From the NCBI RefSeq assembly GCF_004123805.1, contig NZ_RWJX01000004.1, forward strand, positions 1 through 64,000: a stretch of DNA of 64,000 nucleotides. Direction: 5' to 3'. Both the position numbers and the translations under genes were made by a program. The notes beneath the pieces are model-generated. The model had not been told where the DNA came from. It saw only the letters and a program-made list of their open reading frames with translations, and made no database searches. This DNA is from Cellulomonas endophytica (GTDB lineage: Bacteria > Actinomycetota > Actinomycetes > Actinomycetales > Cellulomonadaceae). Of the stretch, positions 1 to 64,000 are shown in pieces; the stretch's first letter is position 1; every line of letters starts with the position of its first letter.

Positions 1-1
1 A

Positions 2-808
2 CCGGCCACCCCGGAGCAGCGGGCTGCGGCGGTGGCGGCGCTGGACGCGGCGCGGGCGGCGCTCGAGACGTCGCCCGCCGCCCCCCACGCGGAGCGTGCG
101 GCGCTGGCCGCGGGCGCCGCACGGCTCGCGGCCGCCCTCGACCGCCCGCTACCGGTCGCACGGGTCGTCGCCGACCGGGTGGCCGCGCTGCCGTCCCTCG
201 TCGCTCCGGTGACCGCCGCCCAGGCCGCCCGGCAGGCGGGGGAGGACGCCCGGGCCGCGGAGGCGTCCGCCGACGACACCGCGGCGCCCCAGGCCGGCGC
301 CCCCGCCGCGGACGAGGAGCGGCGGGGCACGAGCGCGGCCTCCCGGTCCGCGTCCCCGGTCGCCCCGGCCTCCCCGGCCGACGCCGCGGCGACCCCGCCG
401 GCACCGGGGTCGCCCGCGGCCCCGGCGGAGGTCGCGACGATCCCGGCCGGCGGCCTCGAGTGCCCGGGTGCGCCGACGGGCCCCGGCGCCGGCGAGCTCG
501 GGGTCACCGCCGTCGGCGCGGCCGTCAACGCCTACCGGGAGGCGCGGGGTCTGCCCGCGCTGTCGGTGACGCGGTCGGGCGGCCTCGTCGAACACGCCGT
601 CACCCAGGCCGACGCCGGGGGCATCTGGCACTCGGGCGCCGACCACGTCGTCGGGTGCGTGAGCGACGGCAGCGCGGGGTCCCTCGTCGCGGCGTGGGAG
701 GCGTCGCCTCCGCACAGGGCGCAGATGGACCGCACGGACGTGACGGCGATGGCCGTGGGCGGCGCCGGGCTCGGCGGCTGGCTCTACGGCGTCGTCGCGT
801 TCTCCTGA
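2..808 (+). CDS. CAP/SCP-domain protein (5' partial)
   Basis: Only the 3' part of the gene is present: the frame is open from base 2, and the GTG at 32 has no ribosome binding site, so the start probably lies outside the window. The first half is Ala-rich helix followed by a long Ala/Pro/Ser linker, as in exported wall-associated proteins. The last ~100 residues resemble a CAP (SCP/PR-1) domain: an AVNAYREARGLPAL segment, a WHSGADH segment with the family histidine, and a GWLYGVVAFS end. CAP proteins are usually secreted; some bind lipids or act as proteases. Function here is unknown. The signal peptide, if any, is off the edge. Confidence 0.7.
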   Translation, partial: PATPEQRAAAVAALDAARAALETSPAAPHAERAALAAGAARLAAALDRPLPVARVVADRVAALPSLVAPVTAAQAARQAGEDARAAEASADDTAAPQAGAPAADEERRGTSAASRSASPVAPASPADAAATPPAPGSPAAPAEVATIPAGGLECPGAPTGPGAGELGVTAVGAAVNAYREARGLPALSVTRSGGLVEHAVTQADAGGIWHSGADHVVGCVSDGSAGSLVAAWEASPPHRAQMDRTDVTAMAVGGAGLGGWLYGVVAFS

Positions 809-926
809 CGGGTCCCTGCGCCGAGTCCCTGCGCCCCCGGCCGGCGTAGGGGTCGGGGGCGACCGCGCGGACGGCACCGCCAGGGGCTCGTCCCGGCCGA
901 CGTCTCCGCCGGCCGGGGCGGGGGCG

Positions 927-1769
927 TCAGGCGGAGCGGATCTCCAGGGTGCAGCACTTCGCGCCGCCGCCGCCCTTGAGGAGCTCGGTGGTGTCGACGG
1001 GCACGGGCCGGTAGCCGCGCAGGCGCAGCTGCTCCGCGAGGTCCACGGCCGCGGGCGCGACGACGACGTTCTCGCCGTCGGACACCGCGTTGAGGCCGAG
1101 CCCGGCGGCGTCCGTCGTCGTCGCGAGGACCGCGTCCGGGAAGCGCCGCTCGAGCTCCGCGCGCGAGGCGTCGGAGAAGGCGGGCGGGTAGTAGGCGACC
1201 TGCGGGTCGGCGGGGTCGCTCGAGAGGACCGCCAGCGCCGTGTCGAGGTGGTAGTAGTGCGGGTCGACGAGCTCCAGGCCGACGACCTCGACGTCCAGCA
1301 CGCGACCGGCCTCGGCGTGGGCGGCGCGGTCGGTGCGGAAGCCGCAGCCCGCCAGCAGCACGTCCCCGACGAGGAGCATGTCGCCCTCGCCCTCGTTGAT
1401 CTCGTCGGCGGTGTGCGTGACGAAGCCGTGGTCGGCGAACCACTTCTCGTACGCCGGCCCCTCCGGCTGGCGCTCGGGGTGCCGGAACCGCGCGGAGTAC
1501 ACGACCCCGCCCCGGACGGTGGCCCCGTTGGCGGCGTAGACCATGTCGGGGAGCCCGGCCAGGGGCTCGATGGTGTCGACGGTGTGCCCGAGCTCGAGGT
1601 AGACGTCGCGCAGGCGCCGCCACTGGTCGACGGCGCGCTGCGTGTCGGTCGCGCGCGAGCGGTCCATCCAGGGGTTGATCTCGTACGAGACGGTGTAGAA
1701 CGTCGGCTCGCACATGAGGTACCGGCGGGGGGTGGCGCCGGGCGCGGTGCGGGTGGTCGCGCGGGTCAT
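927..1769 (-). CDS. ddaH: dimethylargininase / amidinotransferase-fold hydrolase
   Basis: A 280-residue protein of the guanidino-group-modifying (pentein) superfamily, most like bacterial N(omega),N(omega)-dimethylarginine dimethylaminohydrolase, which yields citrulline and dimethylamine. Visible signatures are the N-terminal MCEP block, an AANGA loop after GLPDMVY, a DPHYYHLDTAL segment holding the catalytic histidine and acid, and a C-terminal GGGGAKCCTLEIR block with the nucleophilic cysteine (probably C272). The length is normal. Actinobacterial homologues often sit beside ornithine aminotransferase, but none is here; the gene stands alone. Arginine deiminase-like activity on another guanidino substrate cannot be excluded. 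Confidence 0.82.
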   Translation of the reverse strand: MTRATTRTAPGATPRRYLMCEPTFYTVSYEINPWMDRSRATDTQRAVDQWRRLRDVYLELGHTVDTIEPLAGLPDMVYAANGATVRGGVVYSARFRHPERQPEGPAYEKWFADHGFVTHTADEINEGEGDMLLVGDVLLAGCGFRTDRAAHAEAGRVLDVEVVGLELVDPHYYHLDTALAVLSSDPADPQVAYYPPAFSDASRAELERRFPDAVLATTTDAAGLGLNAVSDGENVVVAPAAVDLAEQLRLRGYRPVPVDTTELLKGGGGAKCCTLEIRSA

Positions 1770-1848
1770 GGAGCTCCTCGGGAGTGGTGAGGACCGGTGG
1801 ACGCGCCCACGCTACGACGGGCGCGGGCCCACCCCCGTGAGGCGGGCG

Positions 1849-2430
1849 TCAGGCGCCGGCGTGCCCGCGCAGGTAGGGGTCCGCCGCCCGCAGGGACCAC
1901 AGGAGCATCGCGCGCAGGACGGGGGCCAGCAGGGGGCCCGTCAGCCGCGCCGGGACCGGTCCGGCCAGGTGCACGGTCTCCGTCCACGTGACGCGGCACC
2001 GCTCCCTCCCGCCGACGGGGAGCGCGGGGGAGACGTCGATCCCCGCCGTGCCGAGCAGGAGGGGTCCGAGCTTCGTGAAGCGGGACCGCCCCGGTGCGTC
2101 ACCCGGGGCGGCGCCCGCCGGCGGGTCCCACCGGTCGATCCGCATCGTGTCGACGAGGCCGCGGCCGGAGCGACGGGCGAACGGGCCCGACACGGCGCGG
2201 ATCACCTCGCCGACAGCCGGGTCGTCCCCGGTCACGCGCGTGAGCGGGATGAGCGCGCCGTGGTTGCGCCCGTCCGCCAGCAGCGCGAACGCCAGCGGCG
2301 CGGGGACGTCGAAGAACCGGGTCACGCGCACCGTCGGCACCCCGGCGGGCCCCGCGGAGCCGTCGGCGTCCGGGGTCCCGCCGGTGGGGGACGCGGACGG
2401 CACCGGGCCGCCGTGCTGGGTCTCGGGCAT
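1849..2430 (-). CDS. SRPBCC-superfamily (START-like) protein
   Basis: About 193 residues from an ATG at 2430; a GTG at 2448 is an alternative. An RVTRFFDVPAPLAFALLAD segment is the usual first strand and helix of SRPBCC (polyketide cyclase/START-like) proteins, followed by alternating strands including WTETVHL. The fold forms a hydrophobic pocket for lipids or aromatic ligands, but no ligand can be named. The N-terminal ~35 residues are Pro/Gly/Ser-rich and look disordered. The gene is monocistronic and transcribed away from the divergent aldo/keto reductase at 2568. Confidence 0.65.
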   Translation of the reverse strand: MPETQHGGPVPSASPTGGTPDADGSAGPAGVPTVRVTRFFDVPAPLAFALLADGRNHGALIPLTRVTGDDPAVGEVIRAVSGPFARRSGRGLVDTMRIDRWDPPAGAAPGDAPGRSRFTKLGPLLLGTAGIDVSPALPVGGRERCRVTWTETVHLAGPVPARLTGPLLAPVLRAMLLWSLRAADPYLRGHAGA

Positions 2431-2567
2431 GGCGGGGAGCGTAGCCACGGGCCGGGACGCGGGCGACCGGGGACGCCGGGCCCCCCGGGGTCTCCACAGG
2501 CAGCCGGACGGGTCGGCGCCGGGGCCCGTGGGAGCGCGTGCGCGCCGGCTCGGTTAGCGTCGGCCGC

Positions 2568-3566
2568 ATGGAGACTCGTGTGCTGGGAAGGACGGGGCGG
2601 TCCGTCGGCGTCGTGGGGCTGGGGTGCTGGCAGCTCGGCGCGGACTGGGGCGAGGTCGGGGAGGACCAGGCGCTCGCGGTCCTGGCGGCCGCCGTCGACG
2701 CGGGGGTGACCTTCCTCGACACGGCCGACGTCTACGGCGACGGGCGCAGCGAGCGGCTCGTCGGGCAGCTCGTCGCCGAGCGGGGCGGGACGGGCCCGGG
2801 CGGCCCGCTGACGGTGGCGACGAAGATGGGCCGCCGTGCCGACCCGCACGTGGCGGAGGCGTACACGCTCGACGCGTTCCGCGCCTGGACGGACCGGTCG
2901 CGGCAGAACCTCGGCGTCGACACCCTCGACCTCGTGCAGCTGCACTGCCCGCCGTCCGCGGTCCTCGGCACGGACGCCACGTACGAGGCGCTGGACACCC
3001 TCGTCGACGAGGGGCGCGTCGCGGCCTACGGCGTCTCCGTCGAGACCGTCGCCGAGGCACTGGCCGCCATCGCCCGGCCCCACGTCGCGTCCGTGCAGAT
3101 CATCCTCAACGTCTTCCGGCGCAAGCCGCTCGAGCAGGTCCTGCCCGCCGCCGCCGAGGCGGGCGTGGCCATCATCGCCCGCGTGCCGCTGGCGAGCGGG
3201 CTGCTCTCCGGCAAGTACGACGAGAGCACGACCTTCGCGGCCGACGACCACCGCACCTACAACCGCCACGGCGAGGCGTTCGACGTGGGGGAGACGTTCT
3301 CCGGCGTCCCCTACGAGGTCGGCGTCGCCGCCGCCCGCGAGGTCGCCGCCCGGGCGCCCGCGGGGGCGACGACGGCGCAGACCGCCCTGCGCTGGATCGT
3401 CGACCAGCCCGGCGTCACGACCGTCATCCCGGGTGCGCGCACGGGCGAGCAGGCGCGGGCGAACGCCGCGGCGGCCGACCTGGCCCCGCTCGACGCCGGC
3501 ACCCTGGACGCGCTGCGTGCCGTCTACGACGAGCGCGTCCGGGAGCACGTGCACGGGCGCTGGTGA
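2568..3566 (+). CDS. aldo/keto reductase
   Basis: 332 residues from the ATG at 2568, where the family's METRVLGRTG start aligns; an upstream GTG at 2538 would add ten atypical residues. It is an NADPH-dependent (beta/alpha)8 oxidoreductase. Visible motifs are GLGCWQLG, FLDTADVYGDGRSE with the catalytic Asp and Tyr, the K of VATKMG, and LDLVQLHCPP with the catalytic His. The C-terminal VIPGARTGEQARANA segment is the cofactor 2'-phosphate loop. Substrate is not predictable. A GC-rich hairpin at 3625-3656 follows. Confidence 0.88.
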   Translation: METRVLGRTGRSVGVVGLGCWQLGADWGEVGEDQALAVLAAAVDAGVTFLDTADVYGDGRSERLVGQLVAERGGTGPGGPLTVATKMGRRADPHVAEAYTLDAFRAWTDRSRQNLGVDTLDLVQLHCPPSAVLGTDATYEALDTLVDEGRVAAYGVSVETVAEALAAIARPHVASVQIILNVFRRKPLEQVLPAAAEAGVAIIARVPLASGLLSGKYDESTTFAADDHRTYNRHGEAFDVGETFSGVPYEVGVAAAREVAARAPAGATTAQTALRWIVDQPGVTTVIPGARTGEQARANAAAADLAPLDAGTLDALRAVYDERVREHVHGRW

Positions 3567-3624
3567 GGCGCCGCCCCCCCGCTCGCGCCCTCCCGGCGCG
3601 CGCCGACGGGCGCCCGTGACGACG

Positions 3625-3656
3625 CCGGCCCGGCACCCTCAGGGGTGCCGGGCCGG
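3625..3656. terminator. bidirectional hairpin terminator
   Basis: A perfect 14-bp stem (CCGGCCCGGCACCC pairing with GGGTGCCGGGCCGG) around a TCAG loop lies midway between the convergent genes ending at 3566 and 3687. There is no T-tract, as is common for actinobacterial terminators. Confidence 0.75.
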
Positions 3657-3686
3657 TCCGCGTCCGCTGCGGCGCGCGCTGCGGGG

Positions 3687-4481
3687 TCAGTCCCGGTGGA
3701 GCAGCCGTCCCAGGATCCCGCGCCGCCCGTCGTCGCCGGAGGGCAGCCGGTGGACGGTGCCGAGGCCTCCGAGGTCCTCCGGGCCCGCGGGGGCCGCGCC
3801 GGCGCCGATCCGGGGCGACGTGCCGACCACCTCGATGACCGTGGGGAACCGCTCCGGCGGGGGGCCGAAGGTCGCACGCGCGCCCTCGACGACGGTGCGC
3901 CCCAGCGCCCGCGCCCCGGCGACGCCGACGGCCGCGCCGATGCCGAACGGCACGAGCCGCCCGAGCAGGAGGCCGCCGCGCTTCGCGAGCTGGTTGCGCA
4001 GGAGACGGCGGGCGAGCCGGTTGTTCACCGACCGCACGGTGCCGATCGGGAAGCGGGTGACGAGCGAGCTGGCCGCCCGGGCCGAGCCGAGGCCGAGGGC
4101 GTCCGTGACGGTCTTCGCGCCGTCCTCGCCGAGGATCGTCGTGAGCAGCAGCGCCCGGCGGCGCTCGATGTCCTCCACGGCGATGCCGTGCACGTCCGCC
4201 ACCGCGAGGGAGAAGGCCGCCGACGCCGCGAGGAACGACGCGACGTCCCCCGCGGTGAGCGCCATCGCGGTCCCGGTGCCGACGCCGGGGAGCGTCGCGG
4301 CGGCGCCGACCGCCCCGCCGGAGCCCTGCACGAGGAGCATGTACTCGCGCTCGAGCAGCTCCAGGACGCGGGCGGGACCGGCCTCGGGGTTGCGGCGCCG
4401 CAGCGTCTGGACGTGGTCGTGGATCCGGTCGGACGGGATCTGCAGGGCCTTGTCGAGCGCCGCGACGAGAGGGGACTCCAT
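3687..4481 (-). CDS. EcsC-like hypothetical protein
   Basis: 264 residues starting MESPLVAALDKAL. A glycine/alanine-rich hydrophobic stretch (GGAVGAAATLPGVGTGTAMALTAGD, in two adjacent pieces) and a second one (VPFGIGAAVGVAGARALG) resemble the amphipathic hydrophobic segments of EcsC-family proteins, whose molecular role is unknown. The C-terminus is a Pro/Gly-rich tail ending in basic residues. I recognise no catalytic motif. It converges on the aldo/keto reductase gene and has no operon partner. Membrane association is inferred from hydrophobicity only. Confidence 0.6.
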   Translation of the reverse strand: MESPLVAALDKALQIPSDRIHDHVQTLRRRNPEAGPARVLELLEREYMLLVQGSGGAVGAAATLPGVGTGTAMALTAGDVASFLAASAAFSLAVADVHGIAVEDIERRRALLLTTILGEDGAKTVTDALGLGSARAASSLVTRFPIGTVRSVNNRLARRLLRNQLAKRGGLLLGRLVPFGIGAAVGVAGARALGRTVVEGARATFGPPPERFPTVIEVVGTSPRIGAGAAPAGPEDLGGLGTVHRLPSGDDGRRGILGRLLHRD

Positions 4482-4562
4482 GGTCCCGATCGTGGCACGG
4501 GCACCCCGCCGCGGCGCGGTGGCGCGGTCGTGGGGCAGCGTGCGACGGCCCCGCGCACGCCC

Positions 4563-5120
4563 CTACCCGGCCGGCTGCTCGGCCTGCTGCTCCTGGCCGC
4601 CCGCCGCCCGCAGGCCGTCCTGCGAGGCGGGCACCGCGTCGACCACGCGCAGCGCCACCTCCGCGCCGTGCTCGAGCGTCCGGCCGACGGTGCAGTGCTC
4701 GTCGACGGCGCGGGCGAGCGTCGTCAGCAGGCGCGTGCGGGCCGCCTCGTCGAGCCCCGACAGGTCGACGACGAGCTCCTCCGCCAGCGCGGGGTAGCGG
4801 TCGGCGCTCTCGTCCGTCGGCCCGCCGACGCGGATGGTGACGGGCACGTCGTCGCCGAGCCGGCGGGAGATCGTGAAGTCGGCGGCCAGGCCCGAGCAGG
4901 CGGCCAGCGCGATCTTCAGGAGCTCGCCGGGGGAGAAGGCGCCGGGGGTGCCGACGGAGGCGATGCGGACCTCCGCGCCGCGGGAGCTGCGGCCGGTGTA
5001 GGCGCGGGTGCCGGTGCGCTCCACCCACAGGGCGGTGCTCTCCGCGTTGCGGGGGTCGGCCGTGAGGTCGGCGACGTCCACGGGGCTGCCGGCGTCGGCG
5101 GCGTCGAGGTGCGTGATCAT
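4563..5120 (-). CDS. OsmC/Ohr-family protein
   Basis: 185 residues from the ATG at 5120 (MITHLD). OsmC and Ohr are cytoplasmic thiol peroxidases that reduce organic hydroperoxides using two conserved cysteines. Both cysteines are present: one in ALAACSGLAADF and one in DEHCTVGRTL. The FSPGELLKIALAACSG segment is the typical family core. The C-terminal Q/E-rich tail is unusual but harmless. It may belong to the osmotic/oxidative stress response; no regulator such as OhrR adjoins it. Confidence 0.85.
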   Translation of the reverse strand: MITHLDAADAGSPVDVADLTADPRNAESTALWVERTGTRAYTGRSSRGAEVRIASVGTPGAFSPGELLKIALAACSGLAADFTISRRLGDDVPVTIRVGGPTDESADRYPALAEELVVDLSGLDEAARTRLLTTLARAVDEHCTVGRTLEHGAEVALRVVDAVPASQDGLRAAGGQEQQAEQPAG

Positions 5121-5235
5121 GCCGCCATCGTCGCACCGGGGGCGCGGCGGGCGGGAGGGTCGCCCGCATGCGCGTCGTCGCGGCCTCGGTGATGCTGGTC
5201 GGGCACGGCGGGCGGGACGACGAGGGGTGGACGCG

Positions 5236-5679
5236 GTGGACGGCAGCGCACGGTGGACGGCGGCCCTCGTGGGGGCGCTGGGGATCGGCGGCGCGTCGGT
5301 CGCGGCGACGCGCGCGGTGCAGAAGGCACGCCCCCGTCCGCGCCCGGACCGCTGGCACGCGGTGACGGTCGACCGCGCCCCCGCGGACCTGCAGGGGGTG
5401 GCGGCCGCGCCGCCCGAGCCCCTCGCGGCGCTCGGCGACGACCTCGAGATCGACCTGCGGCCGGCACCCGGTGACCGGGGCACGGAGCTGCGCGCCCGCG
5501 CGCGGCGCCCCGGGCTGCTCGTCGACGCGGACGTGCGGGACGCGCTGCGGCGCTCGCGGTCCCTGCTCGAGGTCGGCGAGGTCGTCCAGCCCGACGAGCC
5601 CGGCACGACGCGGCGCACGGTGACGTCGCTGCCGCTGGAGCTCGCCATCCGTCACGGGCGCGAGGGGGGCCGGCTGTGA
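5236..5679 (+). CDS. membrane-anchored hypothetical protein coupled to dehydrogenase
   Basis: About 147 residues from the GTG at 5236, chosen because AGGGG lies 8 bases upstream; a GTG at 5227 is also possible. One N-terminal hydrophobic segment (WTAALVGALGIGGASVAA) is followed by a soluble domain with GTELRARARRPG and a C-terminal EVVQPDEPGTTRRTV stretch. The stop overlaps the next start (GTGA at 5676), so it is translationally coupled to the zinc dehydrogenase. I do not recognise the family; an SRPBCC-derived stress protein is conceivable. Role likely linked to the dehydrogenase. Confidence 0.6.
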   Translation: MDGSARWTAALVGALGIGGASVAATRAVQKARPRPRPDRWHAVTVDRAPADLQGVAAAPPEPLAALGDDLEIDLRPAPGDRGTELRARARRPGLLVDADVRDALRRSRSLLEVGEVVQPDEPGTTRRTVTSLPLELAIRHGREGGRL

Positions 5680-6845
5680 GGGCGCTGACCTGGCAGGGCG
5701 TGAACGAGCTCTCCGTCGAGACGGTTCCCGACCCGACGGTGCAGAGCCCCACCGACATGCTCGTGCGCGTCGTGCGCACGGTCTCGTGCGGGTCGGACCT
5801 GCACCTGCTCGGCGGGTACATCCCCTTCATGCGGGCCGGGGACGTCATCGGGCACGAGTTCGTCGGCGAGGTCGTCGAGGTGGGCGCGGACGTGCGCCGC
5901 CACCGGGTGGGCGACCGCGTCGTCATGTCGTCCTTCATCGCGTGCGGGCGGTGCTGGTACTGCCGCCACGAGGAGTTCTCCCTCTGCGACAACACCAACA
6001 CGAACCCCGCCATCACCGAGGCGCTGTGGGGCTTCTCGCCCGGCGGCTGCTTCGGCTACTCCCACGCCATGGGCGGCAACGCCGGCAGCCACGCGGAGTA
6101 CGTCCGGGTGCCCATGGCGGACCACACGGCGTTCACCATCCCGGACGCCGTCTCGTACGAGCGGGCGCTGTTCGCCTCCGACTCCGTCGCGACGGCGTGG
6201 ACGGGCGTCGAGCTCGGCGGGGTGGCCCCGGGGGACGTCGTCGCGATCTGGGGCGCGGGGGCCGTGGGCCAGATGGCGGCGCGGGTCGCCCAGCTCGTCG
6301 GCGCCGAGCGGGTGCTCGTCATCGACCGGGTCCCGGAGCGGCTGGAGCAGGTCCGCCGGTACGTCGGCGCGGAGACGATCGACTACAGCACCCAGCACGT
6401 GGGCTCCGAGCTGCTGGAGGCGACGGGCGGCCGGGGGCCCGACGTCTGCATCGAGGCCGTCGGGATGGAGGCGCACGCGCCGGGCCCGGACTTCCTCTAC
6501 GACCAGGTCAAGCAGCAGCTGCGGCTGCAGACGGACCGGCCCACCGCGCTGCGGGAGGCGGTCTACCAGTGCCGCAAGGGCGGGACGGTCTTCGTCCTCG
6601 GCGTCTTCGCCGGGGTCGTCGACAAGTTCCCCGTCGGCGCGATGATGAACAAGGGGCTCACGGTCCGCGGCGCGCAGATGCACGGGCCGCGGTACATCCC
6701 CCGGATCCTCGAGCGCATGGAGCGCGGCGAGATCGTCACGGAGCACCTCGCGACGCACGTGATGCCGCTCGAGGAGGCCCCGCACGGCTACGAGCTGTTC
6801 AAGGACAAGAAGGACGGCTGCGTCCGGGCGGTCTTCACGCCCTGA
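5676..6845 (+). CDS. zinc-dependent alcohol/formaldehyde dehydrogenase-like protein
   Basis: 389 residues, medium-chain dehydrogenase superfamily, closest in layout to FdhA-type glutathione-independent formaldehyde dehydrogenases. The catalytic zinc ligands are in VSCGSDLHL and GHEFVGEV. Structural zinc cysteines lie in the CGRCWYC...C cluster near residues 90-105. The Rossmann signature GAGAVGQMAA follows, and a long RPTALREAVYQCRKGG segment is typical of the subfamily. NAD(P)-dependent oxidation of an alcohol or aldehyde adduct is expected; the true substrate is unknown. It overlaps the upstream gene by four bases (GTGA). Confidence 0.85.
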   Translation: MRALTWQGVNELSVETVPDPTVQSPTDMLVRVVRTVSCGSDLHLLGGYIPFMRAGDVIGHEFVGEVVEVGADVRRHRVGDRVVMSSFIACGRCWYCRHEEFSLCDNTNTNPAITEALWGFSPGGCFGYSHAMGGNAGSHAEYVRVPMADHTAFTIPDAVSYERALFASDSVATAWTGVELGGVAPGDVVAIWGAGAVGQMAARVAQLVGAERVLVIDRVPERLEQVRRYVGAETIDYSTQHVGSELLEATGGRGPDVCIEAVGMEAHAPGPDFLYDQVKQQLRLQTDRPTALREAVYQCRKGGTVFVLGVFAGVVDKFPVGAMMNKGLTVRGAQMHGPRYIPRILERMERGEIVTEHLATHVMPLEEAPHGYELFKDKKDGCVRAVFTP

Positions 6846-6951
6846 CGCGGCCGGCGTCCCCGCCGCCTGGAGCCGTCGGGCGGCACGACGAGGGACCGGG
6901 GCGACCCGGCCCGGCCGGACCCGTGCCGGCGCACGCACCCAGGAGGTCACG

Positions 6952-7308
6952 ATGAGCGACGAGACGGCCCGCGGCACGCTGCCGATCCCCGACTACGACC
7001 ACCTGCCCATCGGCAGCCTGGGCCACCGGCTGCGGTCGCTGGAGGCCGAGGAGCTCGAGGTGCTGCGGCGGTACGAGGTGGCGCACGGGAACCGCGTGCC
7101 GGTGCTGCAGCTCGTGGACACCCGGCTGTCCGAGCTCGCGGCGGGGGAGGAGCCCTCGGGCGGCGACCCGGCCGCCGTCGCGCCGGAGCTCGCCGCCGGG
7201 GCTGCCGGGGCTGCCGGGGGGAGCGCCGTGAGCCCGGCGATCCAGGGGCCGGCCCAGAACCCGCCCTCCCACGGCGACCCGACGAACCCCGCCCAGCCCC
7301 GGAGCTGA
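6952..7308 (+). CDS. conserved small actinobacterial protein
   Basis: 118 residues with a strong AGGAGGT ribosome binding site at about 6941. The N-terminal half (LPIPDYDHLPIGSLGHRLRS, then a helix with LRRYEVAHGNRVPVLQ) is a pattern I know from many uncharacterised actinobacterial proteins; the C-terminal half is disordered Ala/Gly/Pro. No enzymatic motif is visible. It follows the dehydrogenase by 106 bases and may be co-transcribed. No function is assigned. Confidence 0.7.
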   Translation: MSDETARGTLPIPDYDHLPIGSLGHRLRSLEAEELEVLRRYEVAHGNRVPVLQLVDTRLSELAAGEEPSGGDPAAVAPELAAGAAGAAGGSAVSPAIQGPAQNPPSHGDPTNPAQPRS

Positions 7309-7458
7309 CCGCCGCCGGCCGGCGGCACCGCCCGGGCGCACCGCTGCGAGCGGCGGTCGACCCCCTGTCGGGGCGGCCGTCGCCCCGCGGTCCTCCCCTG
7401 CACCACGCCCCCGCGCCCGGCGCGTGCCCCCGCGCCCCGGGCGGGATAGAACTGGGGC

Positions 7459-9231
7459 ATGCCGACCAGCCACGTCGAGACGGAGCACAAGTACGAGCTC
7501 GACGAGGGGGCGGCGCTGCCGTCCCTCACGGAGCTCCTCGCCGGCGCCGGGGGCGGGGGCGAGGAGGACGCGTCGCCCGTCGAGAGCGCCGAGGACCTCG
7601 AGCTGCGCACCGTCTACCTCGACACCCCGGACGGACGGCTCGCCGCCGACGGCATCTCCCTGCGCCGGCGCGAGGGCGGGGTCGACGACGGCTGGCACCT
7701 CAAGGTCCCCGTCGAGGGCGGCGACGCCCCTGCGCGGCGGGAGGTCCACCTGCCGCTGACGGCGGACGAGACGGTGCCGGAGGAGCTCGTCGAGCTCGTG
7801 CGGGCCCGCACGGAGGACGGCCCGCTGGCCCCCGTCGCCCGGCTGCGCGTGCACCGGCACGTCCGCCGGCTGGCGCGACCGGACGGCCCGGTCCTCGTCG
7901 AGCTCGCCGACGACCGGGTCGAGGCCCGGCGCGTCCGGCCGGCGGCCGCCGCACCCGCGCCGGGCCAGGGCGACCAGGGCGACCAGGGCGACCAGGGCGA
8001 CCAGGGCGACCAGGGCGACCAGGGTGACCAGGGTGGGCCGGGCGAGGAGCTCACGGAGGACGCGGCGGCCGGCGAGCAGAGCGGTCCCGTGCAGCGGTGG
8101 CGGGAGGCGGAGCTCGAGCTCGTCGACGGCGAGCCCGGGCTCCTCGAGCGCCTCGACGCCGCGCTGCGCGCGACCGGCGTGCGGCCCTCGTCGAGCGGGT
8201 CGAAGCGCGCCCGCGCGCTGGCCGGCGCCGAGCCCGGCGCGACCGGCGGCGGGGGCGGGGCGGAGGACGAGCACCCGACGGACGGGGCCGCGGGGGACGT
8301 GCCCGGCGCGACCCCGCCGGGCCCGGTCGACGCCGCGCGGCTGCGGTCCCCGCGGGCGACGGCCGCCGAGGTCGTCCGGGCCCACCTGGCGGAGCAGGTG
8401 CGGGAGGTCGTCGAGCGCGACCTCGCGGTGCGCCTCGAGCTGCCCGACGCGGTGCACAAGATGCGCGTCGCGACACGGCGGCTCCGGTCGGCGCTGCGCA
8501 CGTTCCGACCCCTGCTCGACCCGGCGACGACGGAGCCGCTGCGCGCCGAGCTGAGGTGGCTCGCGGGCGAGCTCGGCACGGCCCGCGACGCCGAGGTGCT
8601 CCGTGAGCGGCTCGTCGGCGCCGCCCGGGCGGAGGGCGGGCACGACCAGAAGGCGCTGCACGCGCTCGACCGCCGCCTGGAGGGCGACCACCGCGCCGCC
8701 CTCGAGGGCGTGGGCCGGTCGCTGGGCTCCGAGCGGTACCGCGCGCTGCTCGTCGCCCTGCACGCCCTCGTCGCCGCACCGCCCTTCACCCCGGCGGCGG
8801 ACCGCCGCGCCTCCCGCGTGCTGCCGGGGCGGGTGCGCTGGTCCTGGAAGCGGCTGCGGCGGCTGGTGGAGCGGGCGAGGTCGCTGCCCCCGGGCGAGGA
8901 GCGCGACCGGACCTGGCACGAGGCGCGCAAGGCGGCCAAGAGGGCGCGGTACGCGGCGGAGTCCGTCGCGCCGGCCTTCGGCAAGGACGCCGCGCGGTTC
9001 GCCGCGGCCGTCGAGGGCGTGCAGGAGGTGCTGGGGGAGCACCAGGACGCCGTGGTCGCCCGCGAGACCCTCGCCCGCACGGCCCGCCAGGGCGGCACGG
9101 CGCGGCGGACGGCCTTCCTCCTCGGGCGCCTCGACGCCGTCGAGCGTGACCGCGCGGCCGCCGCGGGGGCCCGCGTGGAGAAGGCCTGGCGCGCGGCGCG
9201 CCGCCGCCGTCTGCGCCGCTGGTTGGGCTGA
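7459..9231 (+). CDS. CYTH and CHAD domain protein
   Basis: 590 residues. The N-terminal CYTH (triphosphate tunnel) domain begins with the diagnostic EXEXK-like motif VETEHKYEL and continues with YLDTPDGRLAADGISLRRR and HLKVPV. The C-terminal CHAD domain carries paired conserved histidines in DAVHKMRVATRRLRSALRTF and WHEARKAAKRARYAAE, which bind polyphosphate. Such proteins act in inorganic polyphosphate/triphosphate metabolism. A (Gly-Asp-Gln)7 repeat coded by 9-bp units at 7969-8031 is inserted inside the CYTH domain, before the RWREAELELVDG strand. The start is the ATG at 7459. Confidence 0.9.
   Translation: MPTSHVETEHKYELDEGAALPSLTELLAGAGGGGEEDASPVESAEDLELRTVYLDTPDGRLAADGISLRRREGGVDDGWHLKVPVEGGDAPARREVHLPLTADETVPEELVELVRARTEDGPLAPVARLRVHRHVRRLARPDGPVLVELADDRVEARRVRPAAAAPAPGQGDQGDQGDQGDQGDQGDQGDQGGPGEELTEDAAAGEQSGPVQRWREAELELVDGEPGLLERLDAALRATGVRPSSSGSKRARALAGAEPGATGGGGGAEDEHPTDGAAGDVPGATPPGPVDAARLRSPRATAAEVVRAHLAEQVREVVERDLAVRLELPDAVHKMRVATRRLRSALRTFRPLLDPATTEPLRAELRWLAGELGTARDAEVLRERLVGAARAEGGHDQKALHALDRRLEGDHRAALEGVGRSLGSERYRALLVALHALVAAPPFTPAADRRASRVLPGRVRWSWKRLRRLVERARSLPPGEERDRTWHEARKAAKRARYAAESVAPAFGKDAARFAAAVEGVQEVLGEHQDAVVARETLARTARQGGTARRTAFLLGRLDAVERDRAAAAGARVEKAWRAARRRRLRRWLG
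7969..8031 (+). repeat. 9-bp tandem repeat encoding (GDQ)7
   Basis: Seven in-frame copies of GGCGACCAG (the last with GGT) inside the CYTH/CHAD gene. Copy-number change by slippage would keep the frame, adding or removing whole GDQ triplets in a surface loop. Confidence 0.95.
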
Positions 9232-9257
9232 GGGGCGGGAGCGGGCAGGATCGGCGC

Positions 9258-11495
9258 ATGACGAGCGCCCCCACCGCGCGCGCCCTGCGGGCGGCGGCCG
9301 TCGGCGCGCTCGTCCTGCTCGCGCTCGCGGCGGTCGTGCACGGGGTCGCGGCGCTCACGTCGGTCGACGTGCCCCGCCCCGTGGGCGGCGCGCTCTTCGT
9401 CGGCGCGTTCGCCCTCGCGGCGTTCGTCGTGGCCGTGCGCGCGGTGCTCGACCGTGCCGACCGCGCCTCGTGGGTGATGCTCGCGGCCGGTCTCGTCGCC
9501 TACGGGACGGGCAGCCTGCTCTGGCTGGACGCGGACCCGTGGCTCCCGTTCGACTTCCCCACGCCGTCCGACGTCCTCTGGGTCGCCTTCTACCTCCTCG
9601 CCTACGCCTCGATCGTCCGCCACGTGCGGCGCGTCCGGAACGACGCGCCGCTGACCCTCGGGGCGGACGGGCTCATCGCGGCGCTCTCGGCCGGCGCCGT
9701 CGTCCTGTCGATCGCCCGGCCGGAGGTCCGCGGGGACGTCGAGGACGTCGCGACGGCGCTGCTCTACCCCGTCGGCGACCTGGTCCTGGTCGCGCTCGTC
9801 CTCGTGGCCCTCGCGGTGCGCTCCTGGCGGCCGGACCCCACCTGGACCGGTCTCGGCCTCGGCTTCGGGGCGTTCGCGGTCGCCGACCTCCTCTACGCCC
9901 TGCAGCAGTCGGACGGGGTCTTCGTCCGGGGCGGGCCGGTCGACACGCTCTGGATCGTCTCGGCCGGGCTCCTCGCGCTCGGCGCGCACGTGCGCCGGCG
10001 CGCGGCGGACACGCCCGGCGCCCCCGTGTGGGGGGTCGTCGTCCCGCTCGTGGGCACCACGACGAGCGTGCTCATGCTGGCGGTGACGACGTTCCGCGAG
10101 AGCCCGGTCGTCGTCGCCTGCGCCGCGGCGGCCGTCCTCGTGGGCCTGGTGCGGACGGTGCGCCTGGCCGTCGACGCGACCGCGCTGGCCGAGAGCCGCG
10201 TCGAGGCGCGCACGGACGTCCTCACGGAGCTGCCCAACCGCCGCGCGTTCCTCGAGGGCGTCGAGTCGGCCCGGCAGGGGCAGGCCGTCGCGGTCGTCCT
10301 CATCGACCTCGACCGGTTCAAGGACGTCAACGACTCCCTCGGGCACCCGGCGGGCGACGAGCTGCTCACCGTCGTGGGCCGCCGCTTCCACGGCGCGCTG
10401 CGCGACGGGGACCTGCTCGCCCGGCTCGGCGGCGACGAGTTCGCGGTGTGCTGCGCGGGCGACGAGAGGGTCGCGCGAGCGCTGGTGGAGCGGCTCCGCG
10501 GGCGGCTGGAGCGCCCCGTGCACCTCGCCGACGGCGTCGCCGTGCACGTGTCCGCGAGCTTCGGCGTCGCGGTGACGGACCCCGACGAGCTCGACGTGCA
10601 CGAGCTGCTGCGCCGCGCCGACATCGCGCTCTACGACGCGAAGGACGCCGCGGCGACGGTCGTGTACGACGTGGCCGCGCACCACCAGGCCCTCACCCGG
10701 CTGACGCTGGCGGAGACCCTGCGCCGGGGCATCGGCGAGGGCGACCTGGTCGTGGCGTTCCAGCCCCAGGTGACGCTGGGCGACGGCGTCCCCCACCCGC
10801 ACGGCGTGGAGGCGCTGGTGCGGTGGCAGCACCCGACGCGCGGCCTGCTGGGCCCCGGGGAGTTCCTCGGCGCCGCGCGGCGGGCCGGGCTCATGCCGGC
10901 GCTGACGGAGGCCGTCCTCGAGCAGTCGCTCGCCGCGTGCCGCCGGTTGCGCGACGGCGGCCACCCCCTCGCCGTGTCGGTGAACCTCGCGCCCGCCGGG
11001 CTGCTCGACCCCCTGCTCACGGCGCGGCTCGCCGCCGCCGTCGACCGGCACGGCCTGCCCCCGGAGGCCCTCGTCCTGGAGCTCACCGAGGAGGCCGTGC
11101 TGCGGGACCGGACGGCGGCCGGCCGCGCGCTGGCCGACCTGCGCGCGCACGGCTTCGCCACCTCCATCGACGACTTCGGCACCGGCTGGTCCTCGCTGTC
11201 CTACCTGGCGTCGCTGCCGCTCGACGAGGTGAAGGTCGACCGGTCCTTCGTCGCGCAGCTCGACGAGCCGCGCGTGCAGGCGGTGGTGCGCGCCGTCCGG
11301 CGGCTCACGTGGGACCTGGGGCTGTCCCTGCTCGCGGAGGGCGTCGAGGACCAGGGGCAGGCGCGCTGGGTGCGCGAGGCGGGGGTGGACCGCGCCCAGG
11401 GCTACCACTTCGCGCGGCCCCTCTTCGAGGCGGACCTCGTGGCCTGGCTCACCGCCAGCGGGACGGCGGTGCCGGCGGCCGGCAGCCGCGACTGA
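9258..11495 (+). CDS. membrane GGDEF-EAL bifunctional c-di-GMP protein
   Basis: 745 residues. About nine hydrophobic segments fill the first ~300 residues. A GGDEF domain follows with intact GGDEF at 391-395 and an RxxD allosteric I-site (RDGD, 382-385). An EAL domain has EALVRW (518), SVNLAP, ELTEE, IDDFGTGWSS, KVDRSF and AEGVED, so all metal and catalytic residues appear present. It could both make and degrade cyclic di-GMP, with sensing through the membrane region. It is monocistronic, just after the CYTH/CHAD gene. A second protein of this architecture lies at 26142-28154. Confidence 0.92.
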   Translation: MTSAPTARALRAAAVGALVLLALAAVVHGVAALTSVDVPRPVGGALFVGAFALAAFVVAVRAVLDRADRASWVMLAAGLVAYGTGSLLWLDADPWLPFDFPTPSDVLWVAFYLLAYASIVRHVRRVRNDAPLTLGADGLIAALSAGAVVLSIARPEVRGDVEDVATALLYPVGDLVLVALVLVALAVRSWRPDPTWTGLGLGFGAFAVADLLYALQQSDGVFVRGGPVDTLWIVSAGLLALGAHVRRRAADTPGAPVWGVVVPLVGTTTSVLMLAVTTFRESPVVVACAAAAVLVGLVRTVRLAVDATALAESRVEARTDVLTELPNRRAFLEGVESARQGQAVAVVLIDLDRFKDVNDSLGHPAGDELLTVVGRRFHGALRDGDLLARLGGDEFAVCCAGDERVARALVERLRGRLERPVHLADGVAVHVSASFGVAVTDPDELDVHELLRRADIALYDAKDAAATVVYDVAAHHQALTRLTLAETLRRGIGEGDLVVAFQPQVTLGDGVPHPHGVEALVRWQHPTRGLLGPGEFLGAARRAGLMPALTEAVLEQSLAACRRLRDGGHPLAVSVNLAPAGLLDPLLTARLAAAVDRHGLPPEALVLELTEEAVLRDRTAAGRALADLRAHGFATSIDDFGTGWSSLSYLASLPLDEVKVDRSFVAQLDEPRVQAVVRAVRRLTWDLGLSLLAEGVEDQGQARWVREAGVDRAQGYHFARPLFEADLVAWLTASGTAVPAAGSRD

Positions 11496-11527
11496 CAGCC
11501 GTCCCCGGCCCGTGGCAGGGTGCCGCC

Positions 11528-12094
11528 GTGAGCACGCCCGACACGTCCCCCCTGCGCCCCCTGCGCCCCCGGCCGACGCTGCGGACGGAGCACCTCGTGC
11601 TCGTACCGCTCGGCCCTGAGCACGCCGAGGGGACGTGGCGCCTGCTGCAGGACGACGAGGGCAACCGGCTGACCGGCACGACGGCCACGTTCACGCGCGC
11701 GTCCGTCGACCGCTGGCTGGCAGGGCTCGCCGCGTCCGACGACCGTCTCGACTGGGCCGTGACGCGCGCCGAGGACGGTGCGTACCTCGGGGAGGTCGTC
11801 CTCAACGACCTGGACGCGGAGAGCGCGACGATGAACTTCCGCATCGCCCTGCTGCCCGAGGGGCGCGGCCGCGGCCTGGGCACGGAGGCGACCCGGGCCG
11901 TCGTCGAGCACGCCTTCTCCGGGATCGGCCTGCACCGCGTGACGCTCGACGTGCTGGCGTACAACCCCGGGGCGCAGCGGGCCTACGAGAAGGCCGGCTT
12001 CGTCGTGGAGGGCCGCCGCCGCCACGACCTGCGCTGGCGGGGCGAGTGGGTCGACGCCGTGCTCATGAGCATCCTGGAGACCGACCCGCGCTGA
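11528..12094 (+). CDS. GNAT-family N-acetyltransferase (RimJ/RimL type)
   Basis: 188 residues from the GTG at 11528. The N-terminal RPTLRTEHLVLVPLGPEHAEG segment and the acetyl-CoA loop LPEGRGRGLGTEATRAVV are typical of the RimJ/RimL branch. NPGAQRAYEKAGFVVEGRRRHDLRWRG (in two adjacent pieces) forms the C-terminal strand-helix. It transfers an acetyl group to an amine of a protein or small molecule; the target is unknown. It begins 32 bases after the GGDEF-EAL stop and may be read through from it. Confidence 0.86.
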   Translation: MSTPDTSPLRPLRPRPTLRTEHLVLVPLGPEHAEGTWRLLQDDEGNRLTGTTATFTRASVDRWLAGLAASDDRLDWAVTRAEDGAYLGEVVLNDLDAESATMNFRIALLPEGRGRGLGTEATRAVVEHAFSGIGLHRVTLDVLAYNPGAQRAYEKAGFVVEGRRRHDLRWRGEWVDAVLMSILETDPR

Positions 12095-12111
12095 CGGCAG
12101 GCCGTCCGTGG

Positions 12112-12153
12112 GCGGACGCCCGGGCCCGTCGGTCCCGCCCGAGGGCGTTCCGC
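12112..12153. terminator. imperfect hairpin between convergent genes
   Basis: GCGGACGCCCGGGC pairs with GCCCGAGGGCGTTCCGC with two small bulges, between the GNAT gene ending at 12094 and the VOC gene ending at 12215. It is placed to terminate both. Confidence 0.5.
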
Positions 12154-12214
12154 AGCGCCGGCCCGACGACCACCACCGCACCGCAGGAGCCCGCGGCCGG
12201 GACGCCGGCCGCCC

Positions 12215-12649
12215 CTACTGGAGGCAGAACTCGTTGCCCTCCGGGTCCTGCATCACCACCCAGTAGCTGCCCATCTCCTCGCCCTGGCCGATCCGGGTGG
12301 CGCCGAGGGCGAGCACCTCGCCCACCCGCGCGTCCACCCGGGCCCGCCGCTCGTCCAGCGGGACGCCGCGGCCGCCGCCGACGGCCACGTCGAGGTGGAC
12401 CCGGTTCTTCGCCGTCTTGCCCTCGGGCACGCGCTGGAACAGCAGCCGGGGGCCGACCCCCTCCGGGTCGACCACCGACCAGGCCGAGTCGCGCTGGTCG
12501 GACGGCACCCCCTGCGCGTCGAGGAACGCGTCCCACGAGTCGAAGCCGTCGGGCGGCGGCTGGTCCACGTACCCCAGCAGCTCCCCCCAGAACCGCCCCA
12601 GCGCGAGCGGGTCGGCGGCGTCGAACGTCACCTGGAAACCCGTGGCCAT
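12215..12649 (-). CDS. VOC-family (glyoxalase/dioxygenase-like) protein
   Basis: 144 residues forming one vicinal-oxygen-chelate module pair: FQVTFDAADPLALGRFWGELLGY opens the first (in adjacent pieces), NRVHLDVAV begins the second half, and it ends with MQDPEGNEFCLQ. These are the usual VOC core motifs, and the HLDV histidine and final glutamate could bind metal. Related proteins include glyoxalases, antibiotic-resistance proteins and uncharacterised enzymes; no substrate can be inferred. Monocistronic. Confidence 0.8.
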   Translation of the reverse strand: MATGFQVTFDAADPLALGRFWGELLGYVDQPPPDGFDSWDAFLDAQGVPSDQRDSAWSVVDPEGVGPRLLFQRVPEGKTAKNRVHLDVAVGGGRGVPLDERRARVDARVGEVLALGATRIGQGEEMGSYWVVMQDPEGNEFCLQ

Positions 12650-12783
12650 GTCTGCCCCCCGTGTCGGTCGGACGACGTCGATCCGGCGTCCCCGCCGACG
12701 CTAGCGGGAGCCACCGACACGGCGCCCGGACCCCGCGGCCCCTCCCGTCGCGGAGCGCGCCCGGACCCCGTCGCACCCCGTGG

Positions 12784-13548
12784 TCACCCGGTCCGCACGT
12801 CGACGACCACCCGGGGCGGGTCCGCCAGGGCGAAGACGCGGAAGGGCCGCCGCTCGTCCACACCCACCCAGACCGACGTGAGGCCCTCGAACACGACGCC
12901 GTGGACGACCTCGACGACGGCGCCCGTACCCGTCGGGGTGAGCCGCGCGGGGCCGCTGTAGGGCGGGACCCCGCTCTCGCCCGGGTACGTGGTCCCGCTG
13001 ACGACCACGCCGAGGACGGCGCCGCCCGCCACGGCGACCGGTGCGCCGGAGCCGTCCTCCCGGGGGTCGGCCGTGTACCCGGCGCGCCACCCGGGCGTAC
13101 CCGTCCCGGCCAGGTCGAGGACGACCCGGTCGTAGCCGACGTGCGCCCCGACGCGCACGTCGACGAGCCCCAGCCGGGCCTCCCCGGCGGGGTCCGCGGT
13201 GTCGACGGAGGTGTCGACGGAGGTGTCGGCGGGGAAGGGCACCTCGGTGGCCGGCGCGTCGTCCTCCGTCCCGCCCGCGGGGACGGTGACCGTCGGCCCG
13301 GGCGAGGGCGGCGGCACGGTCGCCGGTCCCGTGGGGCCGCCGCCCGGCGCCGGGCTGCCCGGCACGGGCGTGGCCGGCACGGACGGCGTCGCGTCGGGCG
13401 CGGGGGCGGCGGTGGCGGAGGGGCCGGGCCCCTCGTCGTCCCCGGTGCACCCGGCCAGCGCGGCGGGCACCAGGAGCACCGCCAGCGTCAGGGCGGCGGC
13501 GCGGCGGCCGGAGGGGTGGCGTGCGCGACGTCGCGCTCGGGTGGACAT
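12784..13548 (-). CDS. AMIN-like domain lipoprotein
   Basis: 254 residues from the ATG at 13548. The N-terminus is a lipoprotein signal: basic RARRRARH, hydrophobic core, lipobox ALAGC. A ~75-residue Pro/Thr/Ala linker follows. The C-terminal ~125 residues (VGAHVGYDRVVLDLAG, GWRAGYT, FRVFALADPPRVVVDV) match the AMIN-like beta-sandwich found in secreted actinobacterial proteins. Surface anchoring on the outer face of the membrane is expected; ligand unknown. Confidence 0.75.
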   Translation of the reverse strand: MSTRARRRARHPSGRRAAALTLAVLLVPAALAGCTGDDEGPGPSATAAPAPDATPSVPATPVPGSPAPGGGPTGPATVPPPSPGPTVTVPAGGTEDDAPATEVPFPADTSVDTSVDTADPAGEARLGLVDVRVGAHVGYDRVVLDLAGTGTPGWRAGYTADPREDGSGAPVAVAGGAVLGVVVSGTTYPGESGVPPYSGPARLTPTGTGAVVEVVHGVVFEGLTSVWVGVDERRPFRVFALADPPRVVVDVRTG

Positions 13549-13694
13549 CTCGGCCTCCCTCGACCGGGGGCACGGACGCGCCCCCGGCGCTGCACGACCC
13601 ACGGTCCTCGTGCCCGGCGGCGCGGGCAAGGGAGCGCGCGGGTGAGGTCGCGCTGCGCACCGCCCGGCGCGGCCGGCCCTGGCCGGTCGGACGC

Positions 13695-13809
13695 GTCGAC
13701 CCGGCCCGTCGACCCGGCCCGTCGACCTGGCCCGTCGACCCGGCCCGTCGACCTGGCCCGTCGACCTGGCCCGCCGGTCCGGCCCGCCGGTCCGGCCCGT
13801 CGGTCCTCG
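13695..13809. repeat. 13-bp tandem minisatellite
   Basis: Eight consecutive 13-bp units start at 13695, 13708, 13721 and so on. The first six are GTCGACCYGGCCC and the last two GCCGGTCCGGCCC, with a partial ninth. It lies between two minus-strand genes (13548 and 13844) and creates a run of SalI-type GTCGAC palindromes. Confidence 0.95.
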
Positions 13810-13843
13810 AGCCCGGGGTCCCGCGACCGAGGGCCCGGAGCCG

Positions 13844-14080
13844 TCAGTCCCGGCGCGGGGCGTCGGCGGGGAGGACGGTGCTCGTCACGACGACCGGGGC
13901 CGTCCCGACGAGGGCACCCGGGGCCGCCGTGCCCGGCCCGGCCAGGGCGCTGCCGATCGCCGCGACGGCGAGCGCCGCCGCGCTCGCGGCCGACAGGACG
14001 CGCAGCATCCGGCGGTCGGTGGTGTCGAAGGAGGTGGTGGTCAGGGGCAGCTGGGCCGCTGCGGGGGCCGTCGTGGTCAT
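13844..14080 (-). CDS. small single-span exported/membrane protein
   Basis: 78 residues starting at the ATG at 14080. After a Thr-rich N-terminus there is one hydrophobic segment (VLSAASAAALAVAAIGSALAG) and a short extracellular-type tail. The codon pattern looks coding, but no family is recognised. It lies divergent from the xylanase gene, whose promoter region separates them. Confidence 0.5.
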   Translation of the reverse strand: MTTTAPAAAQLPLTTTSFDTTDRRMLRVLSAASAAALAVAAIGSALAGPGTAAPGALVGTAPVVVTSTVLPADAPRRD

Positions 14081-14261
14081 GCGGCCACGCTAGGGAGCGC
14101 ACCCGGTGTGCCGCGTCGGCGCCGGGTGTGAGCCGGCGGTGCGCGCGGTGCCCCCCAGGGGGCGCGGGGGAGGGCCCGGCGTCCACCCGGGGCACGAGAG
14201 TCCCGCCGTGCCGTGCCGCAGGCGCGCGGGGCGGGGTCGTCGGCGCGACTGTTAAACGATG

Positions 14262-14277
14262 TCGAGAACGTTTGCGA
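14262..14277. promoter_or_regulatory. LacI-type operator upstream of xylanase
   Basis: TCGAGAACGTTTGCGA is a 16-bp imperfect palindrome centred on AACGTT, 97 bases before the xylanase start. An overlapping AAACG...CGTTT pair begins at 14254. Its position and central CG fit a LacI-family site; the cognate repressor is not shown. The LacI at 45605-46648 seems to use a different (CGAAAC) half-site. Confidence 0.5.
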
Positions 14278-14373
14278 AGCCCTGCGAGTCGTCGTAGGGT
14301 CACGGCGTCCCGGCCGGACGCAGCTGTCCGTCGGCGTCCCCCCCGGGGGGGCGCCCATGCGAAGGAGCATGAC

Positions 14374-15540
14374 GTGAAGCACCCCCAGACCCTGATCGCG
14401 GGCATCCTCGCCCTGGCCGTCACCGCCGCCGGCGCGTCGGCCGCCGTGGCCGCGCCCGCCGACCCCCGTGCGGTCGACCGCTCGCCGGCCCTGGCGAGCC
14501 GCTCGCTCGCCGCCCTGGCCGAGCCCATCGGCCTGGAGATCGGCGTGGCGGTGGCCGCCGACCAGCTCGGCGCCGACCGCAAGTACACGAAGCTCGTCGC
14601 CGGTCAGTTCTCGACCGTGACGCCCGAGAACGCCATGAAGTGGGAGTCCGTCGAGCCCCAGCAGGGCGTCTTCGACTGGGCGGCCGGCGACGCCCTCGTC
14701 GCCTCCGCCGAGGCGAACGGCCAGCTCGTGCGCGGCCACACGCTGGTGTGGCACTCGCAGCTGCCGGACTGGCTCTCGCCGGACGGCGTGAGCTCCGACT
14801 TCTCGCCGGAGGAGCTGCGCGAGATCCTGCGCGAGCACGTGATCACGCAGGTCACCCACTACAAGGGCGACATCTGGCACTGGGACGTCGTCAACGAGGC
14901 GCTGAACGAGGACGGCACCCCGCGCGTCAGCGTCTGGTCCGAGGCGTACCGCGCCCTCGGCCTCGACCCGCTCGGCTACATCGCCGACGCCTTCCGCTGG
15001 GCCCACGAGGCCGACCCCGAGGCGAAGCTGTACTACAACGACTACAACCTCGAGTTCACGGGGCCGAAGAGCAACGCGGCCCACGCCCTGGCCCAGGACC
15101 TCCTGGCCGACGGCGTGCCGATCGACGGCATGGGCTTCCAGGGCCACCTGTCGACCCAGTACGGGTTCCCCGACCTCGAGGCCAACCTCGACCGGTTCGC
15201 CGACCTCGGCCTCGAGGTGGCGCTGACGGAGGTCGACGTCCGCACGGCCGTCGCCCCGCGCAAGAACCACGAGGGCGAGTGGACGAGCACCCCCGCCACG
15301 GCGGAGGGCTTCGCCGCCCAGCGCGAGTACTGGGTCGGCACGCTCGAGGCCTGCCTCGCCGTCCCGGCCTGCGTGTCCTACACGGTGTGGGGCCTCGCGG
15401 ACTCCAACTCCTGGATCCCGGGCGTCTTCCCCGGCGAGGGTGCGGCCCTGCTGTGGGACGACCACCTGAACGCGAAGCCGCAGCTCGCCGACCTGCGCGA
15501 GGTCCTCGCGACCTCGGACGCGGCGCCGCGGGTCCGCTGA
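14374..15540 (+). CDS. secreted GH10 endo-1,4-beta-xylanase
   Basis: 388 residues from the GTG at 14374, six bases after GAAGGAG. The signal peptide ends near residue 27 (AAVAAPA). A single GH10 (beta/alpha)8 catalytic domain fills the rest, with no carbohydrate-binding module. The catalytic acid/base is E175 in WDVVNEAL and the nucleophile is E286 in ALTEVDVR; RGHTLVWHSQLPDWL and GHLSTQYG complete the active site. It cleaves internal xylan bonds outside the cell. The products would suit the GH39/ABC locus at 46.8-52.1 kb. A strong hairpin follows at 15549. Confidence 0.95.
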   Translation: MKHPQTLIAGILALAVTAAGASAAVAAPADPRAVDRSPALASRSLAALAEPIGLEIGVAVAADQLGADRKYTKLVAGQFSTVTPENAMKWESVEPQQGVFDWAAGDALVASAEANGQLVRGHTLVWHSQLPDWLSPDGVSSDFSPEELREILREHVITQVTHYKGDIWHWDVVNEALNEDGTPRVSVWSEAYRALGLDPLGYIADAFRWAHEADPEAKLYYNDYNLEFTGPKSNAAHALAQDLLADGVPIDGMGFQGHLSTQYGFPDLEANLDRFADLGLEVALTEVDVRTAVAPRKNHEGEWTSTPATAEGFAAQREYWVGTLEACLAVPACVSYTVWGLADSNSWIPGVFPGEGAALLWDDHLNAKPQLADLREVLATSDAAPRVR

Positions 15541-15548
15541 CCCGACGG

Positions 15549-15617
15549 GCCCCGTACGACGCGCGCCCCGTCGCACCCCCGGTCCGGGGGTACGACGGGG
15601 CGTCGCGCGTGCGGGGC
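15549..15617. terminator. large hairpin terminator between convergent genes
   Basis: Two 34-base arms (starting GCCCCG, ending CCCCCGG, and their complement) form a long stem with one internal bulge and a minimal loop at 15583. It lies between the xylanase stop at 15540 and the permease stop at 15626. Confidence 0.75.
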
Positions 15618-15625
15618 GGGGGCGG

Positions 15626-16456
15626 TCACCGGCCCGGTCGCGGCTCCCAGCTGATGACGACGCGGCGCAGGGTGCGCACGAGGACGTTGAGCGCGATGCC
15701 CAGCGCCGACAGGATGATGAGGAGGGCGAAGACGGCGGGCGTCTCCATGCGTCCCTGCGCCTGCAGGATGAGCACGCCGAGCCCCTTCTGCGCCCCGACG
15801 AACTCCGCGACGATCGCGCCGATCATCGCGTTCGCGACGCCGAGCTCGAGCCCGCTGAAGATCTGCGGCAGCGCCGCGGGGAGCATGAGCCGCACCCGGA
15901 TCTGCCAGGGCGTGGCGCCGTTCACGCGGAACAGGTCGAGCTGGTCGCGGTCGACGCTGCGCAGCCCGTGGATGGCGTTGACCAGCACGGGGAAGAACGC
16001 GAGCAGCACGACCACGACGACCTTCGACGGCAGCCCGAACCCGAACCAGATGACGAACAGCGGCGCGACGGCCACCTTCGGGATCGACTCGATCGCCACC
16101 ACGTACGGGAAGACCACGGCGTACACGCGTGGCAGCTGTGCCAGGGCCAGCGCGAGCCCGAGGCCGAGCACGACGCCGATGCCCAGGCCGAGCAGCACCT
16201 CCGTCATCGTCGCCGCCCCGTGCTCGAGGTAGCGGGGGAGCGCGGCGGGATCGACGAGGGCCGCCAGCACGTCGCTGAGCACCGGCACCACGTAGGTCGG
16301 CGTCCCCAGTGCCGGCGGCAGGAGCTGCCAGGCGAGCAGGAGTGCCGCCAGGAGGGCCAGGCCCCCGACGAGCTGCCCGCGGCCCCCTGCCCCGGCACCG
16401 GGGCGGCGGGTCGGGCGCAGGCGCCTCTGGGCGAGGAGGGGTGTCGCGGCGGTCAT
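15626..16456 (-). CDS. ABC permease, SsuC/TauC-like
   Basis: 276 residues from the ATG at 16456, last gene of the four-gene operon. It has about six membrane helices and the binding-protein-dependent permease EAA loop (VNGATPWQIRVRLMLPAALPQIFSGL, split here in adjacent pieces). The family serves sulfonates, taurine, nitrate, thiamine precursors and similar small organic substrates. Its start overlaps the ATPase stop by four bases. Confidence 0.88.
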   Translation of the reverse strand: MTAATPLLAQRRLRPTRRPGAGAGGRGQLVGGLALLAALLLAWQLLPPALGTPTYVVPVLSDVLAALVDPAALPRYLEHGAATMTEVLLGLGIGVVLGLGLALALAQLPRVYAVVFPYVVAIESIPKVAVAPLFVIWFGFGLPSKVVVVVLLAFFPVLVNAIHGLRSVDRDQLDLFRVNGATPWQIRVRLMLPAALPQIFSGLELGVANAMIGAIVAEFVGAQKGLGVLILQAQGRMETPAVFALLIILSALGIALNVLVRTLRRVVISWEPRPGR

Positions 16457-17247
16457 GCGGCCTTCACCTCGAAGTGTCGACGGATCCGTGCGCTGAGGGC
16501 CCCGAACTCGGGGGTGCCCATGAGGTCCGGCGTGCGGACCGTGCCGAAGGGGATGGCCACCTCGTCGACGACCCGCCCCGGCCGCGGGCTCATGACGACC
16601 ACCCGCTCCGCGAGGAAGACCGCCTCCGGGATGCTGTGCGTGATGAGGACCGCGGTCTTGTGCGTCTCGCGCCAGACCCGGTTCACCTCGACGTTGAGCG
16701 CGTCGCGCGTCATGGCGTCGAGCGCGCCGAACGGCTCGTCCATGAGGAGCAGCGACGGGTCGTGCACGAGCGCCCGGCAGATCGCCACGCGCTGCTGCAT
16801 GCCCCCCGACAGCTCGCCGGGGCGCTTCGTCGCGAAGTCCTCCAGCCCCACCATCCGCAGCAGTCCGAGGGCCTTCTCCCGGTCCGCGGCCGTCGCCCGG
16901 TGGTCGAGGGTCACGGGCAGCAGGACGTTGGCCAGGACGTCCAGCCACGGCAGGAGCGTGGCCTTCTGGAACACCATCCCGGCGTCGCCGCTGGGCCGGC
17001 CCAGGTCCGTGCCGTGCAGCGTGCCGTGCCCGGCCGTGTGCTGCTCGAGGCCGGCGAGGATCTTCAGCAGCGTCGTCTTGCCGCAGCCCGACGGGCCGAC
17101 GACCGCCACGAACTCGCCGTCGGCGATCTGCAGGTCCACGCCGGTGAGCGCGGTGACGTCCCCGGTCCGGGTCGGGTAGACCTTCCCGAGGCCGCGCAGG
17201 TCGACGAGGGGCGCGGTTCCCTCCGGTGCCGTGCCTGCCGCCGTCAC
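16453..17247 (-). CDS. ABC ATP-binding protein, SsuB/TauB-like
   Basis: 264 residues from the GTG at 17247. Walker A is GPSGCGKTT, the ABC signature LSGGMQQR, Walker B LLLMDEPFGALD, and the switch histidine ITHSIPEA, the layout of the nitrate/sulfonate/taurine ATPases. It energises import with the adjacent permease and binding protein. The start overlaps the amidohydrolase stop (GTGA), implying coupled translation. Confidence 0.9.
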   Translation of the reverse strand: MTAAGTAPEGTAPLVDLRGLGKVYPTRTGDVTALTGVDLQIADGEFVAVVGPSGCGKTTLLKILAGLEQHTAGHGTLHGTDLGRPSGDAGMVFQKATLLPWLDVLANVLLPVTLDHRATAADREKALGLLRMVGLEDFATKRPGELSGGMQQRVAICRALVHDPSLLLMDEPFGALDAMTRDALNVEVNRVWRETHKTAVLITHSIPEAVFLAERVVVMSPRPGRVVDEVAIPFGTVRTPDLMGTPEFGALSARIRRHFEVKAA

Positions 17248-18623
17248 AGCTCGATCCCGTACACGTCGCAGAGGTTCTGGTGCAGGACGCGCTCGGCGAG
17301 CCAGCCGGCCTGCCGCATCGTCCACAGGCCCTCGCGGACGCCGTTGCCGAGGACGGCGTCGAGCGCGGTGCGGGCGCGACGCGTGGAGGCCAGGTGCAGC
17401 TCCGGCGACCCCGTGTCCGTGCCGTACATGACGCGGTTCGCCGGCAGGAGCTCGAGCCACTCCTCCAGCACCCGCTGCACCGTGTGGTGCTGCAGGTAGG
17501 GCATCCAGGAGAAGTCCAGGTGGACGTTGCCGTGCATCTGCGCGAGCGCCGTGAGGTTCGAGCTGTACGGGAACCCGCCGTGGATGAGGACCACCCGCAG
17601 GGTGTTGAGCCTCGGGTCGCCGAGCAGCTCCTCGAGCAGGAGCGGGTTCGCGGTGCTGATCCGCAGCCCCGGCTCCGTGTGGCCGAAGCCGGTGTGGATC
17701 TGCACGGGCATGTCGTGCAGCACCGCCCACTCCAGGACGAGGAACGCGAGGTGGTCGGCGAGCGCCTTGTGCGCGGCGGGGTCGACGTCCGGCCCCGCGG
17801 CGAGCCGTCGCCAGGCGGACTCGGCGTCGGCCCGGTCGACGCGCTGGAAGTGCAGCGTCCGCACGTACGCGGAGGCGATCTTCAGCCCGACGAACCCGGC
17901 GCCGCGGCGCCGCACGAGGGAGGAGACGACGAACTCCTCGTAGGCCGCCAGGGTCGTCGGCAGCGTGGTGCCGGCCAGCTCGAGCTGCCGGTCGAGCACG
18001 CGGGAGAAGATGCGCCGGAAGCGCGGGGTGTCCGTGCCGCGGCCCGTCCACTCCGGGTGGCCGAAGGGGAACAGGTACGGGTCGATGCGGGCGACGGGCT
18101 TGTAGCGGGCGTGCGGCCACAGCTCGGCGTCGATCTCGGGGATGTCCGTCAGCACGGCGGCGGTGCCGGACAGCAGCAGCGCCCGGTCGTACAGCCCGAC
18201 GGGGTCCTGCGTGCGGGCCTCGCGGCTCGCCGCGACCGTCGCCTCCCGGGTCAGGCGCCCGTACAGCGCGGTGGACCCCTCGGCCAGCGCGGCGGCGTGC
18301 ACGGTCGTGGACTGGAACCGCAGGCTGTCGGCGACGAGCGCGTCGATCCCCAGCCGCTTGGCCGCGCTCCCGGCCTCGGCCGTCTCCCCGCCCTCGACGA
18401 GGCGCATGTAGGCCTGGTACTCGTCGTGCGGGACGTGGCCCTCCACGTGCCCCATGGCGTTCTCGAGCTCGTACTGGTCCACCCCTTCGACCTTCTGCCC
18501 CGGGCGGATGTAGCCCGCGTGCGAGTGGTGGTCGACGGCCGGGACCCCGGCGGTGAAGGTCGGCGCGGGCAGGGCGGCGCCGGGCGTGAGGCTGCTGGTG
18601 AGGGTGTCGGTGGGGGTGCTCAT
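17244..18623 (-). CDS. TIM-barrel amidohydrolase (FluG/amidohydrolase-2 type)
   Basis: 459 residues. A metal-dependent hydrolase fold is indicated by AVDHHSHAGY near the N-terminus, VQIHTGFGH (metal His) in the middle, RVVLIHGGFPYSSN, and VMYGTDTGSPE with the catalytic Asp near the C-terminus. Similar to the amidohydrolase half of FluG-like proteins. Embedded between binding protein and ATPase with four-base overlaps on both sides, it probably acts on the compound imported by this ABC system. The substrate is unknown; hydrolysis of an amide or decarboxylation are both possible. Confidence 0.8.
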   Translation of the reverse strand: MSTPTDTLTSSLTPGAALPAPTFTAGVPAVDHHSHAGYIRPGQKVEGVDQYELENAMGHVEGHVPHDEYQAYMRLVEGGETAEAGSAAKRLGIDALVADSLRFQSTTVHAAALAEGSTALYGRLTREATVAASREARTQDPVGLYDRALLLSGTAAVLTDIPEIDAELWPHARYKPVARIDPYLFPFGHPEWTGRGTDTPRFRRIFSRVLDRQLELAGTTLPTTLAAYEEFVVSSLVRRRGAGFVGLKIASAYVRTLHFQRVDRADAESAWRRLAAGPDVDPAAHKALADHLAFLVLEWAVLHDMPVQIHTGFGHTEPGLRISTANPLLLEELLGDPRLNTLRVVLIHGGFPYSSNLTALAQMHGNVHLDFSWMPYLQHHTVQRVLEEWLELLPANRVMYGTDTGSPELHLASTRRARTALDAVLGNGVREGLWTMRQAGWLAERVLHQNLCDVYGIEL

Positions 18624-19729
18624 GCGTCCGCGCTCCAGTCCTGCGCCTGCGCGACCACCGCGTCGGCGTCGAAGTCGTTGTACTGCTCGACGAGGTCCGT
18701 GCTGACGTGCGCGGACGCGTCGATCGGGGCGTCGACGATGCCCGCCGACGCGGCGAACTCCGCCCACGCCTCGACGGCCTCGGGCGTGTACGCGCCCCAG
18801 GTGCCGTGGGCCTGCGGGTCGCCGGCGTTGAGCAGGACGATCCGGCGCTCGAGCGCGACGAGGTCCGTGGCGAGCTGCTCCTCCTCGCCCACACCGGCCA
18901 GCCGCGTCTCGGGGTAGCCCTCGTACATCACCTGCAGCGCCGCGGCCGGGTTCGTCGAGGTGAACAGCGTGGCCCGGGCCATCGCCCGCCCGAACGCGGC
19001 CACCTCGTCGGCGTTCGAGGCGAGGTACTCCGGCGACGTGAAGTACGTCGTCGAGAACAGCTGCTCGACCTCGGGGGTCGTGAAGTAGTTGAGGACGGCG
19101 CCGGTCTCCTCGAAGGCGGCGTACTCCGTGTCCCACAGGGACAGCGCCTGGACCTGGTCGGTCTCGAGCGCCTGGAGCGCCGCGGCGCCGGTCCCGACGG
19201 CCACGTTCGTGAAGTCGACGTCCTCCTCGAGCCCGACGGAGGCGAGGATGCCGTTGGAGAGCAGGAGGTTGCTCGACCCGAGGCTGGACTGGCCGACCGC
19301 CTTCCCCTCGAGGTCGTCCAGGCTCTGGACCGGCCCGTCCGCCAGCGACACGACGGACCCCGTCTGCTGGCGGATGTAGTTGTAGACGAGCGTGACGTCG
19401 CCGCCGGCCGCGACCGTCTGCCACAGCGGCTCGGGGGGCGTGGAGCCGATCTCGATGGAGCCGGAGTCGACGCCCTGCACGATCGAGGTGGAGTCCGAGG
19501 TGTTGATGATCTCCACGTCGAGCCCCTCCTCCATGAAGTAGCCGAGGCTCGCGGCCACGGCGAGCGGCGCGTTGTTGGCGCCCATCTGCGTCGGCAGCGC
19601 GAAGCGGAGGGGGCTGAGGTCCTCGCCGTCGGCGCCGGCGGGGGAGCTCTCCCCCGCGCAGCCGGCGAGCAGCAGCGCCGCGGTGAGGGTGGCGGCGCCG
19701 AGCGCCAGCGGGGTGGTCCGGAGGGTCAC
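18620..19729 (-). CDS. ABC substrate-binding lipoprotein (SsuA/NMT1-like)
   Basis: 369 residues from the GTG at 19729, with AGGAG six bases upstream. Lipobox LLLAGC gives a membrane-anchored binding protein. LRFALPTQMGANNAPLAVA (N-terminal lobe), GYFMEEGLDVEI and GVDSGSIEIGST are the NMT1/THI5/SsuA pattern. It starts the operon: binding protein, amidohydrolase, ATPase, permease. Binding of a small organic nitrogen or sulfur compound is the family expectation, not shown. Confidence 0.85.
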   Translation of the reverse strand: MTLRTTPLALGAATLTAALLLAGCAGESSPAGADGEDLSPLRFALPTQMGANNAPLAVAASLGYFMEEGLDVEIINTSDSTSIVQGVDSGSIEIGSTPPEPLWQTVAAGGDVTLVYNYIRQQTGSVVSLADGPVQSLDDLEGKAVGQSSLGSSNLLLSNGILASVGLEEDVDFTNVAVGTGAAALQALETDQVQALSLWDTEYAAFEETGAVLNYFTTPEVEQLFSTTYFTSPEYLASNADEVAAFGRAMARATLFTSTNPAAALQVMYEGYPETRLAGVGEEEQLATDLVALERRIVLLNAGDPQAHGTWGAYTPEAVEAWAEFAASAGIVDAPIDASAHVSTDLVEQYNDFDADAVVAQAQDWSADA

Positions 19730-19926
19730 GTCGGTCTCCTGGGGCGGGGGAGGGCGGGGGTCGGGGAGCAGGGAGGAGGGGTCGGCCGGGCTGGGCGGGG
19801 CGGCGCGAGGCGGCCCGGGGCACGCCGAGGAGCGGCACGACGAGGAACCGGTCGTGCGCGGTCGGCGCGGGGGGTGAGGGGGTGCCGGGGCGGAGGTGAA
19901 CGGCAGGTGCGACGAGGTGGCGCCGG

Positions 19927-20523
19927 TCAGGCGTCGTCGCCGGGGACGGGTGGCCGGTGCGGCACGGACGGCGGGGTGACGACCCACACCGCCTCGGCCG
20001 TCTCGTCACCGTCGTTGACGAGGGAGTGGGGGACGTCGGTGCGGTACTCGATGCTGTCGCCGGCCTCGAGGACGTGCTCCGTGCCTCCCACGGTGAACCG
20101 CAGGCGCCCGTGCAGGACGAGGCAGATCTCCTGGGAGTCGCCGTGCGTGTAGTTCGCGTCGCCGACTCCCTCGCCGGGGGCGTACTCGGAGACGATGACC
20201 TCGACGTTGCCGATCGGCGGCTGGGTGATGCCGAAGTGGCGGACGGCCGCGGAGCTGAAGAGGCGGGGACGGTCCTCCTTGCGCAGCACGCGACCGGTAC
20301 GAGGCGTCGCCTCGAACAGCTCGAGCCACGTGATGCCGAAGGCGTCGGCCAGCGCGCGGACGACCTGCAGGCTCGGGGTGGCCTGGCCGTTCTCGATCTG
20401 GCTGACGTAGCCGGCGCTGACGCCGGCACGGGCGGCGAGCGTCCGCATGGACATGCCCTTGAGGCCGCGGAGCTCGCGGACCCGCGCGCCGAGCGCGTCG
20501 ATCTGGGTGGCCGTGGCCTCCAC
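19927..20523 (-). CDS. XRE-family regulator with C-terminal cupin
   Basis: 198 residues from the GTG at 20523, preceded by AGGAGG. An N-terminal HTH (RVRELRGLKGMSMRTLAARAGVSAGYVSQIENG, in pieces) is joined to a cupin_2 ligand-binding barrel (EYAPGEGVGDANYTHGDSQE, then VLEAGDSIEYRTDVPHS). Such proteins sense a small ligand and control catabolic genes nearby. It is upstream of and co-oriented with the SsuA-like operon, its likely target. A large inverted repeat sits directly before its own start, indicating autoregulation. Confidence 0.88.
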   Translation of the reverse strand: MEATATQIDALGARVRELRGLKGMSMRTLAARAGVSAGYVSQIENGQATPSLQVVRALADAFGITWLELFEATPRTGRVLRKEDRPRLFSSAAVRHFGITQPPIGNVEVIVSEYAPGEGVGDANYTHGDSQEICLVLHGRLRFTVGGTEHVLEAGDSIEYRTDVPHSLVNDGDETAEAVWVVTPPSVPHRPPVPGDDA

Positions 20524-20536
20524 CGGTGCCTCCTGA

Positions 20537-20613
20537 ACACTCTGTTTACTGCTGCGAACAGAACGTATAGCGGCCCGGTCGAGGGAGCCGTTTCACGGCA
20601 GTAAACAGTGTGT
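20537..20613. promoter_or_regulatory. paired inverted operator of the XRE-cupin regulator
   Basis: The arm at 20537-20552 (ACACTCTGTTTACTGC) is repeated inverted at 20598-20613 (GCAGTAAACAGTGTGT) with one mismatch and a 45-bp spacer. A weaker CTGTT-N10-AACAG dyad overlaps the first arm. The spacer holds GTATAG, a possible -10. The pair begins 14 bp from the regulator's start codon. Confidence 0.7.
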
Positions 20614-20674
20614 TAACCGCTCCGGGACGGCGTCCACGAGGCGTCGGCCGCCCAGGTGGTCGGCTGCGCGTCCC

Positions 20675-21475
20675 TCAGCAGCCGGCGGCCTCGTAGCGGC
20701 AGAGCAGCGTCCAGGCGCTCTGCGCCTGCTCGGTCACGGTGGTGCGCGCGCTGCCGATGCTCGACTCGCCGCCGTCCGCCGCGACGAGGGTGACGGCGGT
20801 GCCCCGTCGCGTGACGACGAGGTAGCTGCCCAGGGCGCCGTCGTCGGCCCCACCCGCGCCGGCGTCGTGGTAGTCGGTGACGAGGCCGTGGCCCTGGGCC
20901 CCGACGGGCACCTCCTCCACGCGGTAGGTCGTGGTGCCGCCGCCCGTGCCGCCGCCCGTGGTGGCGCAGGCGTCGAGCGCGTCGACCACGCCGTCGGCGG
21001 CGGTGGTGGCCGCGTCCGCGTCCGGGAACAGAGCCACCTGCTGCACCCCGACGGTGCTCTCCTCCGCGCCGTCGCCGTGCCGGTGCGTCCGCATCGCGGC
21101 GGCGGCGGGGACGGGCGCGGGGCCGCAGGCCGGGGGCAGCAGCCAGGCGGTGACCTCGTCCTGCTCCTGCAGCCCCGGGCGGGAGGCCGGGAAGGCCGTC
21201 GGGGGGAGCAGGGCGTCGGGGGGCAGGTCCGTCGGCACGGGCGCCCCGCTCCCGCCCGCACCGGCCGCCGGCTCCGCGCTGCCCGGTCCCGTGCTGCTCG
21301 GTCCCGTGCTGCCCGGCGCGGTCGGGGCGTCGGCACCCGGTGCGCCGGTCGCGGACGGCCCCGCTCCTACGGGGTCGCCGCCGGCGCACGCCGCCAGCCC
21401 GACGACGAGCGCGGCAGCGGCGAGCGCCGCCCCCGGGAGCCGGCGGTCCCTGCCCGCGTCCACACCCCTGCGCAC
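20675..21475 (-). CDS. hypothetical lipoprotein
   Basis: 266 residues with a basic N-terminus, hydrophobic core and lipobox GLAAC, then a ~70-residue Thr/Gly/Pro/Ala linker. The globular C-terminal part (LPPACGPAPV, VQQVALFPDADAA, LDACATTGGG, LLCRYEAAGC) contains cysteines that could pair outside the cell, as in PknH-sensor-like extracellular domains of actinobacteria. That similarity is only a suggestion. No operon partner. Confidence 0.6.
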   Translation of the reverse strand: MRRGVDAGRDRRLPGAALAAAALVVGLAACAGGDPVGAGPSATGAPGADAPTAPGSTGPSSTGPGSAEPAAGAGGSGAPVPTDLPPDALLPPTAFPASRPGLQEQDEVTAWLLPPACGPAPVPAAAAMRTHRHGDGAEESTVGVQQVALFPDADAATTAADGVVDALDACATTGGGTGGGTTTYRVEEVPVGAQGHGLVTDYHDAGAGGADDGALGSYLVVTRRGTAVTLVAADGGESSIGSARTTVTEQAQSAWTLLCRYEAAGC

Positions 21476-21632
21476 GGCGTCCCCCTCCTCGGAGCCCGTC
21501 GTCGGGGTCGTCCCCGGGGCCCGCGCCCACCCTGGCGGGGCGCGGAGCGCGGGCGCAAGGGCACCGCCCGGGACGCGGCGCCGACGGCGCAGGTCAGGGC
21601 TGGTCGGGCGGCGCCTCCCGCCGCACCCGCCG

Positions 21633-22502
21633 TCAGGACGTCGCGCGCAGGCGGTCCACCGCCACCGCGTGGTGCGGCCACGTGCGCAGACGGTCCGGGA
21701 GCACCGGCACGACGAGGCGCGAGGCGTGGCGCGCGGCGGCGAACGCGGCGCGCTCGCGGCGTCGCCACGGCAGGCCGTACGCGTCCCGGACGGGCGGGGG
21801 CAGGACGCCCGCGGCGAGGAGCGCCGGCACCGGGCGCAGCGGTGCGGGCACCAGCGGCGGGGTGGGCGTGAGGACCTGGGCCGCGAGCGCCCGGGCCGTC
21901 GCGTCGACGACGAGGGTGCCGGCCACCTGCTCCGCGACGTACCGCTCGAGGGCGTGGTGGTCCTCCGGCAGGTCGTCGGGCCGCACGCGGAACAGCGGCG
22001 CCGTGCGGGTCATGTCGCGGTAGTAGGCGTCGCGCTCGGCGGCCCCCACGGGCCGGACGAAGCCGTCGACGACCCGCACCGCGGACCACACGAGGGTCGC
22101 GAAGACCCACAGGGCGAGGTCGGGGTCCTCCGCGCGGTAGGGGGTGCCGGCGGGCAGGTCCCCGACCTGCTCCACCAGCGCACCCCGCACCGGCCGGTGC
22201 CGTCGGGAGACGTGCTCCGCCGCCGCCCGCACCTGGTCCGTGTCGCCGAACACGACGGTGAGGACGGCGTCGAGCGTCCCGCGCAGCCGCCGCAGCGGGT
22301 CGCTGCCGAAGTCGCTGTGCGCCGCGACCCCCGCCGCGACGAGCGGGTGGGCGACCTGGAGCAGCAGCGCCGCCGGCCCACCGGCGAGGAGGGCGCGCTC
22401 GCGGCCGACCCGCCAGGCGGCGGAACCGGGGCCGAAGAGGCCGGGGTCGCCGGGCCGGCCGGCGGCGGGCGCGGCCGGGAAGAAGGTGCTCAGGGACGGC
22501 AC
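21633..22502 (-). CDS. MpaB-like oxygenase (DUF2236)
   Basis: 289 residues from the GTG at 22502; an upstream in-frame extension would run into the palindromic repeats. FGPGSAAWRVGRERALLAGGPAALLLQVAHP (in pieces) with VAAHSDFGSDP is the signature start of the ER-bound oxygenase mpaB/latex-clearing-protein-related family, whose histidines bind haem b. YRDMTRTAPLF and the C-terminal WRRRERAAF segment also fit. A haem-dependent oxygenase role is inferred from the family; the substrate is unknown. Confidence 0.8.
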   Translation of the reverse strand: MPSLSTFFPAAPAAGRPGDPGLFGPGSAAWRVGRERALLAGGPAALLLQVAHPLVAAGVAAHSDFGSDPLRRLRGTLDAVLTVVFGDTDQVRAAAEHVSRRHRPVRGALVEQVGDLPAGTPYRAEDPDLALWVFATLVWSAVRVVDGFVRPVGAAERDAYYRDMTRTAPLFRVRPDDLPEDHHALERYVAEQVAGTLVVDATARALAAQVLTPTPPLVPAPLRPVPALLAAGVLPPPVRDAYGLPWRRRERAAFAAARHASRLVVPVLPDRLRTWPHHAVAVDRLRATS

Positions 22503-22562
22503 CCGCCCATGCTCGCACCCGCCCGCCGCCCCCCCCCGCGACCGCTGGAGACCCGTCTCCCG

Positions 22563-22622
22563 ACGAGATGCCGGTCCCGGTCGCTGCACCCGGGTCATGA
22601 GCGGCCGGAACTGGCAGCTCGT
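22563..22622. repeat. 60-bp palindromic repeat, copy 1
   Basis: A 60-bp unit whose ends (starting ACGAGATGCCGG, ending CTGGCAGCTCGT) form an imperfect ~17-bp stem. It matches the unit at 22660-22719 at 52 of 60 positions. Confidence 0.85.
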
Positions 22623-22659
22623 GGACGGGAGGGGCGGGCTGGGGCCGGGCACCCCTCCG

Positions 22660-22719
22660 GCGAGATGCCGGTTCCGGTCGTCGCACCCAGGTCACGAGCG
22701 GCCGGAACCGGCACCTCGT
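22660..22719. repeat. 60-bp palindromic repeat, copy 2
   Basis: The better-paired copy: GAGATGCCGGTTCCGG pairs with CCGGAACCGGCACCTC with one G-T mismatch. Between the MpaB-like gene start and the MFS stop, 97 bp from copy 1 (start to start), in direct orientation. Confidence 0.85.
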
Positions 22720-22769
22720 GGAGGAAGGGGTCGAGGCAGGAAGGTCGCGGCAGGAGGGGCGCGAGCATC

Positions 22770-24059
22770 TCAGTCGCGGGTCGGTGCCGCCTCGCGGCGG
22801 GCCGCGGCGACCGCGACGGCGGCGTGCGGGCGGCCGAGCGCCGGGGCCAGCACGATCGTGAGGGCGCCGCCGACGACGACGAGCAGCAGCCCGACCCGCA
22901 GGCCGACCGCGTCCGCGAGCAGCCCGACGAGGGGCGGCGAGGCGAGGAAGCCCACTCGCAGCAGCCAGCTGACCACGGTGAGCCCGAGGCCGTGCGGCAG
23001 GCCGGGGATCTCGTCGGCGGCGTGCATCGCGGCGGGGATGAGGGTGGCGACGCCCAGGCCGGCGAGCGCGAACCCGACCAGGGTCGTCGCGACGGAGGGG
23101 AACGCCAGCATGGTGCCGAGCCCCACGGTGACGAGCACACCCCCGACCCGGCCGACCGTCACCTGTCCCAGGCGGTCGACGACGCGGTCGCCGGTCAGCC
23201 GTCCGAGGGTCATCGCCACCATGAGCGCGACGAACGCCAGCCCGGCGAGGGCGGGGGCCGCGCCGAGCCCGTCGCGCATCCAGAGGGCGCCCCACGACGC
23301 GCCGGCGTCCTCGACCAGCGCCCCGCACAGGGCGAGCAGGCCGAGCACCGCGAGCAGCCGGAGGGTGCCGCGCGCGGCCGTGCCCAGGCCGCGGCGGGCG
23401 GGCGCCTCGTCGTCGGTCGCCGCGGGGGCCTCGGCGCGCTCGGCGTCCTCCGGACCGGGGAGCAGGAACCGGAGCCCGACGAGGGCCACGGCGCTGAAGA
23501 CGCCGGCGACGACGGCCAGGTGCAGGCCGAGCGGCACGTCCAGGCCCGCTGCGAGCGAGCCCAGGAGGCCGCCGAGCACCGCGCCGACGCTCCACAGGCC
23601 GTGGAAGGCGTTGACGATGGAGCGCCCGTACAGCCGCTGCACGCGGAAGCCGTGCGCGTTCTGCGCCACGTCGACGACGCTGTCGAAGGCGCCCGCCAGC
23701 AGCAGCGCGCCGGCGAAGGCCCACCAGGAGCCGGCGAACGGGACCGCCAGCACCGCGAGCGAGAGCAGGACGAGCCCCACCGACGCCAGGGGGCCGGAGC
23801 CGAACCGCCGGATGAGCACGGGCGCGGCGAGGCCGGCGAGCAGCGCGCCCAGCGGCATCGCGGCGATGCCCGCGCCGAACGCGGCGTTCGTCAGCTCCAG
23901 GCGGTCCTTCACCTCGGGCAGCCGCGGCACGAGGTTCGCGTAGAGCACCGCGTTGACGAGGAAGAGGCCGGAGACGGCCGCGCGGGCGCGGCGGGCAGCC
24001 GGCGCGGGGGCCGGGGGCGTCGAGGGCCCGGGGGCGGGGGTGCGGGCGGCGGGGGCCAT
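22770..24059 (-). CDS. MFS transporter
   Basis: 429 residues from the ATG at 24059, with about 12 membrane helices. It begins RARAAVSGLFLVNAVLYANLVPRLPEV (in pieces) and contains GRLTGDRVVDRLG, the MFS loop between helices. Best overall resemblance is to the YbjJ/drug-exporter-like MFS branch. It is divergent from the acetyltransferase-TetR operon over a 16-bp inverted repeat, so TetR repression is likely. A detoxifying export role is inferred from that arrangement only. Confidence 0.85.
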   Translation of the reverse strand: MAPAARTPAPGPSTPPAPAPAARRARAAVSGLFLVNAVLYANLVPRLPEVKDRLELTNAAFGAGIAAMPLGALLAGLAAPVLIRRFGSGPLASVGLVLLSLAVLAVPFAGSWWAFAGALLLAGAFDSVVDVAQNAHGFRVQRLYGRSIVNAFHGLWSVGAVLGGLLGSLAAGLDVPLGLHLAVVAGVFSAVALVGLRFLLPGPEDAERAEAPAATDDEAPARRGLGTAARGTLRLLAVLGLLALCGALVEDAGASWGALWMRDGLGAAPALAGLAFVALMVAMTLGRLTGDRVVDRLGQVTVGRVGGVLVTVGLGTMLAFPSVATTLVGFALAGLGVATLIPAAMHAADEIPGLPHGLGLTVVSWLLRVGFLASPPLVGLLADAVGLRVGLLLVVVGGALTIVLAPALGRPHAAVAVAAARREAAPTRD

Positions 24060-24104
24060 GGCGTGTCCTGGGTGGTGGTCGTCCGCGGGCCGTCCTCGGC
24101 CGCG

Positions 24105-24146
24105 ATGTGGACGAACGTACACGGCCATGGGTACGCTCGTCCACAT
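24105..24146. promoter_or_regulatory. TetR-type operator between divergent genes
   Basis: Arms ATGTGGACGAACGTAC (24105-24120) and GTACGCTCGTCCACAT (24131-24146) match at 15 of 16 positions in inverted orientation around a 10-bp spacer. The site covers the start region of the acetyltransferase and lies 46 bp from the MFS start. Confidence 0.7.
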
Positions 24147-24819
24147 GCCCGACGAGGACCTGCCCGAGACCGCGACCGACGTTGCGACCGCCGCCGTGGA
24201 CGCCACCGCCCCCGACGGCGACGGCTCGGCCGACCCCGCGGCCCACGACTGGTTCGCGGGCGACCCCCGCACGAACCACGAGCGCATGCTCGCCGGGGAC
24301 CTCTACGTCGCGGACGACCCGGCCATCGCCGACGCCGTCCGCCGCGCCGTCCGCCTCATGGCCCGGTTCCGCGCGGCCTACGACGAGGACCCCGACGCCG
24401 GCCAGGCGGTGGCGCGCGAGCTCCTGGGCGAGCTCGGCGAGGGCGCGCACGTGCGCGCGCCGCTGTTCGTCGACTACGGCGACCGCGTCTTCGTCGGGCC
24501 GCGCACGTTCGTCAACATGGGGCTCACCGCGCTCGACGTCGCCGACATCCGCATCGGCGCCGACTGCCAGATCGGCCCGAACGTGCAGCTCCTCACGCCG
24601 ACGCATCCCGTCGACCCCGAGCCGCGACGGGCCAGGCTCGAGGCGGCGCAGCCCATCACGATCGCGGACAACGTCTGGCTCGGCGGCGGTGTGATCGTCT
24701 GCCCGGGGGTGACGATCGGCGAGAACAGCGTCGTCGGCGCGGGCGCCGTGGTCACGCGGGACGTGCCGCCGAACAGCCTCGCGGTGGGCAACCCCGCGCG
24801 GGTCGTCCGGAGCATCTGA
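24145..24819 (+). CDS. maltose/galactoside-type O-acetyltransferase (LbH fold)
   Basis: 224 residues from the ATG at 24145; an ATG at 24127 lies in the same frame. Both sit inside the operator palindrome and lack a ribosome binding site, suggesting a leaderless transcript. NHERMLAGDLYVADDP is the maltose-acetyltransferase N-motif. Hexapeptide repeats follow (IRIGADCQIGPNV, ITIADNVWLGGGV, VTIGENSVVGAGAVV), with the catalytic His in LLTPTHPVDP. It acetylates a sugar or similar hydroxyl using acetyl-CoA. Likely one transcript with the TetR gene seven bases downstream. Confidence 0.85.
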   Translation: MPDEDLPETATDVATAAVDATAPDGDGSADPAAHDWFAGDPRTNHERMLAGDLYVADDPAIADAVRRAVRLMARFRAAYDEDPDAGQAVARELLGELGEGAHVRAPLFVDYGDRVFVGPRTFVNMGLTALDVADIRIGADCQIGPNVQLLTPTHPVDPEPRRARLEAAQPITIADNVWLGGGVIVCPGVTIGENSVVGAGAVVTRDVPPNSLAVGNPARVVRSI

Positions 24820-24826
24820 GGCCCCG

Positions 24827-25402
24827 GTGCGCGCCCGCCGCACGGACCCGGACCGCCGGGACCGCATCGTCGACGCGACGGTCGACCTCATCGCCGAGGT
24901 CGGCGTCGCCGGCGTCTCCCACCGCAAGATCGCAGCCCGCGCCGACGTGCCGCTGGGGTCGATGACGTACCACTTCACCGGCATGGACGAGCTGCTGCAC
25001 GAGGCGTTCACGCGCTTCGCGGAGCACGTGGCGGCGTCGTTCGAGGCCCGCCTCGGCGCGGCGCGGGACGTCGAGGAGGCCGTGGAGGCCGTCGTCGACC
25101 TCGTCCACGAGCTGTCCGACCACGGCAACCACCGCGACCAGGTCGTCTCCTACGAGCTCTACACGCTCGCGGCGCGCGACCCCCGCTACCGCGCCATCAC
25201 CACGGGCTGGATGGCCCGCAGCCGGCGCGAGCTCGAGCGCCACCTCGACCCGTCCCTCACGCGGCAGCTCGACGCGCTCATCGAGGGCCTGGCCCTGCAC
25301 CGCGCGCTCGACGAGGACCCGTTCGACCGGTCCGTGACCCTGGACGCCGTGCGCAAGATCGTCGGCGTCGCGGGTCCTCCGCCGGGGCGGGCCGCCCGCT
25401 AG
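24827..25402 (+). CDS. TetR-family transcriptional regulator
   Basis: 191 residues from the GTG at 24827. The N-terminal HTH reads RDRIVDATVDLIAEVGVAGVSHRKIAARADVPLGSMTYHF (in pieces), typical TetR, followed by a helical ligand domain with MDELLHEAF. It probably represses the divergent MFS gene and its own acetyltransferase operon through the palindrome at 24105-24146. The inducer is unknown. Confidence 0.88.
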   Translation: MRARRTDPDRRDRIVDATVDLIAEVGVAGVSHRKIAARADVPLGSMTYHFTGMDELLHEAFTRFAEHVAASFEARLGAARDVEEAVEAVVDLVHELSDHGNHRDQVVSYELYTLAARDPRYRAITTGWMARSRRELERHLDPSLTRQLDALIEGLALHRALDEDPFDRSVTLDAVRKIVGVAGPPPGRAAR

Positions 25403-25450
25403 GTTGCCGTGGCGGGACCGGCGGCGGTCCCCGGAGGAGGGGGCGGAACC

Positions 25451-26119
25451 GTGGGGACCGTGGACGCAGGGGGGACGCCGACGACACGGCGGGAGCTGAC
25501 GGCGGCGGTCGTGCGCGCCCGGGCCGCGCTGGCCGACGACCTCGCCGGGCTCGACCAGGCGCAGTGGCGCCGGCCCTCGCTCTGCGACGGCTGGACGGTG
25601 CACGACGTCGTCGCGCACCTCGTCGCCGCCGCCCGGACGGGCCGGTGGGCGTGGCTGCGCAGCATCGCGGCCGCCCGCTTCGACGCCGACCTGCACAACG
25701 CGCGGCGCCTCGCGCAGCACCGCGGTGCGGACCCCGCCGAGACGCTCGCGCGCTTCCGCGCCACGGTCGACGGCCCCGCCGGCCCGACCGGCCACACCGC
25801 CGCCTGGCTGGGGGAGGTCCTCGTGCACGGCGAGGACGTGCGCCGCCCCCTGGGCCTGACGGCGGCGCCGGACGTCCCGGCCGCCACCGCCGTGGCGCAG
25901 TTCTTCGCGCGCCGGGACTTCGCGGTCCCCAGCAGCCGCACGGCCCGCGGGCTGCGGCTCGAGGCCGCCGACGGGCCCTTCCGCGCCGGCGCGGGACCGC
26001 TCGTGCAGGGCCCGACCCTCGCGCTCGTCCTCGCGATGGCCGGTCGCCCGGCGGCCCTCGACGACCTGGGCGGCGAGGGCGTCGAGGTGCTCCGCGGGCG
26101 CATCGCCGCCGCTAGCTGA
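25451..26119 (+). CDS. mycothiol-dependent maleylpyruvate isomerase-family protein
   Basis: 222 residues from the GTG at 25451, seven bases after GGAGGAGGG; an upstream GTG at 25409 has no such site. LCDGWTVHDVVAHLV is the DinB/MDMPI core with the metal-binding histidine, and VHGEDVRRPLGL supplies another. Members use mycothiol, the actinobacterial thiol, for isomerisation or conjugation; many are uncharacterised. A paralogue with the same two blocks lies at 33584-34198. Confidence 0.85.
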   Translation: MGTVDAGGTPTTRRELTAAVVRARAALADDLAGLDQAQWRRPSLCDGWTVHDVVAHLVAAARTGRWAWLRSIAAARFDADLHNARRLAQHRGADPAETLARFRATVDGPAGPTGHTAAWLGEVLVHGEDVRRPLGLTAAPDVPAATAVAQFFARRDFAVPSSRTARGLRLEAADGPFRAGAGPLVQGPTLALVLAMAGRPAALDDLGGEGVEVLRGRIAAAS

Positions 26120-26141
26120 GCGGCGCGCGGCGCCGACGCCC

Positions 26142-28154
26142 TCAGGGCGAGGGGACGAGCCCGTCGGCCGGGACGCGCGCCGGTCGCGGGACCACGGGCA
26201 TCGCCGTGTCGGGCATCGCGGCGTCGGGCGTGGCGGCGCCGGGCGTGGCGGGGTCGGGTGCGTGCAGGTGCGTCGCCGTCGCCGAGGCGCTCATCGGCCG
26301 GGCGAGGAGGAAGCCCTGCCCGAACGGGCAGCCGACGTCGAGGAGGGCCTGCCGCTGATGCGGGGTCTCGATGCCCTCCGCGACGAGCGGCAGGCCGAGC
26401 TCGCGGGCCATGACGGCCACGGCCCGCACGACGGCGGCCGCCCGCGGGTCCGAGGCGATGTCGACGGTGAACGCCCGGTCGAGCTTCAGGACGTCGACCG
26501 GCATGGTGCGCAGCGCCGCGATGGACGACTGCCCCACACCGAAGTCGTCCATGGCGATGCGCACGCCGCGACGGCGCAGCTCGTCGAGGACGGGCACGAC
26601 GTCGGGGCGGACCAGCGTGCTCTCCGTGACCTCCAGGAGGAGCTGGGTCGTGGCCGTGGTGCCGGTGGGGATCGCGTCCAGGAGGCGGCGGTCGGTCAGC
26701 TGGTGCGCCGAGACGTTGACGCCGACGCTGACGAAGCGGGCGGCGCTCGCGGCCCACGCGGTGGCGCGCGAGGTCGCCTCCTGCAGCACGTGCAGCCCGA
26801 TCTCGCCGATGAGCCCGCTGCGCTCGGCCAGGGGGATGAACACGTCGGGCCGGACGCGGCCCAGCCGTGGGTGCTCCCAGCGCGCGAGCGCCTCGAGGCC
26901 GTCGGTGCGGCCGGTCGCCAGGTCGACGACGGGCTGGTACTCCACCACGATCTCGCCCCGGTCGACGGCCCCGTGCAGGTCCTGGACGAGCGCGGCCTCG
27001 GCGGCGTGCGCCTCGAGCATCGCCGGCACGAAGAGCACGCGGGTGCCCCGGCCGCCGGCCTTCGCCTCGTACATGGCGACGTCGGCCTCGCGCACGAGGG
27101 CGTCGCCGAGGACCCCCGCACCGGCCGCCGCGGTCGTGATGCCGATGCTGGCGCCCACGTGGACGAGCTGGCCCGCCGCGGGCAGCGGGTCGGCGAGGGC
27201 GCCGAGCAGGCGGTCGGCGACGGCGAGGGCGCCGGCCTCGTCCGTCCCGGGCAGCACGAGGGCGAACTCGTCGCCGCCGAGCCGCGCGACGACGTCGGAC
27301 CCGCGCACCTGCGCCCGCAGCCGGTGCGCCACCGCGACCAGCAGCTCGTCGCCGGCGCGGTGCCCGAGCCGGTCGTTGACGGCCTTGAACCCGTCGAGGT
27401 CGCAGAGCAGCACGGCGACCTCGTCGCGCGGCCCGGCCGCGCCCCGCCTCTCGCCACCCGGAGCCGTGGAGCCCGGGGCGGTGGGGCTCGCCGCCGCCGC
27501 CGCGCGCCCGGGGTCGGCGAGGGCCGTGCGGAGCCGCTCGTGCAGCAGCACGCGGTTGGGCAGGCCGGTGAGGGCGTCGTGCGTGGCCTGGTGCGCCAGC
27601 CGTTCGCGGTGGCGCTCGAGCTCGGCGACCGTCGCGTCCTGCCGGTCGCCCCGGCGCACGAGCACGACGGTGAGGGCGACGAGCGTCGTGGTCATGTAGA
27701 GGGTGTCGACGAACGCCGCGACGGGCTCGCGGAGGGTGAACGACAGCGTGGCGTCCAGGACGACGGCGGTGCCGGCGACGAGGCGGGCCGCCCGCGCCCG
27801 CAGGACCGCGGCCCCGTAGAGCACCGGGAAGACGAAGAAGATGTGGCCGGTCAGCGTGGCGTCCTGGGTGGTGAGGGCCAGCGCGAAGACCGTCACCACG
27901 CCGATGAGCGGGGTCAGGGCCAGCAGCCTCCGCGACCGGCGGCCGCGGTGCGAGAGCAGGACCGCGCTCGCGGCCAGCAGGAGGACCGGGACCGCCCAGA
28001 CGACGACGTGCGCGAGCCGGCCGGGGGGCGGCTCGAGGGCGGCGAAGGCGGCGGAGACGACGGCGCCGAGCGCGAGGAGCGTGCCCGCGGTCGGGCCGGC
28101 GCCGCCGGCGTCCCGCGGCTCGACGAGCCCCCCGATGCGCATAGGGGAGGACAT
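26142..28154 (-). CDS. membrane GGDEF-EAL protein (second copy)
   Basis: 670 residues from the ATG at 28154; ATG 28142 and GTG 28196 are alternatives, none with a convincing ribosome binding site. Five to six membrane helices precede a coiled segment (VAELERHRERLAHQ), then GGDEF at 293-297 with an RGSD I-site, then EAL (LEALARWEHP, LEVTEST, MDDFGVGQSS, LKLDRAF, AEGIET) with catalytic residues intact. The C-terminal tail is a low-complexity Ala/Thr/Pro/Met repeat. It probably tunes cyclic di-GMP in response to a membrane signal. Confidence 0.9.
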   Translation of the reverse strand: MSSPMRIGGLVEPRDAGGAGPTAGTLLALGAVVSAAFAALEPPPGRLAHVVVWAVPVLLLAASAVLLSHRGRRSRRLLALTPLIGVVTVFALALTTQDATLTGHIFFVFPVLYGAAVLRARAARLVAGTAVVLDATLSFTLREPVAAFVDTLYMTTTLVALTVVLVRRGDRQDATVAELERHRERLAHQATHDALTGLPNRVLLHERLRTALADPGRAAAAASPTAPGSTAPGGERRGAAGPRDEVAVLLCDLDGFKAVNDRLGHRAGDELLVAVAHRLRAQVRGSDVVARLGGDEFALVLPGTDEAGALAVADRLLGALADPLPAAGQLVHVGASIGITTAAAGAGVLGDALVREADVAMYEAKAGGRGTRVLFVPAMLEAHAAEAALVQDLHGAVDRGEIVVEYQPVVDLATGRTDGLEALARWEHPRLGRVRPDVFIPLAERSGLIGEIGLHVLQEATSRATAWAASAARFVSVGVNVSAHQLTDRRLLDAIPTGTTATTQLLLEVTESTLVRPDVVPVLDELRRRGVRIAMDDFGVGQSSIAALRTMPVDVLKLDRAFTVDIASDPRAAAVVRAVAVMARELGLPLVAEGIETPHQRQALLDVGCPFGQGFLLARPMSASATATHLHAPDPATPGAATPDAAMPDTAMPVVPRPARVPADGLVPSP

Positions 28155-28253
28155 CGGCCGGTCGGGCCCCGGCTTGAACCCCTCCGCCGTGTTCACCCGG
28201 TCACGACCGCGGCCTCGTCGGGCGCCCCTCGTCCGTGTCGGGCGTCGTCGTCG

Positions 28254-28296
28254 TGCCGGATGCCGGATGCCGGAGACCGGATGCCGGAGGCCGGAG
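28254..28296. repeat. short ATGCCGG-type direct repeats
   Basis: Several near-tandem copies of GATGCCG lie in the 264-bp gap between the divergent GGDEF-EAL and DHFR-like genes. No gene is visible in this gap. Confidence 0.6.
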
Positions 28297-28418
28297 GCGG
28301 GGTCGGAGGCGACGAGGAGCGGTCCGCTCGGGCGACAGGCGATGAGTCCGGCCCCCGGGCCCGGTCGGTCCGCACAGTGCACGCGTGCACCCCGCGCGCG
28401 GCACGGAGGGGGACGGGC

Positions 28419-29015
28419 ATGGGACGGCTGGTCGTGGTGGAGCAGGTGACGCTGGACGGGGTGGCGCAGTCGCCGGGGAGGCCCGACGAAGACGCGCGCG
28501 ACGGGTTCGACCGGGGCGGCTGGGCCATGACCTGGTTCGCGGGCGACCCCGAGGGTGCGGGGGCGGCGATGCGCGGCAGCGGCGGCACCGCGGCGTTCCT
28601 CTTCGGCCGCCGCACGTACCTCGACCTCGTCGGGTACTGGCTCGGCACGTCCGACCCCAACCCCTTCGCCGACATCCTGCGGGGCACCCCGAAGCACGTG
28701 GTGACGAGCACGCTCGCCGAGCCCCTGCCGCACCCGGCGTCGCACCGCGTCGACGGCGCGGACCTCGTCGGGGGCGTCCGTGCGGTGAAGGAGCAGGTGG
28801 AGGGCGACATCGTCGTGCTCGGCAGCATCCAGCTCGTCCACGCGCTCGCGGCTGCGGACCTCGTCGACGCGTACCTGCTCACCACGGTCCCGCTCCTCGT
28901 CGGGCCGGGCCTGCGCCTCTTCGACGGGCCCCCGCCGGCACGGCTCGCCGTGTCCGACGCGTTCGTGTCCCCGGCCGGCTCCGTCACCGCCACCTACACC
29001 GTCGAGCGGGGCTGA
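28419..29015 (+). CDS. dihydrofolate reductase-like (RibD C-terminal domain) protein
   Basis: 198 residues from the ATG at 28419, behind GGAGGGGG. The fold family of dihydrofolate reductase and the RibD C-terminal domain is shown by VVVEQVTLDGVAQSPG at the start, FLFGRRTYLDLVGYW, KHVVTSTL, DIVVLGSIQLVHAL and DAYLLTTVPLLVGPGLRLF. It probably uses NADPH, but this subfamily is not true DHFR and its substrate is unknown. It is followed 45 bases on by a small membrane gene. Confidence 0.85.
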   Translation: MGRLVVVEQVTLDGVAQSPGRPDEDARDGFDRGGWAMTWFAGDPEGAGAAMRGSGGTAAFLFGRRTYLDLVGYWLGTSDPNPFADILRGTPKHVVTSTLAEPLPHPASHRVDGADLVGGVRAVKEQVEGDIVVLGSIQLVHALAAADLVDAYLLTTVPLLVGPGLRLFDGPPPARLAVSDAFVSPAGSVTATYTVERG

Positions 29016-29068
29016 CCGACCCCGCGAACCGGGCCCGCGGGCGGCGGGGACGGGTGAGGATGGGTCGC

Positions 29069-29536
29069 ATGACGGCCGCCCCCACGCCCGCCCGCGTCGC
29101 CTCCGCCCTCGTCACGGCGGTGACGACGACCGCCTGGTACGCCAGCCCCGACCTCGTCCGCTCGCGCCGGGCCCGTGCCGGGGTCAAGGCAGCCCTCTGC
29201 GTCGTTGTGATGGCCGCCGGGGTGCCGGAGTTCCGCCGGTCCCGGGTCGCGGCCCGGGAGGCCGCCGAGGCGCAGGGCCTCCCGACGTCGCGTGAGGTGC
29301 TCGAGGGGCTCTCGGCGTCCCGGAAGGCGGCGCTCGCGGCCGCGGCCGTGGTCCTGCTCGGGGGCAGCACCGCCCTCACGGTGGTCGGCGAGCGGTGGAT
29401 GTTCCGGCGCGGCGAGCGTCGCGCGGCCGCCGGCGTCCCCTGGGCGCACACGCGCGCGGCGGTGCCGGTCGGCCTCGTCACCGCCGCCCTGGCGCTCGTC
29501 CCCGACCCCTCGGACGCCCGCCCCGACGCAACCTGA
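29069..29536 (+). CDS. small membrane protein
   Basis: 155 residues from the ATG at 29069, eight bases after GGGTGAGGA. Three hydrophobic stretches are visible: AALCVVVMAAGV, ALAAAAVVLLGGSTALTVVG and VPVGLVTAALALV. The termini are Pro/Asp/Arg rich. No family is recognised, though peptidase-like or immunity-like small membrane proteins can look similar. It is 53 bases downstream of the DHFR-like gene and may share its promoter. Confidence 0.6.
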   Translation: MTAAPTPARVASALVTAVTTTAWYASPDLVRSRRARAGVKAALCVVVMAAGVPEFRRSRVAAREAAEAQGLPTSREVLEGLSASRKAALAAAAVVLLGGSTALTVVGERWMFRRGERRAAAGVPWAHTRAAVPVGLVTAALALVPDPSDARPDAT

Positions 29537-29632
29537 CCGCGTCGGACGCCCGCCGCCGCCGCCTGGATCCTCCGACGCACCGGCGCGTGCTGACTCAGGC
29601 CCGCGCCGAACCGCCGCCCGCGCCTTCCCCGG

Positions 29633-29690
29633 GTCGCATCCCGCCGTCGACGTCGCACCTGCAGGTGCCCCTGCGACGGCGGAGTGCGAC
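29633..29690. repeat. 58-bp palindromic element, copy 1
   Basis: Outer arms GTCGCATCCCGCCGTCG and CGACGGCGGAGTGCGAC pair with two mismatches. The centre holds the perfect palindrome GCACCTGCAGGTGC. First of three copies spaced exactly 80 bp apart in the 336-bp gene-free stretch 29537-29872. Confidence 0.9.
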
Positions 29691-29712
29691 GCGGACGCAC
29701 GTCGTCGTCGGT

Positions 29713-29770
29713 GTCGCACCTCTCCATCGGCGTCGCATGTGCAGGTGCCCCTGCGACGGCGGAGTGCGAC
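29713..29770. repeat. 58-bp palindromic element, copy 2
   Basis: Same length and ends (GTCGCAC ... GTGCGAC). Its left arm is diverged but its right half is identical to copy 1. Confidence 0.85.
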
Positions 29771-29792
29771 GCGGACGCACGTCGTCGTCCGT

Positions 29793-29850
29793 GTCGCACT
29801 TTCCCGTCGGCGTCGCACCTGCAGGTGCCCCTCCGACGGCGACGTGCGAC
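29793..29850. repeat. 58-bp palindromic element, copy 3
   Basis: Same length and ends, with the central GCACCTGCAGGTGC intact and an inner CCGTCGG/CCGACGG stem. Confidence 0.85.
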
Positions 29851-29872
29851 GCGGACCGGCTGCGTGGGGTGG

Positions 29873-30469
29873 TCAGCGCGCGAGGTTCAAGGTGGCGAGC
29901 AGGTCCTCGTGCAGCTCGAGGATGACGGCGTGGCAGGAGTCGCGGTCGATGCCGGCGATCCAGCCGGGGTCGCCCGCCGCCGACGCGACCGCGTGCGCGA
30001 AGCGGGCGTGGTACCCGGCGCACCGCGGCAGGAGCGCCGTGAGCCGCTCGTCGACGTCCTGCAGGTCCGCCCCGGCGGTCGCGAGCCCGCCGAGGACCTC
30101 GGCCGCACCGATCGGCGGGTCGGCCAGCCCCATCCCGGTGAGCTGCCACGCCGTGCACAGCCGGACCACCTGCTCGTTGACCGGCAGGAAGGCGTCGAGC
30201 ACGGCCTCGACCGCGGGGCGGGCGCCCGTGGCGTCGAGCTGCTCGGCCAGTCGCCGCTGGCCCTCGGCGAGGCCGGCCTCCGTCGGCGACCAGCCCGCGG
30301 TGCCGCCGAAGGCCGAGTGCGTCAGCCACCCGCGGGCCTGGGCGTCGAGCAGGTGGTCCGCGACCTCGTCGGGCGGGAGGCCGGTGCGCCGGGCGACGCG
30401 GTCGGCGGCCGCGAAGCCCAGCAGCCGCACGGCGTGCAGGACGGCGAGGTCCGCCGGGGTCGACGGCAT
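29873..30469 (-). CDS. winged-helix-like protein of the PEP-utilising operon
   Basis: 198 residues from the ATG at 30469, whose A overlaps the preceding stop (TGATG). The N-terminus resembles a winged helix: DLAVLHAVRLLGFAAADRVARRTGLPPDEVADHLLDAQARGWLTH (in pieces), followed by GWSPTEAGLAEGQRRLAEQL, the wing. The C-terminal half is helical with HARFAHAV. It may be a transcriptional regulator or a substrate-binding partner for the PEP-utilising protein. It is the last gene of the three-gene operon. Confidence 0.65.
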   Translation of the reverse strand: MPSTPADLAVLHAVRLLGFAAADRVARRTGLPPDEVADHLLDAQARGWLTHSAFGGTAGWSPTEAGLAEGQRRLAEQLDATGARPAVEAVLDAFLPVNEQVVRLCTAWQLTGMGLADPPIGAAEVLGGLATAGADLQDVDERLTALLPRCAGYHARFAHAVASAAGDPGWIAGIDRDSCHAVILELHEDLLATLNLAR

Positions 30470-31620
30470 CACGGTGCGGTCTCCCGTGCGGTCCCCCGCG
30501 GAGCCCCCGCTGCGGGCCCCCGTGCGGACCCGTCCCGCCGGACGACCCCGGAGCGGCCGTCGACGAGGACGTGCTCCCCGTCGACGAGCCGGGCGAGGGC
30601 GTCGGCGGCGCCGGTGACGGCGGGGATGCCGAGCTCGCGGGCGACGACCGCCGCGTGCGCGAGCACGCCGCCCGTCTCCGTGACGACCGCGGCCGCCAGG
30701 GCCAGGACCGGGGTCCACGCCGGCGACGTGGCGCGGCAGACGAGGACGTCCCCGGGCTCCACGCTCGCGAAGCCGTCGACGCCGATCACGCGGCGGACGG
30801 GTCCGCGGGCGAGGCCGGCGCCCGCACCCGTGCCGCGCACGAGGACGCCGCTCGGGCGGTCGGCGCCGTCCGAGCGCTCCTCGCCGACGAGCTCGGCGTG
30901 ACCGCTCTCGTGACCGGGGCGGGCGCCCGCGGTGAGCGGCCGCGCCTGGAGCAGGCGGAGGCGGTCACCCTCGAGCGCCCACTCCACGTCGACGGGGACG
31001 CCCAGGTGCAGCGCAGCGGCGCGGGCCAGGTCCGCGACCGCGCGCACCTCGTCGTGCACGAGCAGGTCGGTCCCGCCCCGGACGCACCCGAGGCGGTCGA
31101 CGACCCAGCGTGCGGGCTCCGCCGAGCCGTCGACGAGGCCGTCCCCGAGCCCGGCGACGGCCTCCACGACGACCACGTCGGCCCCGGTGACGGGGTGCCG
31201 CGTGACCGCCACGCCGGCGGCGCGCGGGGCGAGCATCGGCTGGACGAGCACCGCGACGGCACCCGGCCCGCGGCCCGCCGCATCCGCGTACGCACGGGCG
31301 TGGGCGGTACCGGCCGAGGCCGCGACGCGTGCGGCGGCGGCACCGACCTCCGCGGCCGGTACGTGCAGCTCCGTGAGCAGCTGGCCGGCGAAGGACACCG
31401 TGCCGCCGTCCTCGTCGAGCGCGGAGGACCGCACGGCGTAGGGCCCCGGCCCGAGGAGCGCCAGGGCCTCGTCGAGCCGGGTCCCGGCGGCGGCCGCCGG
31501 CACGACGAGCACCACGCCGTCCACGACGTCGAGGCCGGCGTCCAGGAGGCGCCGGAGGGTCGCCGCCTTCCCGCCGCACGTCGAGTCCGCCTCGCGCAGC
31601 AGCACCCAGGCCCGGTCCAC
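30469..31620 (-). CDS. compact PEP/pyruvate-binding and phosphohistidine-domain protein
   Basis: 383 residues from the GTG at 31620. The N-terminal ~250 residues are an ATP-grasp PPDK/PEP-synthase nucleotide domain: GGKAATLRRLLDAGL, YAVRSSALDEDG, SFAGQLLTEL, VQPMLAPRAAGVAVT and VEWALEGDRLRLLQARPL. A swivelling PEP-utiliser domain follows with the phospho-histidine in GGVLAHAAVVARELGIPAV (near residue 320). The PEP/pyruvate-binding C-terminal barrel of PEP synthase is missing, an arrangement recalling rifampin phosphotransferase without its drug-binding domain. It likely phosphorylates something bound elsewhere. Confidence 0.75.
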   Translation of the reverse strand: MDRAWVLLREADSTCGGKAATLRRLLDAGLDVVDGVVLVVPAAAAGTRLDEALALLGPGPYAVRSSALDEDGGTVSFAGQLLTELHVPAAEVGAAAARVAASAGTAHARAYADAAGRGPGAVAVLVQPMLAPRAAGVAVTRHPVTGADVVVVEAVAGLGDGLVDGSAEPARWVVDRLGCVRGGTDLLVHDEVRAVADLARAAALHLGVPVDVEWALEGDRLRLLQARPLTAGARPGHESGHAELVGEERSDGADRPSGVLVRGTGAGAGLARGPVRRVIGVDGFASVEPGDVLVCRATSPAWTPVLALAAAVVTETGGVLAHAAVVARELGIPAVTGAADALARLVDGEHVLVDGRSGVVRRDGSARGPAAGAPRGTARETAP

Positions 31621-31623
31621 GGC

Positions 31624-31998
31624 TCAGCCCTGCGCGTCGAGACGCGCGACGACGCGGGCCATGCGCTGCTGCGCCGCCTGGCCGGAGCCGAGCCCGAGCG
31701 CCTCGCCGAGCGCCTGGAACGTCACGCCGTCGGCGCGGGCGGCGAAGAGCAGCGCGGCCTCGACGCCGTCGAGCTCCGCCCGGGCGGCGGCGAGGAGGCG
31801 GAGCCCCGCCAGCACGACGTCCGTCGGCGCGGACGGCTCGCGCGCCACCCAGGCGGCGTGCCGCACGAGGTCGAGGTCGGCGGGCGGCTGCCCCGGCGCC
31901 TGCCAGGGCCGCCGTCCGAGCTCACGGGCCCCGGCGCCGAGCACCGCCTCCCGCGCCCGCGCCAGGGCGGCTGCTGCCCGCTGGTCCTCGTCGTCCAC
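31624..31998 (-). CDS. small DNA-binding-like protein heading the PEP-utilising operon
   Basis: 124 residues from the GTG at 31998. The C-terminal part (ADGVTFQALGEALGLGSGQAAQQRMARVVARL, in pieces) reads as a helix-turn-helix; the rest is helical (DLDLVRHAAWVAREP). It ends three bases before the PEP-utilising gene. Tandem CAACG-N3-CGTTG boxes lie just upstream, so it may be the operon's autoregulator. The family is not one I can name. Confidence 0.65.
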   Translation of the reverse strand: MDDEDQRAAAALARAREAVLGAGARELGRRPWQAPGQPPADLDLVRHAAWVAREPSAPTDVVLAGLRLLAAARAELDGVEAALLFAARADGVTFQALGEALGLGSGQAAQQRMARVVARLDAQG

Positions 31999-32016
31999 GC
32001 CCCGACCGTTGCAGCC

Positions 32017-32043
32017 CAACGCGACGTTGTCAACGGATCGTTG
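32017..32043. promoter_or_regulatory. tandem CAACG-N3-CGTTG operator boxes
   Basis: Two boxes, CAACGCGACGTTG (32017-32029) and CAACGGATCGTTG (32031-32043), repeat with a 14-bp period 18 bp upstream of the GTG at 31998. Both have perfect 5-bp arms. Confidence 0.7.
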
Positions 32044-32079
32044 AAGATTGTGGCAGCTCCATGTCCCGTCGGAGTCGGC

Positions 32080-32137
32080 GTCGCACTCCGCCGTCGGTGT
32101 CGCACCTGCAGGTGCCCTTTCGGTGGCGAAGTGCGAC
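32080..32137. repeat. 58-bp palindromic element, copy 4
   Basis: Ends GTCGCACTCCGCC and GGCGAAGTGCGAC pair with one mismatch, and the central GCACCTGCAGGTGC is intact. Lies between the operon promoter at 32.0 kb and the gene ending at 32174. Confidence 0.9.
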
Positions 32138-32173
32138 GCGCGCTCGCCGACGAGTGGCCCGGACGTACGGGGG

Positions 32174-33143
32174 TCACCGTCGGCCCCGTCGTCCCGCCGC
32201 CGACGACAGATGGGGCCGCGGCACGTGCGGCAGGTCGGCGGGCAGCAGACGGCGCACCCGGGCGACCAGCTCGGCCGGCCGGCGCAGGTCCTCGGCGGCC
32301 ACGCGCACGAGCCGCTGGTCCTCGTCGAGCACCGCGTCCTCGCGCCGCTTCTCGCGGACGACGGCCTCGCCGCCGGCAACGGCGTACTTCGACCGGCCGT
32401 CGTACTCCAGCAGCACCCGGTGCTCGGGCCAGCCGAGGTCCGCCCAGAACGTGCCGAGACGTGTGCCGACGGACGGCTGCGTCACGGGTGCCGGCAGGCC
32501 GCCCCGCAGCAGGGCGAACCGCGTCATCGACTCGCCCGCGGACTCCGCACCCGGGTCCGCCAGCGCCAGCACCGCCGCCCCCCGTGTCCGCCCCGAGCGC
32601 TGACCGGCGAGGATCTCGTCGACCGCAGCCCGGTCCGCACCGGCTCGGAGCGCTGCGTCGGCCACGACGAGGGCCGGCCCCGCCGCCAGCCCGGAGAGGC
32701 AGTCCGCCACGGTCTGCGCCAGGTCGGTCACGGGTAGCCCGGCGACGACGGCGGTCCGCGTGGTGTCCCACCCTCCCCGGTGGCGCACCACGCCGCGGTC
32801 CCGGCCGGAACCCGGTGCGTGCCGCTGCCGCACGTGCACGACGAGCGGGGTGCTCGTCCACACCGGCAGCCCCCACAGGAGTGCCGCCGACGTGTGGCTC
32901 AGCACGTGGTCGGCGCGCAACCGCCGGTGCACGCCGACGACGGCCGCCAGCGCCTCCGGGCTCGCCCCCCTCGCCAGCGTCCCGTGCCTGAGCGAGGTAG
33001 GCCCCGCGGGTGACCCGCCGGGCAGCGCCCTGCGCGACCCGGGCCGCGATCTCCTCGTCGGGATGGTCGCGGGCGAGCAGGACCGCCGGGAGGCCGGCGG
33101 GGGAGAGCGGTCGAGGGCACGGGGAGCCGGGTCGCACGGGCAC
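32174..33143 (-). pseudogene. frameshifted AbiEi/DUF559-like nuclease-fold protein
   Basis: The N-terminal part reads in one frame from a GTG at 33143 or 33137: LPAVLLARDHPDEEIAARV, then RRVTRGAYLAQ, an AbiEi-type winged-helix start. The continuation TLARGASPEALAAVVGVHRRL ... DHVLSHTSAALLWGLPVW lies in another frame, so there is a one-base shift near 32985. The C-terminal domain (GTFWADLGWPEHRVLLEYDG, SKYAV, EKRREDAVL) looks like the DUF559/Vsr-like restriction-endonuclease fold. It is either a recent pseudogene or an assembly indel. Such genes are common singletons in actinobacteria. Confidence 0.7.
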
Positions 33144-33255
33144 CCCGGCAGAGTCGGGCGTCGCGGCGACCGGAGCGCGCCCCTGTGGCTCCTGGTGGAG
33201 GGTCTCGTCGCGCGACCAGGGCTGTGGGCGGCTGACGACCCGAGGCCCCGTCGGC

Positions 33256-33313
33256 GTCGCACCCCGCCGCCGGCGACGCACCACCAGGTGCGATCGCGAC
33301 GGCGAGGTGCGAC
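33256..33313. repeat. 58-bp palindromic element, copy 5
   Basis: Arms GTCGCACCCCGCC and GGCGAGGTGCGAC pair with one mismatch. The centre is diverged (GCACCACCAGGTGC). In the 440-bp gene-free stretch 33144-33583. Confidence 0.85.
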
Positions 33314-33430
33314 GGGGACAGCGACGTGCGAGGCCGCCGGGGCGGAGTGCGCGGCTGATGGGGCGAGGTGCGGGGCTGACGCGGGCGGCGGCAGGGGCGA
33401 AGGCGGCACGCACCGTCGGGTCGGCTCGGC

Positions 33431-33488
33431 GTCGCACTTCGCCGTCGGAGACGCACGTACGGGTGCGACCTCGATGGCGAAGTGCGAC
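33431..33488. repeat. 58-bp palindromic element, copy 6
   Basis: Arms GTCGCACTTCGCC and GGCGAAGTGCGAC are perfectly complementary; pairing continues outward for five more bases (TCGGC/GCCGA). Inner GCACGTACGGGTGC is a weaker palindrome. Confidence 0.9.
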
Positions 33489-33498
33489 GCCGACCGTT

Positions 33499-33530
33499 GG
33501 GGCGTGGGGCGTGGGGCGTGGGGGGTGGGG
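33499..33530 (+). other. G-quadruplex-forming tract
   Basis: Five runs of four or more G (33499, 33506, 33513, 33520, 33527) separated by 1-3 bases (CGT, CGT, CGT, T), an ideal intramolecular G4 motif, 10 bp after palindromic copy 6. Confidence 0.75.
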
Positions 33531-33583
33531 CGTGGAACGTGGGCGTGAGGCGTGAGAGTGGGGCGGGTGCGGGAGGCGTCCGG

Positions 33584-34198
33584 TCAGCGGACGAGGGGGG
33601 TGCCCGGGCCCGTCAGCTCGTCGGCGGCGACGGGGCGGCTCGAGACGGCCAGGAGGAGCGCGAGCGCGGTGCCGCGGACCTCCGGGCCGGTGCCGTGGGC
33701 GAGGTCGGCGTCGGTGGCGACGAGCCGCACGCCGGCAGCGCGCTCGCGGCCGCCGCCGGTGGAGACGCCCGTGCGGAGCTGGTGGCGCAGCGCCGCGAGG
33801 ACCGCCTCCGGCGGGTACGTGTGCACCAGTCCCAGCGGGCGCCGCACGTCCTCGCCGTGCACGACGACCTCGACGTACCGCGTCGCCCGTGGCGCCGGCG
33901 CGCTCGTCGTGCGCAGGGCCGCGGCCGCCAGCGCGGCCACCGTCGCCCGGGGGTCGTCGCGCCGCTCCCGCGCCACGCCGGCCGCGTTGAGGGCGTCGAA
34001 GTCGAACCGGGTCGCGAGCAGCCCCCGAGCGAAGCGCAGCGGTGTGGTCGTCGCGTCGTCGACGAGGTGGGCGACGACGTCGTGCACCGTCCACACCGGG
34101 CACAACGACGGCGTGAGGAACCGCTCGACCGCGATCCCCTCCAGGTCGCGCACGAGGGCGAGCCGCTCGGCGTGCACGGCGGGCCAGACGTCGCTCAC
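33584..34198 (-). CDS. mycothiol-dependent maleylpyruvate isomerase-family protein (paralogue)
   Basis: 204 residues starting MSDVWPAVHAERLALVRDL. LCPVWTVHDVVAHLVDDA carries the DinB/MDMPI metal histidine, and VVVHGEDVRRPLGL a second. The length is usual for the family. It shares both motif blocks with the protein at 25451-26119, so the two are paralogues. It is divergent from a MarR gene 40 bases away, which may control it. Specific reaction unknown. Confidence 0.85.
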   Translation of the reverse strand: MSDVWPAVHAERLALVRDLEGIAVERFLTPSLCPVWTVHDVVAHLVDDATTTPLRFARGLLATRFDFDALNAAGVARERRDDPRATVAALAAAALRTTSAPAPRATRYVEVVVHGEDVRRPLGLVHTYPPEAVLAALRHQLRTGVSTGGGRERAAGVRLVATDADLAHGTGPEVRGTALALLLAVSSRPVAADELTGPGTPLVR

Positions 34199-34238
34199 GC
34201 CCCGATCCTGCCGTAGGCCGGGACGTTACCCTGCGGCT

Positions 34239-34658
34239 GTGCCCCCGACGCCGCCGTTCAGCCCGACGGTGACGCTGCTGACGCTCGCCCGCGTCCAGGA
34301 GGCCGCGCTCGCGGACGCGCTCAAGCCGCTGGGCCTCACGCCCCGGACCTTCGGCCTGCTCGGGCACGTCCGCGGCACGCCCGGCATCTCCTTCAGCGAG
34401 CTCGCGCGGCGCTCGCGCATCACGGTGCAGAGCGCCCACGCAGCCATGGGTCGGCTCGTGACGGACGGGCTCGTCCAGGACGCGACGGCGCAGGCCGGCG
34501 CCTCGTCCCGGCTGGAGGTGACGGCGGCGGGGGAGCGGCTGCTCGACGAGGCCGGCCGTGCCGTCGCGGTGCTCGACGCCGCCTTCGCTGCGGCGAACCC
34601 GGGGCTGACCGACGCGCTGCGCCGGCACCTCGAGGCGATCTTCGTGGAGCGTCGCTGA
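34239..34658 (+). CDS. MarR-family transcriptional regulator
   Basis: 139 residues from the GTG at 34239. The winged helix is GLTPRTFGLLGHVRGTPGISFSELARRSRITVQSAHAAMGRLVTDGLVQD (in pieces), with the wing ASSRLEVTAAGERLLDEA. MarR dimers bind short palindromes and release on ligand binding or oxidation. A 15-bp perfect palindrome (34661-34675) immediately follows its stop, before the next gene, so it probably controls the downstream membrane-protein operon. Confidence 0.87.
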   Translation: MPPTPPFSPTVTLLTLARVQEAALADALKPLGLTPRTFGLLGHVRGTPGISFSELARRSRITVQSAHAAMGRLVTDGLVQDATAQAGASSRLEVTAAGERLLDEAGRAVAVLDAAFAAANPGLTDALRRHLEAIFVERR

Positions 34659-34660
34659 CC

Positions 34661-34675
34661 TTCAGTTAGACTGAA
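34661..34675. promoter_or_regulatory. MarR-type operator TTCAGTTAGACTGAA
   Basis: TTCAGT-TAG-ACTGAA is a perfect dyad three bases before the GTG at 34679 and two bases after the MarR stop. The position suggests control of the downstream operon. Confidence 0.65.
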
Positions 34676-34678
34676 GGG

Positions 34679-35146
34679 GTGGAACAGGTCCTCCTCGCGG
34701 TGCACGTGCTGGCCGGCATCCTCCTCGTCGGGCCGCTGGCCGTGACGACGAGCCTCTTCCCGCGGGTCGCGCCCGTCGTCGTCGCCGACCCCGCCAGCCC
34801 CGCCGGGAATGACGAGGGCGGCGGCCGCAGCGTCGCCGTCGCGCAGGCGCTGCACCGCGCGACGCGCGGGTACGGGCGGCTCGCGCTCGTCGTGCCGCTC
34901 GTCGGGCTGCTGCTGGCGGCCGTGCAGGGCCGGCTCGGCGAGGTGTGGATCACCGCGGCGATGGTCCTCACCGCGGTCGCGGGCGGGCTGCTCGTCCTGC
35001 GGATCACGCCGGCGCAGGCGGACGCGCTCGCGGCGCCCGACGACGGCACGCGGCTGCGGGGCCTGCGAGCCCTGGCCGGGGTGTTCAACCTCCTGTGGGC
35101 GGCCGTCGTCGTCCTCATGGTCGTCCGGCCGGGGGCGTCGGCATGA
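34679..35146 (+). CDS. four-helix membrane protein
   Basis: 155 residues from the GTG at 34679. Hydrophobic segments are LLAVHVLAGILLVGPLAVTT, LALVVPLVGLLLAAV, WITAAMVLTAVAGGLLVL and GVFNLLWAAVVVLMVV, matching the DUF2269-like four-helix pattern of small actinobacterial membrane proteins. There is no ribosome binding site; the start falls right after the MarR palindrome and could be leaderless. Its stop overlaps the next start (ATGA). Confidence 0.7.
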   Translation: MEQVLLAVHVLAGILLVGPLAVTTSLFPRVAPVVVADPASPAGNDEGGGRSVAVAQALHRATRGYGRLALVVPLVGLLLAAVQGRLGEVWITAAMVLTAVAGGLLVLRITPAQADALAAPDDGTRLRGLRALAGVFNLLWAAVVVLMVVRPGASA

Positions 35147-35405
35147 GGCCGGTGCTGCGCGCGCTCGAGGTCCTCTCGGTGCTGGAGCTGGTGAGCATCG
35201 CGGTGCTGCTGACCAACCTCGTCACCGTGCACGCCGAGGCCGTGACGTCGGCGATGGGCCCGTGCACGGCGCGCTCTACCTCGCCGTCGCGGTGATCGCC
35301 GTGCTCGCGCGCGGGCTGCTGCGGCGGACCCGGTGGCAGGCGCTCGTCCCCGTGCTGGGCGGCGTCCTCACCCTCGTCAACGTGCGGCGGGAGGCGCGGC
35401 GGTGA
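35143..35405 (+). pseudogene. frameshifted DUF3817-like membrane protein
   Basis: The first frame gives MRPVLRALEVLSVLELVSIA ... TSAMGP; the natural continuation VHGALYLAVAVIAVLARGLL ... LVNVRREARR is in another frame. One base is missing near 35260, in a GGGCCCG run, exactly at the family's GPxHG motif. Start and stop still overlap both neighbours (ATGA at 35143, GTGA at 35402), so the gene was intact recently or the indel is a sequencing error. A corrected product would have about 87 residues and three helices. Confidence 0.72.
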
Positions 35406-35743
35406 GCTTGCGGCACCACCTCCGCCGGGCGCCCGTGGTGAGCGCCGACGAGGCCGTCCGGCTCGTCGAGGCGGGCGCGCTCGTCGTCGACGTCCGCGGC
35501 GAGCGCGAGTTCCGGCGGCAGCACGTGCCCGGCTCCGTGCACGTGCCGCTCGCCGAGCTCGAGGAGCGCGCCGTGGACCTGCCCGACGACCGCGTCCTCG
35601 TGACGTCCTGCACCGGCGGGCTGCTCTCGCGCGGCGCGGCGAACCTGCTGGTGGAGCTCGGGTTCGACGCGGTCTCCCTCGGCCGCGGCCTCGTCGAGTG
35701 GCGCGCCGCGGGCCTTCCCCTGGTGGGCGACCGCTCCGGCTGA
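35402..35743 (+). CDS. rhodanese-domain protein
   Basis: 113 residues from the GTG at 35402. A single rhodanese domain: VDVRGEREFRRQHVPGSVHVPL, then DRVLVTSCTGGLLSRGAANLLVELGF (in pieces) with the catalytic cysteine loop CTGGLLS. It may transfer sulfane sulfur or serve as a redox partner. Translationally coupled to the frameshifted membrane gene and likely under the same MarR control. Confidence 0.85.
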   Translation: MSLRHHLRRAPVVSADEAVRLVEAGALVVDVRGEREFRRQHVPGSVHVPLAELEERAVDLPDDRVLVTSCTGGLLSRGAANLLVELGFDAVSLGRGLVEWRAAGLPLVGDRSG

Positions 35744-35928
35744 GAGGCGCCGGCGACGACGAGGACGAGCAGCGTCGGACGACGTCGTCCGTCCGGGCGG
35801 ATCGACGGCGACGTCGAGCACGGCCGTCGGGGTCTCGACGCGGAGGACGGCTGAACCAGGCGCCGGCGCGTGGCCTCAGTCCCCCTCCTCGAGCAGCAGC
35901 GGGAGCGCCACCGTGCCACGCTCCGCAG

Positions 35929-36435
35929 ATGGTGCGGCTGCGGAGGGAGCGGACGGTCCCGGCCGACGAGACCGTCCTGGCGCGGGCGCCGCAGCAGCGG
36001 CTCGCCGTGGTCCTGGCGGTCCTCTTCGGGTTCCAGCTCGTCCTGGCCGTGGTGCGCGTCGTCGAGGAGCCGTCCACGGAGCACCGGTTCTTCCTGGTCC
36101 TGCTGTCGGTCGCCTTCGTCTGCGGCGTCGCGCTCGCCGCCTCGTCGCGGCAGAGCGTCCTGTCGACCCGCGGCGACGTCCTCGTGTGGCGGCGTCCGTT
36201 CCGCACCGACGTCGTCGTGGCGCGTGCTGCGGTCCGGGCCGTCCACGGCGATGTCGCGGGCCGGCCGTCGTGGTCGGGGAAGACCGTCGTCGAGACGACC
36301 GGAGGCGCCGTGACGATCGCCGGCGTCGAACCCGCCCCCGCGGTCCTCGTGCCGTTGCTGCAGGAGTGGGCCGGGGTCGGGGAGCGGCTCGCGCCCCCGG
36401 GTCCGCCGTCGCGGGTAGAGGACGCCTCCGCCTGA
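35929..36435 (+). CDS. membrane protein with PH-like domain
   Basis: 168 residues from the ATG at 35929. Two adjacent helices (VVLAVLFGFQLVLAVVRV and FFLVLLSVAFVCGVALAAS) are followed by a beta-rich region (SVLSTRGDVLVWRRPFRTDVVVARAAVRAVHGD, in pieces) resembling bacterial PH domains. No function is known. It follows a 185-bp gap in which I see no gene. Confidence 0.6.
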   Translation: MVRLRRERTVPADETVLARAPQQRLAVVLAVLFGFQLVLAVVRVVEEPSTEHRFFLVLLSVAFVCGVALAASSRQSVLSTRGDVLVWRRPFRTDVVVARAAVRAVHGDVAGRPSWSGKTVVETTGGAVTIAGVEPAPAVLVPLLQEWAGVGERLAPPGPPSRVEDASA

Positions 36436-36586
36436 CGCCGGGCGACGGCGGGGAGCCCGATGCGTCGGTGGACGCGGGGACCGCGTCGGCTGCGCCGTCC
36501 GGGGGCCGCCGCCTCGCGCCCGGCTCCGGACCCATCCCGACCCATCCCGACAGTCCCGGGGTCCGAACCTCCGACGTCAGCCGCAC

Positions 36587-36605
36587 CCCGACGCCGGGCG
36601 TCGGG
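36587..36605. other. hairpin in the leader region of the molybdenum enzyme
   Basis: CCCGACGC-CGG-GCGTCGGG is a perfect 8-bp stem, about 110 bp upstream of the GTG at 36716. Partly complementary flanks (GGGGTCC at 36559, GAGGTCCCC ending at 36629) suggest a larger folded unit. The 280-bp gap holds no gene. Confidence 0.45.
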
Positions 36606-36715
36606 TCGCACGTCCGGAACGAGGTCCCCATGGGCACGCCCCACCCGCTCGCGCGCACGACGAGCCGCCCCGCCGGCGCGGTCACCGGTGACCGGCGCCC
36701 CAGCCGGAGTCGACC

Positions 36716-38332
36716 GTGAGCGCGGCGGCGCACCGGCGGGCGCGCACCTGGCCGGGGGCCGCGCTGTCGGGGGTCCTCGCCGCGGCGACGACCCTCGCGG
36801 TCGCGCAGCTCGTCGCGGTGCTGGTCGCTCCCCGGGCGGCACCGCTCGTCGCCGTCGGCGGCGCGTTCATCGACGCGACGCCGCCGCCGCTCAAGGACTT
36901 CGCGATCGCGACGTTCGGCACGAACGACAAGCTCGTCCTGCTCCTCGGCATGGGCGTGGTCATCGCCGTCGCCGCCGCCGTGGCGGGGGTGCTCGCGCGG
37001 CGCCGCTTCTGGCTCGGTGGCGGCGTCGTCGTCGCCCTCGCGCTCGTGGGAGCCGTCGCCGGGGCCACCCGCGCGAACGCCGGCACGTTCGCGGTCGCCC
37101 CAAGCCTCGTCGGCGGCCTCGTCGGGCTGCTCGCCCTGCGCCTCCTCCTGTCCCGGCTGCCCGGAGGCCGGGCCGCGACGACGGCCGCCGCCACCACCGG
37201 CTCCGCGGGCGCCGCCACTGACGTCGCGCACAGCCCGACGACGGCCAGGCCCGCCGGCACCGGCCCGACCCGACGCACCTTCGTCGCTACGGCCCTGCTC
37301 ACGGCCGCCTTCGCCGCCACGGCCGGCGCGGGCGCGCAGCTGCTGAGCAAGGCGACGCAGAGCGTCGAGGCGGCCCGCCGCGCCCTCAAGCTCCCGACCC
37401 CCGCACGACGGGCGCCCGCGCTGCCGGCCGGGGTGGAGTCCGGCGTCACCGGCGCGGACCCGTTCGTCACCCCCAACGAGGATTTCTACCGGATCGACAC
37501 GGCGCTCGACATCCCGCAGGTCGACGCCGACACCTGGCGGCTGCGCATCCACGGGATGGTCGAGGAGGAGGTCGAGATCTCCTACCAGGACCTCCTCGAC
37601 GCCGACCTGGTCGAGTCCTGGGTGACGCTCACGTGCGTGTCGAACGTCGTCGGCGGCAAGCTCGCGGGCAACGCCAAGTGGCTCGGGCTGCCCGTCCGCG
37701 AGCTCCTGGCCCGCGCCCGGCCCACCGACGGCGCCGACATGGTCCTGTCGACGAGCATCGACGGCTTCAGCGCCTCGACCCCCCTGGAGGCCCTCACCGA
37801 CGACCGGGACGCGCTCCTGGCGATCGGGATGAACGACGAGCCGCTGCCCGCCGTGAACGGGTACCCCGTCCGCATGGTCGTCCCCGGGCTGTACGGGTTC
37901 GTCTCGGCGACGAAGTGGCTCGTCGACCTCGAGGTGACCCGCTACGCCGACGCCCGCGCCTACTGGACGGACCGCGGCTGGTCGGAGAAGGGCCCGATCA
38001 AGACGGCCTCGCGCATCGAGGTGCCGGCCTCCTTCGCCCGCGTCCCCGCCGGGCAGGTCGCGATCGGCGGCACCGCCTGGGCCCAGCAGCGCGGCATCAC
38101 CGGCGTCGAGGTGCAGGTGGACCGCGGCGAGTGGCTGCCGGCGACCCTGGCCGCGGAGGCGAACGTCGACACCTGGCGGCAGTGGTCGTTCGTGTGGGAC
38201 GCCACGCCGGGCCTGCACCAGCTGACGGTCCGCGCGACGGACGGCACCGGCGAGGTGCAGACCGCGGACCGCGTCGAGACCGTCCCGGACGGCGCCACCG
38301 GCCAGCACTCCATCTCGGTCACGGTCGAGTAG
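36716..38332 (+). CDS. membrane-anchored molybdopterin-dependent oxidoreductase (sulfite oxidase family)
   Basis: 538 residues from the GTG at 36716. The first ~210 residues contain about five membrane helices; the last (RRTFVATALLTAAFAATAGAGA, in pieces) resembles a Tat-type anchor. The catalytic part is the sulfite-oxidase fold: FYRIDTALDIPQVDADTWRL, then WVTLTCVSNVVGG with the molybdenum-ligating cysteine, WLGLPVREL, and a C-terminal immunoglobulin-like dimerisation domain (VQVDRGEWLPATL). It oxidises or reduces a small molecule outside the membrane; the substrate is unknown. No haem partner gene adjoins it. Confidence 0.88.
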   Translation: MSAAAHRRARTWPGAALSGVLAAATTLAVAQLVAVLVAPRAAPLVAVGGAFIDATPPPLKDFAIATFGTNDKLVLLLGMGVVIAVAAAVAGVLARRRFWLGGGVVVALALVGAVAGATRANAGTFAVAPSLVGGLVGLLALRLLLSRLPGGRAATTAAATTGSAGAATDVAHSPTTARPAGTGPTRRTFVATALLTAAFAATAGAGAQLLSKATQSVEAARRALKLPTPARRAPALPAGVESGVTGADPFVTPNEDFYRIDTALDIPQVDADTWRLRIHGMVEEEVEISYQDLLDADLVESWVTLTCVSNVVGGKLAGNAKWLGLPVRELLARARPTDGADMVLSTSIDGFSASTPLEALTDDRDALLAIGMNDEPLPAVNGYPVRMVVPGLYGFVSATKWLVDLEVTRYADARAYWTDRGWSEKGPIKTASRIEVPASFARVPAGQVAIGGTAWAQQRGITGVEVQVDRGEWLPATLAAEANVDTWRQWSFVWDATPGLHQLTVRATDGTGEVQTADRVETVPDGATGQHSISVTVE

Positions 38333-38337
38333 GCGTC

Positions 38338-39257
38338 CCGACGAGCCGCCGTGTCGTCCGGGCGAGCCGCACGATCGGCATGGTCGTGCCGTCGCTGGAG
38401 TACTCCTGGCCGGACGTCATCGCCGGCGCCCGGGCCGCCGCCGACGAGCACGGCGCACGCATCCTCCTGCGCGGCTCCGCCGACGACGGCGGCGAGGGCG
38501 ACCACGCCCAGATCGCCCGCCTGCTGCACGCGGCCGGTGTCGAGGGGTCTGCTGGTGGCCCCGGCGGCGGAGGGCCCCATCGGCGCCCGCCTGCTGCCGT
38601 GGTTGGAGAACGTCCCCGCCCCGACGATCCTCATGGAGCACGGCACCCTCGGCGGCGGGCAGCCACCGCCTCGGCTGGGTGACCACCGACCACGCCCTCG
38701 GTGCCGACATCGGCGCCCGCCACCTCGCCGCCCAGAGCCACCGCTGCATCGGCGCCATCGTGTCCCAGGGCTCACTGACGTCCATCCACGTCCTGCGCGG
38801 CTGGCGCGACGCCGCCCGCGCCCTGCGCCTCCCGGTCGACCCGCGCGTCCACGCCCTGGCCGTCGACGCCCCGGACTCGGTGTGGCCGTCGCTCGACGAG
38901 ACGCTGGCGCAGCTCCTGGCGACAGGTGTGACGGCCCTGCTGGTGCACTCGGACTGGGGCGCGCTCGCGGTCCTCGGTGCGGCCGCAGCCCAGGGCGTCC
39001 GGGTGCCAGACGACCTGGGCCTGGTCGCCTACGACGACGACGTTGCGTCCTCCAGCACGCCACCCCTCACGGCGGTGGCGCCACCCAAGGAGGAGATCGG
39101 CCGACGAGCGGAGGAGCTCCTGCTGGAGCGCCTCGAACGCGGCCCGTCCCGCCCCGTCGAGCGCGTCCAGCTGGTCCCCTCGCTGGTGGTGCGCGCGTCC
39201 TCAATCCGCCCCGAGACACCGATGCCCGCGCACCGCGTCCCCGCCCGCGCCGGCTGA
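38338..39257 (+). pseudogene. decayed LacI-family regulator
   Basis: The sensor domain of a LacI repressor is readable only by switching frames: RTIGMVVPSLEYSWPDVIAG, then (shift near 38548) GLLVAPAAEGPIGARLLPWL, then (shift near 38660) GWVTTDHALGADIGARHLAA to GLVAYDDDVASSSTPPLT. The HTH domain is absent; the reading begins in the hinge just after the molybdenum-enzyme stop. A gene broken by deletion plus two indels cannot make a repressor. It adjoins the tRNA-Arg integration site. Confidence 0.85.
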
Positions 39258-39321
39258 GGGGGTCCCACGGTTAGGCTGGCCACGTCCTGCCGGCGGACGC
39301 CTCGCGCGCCCACCGGCCTAC

Positions 39322-39394
39322 GCGCCTGTAGCTCAGGGGATAGAGCACCGCTCTCCTAAAGCGGGTGTCGGCAGTTCGAATCTGCCCAGGCGCA
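39322..39394 (+). tRNA. tRNA-Arg (anticodon CCT)
   Basis: A full cloverleaf: acceptor GCGCCTG/CAGGCGC, D-arm GCTC...GAGC, anticodon stem CCGCT/AGCGG with loop CTCCTAA (anticodon CCT at 39355-39357), T-arm GGCAG-TTCGAAT-CTGCC, discriminator A. It decodes AGG, rare in this genome. Its anticodon-stem region is duplicated at 45560, marking it as an integration target. Confidence 0.95.
39353..39370 (+). repeat. attL core in tRNA-Arg
   Basis: CTCCTAAAGCGGGTGTCG, running from the anticodon loop into the variable loop. It is identical to 45560-45577 and is the left junction of the integrated element. Confidence 0.8.
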
Positions 39395-39466
39395 CAGAGT
39401 GTTGTTGCAGGTCACGGCCCTGAGCGGCGACTCGCGTGCTGCGGCTGCAGCCTCCGCTTAGGGCTT

Positions 39467-39487
39467 GTGGTCAGCGTGTGGTCAGCG
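39467..39487 (+). promoter_or_regulatory. paired 10-bp repeats, left arm sites
   Basis: GTGGTCAGCG occurs at 39467 and 39478 (11-bp period), 97 bp inside attL. The same pair occurs near attR. These resemble integrase arm-type sites. The rest of the 515-bp gap 39395-39909 shows no recognisable gene. Confidence 0.55.
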
Positions 39488-39909
39488 ACATGTCTCAGTA
39501 TGTGAATGGCCTATTCAGAGCGTTGCGGACGGCCTGAGATCGACAGCTCGCCGTCCTGGCGGCGCATCATCGACAGGTGAGGCTCGTCACTGTTGCGCCG
39601 CCGAACACGGAACGTTCCGGCGAACGGGGCGTCCCCAGATGCGGCACCAGTGGGACGCCTGTAGTTCCCCGGCGCGCCGGAGTACGGTCAAGCAAGGCGG
39701 GGCCACGACCGCGAGCCCGTCGCATTTCGACGGAGTCCCGCCCCAAGGCCCCGTGTAAGGAGTCGCTTGAGCCAGAACCGTTCCGAGACCCGAGTGTCGT
39801 CGTCCAGCCGATCCCATGCCGGTCGCGCGAACGCAGCGCAGGACCGTACTACTTGGTTCGGCTCAGCTGGCCGAGCGCCCATGCAGGCGTCGCCGTGAGC
39901 GGCGAAGCT

Positions 39910-41964
39910 ATGCCCACGCTGACGGGCGACCACGCCCTCAGCGAGGAAGTTGAGGATCTCTACAACAGCACTGAGGATGCGCAGCGCCTCGTTGACGCAG
40001 TTCGAGCGCTCAACAGTAGCGGGAGAGCGTGCGTTGGCTTGTCGGGGCCGTGGGGCGGCGGCAAAACATCGGCTCTCCGGTTGGCAATGCCGATGCTCGA
40101 GCAGTCCGGGTACAAGGTTGCCATCGTGACAGCGTGGCAGGATTCTCTCGCCGGTCCTGGCGGTGTCGCTGCGGGCCTTGCTCATGCGATCACGGGTCGG
40201 CTTCGCGGCGAGCGAGTGGCTCGCCAGCAGAGAGCCGCGAAAACGATGATCCGTGGTGCCGCGCGAGCCGGCGAAGCCGTAGGTGGGGTCGTCGGAGCGT
40301 CCACGGCAATCGCAAACGAGATTTTGGCTGAGCGAGTGGGAAACACGCAACGCGTCCGTGCCGCGCTCAAGAGTTCCGCGGAGAGTCGCAGCAACCTGCC
40401 TACTGTCGTCTTAGTGGATGACGTAGACCGTTTGGGCAGCGCGTCTCTACATGAACTGTTCGCCTCGATCTACGAATTGCACGACGACGATCCAGTCGTT
40501 TTCGTCTTGGCAATGGACCCGGATGAGGTCGCCGATAGGCTTGAAACTGGCCTTGGCTTGCGCAACGGGAACGACTACCTGGAGAAGATGTTGAACGTGA
40601 TGGTGCCGATCGCGCCACCAAGCCCGGGAATCCTGCTACAGGACGCCGTAGACCAACTGCGCCGCGTCTACGAACGGTTCAAGCTTGAGGCTGACTACAA
40701 TGTTGACGCCCGTTGTGCGAAGGTGCTCCTCCAGTGGCTTCGAACGCCGCGGGACCTTCGTCGTATCGTGAACCAGATCGAGGTCACCGCCGCCTCCGCC
40801 TCCAAGGCAGAACTCCGCGCGGAGGACCACCTCACAATTCAAATTGTCGCCGCCTTTGACAGACCCTTCTACGAACTGCTTCGTACCCATAAGGCTGACC
40901 TCGTAGGCTCGAATGGGCAGTGGCCCGCAGTGCTAGGTCCGTTCGACTCCCGCGACCATGACCCGTTGCTGCAGGCGCTGGTGGGTCCGTACCTTAGCGA
41001 CCCCGATGTAGGCGGATGGCGGACGGCTGTTCTTGAGGCCATACTTCCGCACGCGTTGCGACGGATCGGAGAGAAGAGTTTTGGTAGCGACAAGGGGCGC
41101 CTTCCTGGCTTTTTGGCGAATCCGCACTACTACGACCGGTACTTCCACCTTTCCGCCCGACTGCGAGACGTGCCCGACGGCGATGTACGCGCCGCATGGC
41201 GAGGCTTCCTCGATGAGCGCCCTTGGAGCGCCAGCTTCCGCCCCGAGTGGAAGCGCCTTGAGATGCTGGTGCTCACCAAGCTTGAAGTCGCATTTCGAGA
41301 CGGCGAACTCTCGCGCGGCGAGCCCGTTGCTGTGTCGAAACGGCTTGAAGAGGCCTGGCTCGAGGGCGATGGTGTCGTGCTTCGAGACTTCTTGCCGCAA
41401 CTAGCGCTGGGCGACATAGGCGCCGCCACGCCCGCGGAGGAGCGACGGGGCCTCATCGCTGCGCTGCTTGAGGCCAGTCATACCCCCGAGTGGCTCGTTG
41501 CATTGGCTCGTCGGATTAGGGAGCGACGAGCGCTCGAGCCTGCTGCTATGGAGAGCGCGCGCCGTGCGCTGCAGGGACACCTGGATGAAGCAGGGCGGGT
41601 TGAAACCGTAGAGCGGCTGCTCGTAGCGGGCGACGCAGAGGCGCACCTCGTGATCGCTCTGCTGGAAGGCGAGGCGTGGCTGCTTGAAGCGGGGAAGCGT
41701 TTCGACCGGACGGCGCGCCAACGTCTGGCATGGTTCGCGCTCTCTTTGGCGCCCAACTACAGTGGCTTTGCGCAGAGCGACGAAGCGCCGGTGGCCGATC
41801 CTGAGGAATGGCGCCGCCGACGCGATTACCTTATGGAGCGATGGGGACCTACGGCACTAGAAGATCTACAGGCGATCGCGGAGGCTGATGTGTGTAAGGC
41901 CATTCCCGCCGTCTATCAAAGTCTTCTGGCGAGTGAGCCTTCGGCGGCGGAGGCCCCTAGCTGA
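39910..41964 (+). CDS. KAP-family P-loop NTPase
   Basis: 684 residues from the ATG at 39910; the GTG at 39895 is an alternative, and a longer open frame upstream is non-coding in character. Walker A is GPWGGGKTS (46-54) and Walker B VVLVDDVDRL (166-175), with VVFVLAMDPDEVADRLE after it, the KAP NTPase pattern. A Gly/Ala-rich segment (116-138) sits where other members have membrane helices. The C-terminal ~350 residues are helical with no known domain. KAP members include PifA, which excludes phage T7 in E. coli. Base composition differs strongly from the flanks. Confidence 0.85.
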   Translation: MPTLTGDHALSEEVEDLYNSTEDAQRLVDAVRALNSSGRACVGLSGPWGGGKTSALRLAMPMLEQSGYKVAIVTAWQDSLAGPGGVAAGLAHAITGRLRGERVARQQRAAKTMIRGAARAGEAVGGVVGASTAIANEILAERVGNTQRVRAALKSSAESRSNLPTVVLVDDVDRLGSASLHELFASIYELHDDDPVVFVLAMDPDEVADRLETGLGLRNGNDYLEKMLNVMVPIAPPSPGILLQDAVDQLRRVYERFKLEADYNVDARCAKVLLQWLRTPRDLRRIVNQIEVTAASASKAELRAEDHLTIQIVAAFDRPFYELLRTHKADLVGSNGQWPAVLGPFDSRDHDPLLQALVGPYLSDPDVGGWRTAVLEAILPHALRRIGEKSFGSDKGRLPGFLANPHYYDRYFHLSARLRDVPDGDVRAAWRGFLDERPWSASFRPEWKRLEMLVLTKLEVAFRDGELSRGEPVAVSKRLEEAWLEGDGVVLRDFLPQLALGDIGAATPAEERRGLIAALLEASHTPEWLVALARRIRERRALEPAAMESARRALQGHLDEAGRVETVERLLVAGDAEAHLVIALLEGEAWLLEAGKRFDRTARQRLAWFALSLAPNYSGFAQSDEAPVADPEEWRRRRDYLMERWGPTALEDLQAIAEADVCKAIPAVYQSLLASEPSAAEAPS

Positions 41965-42067
41965 GTCGTCGCAGTACATTAGTCGAAACGCCTAAAGCGG
42001 TCGTGTGTCGCTTAGTCGACAGCGCCCTGGTGCTCGACAGCTGGTGCCTCAAGCCCGAGCGGCGCTG

Positions 42068-42295
42068 CTAGCAACGGTATCGCGGCAGCCGCTCCAGCGC
42101 CTGCCAGGTGGCCTCGCTTAAGAGGTGCCCGTACAGGTCCATCGTCATGGTCGCGGTGGAGTGCCCGAGGATCACCTGCACGGCCTTCACGTCCGCCCCG
42201 GCCGCGATGAGAAGCGACGCGGCGGTGTGCCGCAGGTCGTGGATCGTCGTCCCCTCGACCCTCGCCGCGCGAGTCGCATTCACGATCTCCGGCAT
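42068..42295 (-). pseudogene. tyrosine integrase, C-terminal fragment
   Basis: About 75 residues of the catalytic end: TIHDLRHTAASLLIAAGAD (conserved Arg and His) and LGHSTATMTMDLYGHLL with the nucleophilic tyrosine. A stop (TAG) lies four codons before the first ATG and no upstream half follows on this strand. It abuts an oppositely oriented integrase fragment at 42297. Confidence 0.8.
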
Positions 42296-42296
42296 C

Positions 42297-42602
42297 TCAG
42301 CGGCCTACGTCGAGCGGGTCATGTCGGCGCTGACGGTGCGCGGGCTGGCGACGGCGACGCGGCGTAGGGCGCTGTCGATGATGCGGCTGGTCTTCGACTA
42401 CGCAATCCGCGACCGGCGGCTTAGCGTGAACGTGGCCCGGATGGTGTCCCTCCCGCGCGGCGCGACCAAACGCGAGCCGCACTGGCTGCGGCCCGAGCAG
42501 CTCGGTCGGCTGGTCATGGCGGTGCTGCCGCCGTGCCACACGCGACTGCTCGAGGAGGGTGCGATGCTCGAGCAGGTTCGTACCGGCGACCTCGGCGAAT
42601 GA
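42297..42602 (+). pseudogene. tyrosine integrase, core-binding fragment
   Basis: The translation MSALTVRGLATATRRRALSM, MRLVFDYAIRDRRLSVNVAR and LPRGATKREPHWLRPEQLGRL is the SAM-like core-binding domain plus the start of the catalytic domain of a tyrosine recombinase. It degenerates after about 42535. No N-terminal arm-binding domain precedes it; the opposite-strand C-terminal fragment does. Confidence 0.75.
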
Positions 42603-42829
42603 AGCGAGCGAGTCTTCAAGTGTTCTTCGCGCGCGCCGAGGCACTCCTCGTCTCCGACGACGGGCCCGGGCCGGCTCGACCGACTGCTCGCAGATGCCTT
42701 CGCGAACACCATGGACACCCAGCGAGACCACGCGAGGCGCTTCGAGGCCTGGGTGAGACACCGGCCGGCGTCGGGCGATGACGTGCGGCGACTCTTCTTG
42801 CACCGCACATGCTTCGGGGAGGAGTGCCC
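42603..42829 (+). other. degraded coding remnant
   Basis: VFFARAEALLVSDDGPG in one frame is continued by GRLDRLLADAFANTMDTQ and RFEAWVRHRPAS in the next, with a shift near 42668 in a CCCGGG run. It looks like a decayed helical protein of unknown identity. Nothing else is seen here. Confidence 0.35.
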
Positions 42830-42943
42830 ATGTCGATGGGACATGCTCCGGTCTGCGTCACGACTCCCACACCGCCGGATGCCGGTGCCGCGCGCACCTT
42901 CACCCGCGGGGTCTGTGACCGCGGTCCTGTTGCCTCCCTATGA
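42830..42943 (+). CDS. possible 37-residue small protein
   Basis: ATG at 42830 is preceded by GGGGAGGAG with good spacing. The product begins MSMGHAPVCVTTPTPPDAGA and ends 27 bases before the HEPN-like gene. There is no recognisable domain or membrane segment. It could be a leader peptide of the two-gene module or chance. Confidence 0.3.
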   Translation: MSMGHAPVCVTTPTPPDAGAARTFTRGVCDRGPVASL

Positions 42944-42970
42944 TCACCAGCGGACTAGTTGGGGGATGTC

Positions 42971-43729
42971 ATGGAGCGTGTCGAGGTACCCGAAGCAGTG
43001 CGTGGACCAGTTGCAGAGTCCATGACGGCTCTGCACAGTCGCGCCGCAGGTGTCCTCGAGGAGGCGATCCAAGAGCGGTCAGAGATGCTCGGTGCCTTGC
43101 TGCAACTAGACCGCGACCTTTCTGAGTGGGAACGGCGGCTTGCGCACAAACCCGAAGGCCACCAGTTGGCGGAGGCGCGGCGGCACCTCGGCTGGGCTCT
43201 GTATACCGCCACCACTGGGCTCTACAGCTTGGCCTATAGCGCCTTACGCGTGACCCTCGAACTCAGCTTTGCGGCCGTTTACTTCTCGGCGAACGAACTT
43301 CACCGCCGAAGGTGGGTAGGAGATCGCGCGGACTTCTCGTGGGGTAAAGCAATTGACGAGAACGAGGGCGTGCTCGCTCGGGCGTTCGTAATCGAGTTCA
43401 ATGAATTCGCGGCCGAGGAGGCGGGGCCATACGCATCTCGGGCCCAGGAAAGCTATCGACGTTGTTCGCAGTTCATGCATGGCAAGTTGGCGGCCACCAG
43501 AACGGTCCCGACGGAGTTGACGTACTCGTCTGACGTGCTGAATGACTGGATTCAGACGGGTCGAAGGGTCGGCGAGGCGGTCTTGTTTCTGCTATATGTG
43601 AGGTACGGCGAGGAGCTCCTGAAGAGCGACGCTGATGGGAAGCTGGCTGCGACGCTTGAGCACTCCCTAGGCCATCTAAAGTGCGTAAGGACGGATCTCG
43701 GGCTGCCGGTTGAGGGGGCTGAGCGATGA
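42971..43729 (+). CDS. helical protein with HEPN-like Rx5H motif (module gene 1)
   Basis: 252 residues from the ATG at 42971, behind GGGGGA; a TTG at 42959 is possible. It is predicted all-helical, with a hydrophobic stretch around residues 73-105 (LYSLAYSALRVTLELSFAAVYF in pieces). Near 161-171 is SYRRCSQFMHG: R164-x5-H170 satisfies the Rx4-6H RNase motif of HEPN domains, followed by the HG often seen in related proteins. The family assignment is a motif-level inference. Its stop overlaps the ATPase start (ATGA at 43726), so the two are co-translated. Confidence 0.7.
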   Translation: MERVEVPEAVRGPVAESMTALHSRAAGVLEEAIQERSEMLGALLQLDRDLSEWERRLAHKPEGHQLAEARRHLGWALYTATTGLYSLAYSALRVTLELSFAAVYFSANELHRRRWVGDRADFSWGKAIDENEGVLARAFVIEFNEFAAEEAGPYASRAQESYRRCSQFMHGKLAATRTVPTELTYSSDVLNDWIQTGRRVGEAVLFLLYVRYGEELLKSDADGKLAATLEHSLGHLKCVRTDLGLPVEGAER

Positions 43730-45315
43730 GCCTCGACCTGTTCTTCAGGACTGAAGACATTGGTCTGGACGAGATTCTCAACTACTACGTCGAGACGTCG
43801 GCCGACCGAGACATAGTCGATGCACTCAAGAGCCGCTCGCCTGTGATCCTCCGCGGTAGCAGAGGTGTGGGAAAATCGTTCCTCCTGCGGACCGCTGAAG
43901 CCGAGTTGAAACAAGAGTTTCGGGAGAAGAGGGTTCTTCCAGTCTACCTCACGTTCGCGCGGGCCGGCCTGATCACCGCGCCCACCGCAGGCAGGTTCCA
44001 GGCCTGGATGATTGCGAAGATCTGCAACCGTATTGTCCGCGCCGCAACTACCTACGGGTTGGCTCTTCCGGCCGGCTCTGCGATCGATGCCCTCTGCGGA
44101 GGAGGGGGCACTCAGCCGAGCGCGATGGAGCAGGTCGAGTCGATCTTCGAAGATGCCTGGAAGGGGGGTACGCAGCCCGCAACGCCGATTGAGCCTCCGG
44201 GAGTCGACGTCCTGGGTGATGCCATAGAAGATCTGTGCCGCTCTGCGGGGCTGCGCCGGATCATCCTTCTGGTCGATGAAGCTGCCCACGTCTTCATCCC
44301 TGAACAACAGCGCCAGTTCTTCAGCCTGATGCGTGACCTCCGGAGCCCGTACATGGCCGTCAAGGCGGCTGTGTACCCAGGGGCGACCTCGTACGGGCCG
44401 ACCTTCCAACCAAATCACGACGCCACCGTGCTCAGCGTCGATCGATCGGTCACTGACGACGACTACGCCGCGAAGATGCGCGAGATCGTCTACAAGCAGG
44501 AGGCCTCGCTCCGCCGCGCGATTGAGGCGAATGGCGAGGTTTTCGACACGCTCGCTTTCGCCGCTACGGGAAACCCGAGAATTTTGCTGAAGACACTGGC
44601 GAGAACCTCCCCCTTTAATCGTAGGAACGTCCAGGAGTCGATTCGCGAGTACTACCGCGAGGAAATCTGGGCAGAGCACTCAAGCCTGTCCGAGCGCTAC
44701 CCCGGCCATGCAGATTTGGTTGACTGGGGAAGGCGATTCCTTGAAGGTGATGTGTTGCCGGCGCTCTATAGGAGGAACGCGGCAGCTCCTGAAACCTCTT
44801 CATTCATCTGGATTCACCGGAACGCTCCGCAGCCTGTGAGAGAAGCCCTTCGGCTCCTCTGCTATAGCGGCGTGCTGCAGGAGGGCGTGTCTGGGATCCG
44901 TGCTACCAGGAGCGAGGTAGGCACTCGATACATGGTGAACCTGGGGTGCCAGTTCGCGCTGGATGCAGATCCAGTCGGGTACGGCAGCACTGTCCGTAGC
45001 GCACTTTCTGTGAAGCGAATGGTCGAGTTCGGGGCAAATCATCCCGCCTACCGCCCGATCGATGAGCTTTCGCTAGATGCGATCGGAACGGAGGGCAACG
45101 AAGCGCTGCTCCAGCAGTTGAAGAAGCCCGTCGACCGGCTTGACATCACATACTTTCTTCGCGAGCGCCTCCACAGTTTGGAGCTCGAGACAATCGGCGA
45201 CGTACTAGCTTCGAATGAGCAGAAGTTCATGGAGGCGTGGTACGTGGGGCCGACCCGCGCTCGCCAGATGCGCAACGCTGCGATTGCCGCGGTGCTTGAG
45301 TACCTGTCGGGTTGA
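43726..45315 (+). CDS. ORC/CDC6-like AAA ATPase with C-terminal HhH tail (module gene 2)
   Basis: 529 residues. Walker A is GSRGVGKS (44-51) and Walker B ILLVDEAAH (180-188), with FAATGNPRILLKTLAR as the sensor-2-like region, the layout of bacterial ORC/CDC6-like STAND-type ATPases. A winged-helix-like segment follows (EALRLLCYSGVLQEGVSG). The last ~60 residues (VDRLDITYFLRERLHSLELE, TIGDVLASNEQKFMEAWYVG) resemble the helix-hairpin-helix of the RNA polymerase alpha C-terminal domain, hinting at DNA binding. It probably senses or remodels something and controls the coupled gene 1 product. Function is unproven. Confidence 0.78.
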   Translation: MSLDLFFRTEDIGLDEILNYYVETSADRDIVDALKSRSPVILRGSRGVGKSFLLRTAEAELKQEFREKRVLPVYLTFARAGLITAPTAGRFQAWMIAKICNRIVRAATTYGLALPAGSAIDALCGGGGTQPSAMEQVESIFEDAWKGGTQPATPIEPPGVDVLGDAIEDLCRSAGLRRIILLVDEAAHVFIPEQQRQFFSLMRDLRSPYMAVKAAVYPGATSYGPTFQPNHDATVLSVDRSVTDDDYAAKMREIVYKQEASLRRAIEANGEVFDTLAFAATGNPRILLKTLARTSPFNRRNVQESIREYYREEIWAEHSSLSERYPGHADLVDWGRRFLEGDVLPALYRRNAAAPETSSFIWIHRNAPQPVREALRLLCYSGVLQEGVSGIRATRSEVGTRYMVNLGCQFALDADPVGYGSTVRSALSVKRMVEFGANHPAYRPIDELSLDAIGTEGNEALLQQLKKPVDRLDITYFLRERLHSLELETIGDVLASNEQKFMEAWYVGPTRARQMRNAAIAAVLEYLSG

Positions 45316-45456
45316 CCGGGCGGCTGGCGTGCTCCCGGAGACCTTCGCATCGAGAGTGGAGCGCTCCAGGGCGCAATGGACGCGCCCGGGAGTGCCACTT
45401 GCCACGGCTGCCGCCCCTCGCGGCAGGAGGGCGCTCTGAGCTTCCCCAGGAAGTTC

Positions 45457-45477
45457 GGGGTCAGCGCGTGGTCAGCG
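45457..45477 (+). promoter_or_regulatory. paired 10-bp repeats, right arm sites
   Basis: GGGGTCAGCG at 45457 and GTGGTCAGCG at 45468, again with an 11-bp period and in the same orientation as the pair at 39467. They lie 83 bp before attR. Confidence 0.55.
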
Positions 45478-45559
45478 TGAACTTGGAAATCGGGTCACCC
45501 CGCGAATTACCCTTATGTAGTTCCGCAAATCAGAGCGTCATCCACAGACCAAGATCGAA

Positions 45560-45577
45560 CTCCTAAAGCGGGTGTCG
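45560..45577 (+). repeat. attR core
   Basis: CTCCTAAAGCGGGTGTCG, identical to 39353-39370 in the tRNA. The sequence after it does not continue the tRNA 3' half, so the host remnant has been deleted or has drifted. Confidence 0.75.
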
Positions 45578-45604
45578 TTACTGCTCCTGCGCGAGCGAGG
45601 GTGG

Positions 45605-46648
45605 TCAGTGCGGCGGCGGGGGAGCCGTGGTGTCGCGGAGGGTGAGGGACGTCGCCAGCTCTACGTGGCGGGAGGCCGGGCGGGTGCCGCCTGACATGGC
45701 GACGACGGTCTGCACCGCCATGCGGCCCATGCCGTCGAGGTGCTGGTGGACGGTCGTCAGGGGTGGCGTGGTCCACGCCGCCTGCGGGGTGTCGTCGAAG
45801 CCGACGACGCTGAGCCGCTCCGGCACGGGGACGCCCAGGATTCGCGCCGCCGCCAGGACGCCGACGGCGATCTCGTCGTCGCCGGCCATGATCGCTGTGG
45901 GCGGGTCAGGCAGGGCCAGCAGCTCGCGGCCGTAGATCTCGCCGGAGGCGACGTCGAAGGAGCCGGTGCGCATGAGCGCGGCGTCGACCTCGAGGTGCGC
46001 CGCGTCGAGCGCAGCCCGGTAGCCGTAGAGGCGGTCGCGGGCGGCGATGGAGGCCTCGGGGCCGCCGATCCAGCCGATGCGTCGGTGGCCCAGGCCGATG
46101 AGGTGGTCGGTGGCGGCGCGCGCGCCGGCCCAGTTGCTCGAGCCCACGCTCACCATGCGGCGGTGCTGGGTGTCGACGGGGTCGACCATGACGAAGGGCA
46201 GGTTCGCGTCGGCTGCCGCGTCGAGCAGCGCGTCGGGCGCTGACAGTGTCAGCCCGACGATCCCGACGACACCGGAGTCGGCCTGGTCGGACACCCACGC
46301 GTGCGCGGTGCTGCGCTGCCGGCGGCCCTGCTTGTCCGGCGCCAGCCGGGTGATGAGGTCCAGCCCCGCCTCCGTGGCGGCGGCGAGCACGCCCTGGAAG
46401 ACGTTGAGGATGTAGGGCGAGGCCGGGATGTCGAAGACGACGGCGACCGCGCGCCGCGCCGACTCCGGGCTCGGCTGCGTCGATGAGCGGTAACCCAGGG
46501 ACGCCACCGCGGCCAGGACCTTCTCGCGCGTGCTGGCGGCCACGTCCTGGCGCCCGTTGAGGGTCTTCGACACCGTCGCCGTCGACACCCCTGCCGCGCG
46601 CGCGACGTCCGCGAGCGTCGACCGCCCGTCTGCCGCACGTCCGGCCAC
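45605..46648 (-). CDS. LacI-family repressor of the xylosidase locus
   Basis: 347 residues. HTH and hinge are STLADVARAAGVSTATVSKTLNGRQDVAASTREKVLAAVASLGYRSS (in pieces), followed by a periplasmic-binding-like sensor (AVVFDIPASPYILNVFQGVL, VGIVGLTLSAPD, RRIGWIGGPEASIAARDR). It is divergent from GH39 and most likely represses it and the ABC genes in the absence of xylose or xylo-oligosaccharide. Two LacI-type dyads lie in the shared intergenic region. Its 3' end is 28 bp from attR. Confidence 0.9.
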   Translation of the reverse strand: MAGRAADGRSTLADVARAAGVSTATVSKTLNGRQDVAASTREKVLAAVASLGYRSSTQPSPESARRAVAVVFDIPASPYILNVFQGVLAAATEAGLDLITRLAPDKQGRRQRSTAHAWVSDQADSGVVGIVGLTLSAPDALLDAAADANLPFVMVDPVDTQHRRMVSVGSSNWAGARAATDHLIGLGHRRIGWIGGPEASIAARDRLYGYRAALDAAHLEVDAALMRTGSFDVASGEIYGRELLALPDPPTAIMAGDDEIAVGVLAAARILGVPVPERLSVVGFDDTPQAAWTTPPLTTVHQHLDGMGRMAVQTVVAMSGGTRPASRHVELATSLTLRDTTAPPPPH

Positions 46649-46662
46649 AGTGCCTCCCCGTT

Positions 46663-46678
46663 CCGAAAGATGTTTCGG
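46663..46678. promoter_or_regulatory. LacI operator, repressor-proximal
   Basis: CCGAAA-GATG-TTTCGG, perfect 6-bp arms, 15 bp upstream of the LacI start codon; suited to autorepression. Confidence 0.65.
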
Positions 46679-46771
46679 CGACGTACATCGTACGCACGAG
46701 CAGCAGCGCTTCGTCGAGGGGCTTCCCTCTCCTCCGCGCGTGTCCTACAGTGAGCCGACCCGCAAAGGTTT

Positions 46772-46784
46772 CGAAACAGTTTCG
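46772..46784. promoter_or_regulatory. LacI operator, xylosidase-proximal
   Basis: CGAAAC-A-GTTTCG is a perfect 13-bp dyad, 42 bp upstream of the GH39 start. An overlapping TTTCGAAA lies at 46769-46776. It shares the CGAAA half-site with the dyad at 46663. Confidence 0.7.
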
Positions 46785-46825
46785 GACCGGAGCGCCACGG
46801 ACACGAGGGACCGAAGGAGTTCTCC

Positions 46826-48463
46826 ATGCCCGACACCGTCGCGGCGACCCTGGTCGTCGACGGGCAGAAGCCCGCGGACGACGTGCTGCACCACGTGTGG
46901 AACGCGTGCGTCGGCGCCGGCCGCGCCAACGAGGCCCTGCGGGCCGACTGGCAGGCGCACTTCCGCGAGGCGGTCGACGTGCTCGGCGCCCGCTACGTCC
47001 GCTTCCACGGCCTGTTCCACGACGACATGTTCGTCTACCGCACGGACAACGGCGGCGGCTTCGGCCCGTCGACGCCCCTGCCGGAGCCCGTCCTCACGTT
47101 CTCCTACGTCGACAAGGTGTTCGACGCCATCCTCGACGCCGGCGCCAAGCCCTTCGTCGAGCTCGGGTTCATGCCCCGCGCGTTGGCCACCCAGACCGAG
47201 ACGCTGTTCTGGTGGAAGGCGCACTGCAGCCCGCCGAACGACATGGGCGCCTGGGTCGGGCTCGTCACCGCCACGGTCCAGCACTGGGTCGACCGGTACG
47301 GCATCGACGAGGTGCGCACCTGGCCCTTCGAGGTGTGGAACGAGCCGAACCTCGTGCCGCACTTCTGGACCGGCACCCGCACGCAGTACTTCGAGCTCTA
47401 CGAGGCCACGGCCCGGGCCGTCCGCTCGGTCGACCCCGAGCTCAAGGTCGGCGGCCCCTCGACGAGCGTCTTCGTCCCCGACGACCGCTACGCCGGCGAG
47501 ACGCAGGACCGCTCCGCCGAGGTCGCCACCGCGGAGGCGCCCGACCCCGACGCGCTGCCGTGGAAGCCCGTGTGGATCGAGGAGTTCATCGAGTGGTGCG
47601 CCACCCGGGACGTCCCCGTCGACTTCCTGTCCACGCACCTGTACCCGACGGACTTCGCCTTCGACTCCGCGGGCAAGGGGAAGTCGATCCACCGTCACGT
47701 CGATGCCACGCGCGACGACCTCGTCGCGATGCGGAAGATCATCGCCGCGAGCCCGTTCCCCGACGCCGGCCTGCACATCACGGAGTGGTCGAGCTCGCCG
47801 TCCAGCCGTGACGCCATGCACGACACCCTCTTCGCCGCGGCCTACATCACCCGCGCGCTGCTGGAGGCCGCGCCGCTGGCCGACTCCGTCTCCTACTGGA
47901 CGTTCACCGACGTGTTCGAGGAGGGCGGCGCCGGCATCGGCCCGTTCCACGGCGGCTTCGGCCTCGTCAACGAGCAGGGCCTGCACAAGCCCACGTTCCA
48001 CGCCATGCGGATGCTCGCGCGGCTGGGGGACCGGCTGCTGCTCCAGACGCCGCACGGCGCCATCACGCGCTCGTCGGCGGACGGCAGCCTCTCGGCGCTG
48101 TTCTACAACTACCCGCAGGACATGGGCACGCGGGGCATCGGCTCCGCGAACCGGTACGACGAGACGCGCCACCTCGCCGAGGTCGGCCCGGCCCGCCGGG
48201 TCCGCCACACGGTCGAGGGCCTCGAGCCGGGGTCGTCCTACGCGGTCGAGGTCCTCGACTGGGAGCACGGCAACGTCGCGGAGGCGTGGCACCTCATGGG
48301 CGCCCCGCTCAACCTCACGCGGCAGCAGACTGCCGAGCTGCGGGAGGTCGCCGACCGCCTCCACCGCAGCACCCTCACCGTCTCCGACGCCGGGGTGCTC
48401 GAGATCGACCTCGAGCTGCCCGCCTGGGCCCTGGCGTCCCTCGTGCCGTCCCCGCAGGGCTGA
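46826..48463 (+). CDS. GH39 beta-xylosidase
   Basis: 545 residues with no signal peptide, so intracellular. The (beta/alpha)8 domain has the acid/base E173 in FEVWNEPNL and the nucleophile E320 in LHITEWSSS, with FHGLFHDDMFVY near the N-terminus as in GH39 xylosidases. A C-terminal beta-sandwich follows. It releases xylose from xylo-oligosaccharides brought in by the adjacent ABC importer. First gene of the LacI-controlled operon. Alpha-L-iduronidase-like activity is the family alternative but unlikely here. Confidence 0.92.
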   Translation: MPDTVAATLVVDGQKPADDVLHHVWNACVGAGRANEALRADWQAHFREAVDVLGARYVRFHGLFHDDMFVYRTDNGGGFGPSTPLPEPVLTFSYVDKVFDAILDAGAKPFVELGFMPRALATQTETLFWWKAHCSPPNDMGAWVGLVTATVQHWVDRYGIDEVRTWPFEVWNEPNLVPHFWTGTRTQYFELYEATARAVRSVDPELKVGGPSTSVFVPDDRYAGETQDRSAEVATAEAPDPDALPWKPVWIEEFIEWCATRDVPVDFLSTHLYPTDFAFDSAGKGKSIHRHVDATRDDLVAMRKIIAASPFPDAGLHITEWSSSPSSRDAMHDTLFAAAYITRALLEAAPLADSVSYWTFTDVFEEGGAGIGPFHGGFGLVNEQGLHKPTFHAMRMLARLGDRLLLQTPHGAITRSSADGSLSALFYNYPQDMGTRGIGSANRYDETRHLAEVGPARRVRHTVEGLEPGSSYAVEVLDWEHGNVAEAWHLMGAPLNLTRQQTAELREVADRLHRSTLTVSDAGVLEIDLELPAWALASLVPSPQG

Positions 48464-48549
48464 CCACCAGCGCGGACGACCAGCAGCACCCGCACCCGCA
48501 GCACCCTGCAGTCCGACTCCCAGTTCTCGACGAAGAGAGGGCCTCACCG

Positions 48550-49857
48550 ATGAGGATCAACCGCACCCGGGGCGCCGCCGCCACCGCGGCCGCCGCCACC
48601 ACCGCCCTGCTGCTCACCGCCTGCGGCGGCGGCTCGGCCGACGCCGGCTCCGGCGGTGGCTCGGGCGAGAAGCCCGAGACGCTGACCGTCGCCGCGTGGA
48701 TGGACTTCCCGCAGGAGCTGCTCGACGGCTTCGAGGAGGAGAACGGCATCACGGTCGAGATCAACTCGTTCCCCGACGGCGCCTCCGCCCAGACGGTGCT
48801 GCGCAACGGCCTCGCCTCCAACGGCGCCGGCCTGTCGGACGTGCACCTCGTCGAGCTCGACTGGTGGACCGAGATGATGGCCGTCCCCGAGGACTGGGCC
48901 ACGCTGCCCGAGGTCCCCGGCCGCTGGGTGGACTGGAAGCAGAGCCAGGGCACCGTCGACGACGAGATCAAGGGCTACGGCACGGACATCGGCCCGCTCG
49001 CCATCGCCTACGACGCCGAGCTGCTCGCCGCGGCCGGCCTGCCGTCCGACCCCGAGGGCTTCGCCGAGTTCGTCGGCGGCGAGGACGCCACGTGGGACAC
49101 GTTCCTCGAGGCGGGGCGCCAGTTCACGGCCGCCTCGGACGCGACCTGGACCGACTCGGTGACCACGCCCATGCAGGCCGCGATCAACCTGCTGCCGGCG
49201 GCCTTCGAGGACCCGGAGACGGGGGAGGCCCTGCCGCTCGCGGAGAACACCGCGGTCAGGGACTACTTCATGGACTTCGCCACGGCGGCGGAGGAGGAGG
49301 TGTCCTCCGGCATCGCCATCGGCCACGCCGACTGGGGCGCCGGGTTCCAGAGCCGCCAGTGGGCCACCGTCATCACCCCCGCGTGGATGACCGGCATCAT
49401 CGAGGAGAACGCCGCCGGCATCACCGGCTGGACGATCGCCGACGTCTTCCCCGAGGGCGGCGGCAACTGGGGCGGCTCGTTCTTCTCCGTCCCGGCCGCC
49501 GGCCCGAACGTCGAGTGGGCCACGAAGCTCGCCGACTACCTCACCTCGCCCGAGGCCGCGGTCGCGATGTTCCTCGAGAACGGCCAGTTCCCCTCGCAGC
49601 TCGAGGCCATCGAGGACCCGACGGTCTCCGAGACGGCCAACGAGTTCTACGGCGGCCAGACGGTCGGCGGCATCTACGGCCAGCTCGCGGCCGACGCCGG
49701 TGAGGCCGCGGCCGGCGGCTACCGCGGCGTGAACTTCGCCGGCATCCAGACGCTCGTCATGGACGGCCTCAAGCGCGTCGAGGACGGCAGCCAGACGCCC
49801 GACGAGGCCTGGGACTCCGTCGTCGAGGAGTTCGACGCCCTCGGCCTGACGGACTGA
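48550..49857 (+). CDS. sugar ABC transporter substrate-binding lipoprotein
   Basis: 435 residues from the ATG at 48550, after GAGAGGG. Lipobox LLLTACGGG anchors it. TLTVAAWMDFPQELLDGFEEENGITVEINSFP (in pieces) is the family-1 sugar-binding-protein N-lobe; WGGSFFSVPAAGPNVEWATKLADYLTSPE (in pieces) the C-lobe. It captures oligosaccharides, probably xylo-oligosaccharides given GH39. It is followed by a strong hairpin and two permease genes. No ATPase is encoded, so a shared MsiK-type ATPase is implied. Confidence 0.9.
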   Translation: MRINRTRGAAATAAAATTALLLTACGGGSADAGSGGGSGEKPETLTVAAWMDFPQELLDGFEEENGITVEINSFPDGASAQTVLRNGLASNGAGLSDVHLVELDWWTEMMAVPEDWATLPEVPGRWVDWKQSQGTVDDEIKGYGTDIGPLAIAYDAELLAAAGLPSDPEGFAEFVGGEDATWDTFLEAGRQFTAASDATWTDSVTTPMQAAINLLPAAFEDPETGEALPLAENTAVRDYFMDFATAAEEEVSSGIAIGHADWGAGFQSRQWATVITPAWMTGIIEENAAGITGWTIADVFPEGGGNWGGSFFSVPAAGPNVEWATKLADYLTSPEAAVAMFLENGQFPSQLEAIEDPTVSETANEFYGGQTVGGIYGQLAADAGEAAAGGYRGVNFAGIQTLVMDGLKRVEDGSQTPDEAWDSVVEEFDALGLTD

Positions 49858-49874
49858 CCCCGGCCCTCACATCC

Positions 49875-49917
49875 CCGACCGCCGCGGCCCGGCCCCGAGC
49901 CGGGCCGCGGCGGTCGG
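49875..49917. terminator. 19-bp perfect intergenic hairpin
   Basis: A perfect 19-bp stem (starting CCGACCGCCG, closing CGGTCGG) around a CCCGA loop, between the binding-protein and first-permease genes. Such a site usually attenuates or stabilises mRNA so that binding protein exceeds permease. Confidence 0.8.
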
Positions 49918-49953
49918 CTCCACCCCACCCACGGCCTCCCGAGGGACGTATCC

Positions 49954-51138
49954 ATGGCCAGCATCGCCGCGGCCCCCCGCCGCCCCGGACCCACCGGTCT
50001 GCGCGCCGTCACCCGACGCGCGTCGAGGTGGGACGTGAAGGTCTCGCCCTACCTCTACATCTCGCCGTTCTTCCTCAGCTTCGCGGTGTTCGGCATCTTC
50101 CCCATCGCGTTCAACGTCGTTGTCGCCATGCACGACTGGCACCGCCGCCTCGGCAAGGGCGACTTCGTCGGCCTGGACAACTTCCGCTGGGTGCTCGAGC
50201 AGCCGGCGTTCTGGACGTCCCTGCAGAACACGTTCTCGATCTTCGCGCTGTCGATCGTGCCGCAGCTGGCCCTCGCGCTGGCGATCGCCGCCGTGCTCGA
50301 CCAGAACCTGCGCACGCGGACCTTCTGGCGCATGAGCGTGCTCGTGCCGTTCGTCGTCATGCCCGTGGCGAGCGCGCTGATCTTCGCGCAGGTGTTCGGC
50401 CAGTTCGGCCTCGTCACCCCGCTCATCCACCAGCTCGGGCTGTTCGAGGGCGTCGACTCGCCCTTCTACCAGGAGCGCCTGCTGTCCCACGTCGCGATCG
50501 CGACGATGGTGAACTTCCGCTGGACGGGCTACAACGCGCTCATCTTCCTCGCCGCGATGCAGGCCGTCCCGCGCGAGCTCTACGAGGCCTCGACGCTGGA
50601 CGGCAGCGGCCGGCTGCGGCAGTTCTTCTCCATCACCATCCCGAACATCCGCGCGACGATGATCTTCGTCGTCCTGACGATGACCATCGGCGGCCTGCAG
50701 ATCTTCGACGAGGCCCGGATGTTCGACGGCACGGGCACCGGCGGCTCCAACGACGAGTGGCTGACGACCGTGCTCTACCTGTTCACGCTCGGGTTCGGCG
50801 AGTGGCCGGACCGCCTCGGGCAGGCCGCCGCCGTCGCGTGGCTGTTCGCGGCCGTCATCGTCGTGTTCACGCTGCTGAACTTCGCGCTCACCCGGCGCAT
50901 CGCCTCGACGAAGGCGCCGCGGACGAAGATCCCCGCCGCGCAGACGAAGCGCCTGCTCGCCGAGAAGCGCGCCGCGGCGGCCGCCGCCGAGCGGGCCGCC
51001 CGCGAGGCCGGGGTGCCGACCCTCGTCGGGACCGTCAGCCGCAGCGGCCACCCGGACGCGCTCCCCTCCTCGCCGACCCCCTCGTCGACCGTCCCGCCGA
51101 CCGCCTCGCCGACCTCGCAGAAGGGCCTGGACCGATGA
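49954..51138 (+). CDS. carbohydrate ABC permease 1 (MalF-like)
   Basis: 394 residues from the ATG at 49954. Six helices with a leading FFLSFAVFGIFPIAFNVVVAM, and the EAA loop ELYEASTLDGSGRLRQFFSITIPNI (in pieces), which contacts the ATPase. The C-terminal ~100 residues form an Ala/Lys-rich then Pro/Ser/Thr-rich cytoplasmic tail not usual in the family. Overlaps permease 2 by four bases (ATGA). Confidence 0.9.
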   Translation: MASIAAAPRRPGPTGLRAVTRRASRWDVKVSPYLYISPFFLSFAVFGIFPIAFNVVVAMHDWHRRLGKGDFVGLDNFRWVLEQPAFWTSLQNTFSIFALSIVPQLALALAIAAVLDQNLRTRTFWRMSVLVPFVVMPVASALIFAQVFGQFGLVTPLIHQLGLFEGVDSPFYQERLLSHVAIATMVNFRWTGYNALIFLAAMQAVPRELYEASTLDGSGRLRQFFSITIPNIRATMIFVVLTMTIGGLQIFDEARMFDGTGTGGSNDEWLTTVLYLFTLGFGEWPDRLGQAAAVAWLFAAVIVVFTLLNFALTRRIASTKAPRTKIPAAQTKRLLAEKRAAAAAAERAAREAGVPTLVGTVSRSGHPDALPSSPTPSSTVPPTASPTSQKGLDR

Positions 51139-52070
51139 GCACCGCGCTGATCGAGAACATCTCCGGCAAGGGCGCCAAGAAGTACGCCGAGAAGCGGGCG
51201 GCGCAGGGCCGGCCGATCCGCCTCAACGAGCAGTCCCACAACCCCGCCAACCGGCGGCCGGGCTGGGTGACGTACGCGTTCCTGGCGGTCGTCGTCGCCG
51301 TGTCCGTCTTCCCGCTGTACTACACGGCGCTGCTCGGGTCCTCGACGCGGCTGGAGATTGCCCGGGACCCCGTCCCGCGTGCGTTCCCCGGCCCGCAGCT
51401 GTTCAGCAACTTCGTCGACATCGTGACGAACCACCAGGTGCAGTTCTGGGCGTCCTTCGTCAACTCGCTGCTGGTGGCGGTCATCGTCTCGGCGTCGGTG
51501 GTGTTCTTCTCCACCCTCGCCGGCTTCTCGTTCGCGAAGCTGAACTTCCGGGGCCGCAAGCCGCTCTACGCATTCATCATCGCGACGATGGCCGTGCCCA
51601 TGCAGCTGGGCACCGTGCCGATGTTCCTCATGATGAACGAGTTCGGCTGGATCGACCGGCTCGCCGCCCTCGTGGTGCCGAACCTCGTCATCGCGTTCGG
51701 CGTGTTCTGGATGACGCAGTACCTGTCCGAGGCGCTGCCGTACGAGCTCGTCGAGGCCGCGCGCGTCGACGGCGCGTCCATGTTCCGCACCTTCTGGTCC
51801 GTCGCGCTGCCCGCCGCCCGCCCGGCAGCCGCGACCCTGGCGCTGTTCACCTTCGTCGAGTCGTGGAACAGCTTCTTCTGGCCGTCGGTGGTGCTGCGGT
51901 CGCAGATGACGCTGCCGCTCGTCGTGCCGCAGCTGCGCGGCGCGTACACGGCGGACCACGCGCTGGTGATGTCCGGCGTGCTGCTCATCGCGCTGCCGCT
52001 GCTGGTGGTGTTCGTGTTCCTCGGGCGCCAGCTCGTCGCAGGCGTCATGGCGGGCGCCGTCAAGGGCTAG
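51135..52070 (+). CDS. carbohydrate ABC permease 2 (MalG-like)
   Basis: 311 residues. VTYAFLAVVVAVSVFPLYYTALLGSS opens the domain (in pieces), and ELVEAARVDGASMFRTFWSVALPAARPA (in pieces) is the EAA loop. A longer-than-usual basic N-terminus precedes helix 1. With permease 1 it forms the importer channel. The last 165 bases of this gene are duplicated, in decayed form, at 53411-53573. Confidence 0.9.
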   Translation: MSTALIENISGKGAKKYAEKRAAQGRPIRLNEQSHNPANRRPGWVTYAFLAVVVAVSVFPLYYTALLGSSTRLEIARDPVPRAFPGPQLFSNFVDIVTNHQVQFWASFVNSLLVAVIVSASVVFFSTLAGFSFAKLNFRGRKPLYAFIIATMAVPMQLGTVPMFLMMNEFGWIDRLAALVVPNLVIAFGVFWMTQYLSEALPYELVEAARVDGASMFRTFWSVALPAARPAAATLALFTFVESWNSFFWPSVVLRSQMTLPLVVPQLRGAYTADHALVMSGVLLIALPLLVVFVFLGRQLVAGVMAGAVKG

Positions 52071-52303
52071 TCGCGCGGTCGCCCGACCGTTGCGCTGCGG
52101 GCGACCGCGGCGAGCAGGATCGCCGGCACGATGGCGTCCCGGCCACCGTGCCGGCGACGATGCCCGAGGGGACGGCATGCCCCGAACGCGGAGGCCGTCC
52201 AGGCGGGCCTGTCCTGGCAGGTCGAGCTCGACGGCGTCGCGGTGGGCTCCGTCGATGAGGTGCTGGCCCTGACCCTCGAGGTGGGCGTAGCCCTCGTCAG
52301 CTC
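52071..52303. other. intergenic stretch, no gene recognised
   Basis: The first ~50 bases resemble the sequence after the permease-tail copy at 53574-53610. The remainder reads WQVELDGVAVGSVDEVLALT on the plus strand, possibly a degraded coding fragment, but nothing identifiable. Confidence 0.4.
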
Positions 52304-53350
52304 TCATGACGGCCTCTGCAGGTAGTCGCCGAACCAGCCGTACGGCGGTAGGCCCATGTTCCCGGCAGCGTGGGCGACGAACGGTGCGTCGGGGAGGTGG
52401 TCGAGGCCCCAGGGCTGCACGAGCCCCTCGCCGCGCAGCAGCACTCGCAGGCCGTGAAGGTGGGGATGGTGTCGAAAGGGCGCCACCGATTCCCGAGTCT
52501 GAAGTCCGCCGAGCCTCACCTGCCGAAGTTCAGGTGCTTGCGCGACCGTCCCTGGGCCCTCGGGGAGGCTGATGTTGAAGAGGTTGGCGTGGCGGAGGCT
52601 CGCTGCTGTCGACCAGTCCTCAGCCGACGCGCGAGGCAGCGCCTCCAGATGCAGGACTTCGAGCTCAGGGAGCGTGACGATCGGCTGCAGGCCGGTGACG
52701 CCCCGTGTCTGCCACACCTCGACGAATCTCAAGGCAGCGAGGTCAGAAATCGCGTCGAGGGCGACGACGGAGCCCAGCTTCAGAGCGAGGGCGCGGAGCC
52801 GGCCGGCACTCGAGAGGAGGTCGAGCTCGACCTTCGAGATCCGCTCGAGCGCGAGGTGTTCGGTAGCAGGAGCGCCCTGAAGGACGCGCCCGAGGATCCG
52901 TCCGGTGAGCAGCCCATCGCCCTCGACGTAGAGCTCCCGCAGGTGCGGCAATTCGGACAGGACCTCGAGATGCTCGGTGCGACGCCCCGGGCTGATCTTG
53001 AGCGACGTCAGCGTGTCCGCGTGGTGAGCCAGGCGACCCACGTCTCCGATGGCGGCCTTCCCGTCCTGCAGCCGGTCGATCGTGATGCTTGCACCGTGGA
53101 GCGGCGGGAGGTCGACGAGGAAGTCGATGTCGCGGAGTTCCGTCTGGTGGGTGTGAAATCTGCGGAGCGGCTTCTCGGCCAGGCGTCGGGCGGCCGCGGC
53201 CACCGACCGTGACGTGACAGGGCCGAACAGCACGACCCGCTCGTCGTCGATGTAGGCGTTGGTGGTGTCCCGGTAGCGCGGCTGCTCCGTCGCACCGCCA
53301 TCGGCGGGGAACGACGCCTTCCGTCTGCCGCCCGGTCTTCCGGTGCTCAT
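52304..53350 (-). CDS. leucine-rich-repeat-like protein
   Basis: 348 residues. Repeated leucine-rich units are visible: LSELPHLRELYVEGDGLL, LSSAGRLRALALKLGSVV, ISDLAALRFVEVWQTRGV and IVTLPELEVLHLEALPRA, each about 23 residues. The N-terminus (DDERVVLFGPVTSRSVAAAA) is not recognised. LRR surfaces bind proteins; the partner is unknown. Composition is a little less GC-rich than the neighbours. The gene is inserted, in opposite orientation, between the permease operon and a decayed copy of that operon's end. Confidence 0.7.
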   Translation of the reverse strand: MSTGRPGGRRKASFPADGGATEQPRYRDTTNAYIDDERVVLFGPVTSRSVAAAARRLAEKPLRRFHTHQTELRDIDFLVDLPPLHGASITIDRLQDGKAAIGDVGRLAHHADTLTSLKISPGRRTEHLEVLSELPHLRELYVEGDGLLTGRILGRVLQGAPATEHLALERISKVELDLLSSAGRLRALALKLGSVVALDAISDLAALRFVEVWQTRGVTGLQPIVTLPELEVLHLEALPRASAEDWSTAASLRHANLFNISLPEGPGTVAQAPELRQVRLGGLQTRESVAPFRHHPHLHGLRVLLRGEGLVQPWGLDHLPDAPFVAHAAGNMGLPPYGWFGDYLQRPS

Positions 53351-53410
53351 CGCAGCAGGCTAGGACGTAGACGAGGTCCCGACCGCTCCGCCACCGTGCC
53401 GCGCTCACAC

Positions 53411-53606
53411 ATGACGCTGCCCCTCGTCGTGCCGCAGCTGGGCGGCGCCACACGGCGGACCACGCCTGGTGATGTCCGGCGTGCTGCTCATCGCGCTGCC
53501 GCTGCTCGTCGTCCTCGTGCTCCTCGGGCGCCAACTCGTCACGGGCGTCATGGCGGGAGCCGTCGAAGGCTGAGGCGTCCGGCCGAGGGGCGATTGAGCA
53601 GGATCG
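53411..53606 (+). pseudogene. decayed duplicate of permease 2 3' end
   Basis: ATGACGCTGCCCCTCGTCGT begins a stretch matching 51906-52070 to its stop, with a net two-base loss that breaks the frame; similarity continues weakly for ~30 bases after the stop (GAGCAGGATCGC in both). No upstream half exists. The direct repeat brackets the LRR-like gene. Confidence 0.85.
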
Positions 53607-53761
53607 CAGTCCTGTCGTCCCGGCACTGCGCCCTCCGGGGGAGGGAGCGGGTGAACCCTGCACAGGGCCCTCAGCTGGGGTGGGCGACGTCCGTAGGTCG
53701 TGGAGGCCGCCGCTGCTCGTGCGGCGCCGTGCAGGCCACGGCTCGACCGGAAGGACACCTC

Positions 53762-55237
53762 GTGCAGGACGCAGCAGTGGAGTCGACGTCGCCCGGGGCG
53801 ACCACGATCGGGACGCTCGGTGGGCTGCGCCTGCTGCACGTCGACCAGCCGGGCCGCACGAAGGCCACGCTGCACGTCGGCGTGGGGTGGGCGGACGAGA
53901 CGATGGCGACGCGCGGTGTCACGCACCTGGTGGAGCACCTCGTCATGCACGGCACCAGCCGCGGGCGGTTCGAGTCGAACGCGGCGGTCCTCATGCACCG
54001 GACGGCGTTCTGGGCTGCAGGACGGCCGGAGCTGGTGGCCACGTTCCTCCGGGAGGTCGTCGCGGGCATCACGTCGCCCTCGTTCGAGGACCTGGAGCAC
54101 GAGGCCAAGGTCCTCGCCGCCGAGCAGAGCGAGGCGGGCTTCGGTCCTCATGACGCCGCTCGTCACACCCGCTTCGGCAACGAGGGCCCAGGTCTGTCGA
54201 TGATCTGGGGGACGGGCCCCCAGGCAGCCGAACGTGACGTCCTCGCCGACCACGTGCGACGGTGGTTCGTCCGCGACAACGCGGTCCTCACGGTCGTCGG
54301 CCCGTTGCCGGAGGGCCTCGACCTCGACCTCCCCCCCGGAGCGGTGCCGGTGCGCCCCTTCGTCCAGACGTCCCGTCCCGGCGTGGTCGGCTCCTCGGAG
54401 GGTGCAGGCCCGGTCCTGTCCTTCGTGCTCCCGGACGGCCCGGTCGTCCCGGCGCTGGTGGGTGCGATCTGCACACGCCTGGAGGACGAGCTGCGCCACG
54501 GCCAGGGGGACGTGTACTCGCTGGAGCCGGACGTCGAACGGCTGCCGGGGACGGGTCGCGTGCTCGTGCAGCTGGGGGCGCGCGTCGCCCCCGGCGCGCA
54601 GCGTGCGGTGGCCGAGGCGATGGCGCGGGAGCTGGCGCGTCGGACCGAGGTGGGCGTGACCGACGACGAGCGTTCCGAGATGCTCGAGTGGTGGGACGCC
54701 GGGAACGAGGAGCGCGACCCCGTCGACGACCTCGACGAAGCTGCAGCACGTCTTCTCGCGGGCCTGCCGGTGCTCACTTACGCCGAGGCGCGGGCCGAGG
54801 CCGCCGAGCTCGAGCCCGCGGCGGTCGCGGTGATCGCGCAGGAGGCGCTGCACGGCGCGCAGCTGCTCGTCCCCAGTGGGATCGAGCCGGACACGGCGCT
54901 TCCCGACGGGACGGGGTGCTCCATGTCCCGCGTGATGACGACCCCGCCGATGCGGCGGCGCTTCCGTGCCTCCGCGGCGAAGGGCAGCGCCCTCGGGTTC
55001 GACGGGCAGCGGGTGGAGTTCCGCGACACGGACGGCGACGTGCACACCATCGAGCTCGGCGAGGTCGTCGGGGTGGGTGTGGACGGTCGTGCGCGCCAGC
55101 TCTTCGGTGCTCGGGGCTGTTTCATCACGGTCGACCCGCGGGACTTCTCGGGCGCCGACGCCGTGGTCACAGCCATCGACGCGGAGGTGTCCGCCGACCT
55201 CCGCTTCGACCTGAAGGCATGGCTGGGGCAGGACTGA
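53762..55237 (+). CDS. M16-like metallopeptidase-fold protein
   Basis: 491 residues from the GTG at 53762, behind GAAGGA. The M16 inverted zinc motif HxxEH is present as HLVEHLVMHG near residue 60, with a candidate third ligand in LAAEQSEAG. One N-terminal M16 half (GRTKATLHVGVGWADE, YVAD-like strands) is followed by a weaker second half, and the C-terminal ~80 residues form a separate beta-rich domain (GFDGQRVEFRDTDGDVHTIE). This is shorter than a classical two-domain M16. The substrate is unknown; possibly peptide processing. Confidence 0.75.
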   Translation: MQDAAVESTSPGATTIGTLGGLRLLHVDQPGRTKATLHVGVGWADETMATRGVTHLVEHLVMHGTSRGRFESNAAVLMHRTAFWAAGRPELVATFLREVVAGITSPSFEDLEHEAKVLAAEQSEAGFGPHDAARHTRFGNEGPGLSMIWGTGPQAAERDVLADHVRRWFVRDNAVLTVVGPLPEGLDLDLPPGAVPVRPFVQTSRPGVVGSSEGAGPVLSFVLPDGPVVPALVGAICTRLEDELRHGQGDVYSLEPDVERLPGTGRVLVQLGARVAPGAQRAVAEAMARELARRTEVGVTDDERSEMLEWWDAGNEERDPVDDLDEAAARLLAGLPVLTYAEARAEAAELEPAAVAVIAQEALHGAQLLVPSGIEPDTALPDGTGCSMSRVMTTPPMRRRFRASAAKGSALGFDGQRVEFRDTDGDVHTIELGEVVGVGVDGRARQLFGARGCFITVDPRDFSGADAVVTAIDAEVSADLRFDLKAWLGQD

Positions 55238-55349
55238 CGACCGCCGCGCGTCCGGGGCTCGACGCCCTGCCTCGAGCGAGGTCGCACTCGCACGGGTCGC
55301 AGGACGGTCCCCTCACGCCGGCACTGCTGCGGCCGATGGGTCGTGGGAG

Positions 55350-55425
55350 AGACGACAACGGCACACCCGTCGCGAGGCGGGGTCGCAAAGCCACGGGACC
55401 CTCGCGGTCAGCCGGGCCGCCGAAC
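55350..55425 (+). ncRNA. cyclic-di-GMP-I (GEMM-I) riboswitch
   Basis: The region reads GGCACACC, a CCCGTC-GCGA-GGCGGG stem capped by a GNRA tetraloop, then GGTCGCAAAGCCACGGG and AGCCGGGCCGCCG. These are the conserved GEMM-I blocks: P1a with GNRA loop, the GCAAAGCC ligand-binding joint, and the P1b/tetraloop-receptor arm. It lies in the leader of an operon ending in a diguanylate cyclase, a logical target for feedback by its own product. No separate terminator hairpin is evident, so translational control is possible. Confidence 0.82.
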
Positions 55426-55438
55426 CGAGGGAACACCC

Positions 55439-55543
55439 GTGACCACGCCTCAGAACCGCAGCACGGCCGCCGCGGGCACCCGCGCGCCGCAGCACCGCCG
55501 GGACGCCGCCCCCCGCTCGTCGGACCGTGGGGTGGCCCGATGA
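55439..55543 (+). CDS. 34-residue small protein after the riboswitch
   Basis: GTG at 55439 follows GAGGGA at proper spacing, 13 bases after the riboswitch core. The product is basic and polar (MTTPQNRSTAAAGTRAPQHR and 14 more residues). Its TGA overlaps the next ATG (ATGA at 55540), which supports real, coupled translation. No domain. Confidence 0.45.
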   Translation: MTTPQNRSTAAAGTRAPQHRRDAAPRSSDRGVAR

Positions 55544-55926
55544 GCGACCAGCTCCAGCAGGTGACGCACGAGAAGTTCCGCATGTGGCTGCGGCCGGACG
55601 GCATCGTCGAGCTCGCCTGGGCACCGCACGTCCCGTCGGGCCTCCCGGACGCCCTCGCGGCCATCGACGCGATGACCCGGCTCACCGGCGGCCGAGCCGC
55701 CCCGCTCCTGGTGCACACCGCGGACGCGGGCCCGCAGGACCGCGCGGCACGCATGGAGTTCATCCGCCGCCAGGAGGTCGTGTCGGCGGTCGCGCTCGTC
55801 GTCGGGAACCCGCTCAGCCGCATGATGGCGACGTTCTTCATCAACGTGAGCAGGCCCGAGGTGGCGACGCGCTCGTTCGAGGACGAGGTCGCTGCCTGCG
55901 CCTGGCTCGCGACGTTCCTGGACTGA
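55540..55926 (+). CDS. SpoIIAA/STAS-like small protein
   Basis: 128 residues from the ATG at 55540. EKFRMWLRPDGIVELAWAPHVPSGLPDALAAIDAM (in pieces) alternates strands and helices, with PLLVHTADAG and ATFFINVSRP, a STAS/SpoIIAA-like alpha/beta pattern seen in DUF7793-like proteins. It ends nine bases before the diguanylate cyclase gene and may modulate it. The assignment is tentative; operon membership is clear. Confidence 0.65.
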   Translation: MSDQLQQVTHEKFRMWLRPDGIVELAWAPHVPSGLPDALAAIDAMTRLTGGRAAPLLVHTADAGPQDRAARMEFIRRQEVVSAVALVVGNPLSRMMATFFINVSRPEVATRSFEDEVAACAWLATFLD

Positions 55927-55935
55927 GGGGGACCG

Positions 55936-56751
55936 GTGCCTCCCGAGGTGGGCGGCGTCGAGAGGCTGGAGCGCCGGCTCGAGGACGTCGTCGCCGTCAT
56001 CCAGGACTTCGCCGCCCTGCGGTTCGGCGCCCGCGCGCCCGTCGGCCCCGCGGGGGACGTCGTCGACGCGGTGGCCGCCGGCGTGAACTCGCTCGGCGAG
56101 GAGCTCGAGGCCTTCTCCGAGGAGCTCGAGCGCCGGGTCGCGGAGCGGACGGCCGAGCTCGCGGTCGCCACCGAGGAGCTCCGCCGCCGTGCGCTGCGCG
56201 ACGACCTCACCGGCCTGGCGAACCGCGCCGCCTTCTTCGAGCGCCTCGCCCAGCGCCTGGCCGCCGCCGACCGGCGCGGCACGGGCTGCGCGGTCCTCTA
56301 CCTCGACCTCGACGGCTTCAAGACGGTCAACGACACCCTGGGCCACGCGGCGGGTGACCGGCTGCTCGTCGAGGTGGCGCGACGCCTGACGGAGGAGCTC
56401 CGGGCAGGGGACACCGCGGCGCGTGTCGGCGGTGACGAGTTCCTCGTCCTGCTCGACGAGGTCGTCTCGGGCGAGGCGGCGCTGGCCGTCGCGCGGCGTG
56501 TCGAGCAGCGGCTCCGGGCGCCGCACGTCCTCGGGGGGCGCACGGTCACCGCGCCGGCCAGCATCGGTGTCGCGGCCGCACCGGACGGGCCCACCGACGC
56601 CGACGGGCTCGTCGCCGCCGCCGACGCGGCGATGTACGAGGCCAAGCGGTGGGAGCAGGGCGGCTGCGTCCTCGTCGGCACCGGCGCGCGGCCGGGCGAC
56701 GACCCGCGTCAGCGCGAGGTGGTCCCGCGGCCGGCCAGGCCGCACTCGTAG
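55936..56751 (+). CDS. GGDEF diguanylate cyclase with coiled coil
   Basis: 271 residues from the GTG at 55936. An N-terminal helical region and coiled coil (LGEELEAFSEELERRVAERTAEL, in pieces) precede a GGDEF domain: RDDLTGLANRAAFF, LYLDLDGFKTVNDTLGH, GGDEF at 165-169, with the RAGD inhibitory site. No membrane segment. It makes cyclic di-GMP, presumably regulated through the coiled coil or the STAS-like partner, with expression controlled by the upstream riboswitch. Confidence 0.9.
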   Translation: MPPEVGGVERLERRLEDVVAVIQDFAALRFGARAPVGPAGDVVDAVAAGVNSLGEELEAFSEELERRVAERTAELAVATEELRRRALRDDLTGLANRAAFFERLAQRLAAADRRGTGCAVLYLDLDGFKTVNDTLGHAAGDRLLVEVARRLTEELRAGDTAARVGGDEFLVLLDEVVSGEAALAVARRVEQRLRAPHVLGGRTVTAPASIGVAAAPDGPTDADGLVAAADAAMYEAKRWEQGGCVLVGTGARPGDDPRQREVVPRPARPHS

Positions 56752-57395
56752 GCGAAGATCACGGCCTGCACGCGGTCGCGGGCGCCGAGCTTGGCGAAGA
56801 GGTTGCCGACGTGCGTCTTCACCGTCGTCTCCGAGATGACGAGCTCCGCCGCGATCTCCGGGTTCGACGCGCCCTCGGCGACGAGCCGCAGGACGTCGAG
56901 CTCGCGCGGGGTCAGGGCGCCCAGGCGCGGGTCGACCCCGCCGGCCGTCGTGGCCGCTGCGCCGGTCGCCGGCAGGTGCGGCGCGAACAGGTCGAGCATG
57001 CGGCGCAGCACCCGCGGGGCGACGACGGCGGTGCCGGCGGCGACCGTGCGGATCGCGTCGACGAGCTCGTCGGGACGGGCGGACTTCAGCAGGAACCCGC
57101 TGGCGCCGGCGCGCAGGGCGGCGAAGGCGAGGTCGTCGACGTCGAAGGTGGTCAGGACGAGCACGCGGGTCCCGGGGTGCTCGGCGACGATGCGCGTGGT
57201 CGCCTCGATGCCGTCCATGCCGGGCATGCGGATGTCCATGACGACGACGTCGGGGGCGAGCGCGGCGACCTGGTCGAGCGCGACGCGGCCGTCGGCGGCC
57301 TCGCCGACCACCTCCAGGTCGGGCTCGGACTCGACGACGAGCCGGAACCCGACGCGCATGAGCGCCTGGTCGTCCACGAGGAGCACGGTGGTCAC
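56709..57395 (-). CDS. NarL/LuxR-type response regulator
   Basis: 228 residues from the GTG at 57395. Receiver domain with VLLVDDQALMR, phospho-acceptor Asp in VVVMDIRMPGMDG, VLTTF and the KSA lysine. LuxR HTH: LTPRELDVLRLVAEGASNPEIAAELVISETTVKTHVGNLFAKLG (in pieces). It pairs with the kinase whose stop it overlaps (GTGA). Its 3' end overlaps the GGDEF gene's 3' end by 43 bases on the opposite strand. It likely regulates the adjacent ABC exporter. Confidence 0.92.
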   Translation of the reverse strand: MTTVLLVDDQALMRVGFRLVVESEPDLEVVGEAADGRVALDQVAALAPDVVVMDIRMPGMDGIEATTRIVAEHPGTRVLVLTTFDVDDLAFAALRAGASGFLLKSARPDELVDAIRTVAAGTAVVAPRVLRRMLDLFAPHLPATGAAATTAGGVDPRLGALTPRELDVLRLVAEGASNPEIAAELVISETTVKTHVGNLFAKLGARDRVQAVIFAYECGLAGRGTTSR

Positions 57396-58840
57396 CGGGC
57401 GTCCTCCGGCGCGGTCGTCGGGGTCGCGGCGACCGGGCCCTCCGGCGCCGACGCGCACGGCAGCACCGCGTGCACCTGCCACCCGCCGCCCGGCCGCGGA
57501 CCGGCCTCGACGTGCCCGCCGAGCAGCGCCGCCCGCTCCCGCATCCCGACGAGGCCCCGCCCGCCGCCGCCGCCCGCCGCGGGGCGCGTCCCGCCGCCGT
57601 CGAGGACGCGGAGCTCGACGGTCGTCGGGGTGCGGCGGACGCCGACCTCCACCGACGGCGTGCCGGGCGCGTGGCGCAGGACGTTGGTGAGCGCCTCGCC
57701 GAGGATCCGCGCGACGGCCAGACGCACCGACGTGTCCTCGCCGAGCTCGGTGTCCAGGCCCGTCGCGCGGACGGGCAGCCCGGCGGTCCGGACCCGCTCG
57801 ACGAGGGCGGGCAGGTCGGAGGCCGTGGGGACGGGCCGGCGGTCGGGCGCGTCGCCGACGGGAGCGGGGGCGGGACCGAGGGCCCCGAGGACGCCCTGCA
57901 TGTCGGCGAGGGCGGCGCGGCCCGTGCGGGCGATCTGGCGCACGGCGTCGCGGGACCGGTCGGGCGACCGCTCGAAGGCGGCGTCCGCGCCGTCGGCGAG
58001 CGCGACCATGACCGAGACGTTGTGCGCGACGACGTCGTGCATCTCGCGGGCGATGTGCGCGCGCTCGTCGGCCCGCGCGAGCGCGGCGCTCTGGTCCCGC
58101 TCGCGCGCCAGCGCCCGGTAGCGCTCGACGAGGTCGTGCGCGTGCAGGCGGCGGGCCCGGGCCGCCGAGCCCACCGCGACGCCGAGCAGCACGAGGGCGA
58201 GGAGCAGGAGGACGGACCCCATCCGCCGGGCGGGGGAGAAGAGCGGCTCGGCGAGAGAGGTCTCGGGCTGCCACGGCGAGCTCGTCGCGACGCCGTACCA
58301 GGCGAGGATCTCGATGAGCCCGAGGTCCTGCCAGGCCCAGAGCGCCGCCGTGACGACCCCGAGCACGACACCCGCCACGGTCCAGGCCGTGCGGGGCGGG
58401 TGGGCCGCCGCGACCCCGGCGAGCGCGCACGCCAGGCACGCCCCGAGGACGCCGAGCACGCCCGCGACCAGCAGCGATGCGAGGGCGGCGGCGGTGAGCA
58501 GCGCGGTGACGGTCAACGGCCGGGTGCGCCCCAGCAGGAGCGCCGCGGCACCGCCGGACGCCCCGACGAGCCAGGTGGCGCTGACCGCCCGCTCCACCGC
58601 CGAGTCCGGCGGGTACAGGCCCAGGGTGCGGGCGCCGACGGCGGCCTCCCAGACGAAGCCCGCGCCGACGAGCCCGACCAGCAGCATGAGCACGGCCACC
58701 GTGACGTCGAGGACCCAGGGCCGCGCGTGGACGAGCCGCGCGACCGGGCTCCCGCCGCTGACCTGCTCGGCCGTGAGCAGCGGCGCGTCGGGGACGCGGG
58801 TGGCCCCGGCCGGCGGGGCGGTCGCGGGCCGGGTCTGCAC
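57392..58840 (-). CDS. NarL-type sensor histidine kinase
   Basis: 482 residues from the GTG at 58840, behind GGGAGGG. About six membrane helices in the first ~230 residues, then the HisKA_3 box ERAHIAREMHDVVAHNVSVM with the phospho-accepting histidine, and a HATPase_c domain (ILGEALTNVLRHAP, GRGLVGMRERAALLGGHV). It senses a membrane or extracellular signal and phosphorylates the co-encoded regulator. Envelope stress is the typical cue for systems next to ABC-2 exporters; not shown here. Confidence 0.9.
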   Translation of the reverse strand: MQTRPATAPPAGATRVPDAPLLTAEQVSGGSPVARLVHARPWVLDVTVAVLMLLVGLVGAGFVWEAAVGARTLGLYPPDSAVERAVSATWLVGASGGAAALLLGRTRPLTVTALLTAAALASLLVAGVLGVLGACLACALAGVAAAHPPRTAWTVAGVVLGVVTAALWAWQDLGLIEILAWYGVATSSPWQPETSLAEPLFSPARRMGSVLLLLALVLLGVAVGSAARARRLHAHDLVERYRALARERDQSAALARADERAHIAREMHDVVAHNVSVMVALADGADAAFERSPDRSRDAVRQIARTGRAALADMQGVLGALGPAPAPVGDAPDRRPVPTASDLPALVERVRTAGLPVRATGLDTELGEDTSVRLAVARILGEALTNVLRHAPGTPSVEVGVRRTPTTVELRVLDGGGTRPAAGGGGGRGLVGMRERAALLGGHVEAGPRPGGGWQVHAVLPCASAPEGPVAATPTTAPEDAR

Positions 58841-58916
58841 CGGACCACCCTCCCATCCACGCCGGCCCGTGGGCACCGGCTCCCGGGAGCCCCGTGGTGT
58901 CACGGCCCCGCGCCCG

Positions 58917-59762
58917 TCACCGGACGTCATGGCGCCGCAGCCGGTAGGCCGCCGCCGCCAGCACGACGACCACCCAGCCGGCGAGGACGAGCCCGCCGCC
59001 CCACACCCCGAGCCGGGGCCCGCGCGTCGCGGCGTCGAGGGCGGCGATCGCGGCGTCGTCCTGCAGGAGCCGGGCCCCCGAGGAGGGGAGGAACGCGCGC
59101 ACCGTGTCGGTGACCACGCCCGGCGCGGTCGCGAGGAGGTGGTCGCCCACGACGGCGAGCACGAGCGCGCCGACGATCGCGTCGGCGGGGCGGCGGAGCA
59201 GCGCACCGAGCCCGAGCCCGAGCAGGGCGACCCCGGCGGAGGCCAGCACGAACCCCGCGAGAGCGCGCAGGGTCCCCGGCACGGCGAGGTCGAGCGCGGG
59301 CGCGTCGCCGGCTCGGGCCCCGGTCGTCGCGACGACGGACGCGCCCAGCGCGAGGAGGGCCGTCGTGCAGGCGGCCGCCGCGGTGACGACCCCCTGCCCG
59401 ACGAGGACGGGGAGGCGCCGGGGCACGGTGGCGAACGTCGTCCGCGCCGTGCCGGTGGTGTGCTCGGACGTCCCGACGAGCGCGCCGAGCACGAGCATCC
59501 CGATCTGCGCGAGCACGGACCCGGACGTCACCACCCAGGAGCCGGAGCGGCCGTCGTCGGGCCGGACGAACAGGCCCAGGGCGGAGGCGGTGGCTGCCGC
59601 CGCGACGACGGTGCCGAGCAACAGCCACAGGTGCGACCGCACGCTCGTGAGCTTCGTCCACTCGGCGCGGGTCACGCCGACCAGGGTCGGACCGGTGCGG
59701 GCCGCCGTTCCGGCGGCGGGCGCGCGCCGCGGGGAGCGGTGCCCGTGTGCGAGGGTCGTCAT
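58917..59762 (-). CDS. ABC-2 type permease B
   Basis: 281 residues from the ATG at 59762. TRAEWTKLTSVRSHLWLLLG is the cytoplasmic ABC-2 entry helix, and TTGTARTTFATVPRRLPVLVGQ a conserved loop; six helices. It forms an exporter with the adjacent permease and ATPase, with which it overlaps in frame (ATGA). Probably antibiotic or lipid export, regulated by the downstream two-component system. Confidence 0.88.
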   Translation of the reverse strand: MTTLAHGHRSPRRAPAAGTAARTGPTLVGVTRAEWTKLTSVRSHLWLLLGTVVAAAATASALGLFVRPDDGRSGSWVVTSGSVLAQIGMLVLGALVGTSEHTTGTARTTFATVPRRLPVLVGQGVVTAAAACTTALLALGASVVATTGARAGDAPALDLAVPGTLRALAGFVLASAGVALLGLGLGALLRRPADAIVGALVLAVVGDHLLATAPGVVTDTVRAFLPSSGARLLQDDAAIAALDAATRGPRLGVWGGGLVLAGWVVVVLAAAAYRLRRHDVR

Positions 59763-60643
59763 CGCAGGTCCCGGGTGCGCAGGCGCAGGCCGGCCGCCGC
59801 GAGCAGGACGAGCACCCAGGCCGCGAGGACGAGGCCGCCGCCGACCGGGCCGAGGTCCGGGGCGCCGGGCATCGGGCCGGCCGAGGCCTCGGTGGCGAGG
59901 AGCTGTGCCGCGGTGCCCGGCGTGAGCACCGCGAGCGTGCCGAGGGGCGTGGTGGTCGCGGCCGCGTCCAGGGCGCCCAGGGCGGCGGGGTCGCCGCCGC
60001 CGGCCAGCGGGTCGGCCGCCGTCATGAGCACGATCGGCAGCACGAGCACCAGGAGCAGCCCCGTCACCAGCGCCGGGACCGTCCGGCGCAGCAGCGCGCC
60101 GAGCGCCAGGCCGAGGAGGGCCAGCCCGACGACGAGCCCCACCATGCCGAGCAGCAGCCCGGGGGTGTCGCCGGCGGTCAGGTCCACGGCGATGCCACGC
60201 GACCGCGCCGACGGCAGGACCCCCACGACGCACGCCGTCGTGGTCAGCACCGCCGTCCCCAGCGCGAAGGCCCCGACGACGAGCACCTGCGCGGCGAGGA
60301 CCGGCCACCTCCGCGGGACGAGCGCGAAGGTGGTGCGGAAGGCGCCGGTGCGGAACTCCCCGGCGCCGGCCAGGACGCCGAGGACGAGCGGCCCGATCTG
60401 CGCCAGCGCCAGGCCGAGGGGCAGGGACTGCACCGGGTCGAACCCCGGGTCGACGGAGGACGCCTGCGCGCTGAGGTACGTGATGACGCCCGCCACCAGC
60501 ACCGTCACGGCGGCGGTCCACCAGGGGGAGCGCAGCGAGAGGAGCTTCGTCCACTCGGCGGAGACGACGCGTCCGGACGTGGGGCCGGAACGCAGGGCCG
60601 TCGCGGCGCGGGCGCCGGGCACGCTCGTCGTCGCGGCGCTCAC
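59759..60643 (-). CDS. ABC-2 type permease A
   Basis: 294 residues from the GTG at 60643. SAEWTKLLSLRSPWWTAAVTV and RTGAFRTTFALVPRRWPVLAAQ parallel permease B, indicating duplication within the operon. Six membrane helices. Starts inside the ATPase stop (GTGA). Confidence 0.88.
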   Translation of the reverse strand: MSAATTSVPGARAATALRSGPTSGRVVSAEWTKLLSLRSPWWTAAVTVLVAGVITYLSAQASSVDPGFDPVQSLPLGLALAQIGPLVLGVLAGAGEFRTGAFRTTFALVPRRWPVLAAQVLVVGAFALGTAVLTTTACVVGVLPSARSRGIAVDLTAGDTPGLLLGMVGLVVGLALLGLALGALLRRTVPALVTGLLLVLVLPIVLMTAADPLAGGGDPAALGALDAAATTTPLGTLAVLTPGTAAQLLATEASAGPMPGAPDLGPVGGGLVLAAWVLVLLAAAGLRLRTRDLR

Positions 60644-61566
60644 CGGGCACCGCCCGCGGCTCCGGCGGTCCGGTACTCGACGGCGTCGCCGGTGAGCTGC
60701 AGGTACGCCTCCTCCAGCGACCCCGTCTCGGCGGCGAGCTCCAGGACGGTGACGCCGCAGCGCCGGGCGGCGGTCCCGACCTCGTCGACGGACGTGCCCC
60801 GCACGTGCAGGGTCCCGCCCTCCTGCGGCGTCACCTGGGCGCCGACGGCGAGCAGCTCGCGGACCAGCGCCTCGTCGTCCGTCGTGCGGACGCGGACGGT
60901 GCCGGCGCGCTCGGAGCGAGCCACGACCTCCTGGACCGGGGCGTCGGCGAGCAGCCGACCGCGGCCGATGATGACGACCCGGTCCGCGCAGAGCGCGAGC
61001 TCGTGCATGAGGTGCGAGGACAGGAGCACCGTCCGGCCCTCGGCCGCGAGGTCGCGCACCAGGCGGCGCACCCACAGGACGCCGTCGGGGTCCAGGCCGT
61101 TGACGGGCTCGTCGAGGACGAGCGTGGCGGGGTCGCCGAGCAGGGCGCCGGCGATGCCGAGCCGCTGCCCCATGCCGAGGGAGAACGTTCCCGCGCGCCG
61201 GTGCGCCACGGGCTCCAGCCCCGTCTGCGCGATGACCTCGTGCACCCGGGCCCTGCCGATCCGGTGGGTCTGCGCCATCGACAGCAGGTGCTTCCAGGCC
61301 GTGCGGCCGGGGTGCACGGACCGGGCGTCGAGCATGACGCCCACCGCGTGCAGGGGGGCGGGCAGGTCGGCGTAGGCGCGCCCGGCGACCCGCGCCGTGC
61401 CGGACGTCGGGCGCTCGAGCCCGACGACCACGCGCATCGTCGTCGACTTGCCCGCGCCGTTCGGCCCGAGGAACCCCGTCACCGTCCCGGGCCGTGCCGT
61501 GAACGTCAGGCCGTCCACGGCCGTCGTGCTGCCGTAGCGCTTCGTCAGCGCCTCCACCTCGATCAT
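60640..61566 (-). CDS. ABC-2 exporter ATP-binding protein (DrrA/BcrA-like)
   Basis: 308 residues from the ATG at 61566. Walker A GPNGAGKST, signature FSLGMGQRLGIAGAL, Walker B TLVLDEPVNGLDP, switch histidine SSHLMHELAL, then a C-terminal domain (LTGDAVEYR) typical of DrrA/BcrA-type drug-exporter ATPases. It leads a five-gene minus-strand block: ATPase, two permeases, then (after a short gap) kinase and regulator. Confidence 0.92.
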   Translation of the reverse strand: MIEVEALTKRYGSTTAVDGLTFTARPGTVTGFLGPNGAGKSTTMRVVVGLERPTSGTARVAGRAYADLPAPLHAVGVMLDARSVHPGRTAWKHLLSMAQTHRIGRARVHEVIAQTGLEPVAHRRAGTFSLGMGQRLGIAGALLGDPATLVLDEPVNGLDPDGVLWVRRLVRDLAAEGRTVLLSSHLMHELALCADRVVIIGRGRLLADAPVQEVVARSERAGTVRVRTTDDEALVRELLAVGAQVTPQEGGTLHVRGTSVDEVGTAARRCGVTVLELAAETGSLEEAYLQLTGDAVEYRTAGAAGGAR

Positions 61567-61767
61567 CGCGTCTCCTCCGTCGGGCCCGTGCCTCTCCGTG
61601 CCCCCTGCGGGCCGGCTGCCGGCGACGCTACGGAGACGGGCCGCGGGCAAGGCCCTGCCGCTGGACGAGATCGCGGCGCCGGTCGCCTCCTCCCGCGGGA
61701 GGAGCGGCGTCCTCCCCGGTGGTCGCGGGACGCCCCGGGCGCCAGCCGCCAGGGCCACGATGGGCGC

Positions 61768-62385
61768 GTGGACACCGACACGTTCTGGGCGCTCGTCGAC
61801 GAGGCCCGCGACCGCTCCGACGGCAGCATCGAGCAGCAGGCCGAGGTGCTGCAGGAGCTCCTCGAACGCCGTCCCGTCGCGGAGGTCGTCGCGTTCGCCC
61901 GGCGGTACGACGAGCTGCGCGCCGACCTGTACCGGCAGGACCTCTGGGCCGCCGCCTACGCCCTGCAGGGCGGGTGCAGCGACGACGGCTTCAGCTACTT
62001 CCGCTCCTGGGTGATCTCGCGCGGCGCCGACGCCTACCGCACCGCGCTCACGGACCCGGACGGCCTCGTCGCGTGGGTCGAGGAGCCGACGGAGGCGGAC
62101 GAGGCCGAGACGCTGGACTACGCGGCGGACCAGGCCTACGAGAGCCTCACCGGCGGCGAGGAGCTCCCGGCCTCCGGGGTCCACGACCCCGGCGAGCCCG
62201 CGGGCGACCCGTGGAGCGAGGACGACCTCCCCGCGCGCTTCCCGCGCATGACCGCCCGCGGCCGGCAGGACGCCGAGGACGACGAGGACGACGACGACGG
62301 CGAGGGCGACGACGAGGACGGGACCCCGCCGACGGCGCCCGGCGACCGCGGCTCCTGGTGGTCCCGTTTGCGCCGAGGGCGGTGA
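61768..62385 (+). CDS. DUF4240-like protein
   Basis: 205 residues from the GTG at 61768. FWALVDEARDRSDGSIEQQAEVLQELLERRP and YALQGGCSDDGFSYFRSWVISRG (in pieces), with YESLTGGEELP, are the DUF4240 pattern, an uncharacterised domain often found with nuclease or toxin-immunity loci. A highly acidic Asp/Glu tail (about 20 residues) follows, then a basic C-terminus. Monocistronic. Confidence 0.75.
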   Translation: MDTDTFWALVDEARDRSDGSIEQQAEVLQELLERRPVAEVVAFARRYDELRADLYRQDLWAAAYALQGGCSDDGFSYFRSWVISRGADAYRTALTDPDGLVAWVEEPTEADEAETLDYAADQAYESLTGGEELPASGVHDPGEPAGDPWSEDDLPARFPRMTARGRQDAEDDEDDDDGEGDDEDGTPPTAPGDRGSWWSRLRRGR

Positions 62386-62436
62386 CGACACCCACGCGGC
62401 ACATGCCCGGAAGGGCGCACGGACAGAGAATCGTGT

Positions 62437-62469
62437 GCCTAGACTGTCTGCAACGCAGAGGATCTAGGC
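62437..62469. promoter_or_regulatory. nested palindromic operator of the MarR pair
   Basis: Symmetric array: GCCTAGA-ctg-TCTGC-aac-GCAGA-gga-TCTAGGC. Both outer 7-bp and inner 5-bp arms are perfect and the spacers are all 3 bp. It ends 11 bp before the oxidoreductase ATG. GCCTAGACT may overlap a -10. Confidence 0.7.
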
Positions 62470-62480
62470 GAGGAGACACC

Positions 62481-63239
62481 ATGAGCACCCTGTTCCGGCT
62501 GGACGCGAGCATCAGGACCGGCGGTTCGGTCACCCGGGCGGTCGCGGACACCCTCGAGGCGGCCATCGTCGAGGACCTGCCCGAGGCGCACGTCGTCCGC
62601 AGGGACGTCGGCACGTTCCCCGTCCCCGCAGGGCTGTGGGGTGCGGCGGCCCTCGCGGGGTTCGTGGCCGCCGAGGAGCGGAGCGAGGAGCAGGTGGACG
62701 CGCTCCGGGTCGCCGCGGAGCTGGCCGACGAGCTGGTGGCGGCGGACGCCCTGGTCTTCGCCGTGCCGTTGTACAACTACGGCGTCTCCCAGCACTTCAA
62801 GACGTGGTTCGACCTCGTCTCGACCGACCCGCGGTTCACGCCCGGGAGCACGCCCCTCGCGGGCAGGCCGGCCTTCCTCGTCACCGCCCGTGGCGGGGCG
62901 TACGGACCGGGGACGCCCCGTGAGGGCTGGGACCACGCCACCGGGTGGATGCGCCGGGTGCTCGAGGACCTCTGGGGGCTCGACCTCGACGTCATCGAGA
63001 CCGAGCTCACCCTCGCGGAGGTCAACCCCGCGATGGCGGAGCTCCGTGACCTGGCACGCCGTCAGCTCCTCGAGTCGCACGAGAAGGCCGAGCGCATCGG
63101 CCGGTCCGACGGCCCTGGCGGTCGCCGGTCCGTCCGCCAGGGCATCGGCGACGACGGGACCGCGCCTCGCGCAGCGGCTCCGGGGCGGATCGTGCGCGTC
63201 GCCGCCCGGGTCGCCGTCGTGCCCCGCGCAGTAGCATGA
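62481..63239 (+). CDS. FMN-dependent NAD(P)H oxidoreductase (azoreductase-like)
   Basis: 252 residues from the ATG at 62481, after GAGGAGA. Flavodoxin-like fold: LFRLDASIRTGGSVTRAV (phosphate loop), ALVFAVPLYNYGVSQHFKTWFD (FMN and dimer motif), FLVTARGGAYGPG. AzoR-type enzymes reduce quinones, azo or nitro compounds. The last ~40 residues are basic and atypical for the family. Its stop is 4 bp before a MarR gene, which likely represses it through the palindrome at 62437. Confidence 0.87.
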   Translation: MSTLFRLDASIRTGGSVTRAVADTLEAAIVEDLPEAHVVRRDVGTFPVPAGLWGAAALAGFVAAEERSEEQVDALRVAAELADELVAADALVFAVPLYNYGVSQHFKTWFDLVSTDPRFTPGSTPLAGRPAFLVTARGGAYGPGTPREGWDHATGWMRRVLEDLWGLDLDVIETELTLAEVNPAMAELRDLARRQLLESHEKAERIGRSDGPGGRRSVRQGIGDDGTAPRAAAPGRIVRVAARVAVVPRAVA

Positions 63240-63243
63240 CGCG

Positions 63244-63732
63244 GTGCCCTCGCCCCGTGCGCCCGTGAGCGGTCCGGCCACCGGAAACGACTTCGGCTGG
63301 GCGCTGGGCGAGCTGCTGCGGACCTACCGGGACGTGGTGGCGCCCGCGCTGGCGGACTTCCCCCAGGGGCCGCGCGGCTACCAGACGGTCCTCGAGGTGC
63401 TCCAGGGGGATCGCCCCACCCAGCAGGCGCTGGGCAGCCGTCTGGGCATCGACCGCACGGTGATGACCTACCTCATCGACGCCCTGGAGCAGGCCGGTCT
63501 CGTCGAGCGCCGCCTCAACCCCGAGGACCGCCGTCAGCGGCAGGTCGTCGCGACCGGTCGTGGGCGCGAGGCGGTCGAGCGCGTGCACGACAAGGTCCTC
63601 GAGGCGGAGTGCCACGTGCTCGGCGGTCTCCAGCCCGACGAGCAGCAGCTCTTCCGGGGCCTCCTGTGCAAGGCCGCCGCGACGGCCGGGAGCCCGACCG
63701 TCGACGCCTGCCTCACCGTGCTCGACGGCTGA
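63244..63732 (+). CDS. MarR-family transcriptional regulator
   Basis: 162 residues from the GTG at 63244. Winged helix: GDRPTQQALGSRLGIDRTVMTYLIDALEQAGLVERRLNPEDRRQRQVVAT (in pieces), a canonical MarR with the DRR wing. A cysteine pair near the C-terminus (C in AECHV and LLCKA) might sense oxidants or electrophiles, which would fit control of the oxidoreductase gene just upstream. Autoregulation through the same operator is likely. Confidence 0.87.
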   Translation: MPSPRAPVSGPATGNDFGWALGELLRTYRDVVAPALADFPQGPRGYQTVLEVLQGDRPTQQALGSRLGIDRTVMTYLIDALEQAGLVERRLNPEDRRQRQVVATGRGREAVERVHDKVLEAECHVLGGLQPDEQQLFRGLLCKAAATAGSPTVDACLTVLDG

Positions 63733-63801
63733 CGAGGGTCGCAGCACGCCGACCCCGATCCTCCGGGCCCTGGTTGCGCGGGCGGCGGCTCGTCGCCGGG
63801 G

Positions 63802-64000
63802 TCAGGGCAGCTCGCGGCGCATGAGGACACGCGGCCGGCGCCCCGAGTGGGCGGTCGTCGCGGCGGCGCGGGTGAAGCCGGCGCGCTCGAACAGGGCCAC
63901 GGTCCCGGTGTAGCCGGCGACGACGTCCACCCGCTCCGGCCCGACGTCCACCGGGTAGCCCTCGACGACCTCGGCGCCGGACGCGGCGGCGTGCGCGACC
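63802..64000 (-). CDS. GNAT-family acetyltransferase (5' partial)
   Basis: Only the C-terminal ~65 residues are in the window, reading from base 63999: EGYPVDV, VAGYTGTVALFERAGFTRAA and PRVLMRREL, the usual last strand and helix of a GNAT domain. Start and acetyl-CoA loop are beyond the window edge. Confidence 0.75.
   Translation of the reverse strand, partial: VAHAAASGAEVVEGYPVDVGPERVDVVAGYTGTVALFERAGFTRAAATTAHSGRRPRVLMRRELP

Follow-up and report, generated by a model that had tools for sequence, protein, structure and literature searches.

Beside a tRNA-Arg gene, a decayed island carries two adjacent genes that we read, with a probability of roughly 0.62, as an anti-phage (anti-mobile-element) module that is complete in itself, moves horizontally and acts by abortive infection, with an ATPase that would gate a HEPN RNase. 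This reading draws on the HEPN fold and motif of the first protein and the STAND/ORC fold of the second, which lies near immune NTPases; on the constant pairing of the genes, their co-divergence, their AT-rich composition compared with the flanks, and their phage and defence surroundings; and on a sister class of the ATPase, in which 18/18 loci pair it with a different HEPN-like protein.

The window, meaning the whole 64-kb stretch of DNA that was analysed, had been described in an earlier note as containing two genes that overlap by four bases within a genomic element. Both statements stand. The genes share a 4-nt ATGA overlap and neither has internal stops when the open reading frames are translated, while the island adjoins tRNA-Arg(CCT) and is marked by an exact 18-nt repeat, which has 2 matches in 64 kb against 0.03 expected. 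Other island genes and the protein motifs are listed in the table. In the stretches fetched for 11 relatives' loci that match the right flank, both the core repeat and the tRNA were absent, and no empty integration site was seen.

Table. Features of the island and of the two genes, in window coordinates
Feature	Position	Strand	Basis
tRNA-Arg (CCT), left edge of the island	39322..39395	+	
18-nt direct repeat, left copy, within tRNA-Arg; putative att core	39353..39370	+	
KAP-family P-loop NTPase of the same island, PifA-like	39910..41964	+	PF07693 8.7e-23; PADLOC PifA 5.2e-29
Tyrosine integrase, C-terminal remnant	42068..42295	-	PF00589 4.5e-11, profile 120-169 of 172
Gene 1, HEPN-fold protein, predicted RNase effector, 252 aa	42971..43729	+	ORF and translation
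HEPN motif R163-x6-H170, within YRRCSQFMHG, end of helix 145-169	43457..43480	+	
Gene 2, ORC/CDC6-STAND-type ATPase with alpha-CTD-like C-terminus, 529 aa	43726..45315	+	
Walker A GSRGVGKS, residues 44-51	43855..43878	+	alignments
Walker B acidic pair D184 E185, within LLVDEAAH	44275..44280	+	invariant in 14 rows
GNPR, residues 282-285	44569..44580	+	invariant in class I
RNA polymerase alpha-CTD-like helix-hairpin-helix domain, residues 467-529, with near-constant EYLSG tail at end	45124..45312	+	
18-nt direct repeat, right copy; putative att core; tRNA 3' half does not follow	45560..45577	+	

Fold and motifs of the two proteins

Judged by its predicted structure, the product of gene 1 is probably a HEPN-fold protein and a putative RNA-cutting enzyme. 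When the AF2 model (pLDDT 94.1, pTM 0.89) was compared with known structures by VIA-align, the best seven rows were all HEPN-type proteins (2hsb, Z 10.8), with rmsd 2.8-5.1 and 115-135 aligned positions, at Z 8.6-10.8, a range that VIA-align itself labels ambiguous for helical bundles. The HEPN-like fold, which the earlier note had put forward as a claim that another fold would overturn, held in this comparison, although Foldseek alone returned nothing significant (best E 0.49; the HEPN-type 1ufb ranked fourth, E 0.82, probability 0.77). Scans of gene 1 against Pfam, PADLOC and NCBIfam gave no match at E up to 1, the HEPN profile matched only designed or unrelated helical proteins among PDB sequences, and phmmer against the PDB with gene 1 and gene 2 as single queries returned nothing informative.

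The motif itself had to be moved by one residue. It had been placed at R164-x5-H170, but the 14-row alignment has any of R, H, S, Y, E and K at position 164, and R164 was rejected as the catalytic arginine because it is not conserved. H170 is invariant and R163 is present in 13 of the 14 rows, the exception being the divergent L022, which has G; in the AF2 model the helix of residues 145-169 stops directly before H170. HEPN proteins are defined, in the available part of PMC3710099, by a helical fold, an Rx4-6H motif where helix 3 ends or the following loop begins, a conserved acidic residue in helix 2, a polar residue that typically follows the motif arginine directly, and metal-independent RNase activity. 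The R163-x6-H170 spacing falls inside that range, E97 is invariant in 14 rows and provides the acidic residue of helix 2 within helix 85-107, and of the 13 rows with R163, 12 follow it with a polar residue (R, H, S, E or K) and L003 with Y. The published Ex3[KR] form was not seen at E97 in the window's gene 1.

Gene 2 is, on its motifs and predicted fold, an ORC/CDC6-STAND-type ATPase. Its assignment to the ORC/CDC6-like ATPases from Walker A and B motifs was borne out, since both motifs are intact and PF24389 'ORC-CDC6-like' matches above its cut-off (40.8 bits versus 27), the best stretch covering only residues 7-60. Across 14 aligned relatives, G44, R46, G47, G49 and K50 of Walker A are invariant and S45, V48 and S51 variable, and in Walker B all of D184-H188 are invariant. 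The GNPR motif we take to be a candidate sensor 2. By VIA-align the archaeal ATPase 2qen is matched at Z 18.3 (315 aligned), 2fna at 16.6 and the Cdc6/Orc1 protein 2qby at 15.0, and immune NTPases are found nearby, namely the plant NLR RPP1 (Z 16.1), CED-4 (15.8) and NRC4 (15.5), the NLR/CED-4 and Orc1/Cdc6 matches spanning Z 14-16.

The C-terminus of gene 2 had been likened to the RpoA alpha-CTD, and profile comparison strengthens the likeness. With the family profile, RpoA made up 31 of the 40 matches among PDB sequences at E up to 10, including all of the six best (E 9.1e-4 to 3.6e-3). Profile-profile comparison with RpoA gave probability 96 and a score of 47.2. Two other helix-hairpin-helix families scored 23.9 and 15.7, and the highest of 100 column shuffles versus RpoA reached 16.2; after length and score filters the sets kept 27 of 30 fetched loci for RpoA and 29 of 30 each for HHH_5 and HHH_2. 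PF03118 was unlisted for the gene 2 protein as a single sequence (Pfam, E up to 1). In the profile alignment the columns of R265 and N268 (E. coli numbering), presumably the DNA contacts of the RpoA alpha-CTD, hold F477 and E480. Binding to DNA or to polymerase partners in the manner of alpha-CTD is therefore not to be taken for granted, and the RNA polymerase engagement suggested in the earlier note may or may not apply. Its sequence points to an alpha-CTD-like domain that is no functional alpha-CTD copy, and it may be either derived from the RNA polymerase alpha-CTD or convergent on it. We also considered the domain as an ADP-ribosylation bait at R265, which we assume to be the modified residue of alpha-CTD, an idea weakened by the F477 in that column.

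Pairing, spread and the sister class

Conservation of the pair in other genomes, on which the earlier note had staked its proposal, was found throughout class I, the relatives of the window's pair: the HEPN gene lies directly upstream of the ATPase gene in all 16 intact loci found (window included). The intergenic distance is -4 to +24 nt in 15 tabulated loci, a table that omits L029, where the HEPN match was seen by blast. If one counts L031, a 116-residue ATPase remnant in one Streptomyces that is 78% identical to L004 and has no HEPN match in 6 kb, HEPN is present at 16 of 17 class I places; three further rows with partial, weak ATPase matches and no HEPN match in the fetched flanks (L008, L009 and L032) were dropped. 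Pairwise distances of the HEPN and ATPase proteins co-vary (r 0.925, with 0 of 5,000 permutations as high), and the pair is AT-richer than its flanks in 15/15 loci. Of 37 stretches from a viral scan seeded with HEPN, 7 were confirmed as loci; the ATPase had already led to the contig of each, so that no solitary HEPN was shown in that scan.

Class I hosts include Actinobacteria, a Planktothrix plasmid, and phage contigs, one of them a P2-like phage, and the pair is a mobile unit exchanged between unrelated bacteria. Its defence context is strong. One pair lies on a contig with a phage-type primase (L018), which we take to resemble that of P4; the Planktothrix pair sits inside an SspBCD operon; SRA-HNH and PLD helicase genes lie beside L004 and L005; and the pairs of L019 and L021 lie just downstream of DNA methyltransferase genes. 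In the P2-like phage (L019) the pair is flanked by the genes for origin nicking and for the portal, a P2 site described in the available text of PMC9122126 as an anti-phage hotspot. The homologues L001-L003 were seen by eye to stand alone among ordinary genes. No match turned up in the 35 further genomes of the window's genus that the search covered. In 50,697 phage records neither gene 2 nor the L018 ATPase had a tblastn match at E 1e-5, and blastn of the L018 pair gave none in the E. coli genomes.

In the sister class, class II, the HEPN-like partner is encoded downstream of the ATPase at every locus. (The ATPase tree holds 31 of 36 rows, with L154, L156, L157, L164 and L030 left out.) An N6-methyltransferase, which matches the PADLOC 'MTase_II' model strongly, accompanies class II in 11 of 17 loci, the count covering 17 of the 18 with L030 left out. 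Class II is present in 148 of 5,426 complete E. coli genomes, strain HS included, which brings the question into a standard host; there it consists of three genes, for the methyltransferase, the ATPase and the HEPN-like protein, the last annotated 'hypothetical protein', and the one region opened lies 2.6 kb from BREX genes. Weak matches to Pfam HEPN models, all below cut-off, were obtained for 3 of 8 class II partners scanned, and comparison of the class I with the class II HEPN proteins detected no homology in sequence (probability 0.1 and 0.3).

Mechanism and alternative explanations

The favoured mode of action is that gene 2 serves as a nucleotide-switch ATPase that would touch its target, nucleic acid or something related to transcription, by way of its alpha-CTD-like domain. 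In the uninfected cell it would hold the HEPN protein inactive. Once invader nucleic acid or protein was sensed, ATP binding or hydrolysis together with oligomerisation would alter the complex, and the HEPN protein would cleave RNA via R163/H170, stopping translation and aborting the infection. We infer the RNase activity, its inhibition by the ATPase, the trigger and the abortive outcome; release of a HEPN effector by the ATPase would fit the anatomy of the pair and known ATPase-HEPN systems. The alpha-CTD-like domain on the class I ATPase also gives a concrete idea of what is sensed. Activators of the P2 Ogr and P4 Delta type, as we understand them, seize host transcription via alpha-CTD, and it is conceivable, if quite improbable, that the domain is a decoy or docking module, so that invaders seizing host transcription through alpha-CTD are sensed on engaging the mimic, whereupon the ATPase would activate a HEPN RNase that can be exchanged for another. 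In that case the systems would form a class that guards the host's transcription machinery, and a single ATPase lineage would have acquired two or more HEPN effectors that look unrelated.

Several observations were counted against the defence reading: the null Foldseek result for gene 1 and the ambiguous range of its HEPN Z scores, the missing motif arginine in L022, the Streptomyces ATPase fragment without HEPN, the failure to detect homology across the HEPN proteins of the two classes, the weak Pfam HEPN matches of class II, and the ordinary surroundings of L001-L003.

Tight two-gene pairing, often on mobile elements, would suit a toxin-antitoxin or addiction module with the HEPN RNase as toxin and the ATPase as antitoxin, maintaining an island, prophage or plasmid with no phage sensing, and HEPN-MNT pairs and pairs of HEPN with a ParA-like ATPase are proposed as such systems in the available part of PMC3710099. 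However, the STAND/ORC ATPase, at 529 aa and with a C-terminal domain of its own, is bigger than one would expect of an antitoxin, and a plain addiction module has no need of the DNA methyltransferase found in most class II loci; both features would still be compatible with a dual role, and we regard the addiction explanation as unlikely but deserving of attention. Less credible is that the pair is an accessory effector that senses how DNA is modified (phosphorothioate, methylation) and backs up neighbouring modification systems. The SspBCD operon, the SRA-HNH genes, the methyltransferase genes upstream of L019 and L021 and the N6-methyltransferase of class II all favour such a role, but several loci are near-copies of each other, and no modification gene was recognised by eye beside the window's pair or L001-L003 in the stretches read, so that a modification gene in cis cannot be a requirement for class I.

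The ATPase might also be a TnsC/MuB-like target selector for transposition or integration, with the helical protein as its partner and no part in defence. TnsC and MuB chains do occur among the structural matches of gene 2 (VIA-align, Z 12.4-14.3) and the pair is often within mobile elements, but archaeal STAND-type ATPases and NLR proteins are closer, the HEPN motif is conserved in gene 1 relatives, and by eye a transposase was not recognised directly beside class I pairs. We rejected this as the main reading and consider it very improbable.

Comparison with known systems

No PADLOC v2 or NCBIfam 20.0 model fits gene 2, which gave only weak matches (e.g. DS41_1, 21 bits versus 370), and the class II and III ATPase and HEPN proteins scanned had no good PADLOC match and passed no NCBIfam cut-off. 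Gene 2 does exceed the curated cut-off of the family named 'ORC-CDC6 family AAA ATPase' in RefSeq (Pfam PF24389), which supplies a family name only. The earlier note knew of no characterised system with this exact pair, and in this it agrees with the open-access full text searched (articles apart from their supplements), where no description of the ATPase-HEPN pair was found. The SspBCD phosphorothioate system hosts one class I pair in Planktothrix, whereas none was recognised beside the window's pair.

PARIS has an ATPase, AriA, that presumably belongs to a different family from gene 2. It is likewise a two-gene cassette of an ATPase and an effector (AriA AAA+ ATPase and AriB Toprim), known from a survey of P2/P4 hotspots, but its effector is of Toprim type rather than HEPN, according to the available part of PMC9122126. 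RloC and PrrC also place a HEPN RNase under ATPase control in anti-phage defence, but there an ABC ATPase is fused to the HEPN domain, in contrast to the ORC/STAND ATPase encoded by a separate gene here (PMC3710099, as far as available). HEPN-fused DUF499 ATPase systems appear as BREX-related type 1 (Hma) in the accessible sections of PMC12839542; like the present pair they belong to defence loci and join a HEPN RNase with an AAA+ ATPase of STAND/ORC-Cdc6 type, and like most class II loci they include an N6-methyltransferase. On the same partial text, type 1 has a helicase gene and a single fused protein that includes a BrxC-like domain triad, unlike the two genes and alpha-CTD-like C-terminus described here, and neither helicase nor methyltransferase was recognised by eye beside the window's pair, which lacks the type 1 gene set in this respect. 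ATPase-gated HEPN RNases are a known kind of defence, to which this pair most likely adds an uncatalogued ATPase/HEPN system.

Fold and motif of the two proteins

At E values up to 1, the gene 1 product matches nothing in Pfam, PADLOC or NCBIfam, and its AlphaFold2 model, made with 14 aligned relatives, is entirely helical (mean pLDDT 94.1, pTM 0.89). The best seven VIA-align rows for this model are all HEPN-type proteins, namely 2hsb (Z 10.8, rmsd 2.8, 125 aligned), sacsin HEPN 3o10, 1ufb, 4nqf, 2q00, 1wol and 1o3u (Z 8.6); we take 1ufb and 2q00 to be HEPN-type, the titles of these structures not saying HEPN. Unrelated helical proteins appear from Z 8.3 downward, more HEPN rows (HEPN-MNT toxins) follow at Z 7.7 and less, and a Foldseek search taken alone gave no significant match. 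It is therefore the consistency of the highest-ranking rows, combined with the motif R163-x6-H170, that underlies the HEPN assignment. H170 is invariant in the gene 1 alignment, R163 is present in 13 of 14 rows, and position 164, the residue that the earlier note had proposed, is variable. In the model, helix 145-169 stops directly ahead of H170, and the invariant E97 is located in the preceding long helix 85-107. The HEPN definition, as excerpted from PMC3710099, places Rx4-6H at the end of helix 3, with a typically polar residue after the R and an acidic residue in helix 2; the motif, helix end and E97 of gene 1 agree with it.

Gene 2 passes the PF24389 cut-off, chiefly via its P-loop region. 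Its structure model (pLDDT 84.2, pTM 0.77) has the archaeal ATPases 2qen (Z 18.3) and 2fna (16.6) as nearest solved folds, with further matches to the plant NLR RPP1 (16.1), CED-4 (15.8), NRC4 (15.5) and Cdc6/Orc1 2qby (15.0). When the family profile was compared with PDB sequences at E up to 10, RNA polymerase alpha subunits made up 31 of the 40 matches and took the first six places (E 9.1e-4 to 3.6e-3); they align with the C-terminal portion of the profile. The nine remaining matches were one dehydrogenase, an ArsR-type regulator and, in the P-loop region, McrB (three) and NLRP14 (four). Against a specificity set from related genomes (27 RpoA alpha-CTDs, 29 HHH_5 and 29 HHH_2 domains), hhalign scored the C-terminal domain at 47.2 with the RpoA alpha-CTD (probability 96.0), 15.7 with HHH_5 and 23.9 with HHH_2, the maxima of 100 column shuffles being 16.2, 15.8 and 18.4, respectively. 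F477 and E480 align with columns that we take to be R265 and N268 of alpha-CTD, G508 aligns with its hairpin glycine, and an invariant R511 and nearly invariant R513 are features of the gene 2 family. On these alignments the predicted alpha-CTD-like fold therefore stands, while a common function does not follow from it. The tail finishes exactly at the stop with EYLSG, which is near-constant in class I ATPases, those of relatives arranged like the window pair.

Elsewhere in the same genome (G000:C87:64334-64510), an RNA_pol_A_CTD match lies within a 1407-codon open frame that is not RpoA and is perhaps a PglW-type defence kinase; PglW carries an alpha-CTD-like domain according to the accessible part of PMC12839542.

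Conservation, mobility and surroundings of the pair

The class I relatives comprise L001-L005, L010 (a Planktothrix plasmid), L015-L022 (viral contigs) and L029. In 16/16 intact class I loci, the window included, a HEPN gene lies directly upstream of the ATPase; that of L022 shows weak similarity and lacks R163. Distances of the two proteins correlate (r 0.925, 15 loci), with 0 of 5,000 permutations as high, and scanning the viral collection with the HEPN protein as seed confirmed seven loci, all on contigs already known from the ATPase. In another Streptomyces (L031/L166) a decayed class I ATPase fragment of 116 residues, 78% identical to L004, has no HEPN match nearby.

None of 35 other genomes searched in the window's genus gave a match, and 396 genomes of the phylum, its own included, gave three (the strong own copy and two weak). 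Of 295 genomes in the genus of L004, Streptomyces according to its record, five matched: class I was complete in two, one of them the search centre, and fragmentary in one, another carried class II, and the last had a weak partial match. The pair is more AT-rich than its flanks in 15/15 loci, with composition values of 0.61 vs 0.68 in the window, 0.54 vs 0.71 in Amycolatopsis and 0.34 vs 0.50 in L018.

Coordinates of the island around the pair and of related loci
Feature	Position	Strand	Remarks
tRNA-Arg(CCT)	39322-39395		one boundary of island
18-nt exact repeat	39353-39370 and 45560-45577		bounds island; first copy within tRNA-Arg
Inner 19-nt repeat, 95% identical	39469-39487 and 45459-45477		80-100 nt inside each island end
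KAP NTPase	39910-41964		same island as pair; PF07693 E 8.7e-23; PADLOC PifA 5.2e-29
Gene 1	42971-43729	+	ORF, translation
Gene 2	43726-45315	+	ORF; ATGA common to gene 1 end and gene 2 start
LacI-type gene	stop at 45605		other boundary of island
Class II three-gene locus	L165 (E. coli JNE170426) 7001-10956		N6-methyltransferase, ORC ATPase, HEPN-like hypothetical protein
Class III locus	L160 5114-7404
Class III locus	L161 4087-6362

Even when as many as 3 mismatches are tolerated, the window contains no further copy of the 18-nt repeat (0.03 matches expected); a 14-nt stretch at 41987 is related to the island repeats. The KAP-family, PifA-like NTPase is a candidate second exclusion gene; with both this gene and a tyrosine-integrase remnant in it, the island probably represents an old element in decay. 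The tRNA 3' half is missing after the right copy of the 18-nt repeat, and we therefore do not claim a clean integration.

Phage genes are found on several class I contigs (portal in L015, tail in L016, endolysin in L017), and L018 has a phage-type primase (phrog_2249) that we take to be P4-like. The P2-like phage contig L019 has the order origin-nicking protein (phrog_91), DNA methyltransferase, unidentified gene, pair, portal (phrog_68) and major head (phrog_70). PMC9122126, in its accessible part, describes a hotspot of anti-phage systems in the gpA-gpQ interval of P2-like phages. The Planktothrix pair sits within an SspB-SspC-SspD operon with helicase-like and nuclease-like genes, L004 and L005 adjoin an SRA-HNH gene and a DUF3427 PLD helicase, and the pair of L001-L003 is solitary, in surroundings that by eye resemble ordinary chromosomal genes.

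In both L019 (3635-5762) and L021 (4968-7092), the pair is immediately preceded by a DNA methyltransferase and a 330-aa uncharacterised gene, and these stretches are 83-84% identical between the two phage contigs.

A sister ATPase class with another partner

A different HEPN-like protein lies downstream of the ATPase in 18/18 loci of a sister class, class II (L011, L012, L013, L028, L030, L150-L159, L162-L164), several of them near-copies. Among 13 aligned sequences of this partner, at least 90% carry R-H-x3-H with E-x-Y-x-R upstream of it, and 3/8 partners scanned match HEPN_RiboL-PSP weakly, below cut-off; no sequence kinship was detectable between the HEPN proteins of the two classes. A zinc ribbon precedes the C-terminal domain in 3/3 class II members scanned. 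In the tree, class I and class II each form one side of a branch (91/85 with the long row L022; 100/98). A single ATPase lineage thus goes with either of two HEPN-like partners, placed on opposite sides of it, an arrangement suggesting that its job is the control of an HEPN RNase.

An N6-methyltransferase adjoins class II in 11/17 loci examined, divergently oriented in L159, and the seven such loci present in the tree form one clade (support 100/99). Class II occurs at 99% identity or more in 148 of 5,426 complete E. coli genomes, E. coli HS among them, with 145 matches over at least 80% of the query; its parts are annotated in RefSeq as an HsdM-family methyltransferase, an ORC-CDC6 family AAA ATPase and a hypothetical protein. 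The single E. coli region examined, in strain JNE170426, has tRNA-Thr and an integrase ahead of class II, and IS1, a broken gene and, from 2.6 kb on, BREX-1 genes after it.

A profile built from both ATPase branches found more distant ATPases. In class III, an ORC-like ATPase with an alpha-CTD/HhH-like tail is preceded by a protein of 256-261 aa, for which no family match was found in L161; the next gene there resembles a P2 portal by eye.

Proposed role and known systems

Computation shows the modelled fold, the motif, the ATPase class, the C-terminal domain, the pairing, the mobility and the defence-type surroundings. By inference, gene 2 probably holds the HEPN RNase in check and senses an invader via its C-terminal part. 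It would then license RNA cleavage, aborting infection.

The ATPase and HEPN proteins scanned fit none of the PADLOC or NCBIfam models (PADLOC only for the Planktothrix pair), and no class II protein scanned is over an NCBIfam cut-off. Among the validated systems that the DefensePredictor study (PMC13092281) reports in its accessible part are some with HEPN domains and some with P-loop domains. It also names DS-41, to whose model gene 2 is a weak match (21 of 370 bits); compared by description, class II may overlap these systems. In the phosphorothioate study PMC10853773, the Orc/CDC6 family counts as a mainstay of conflict systems. The accessible part of that study does not describe the pair; nor was a description found in the accessible open-access literature. 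The nearest precedents among the sources consulted are the ATPase-linked HEPN RNases RloC and PrrC (PMC3710099) and the HEPN-DUF499 systems (PMC12839542). We regard the pair as a probable form of ATPase-gated HEPN defence, a known kind, that carries an alpha-CTD-like domain.
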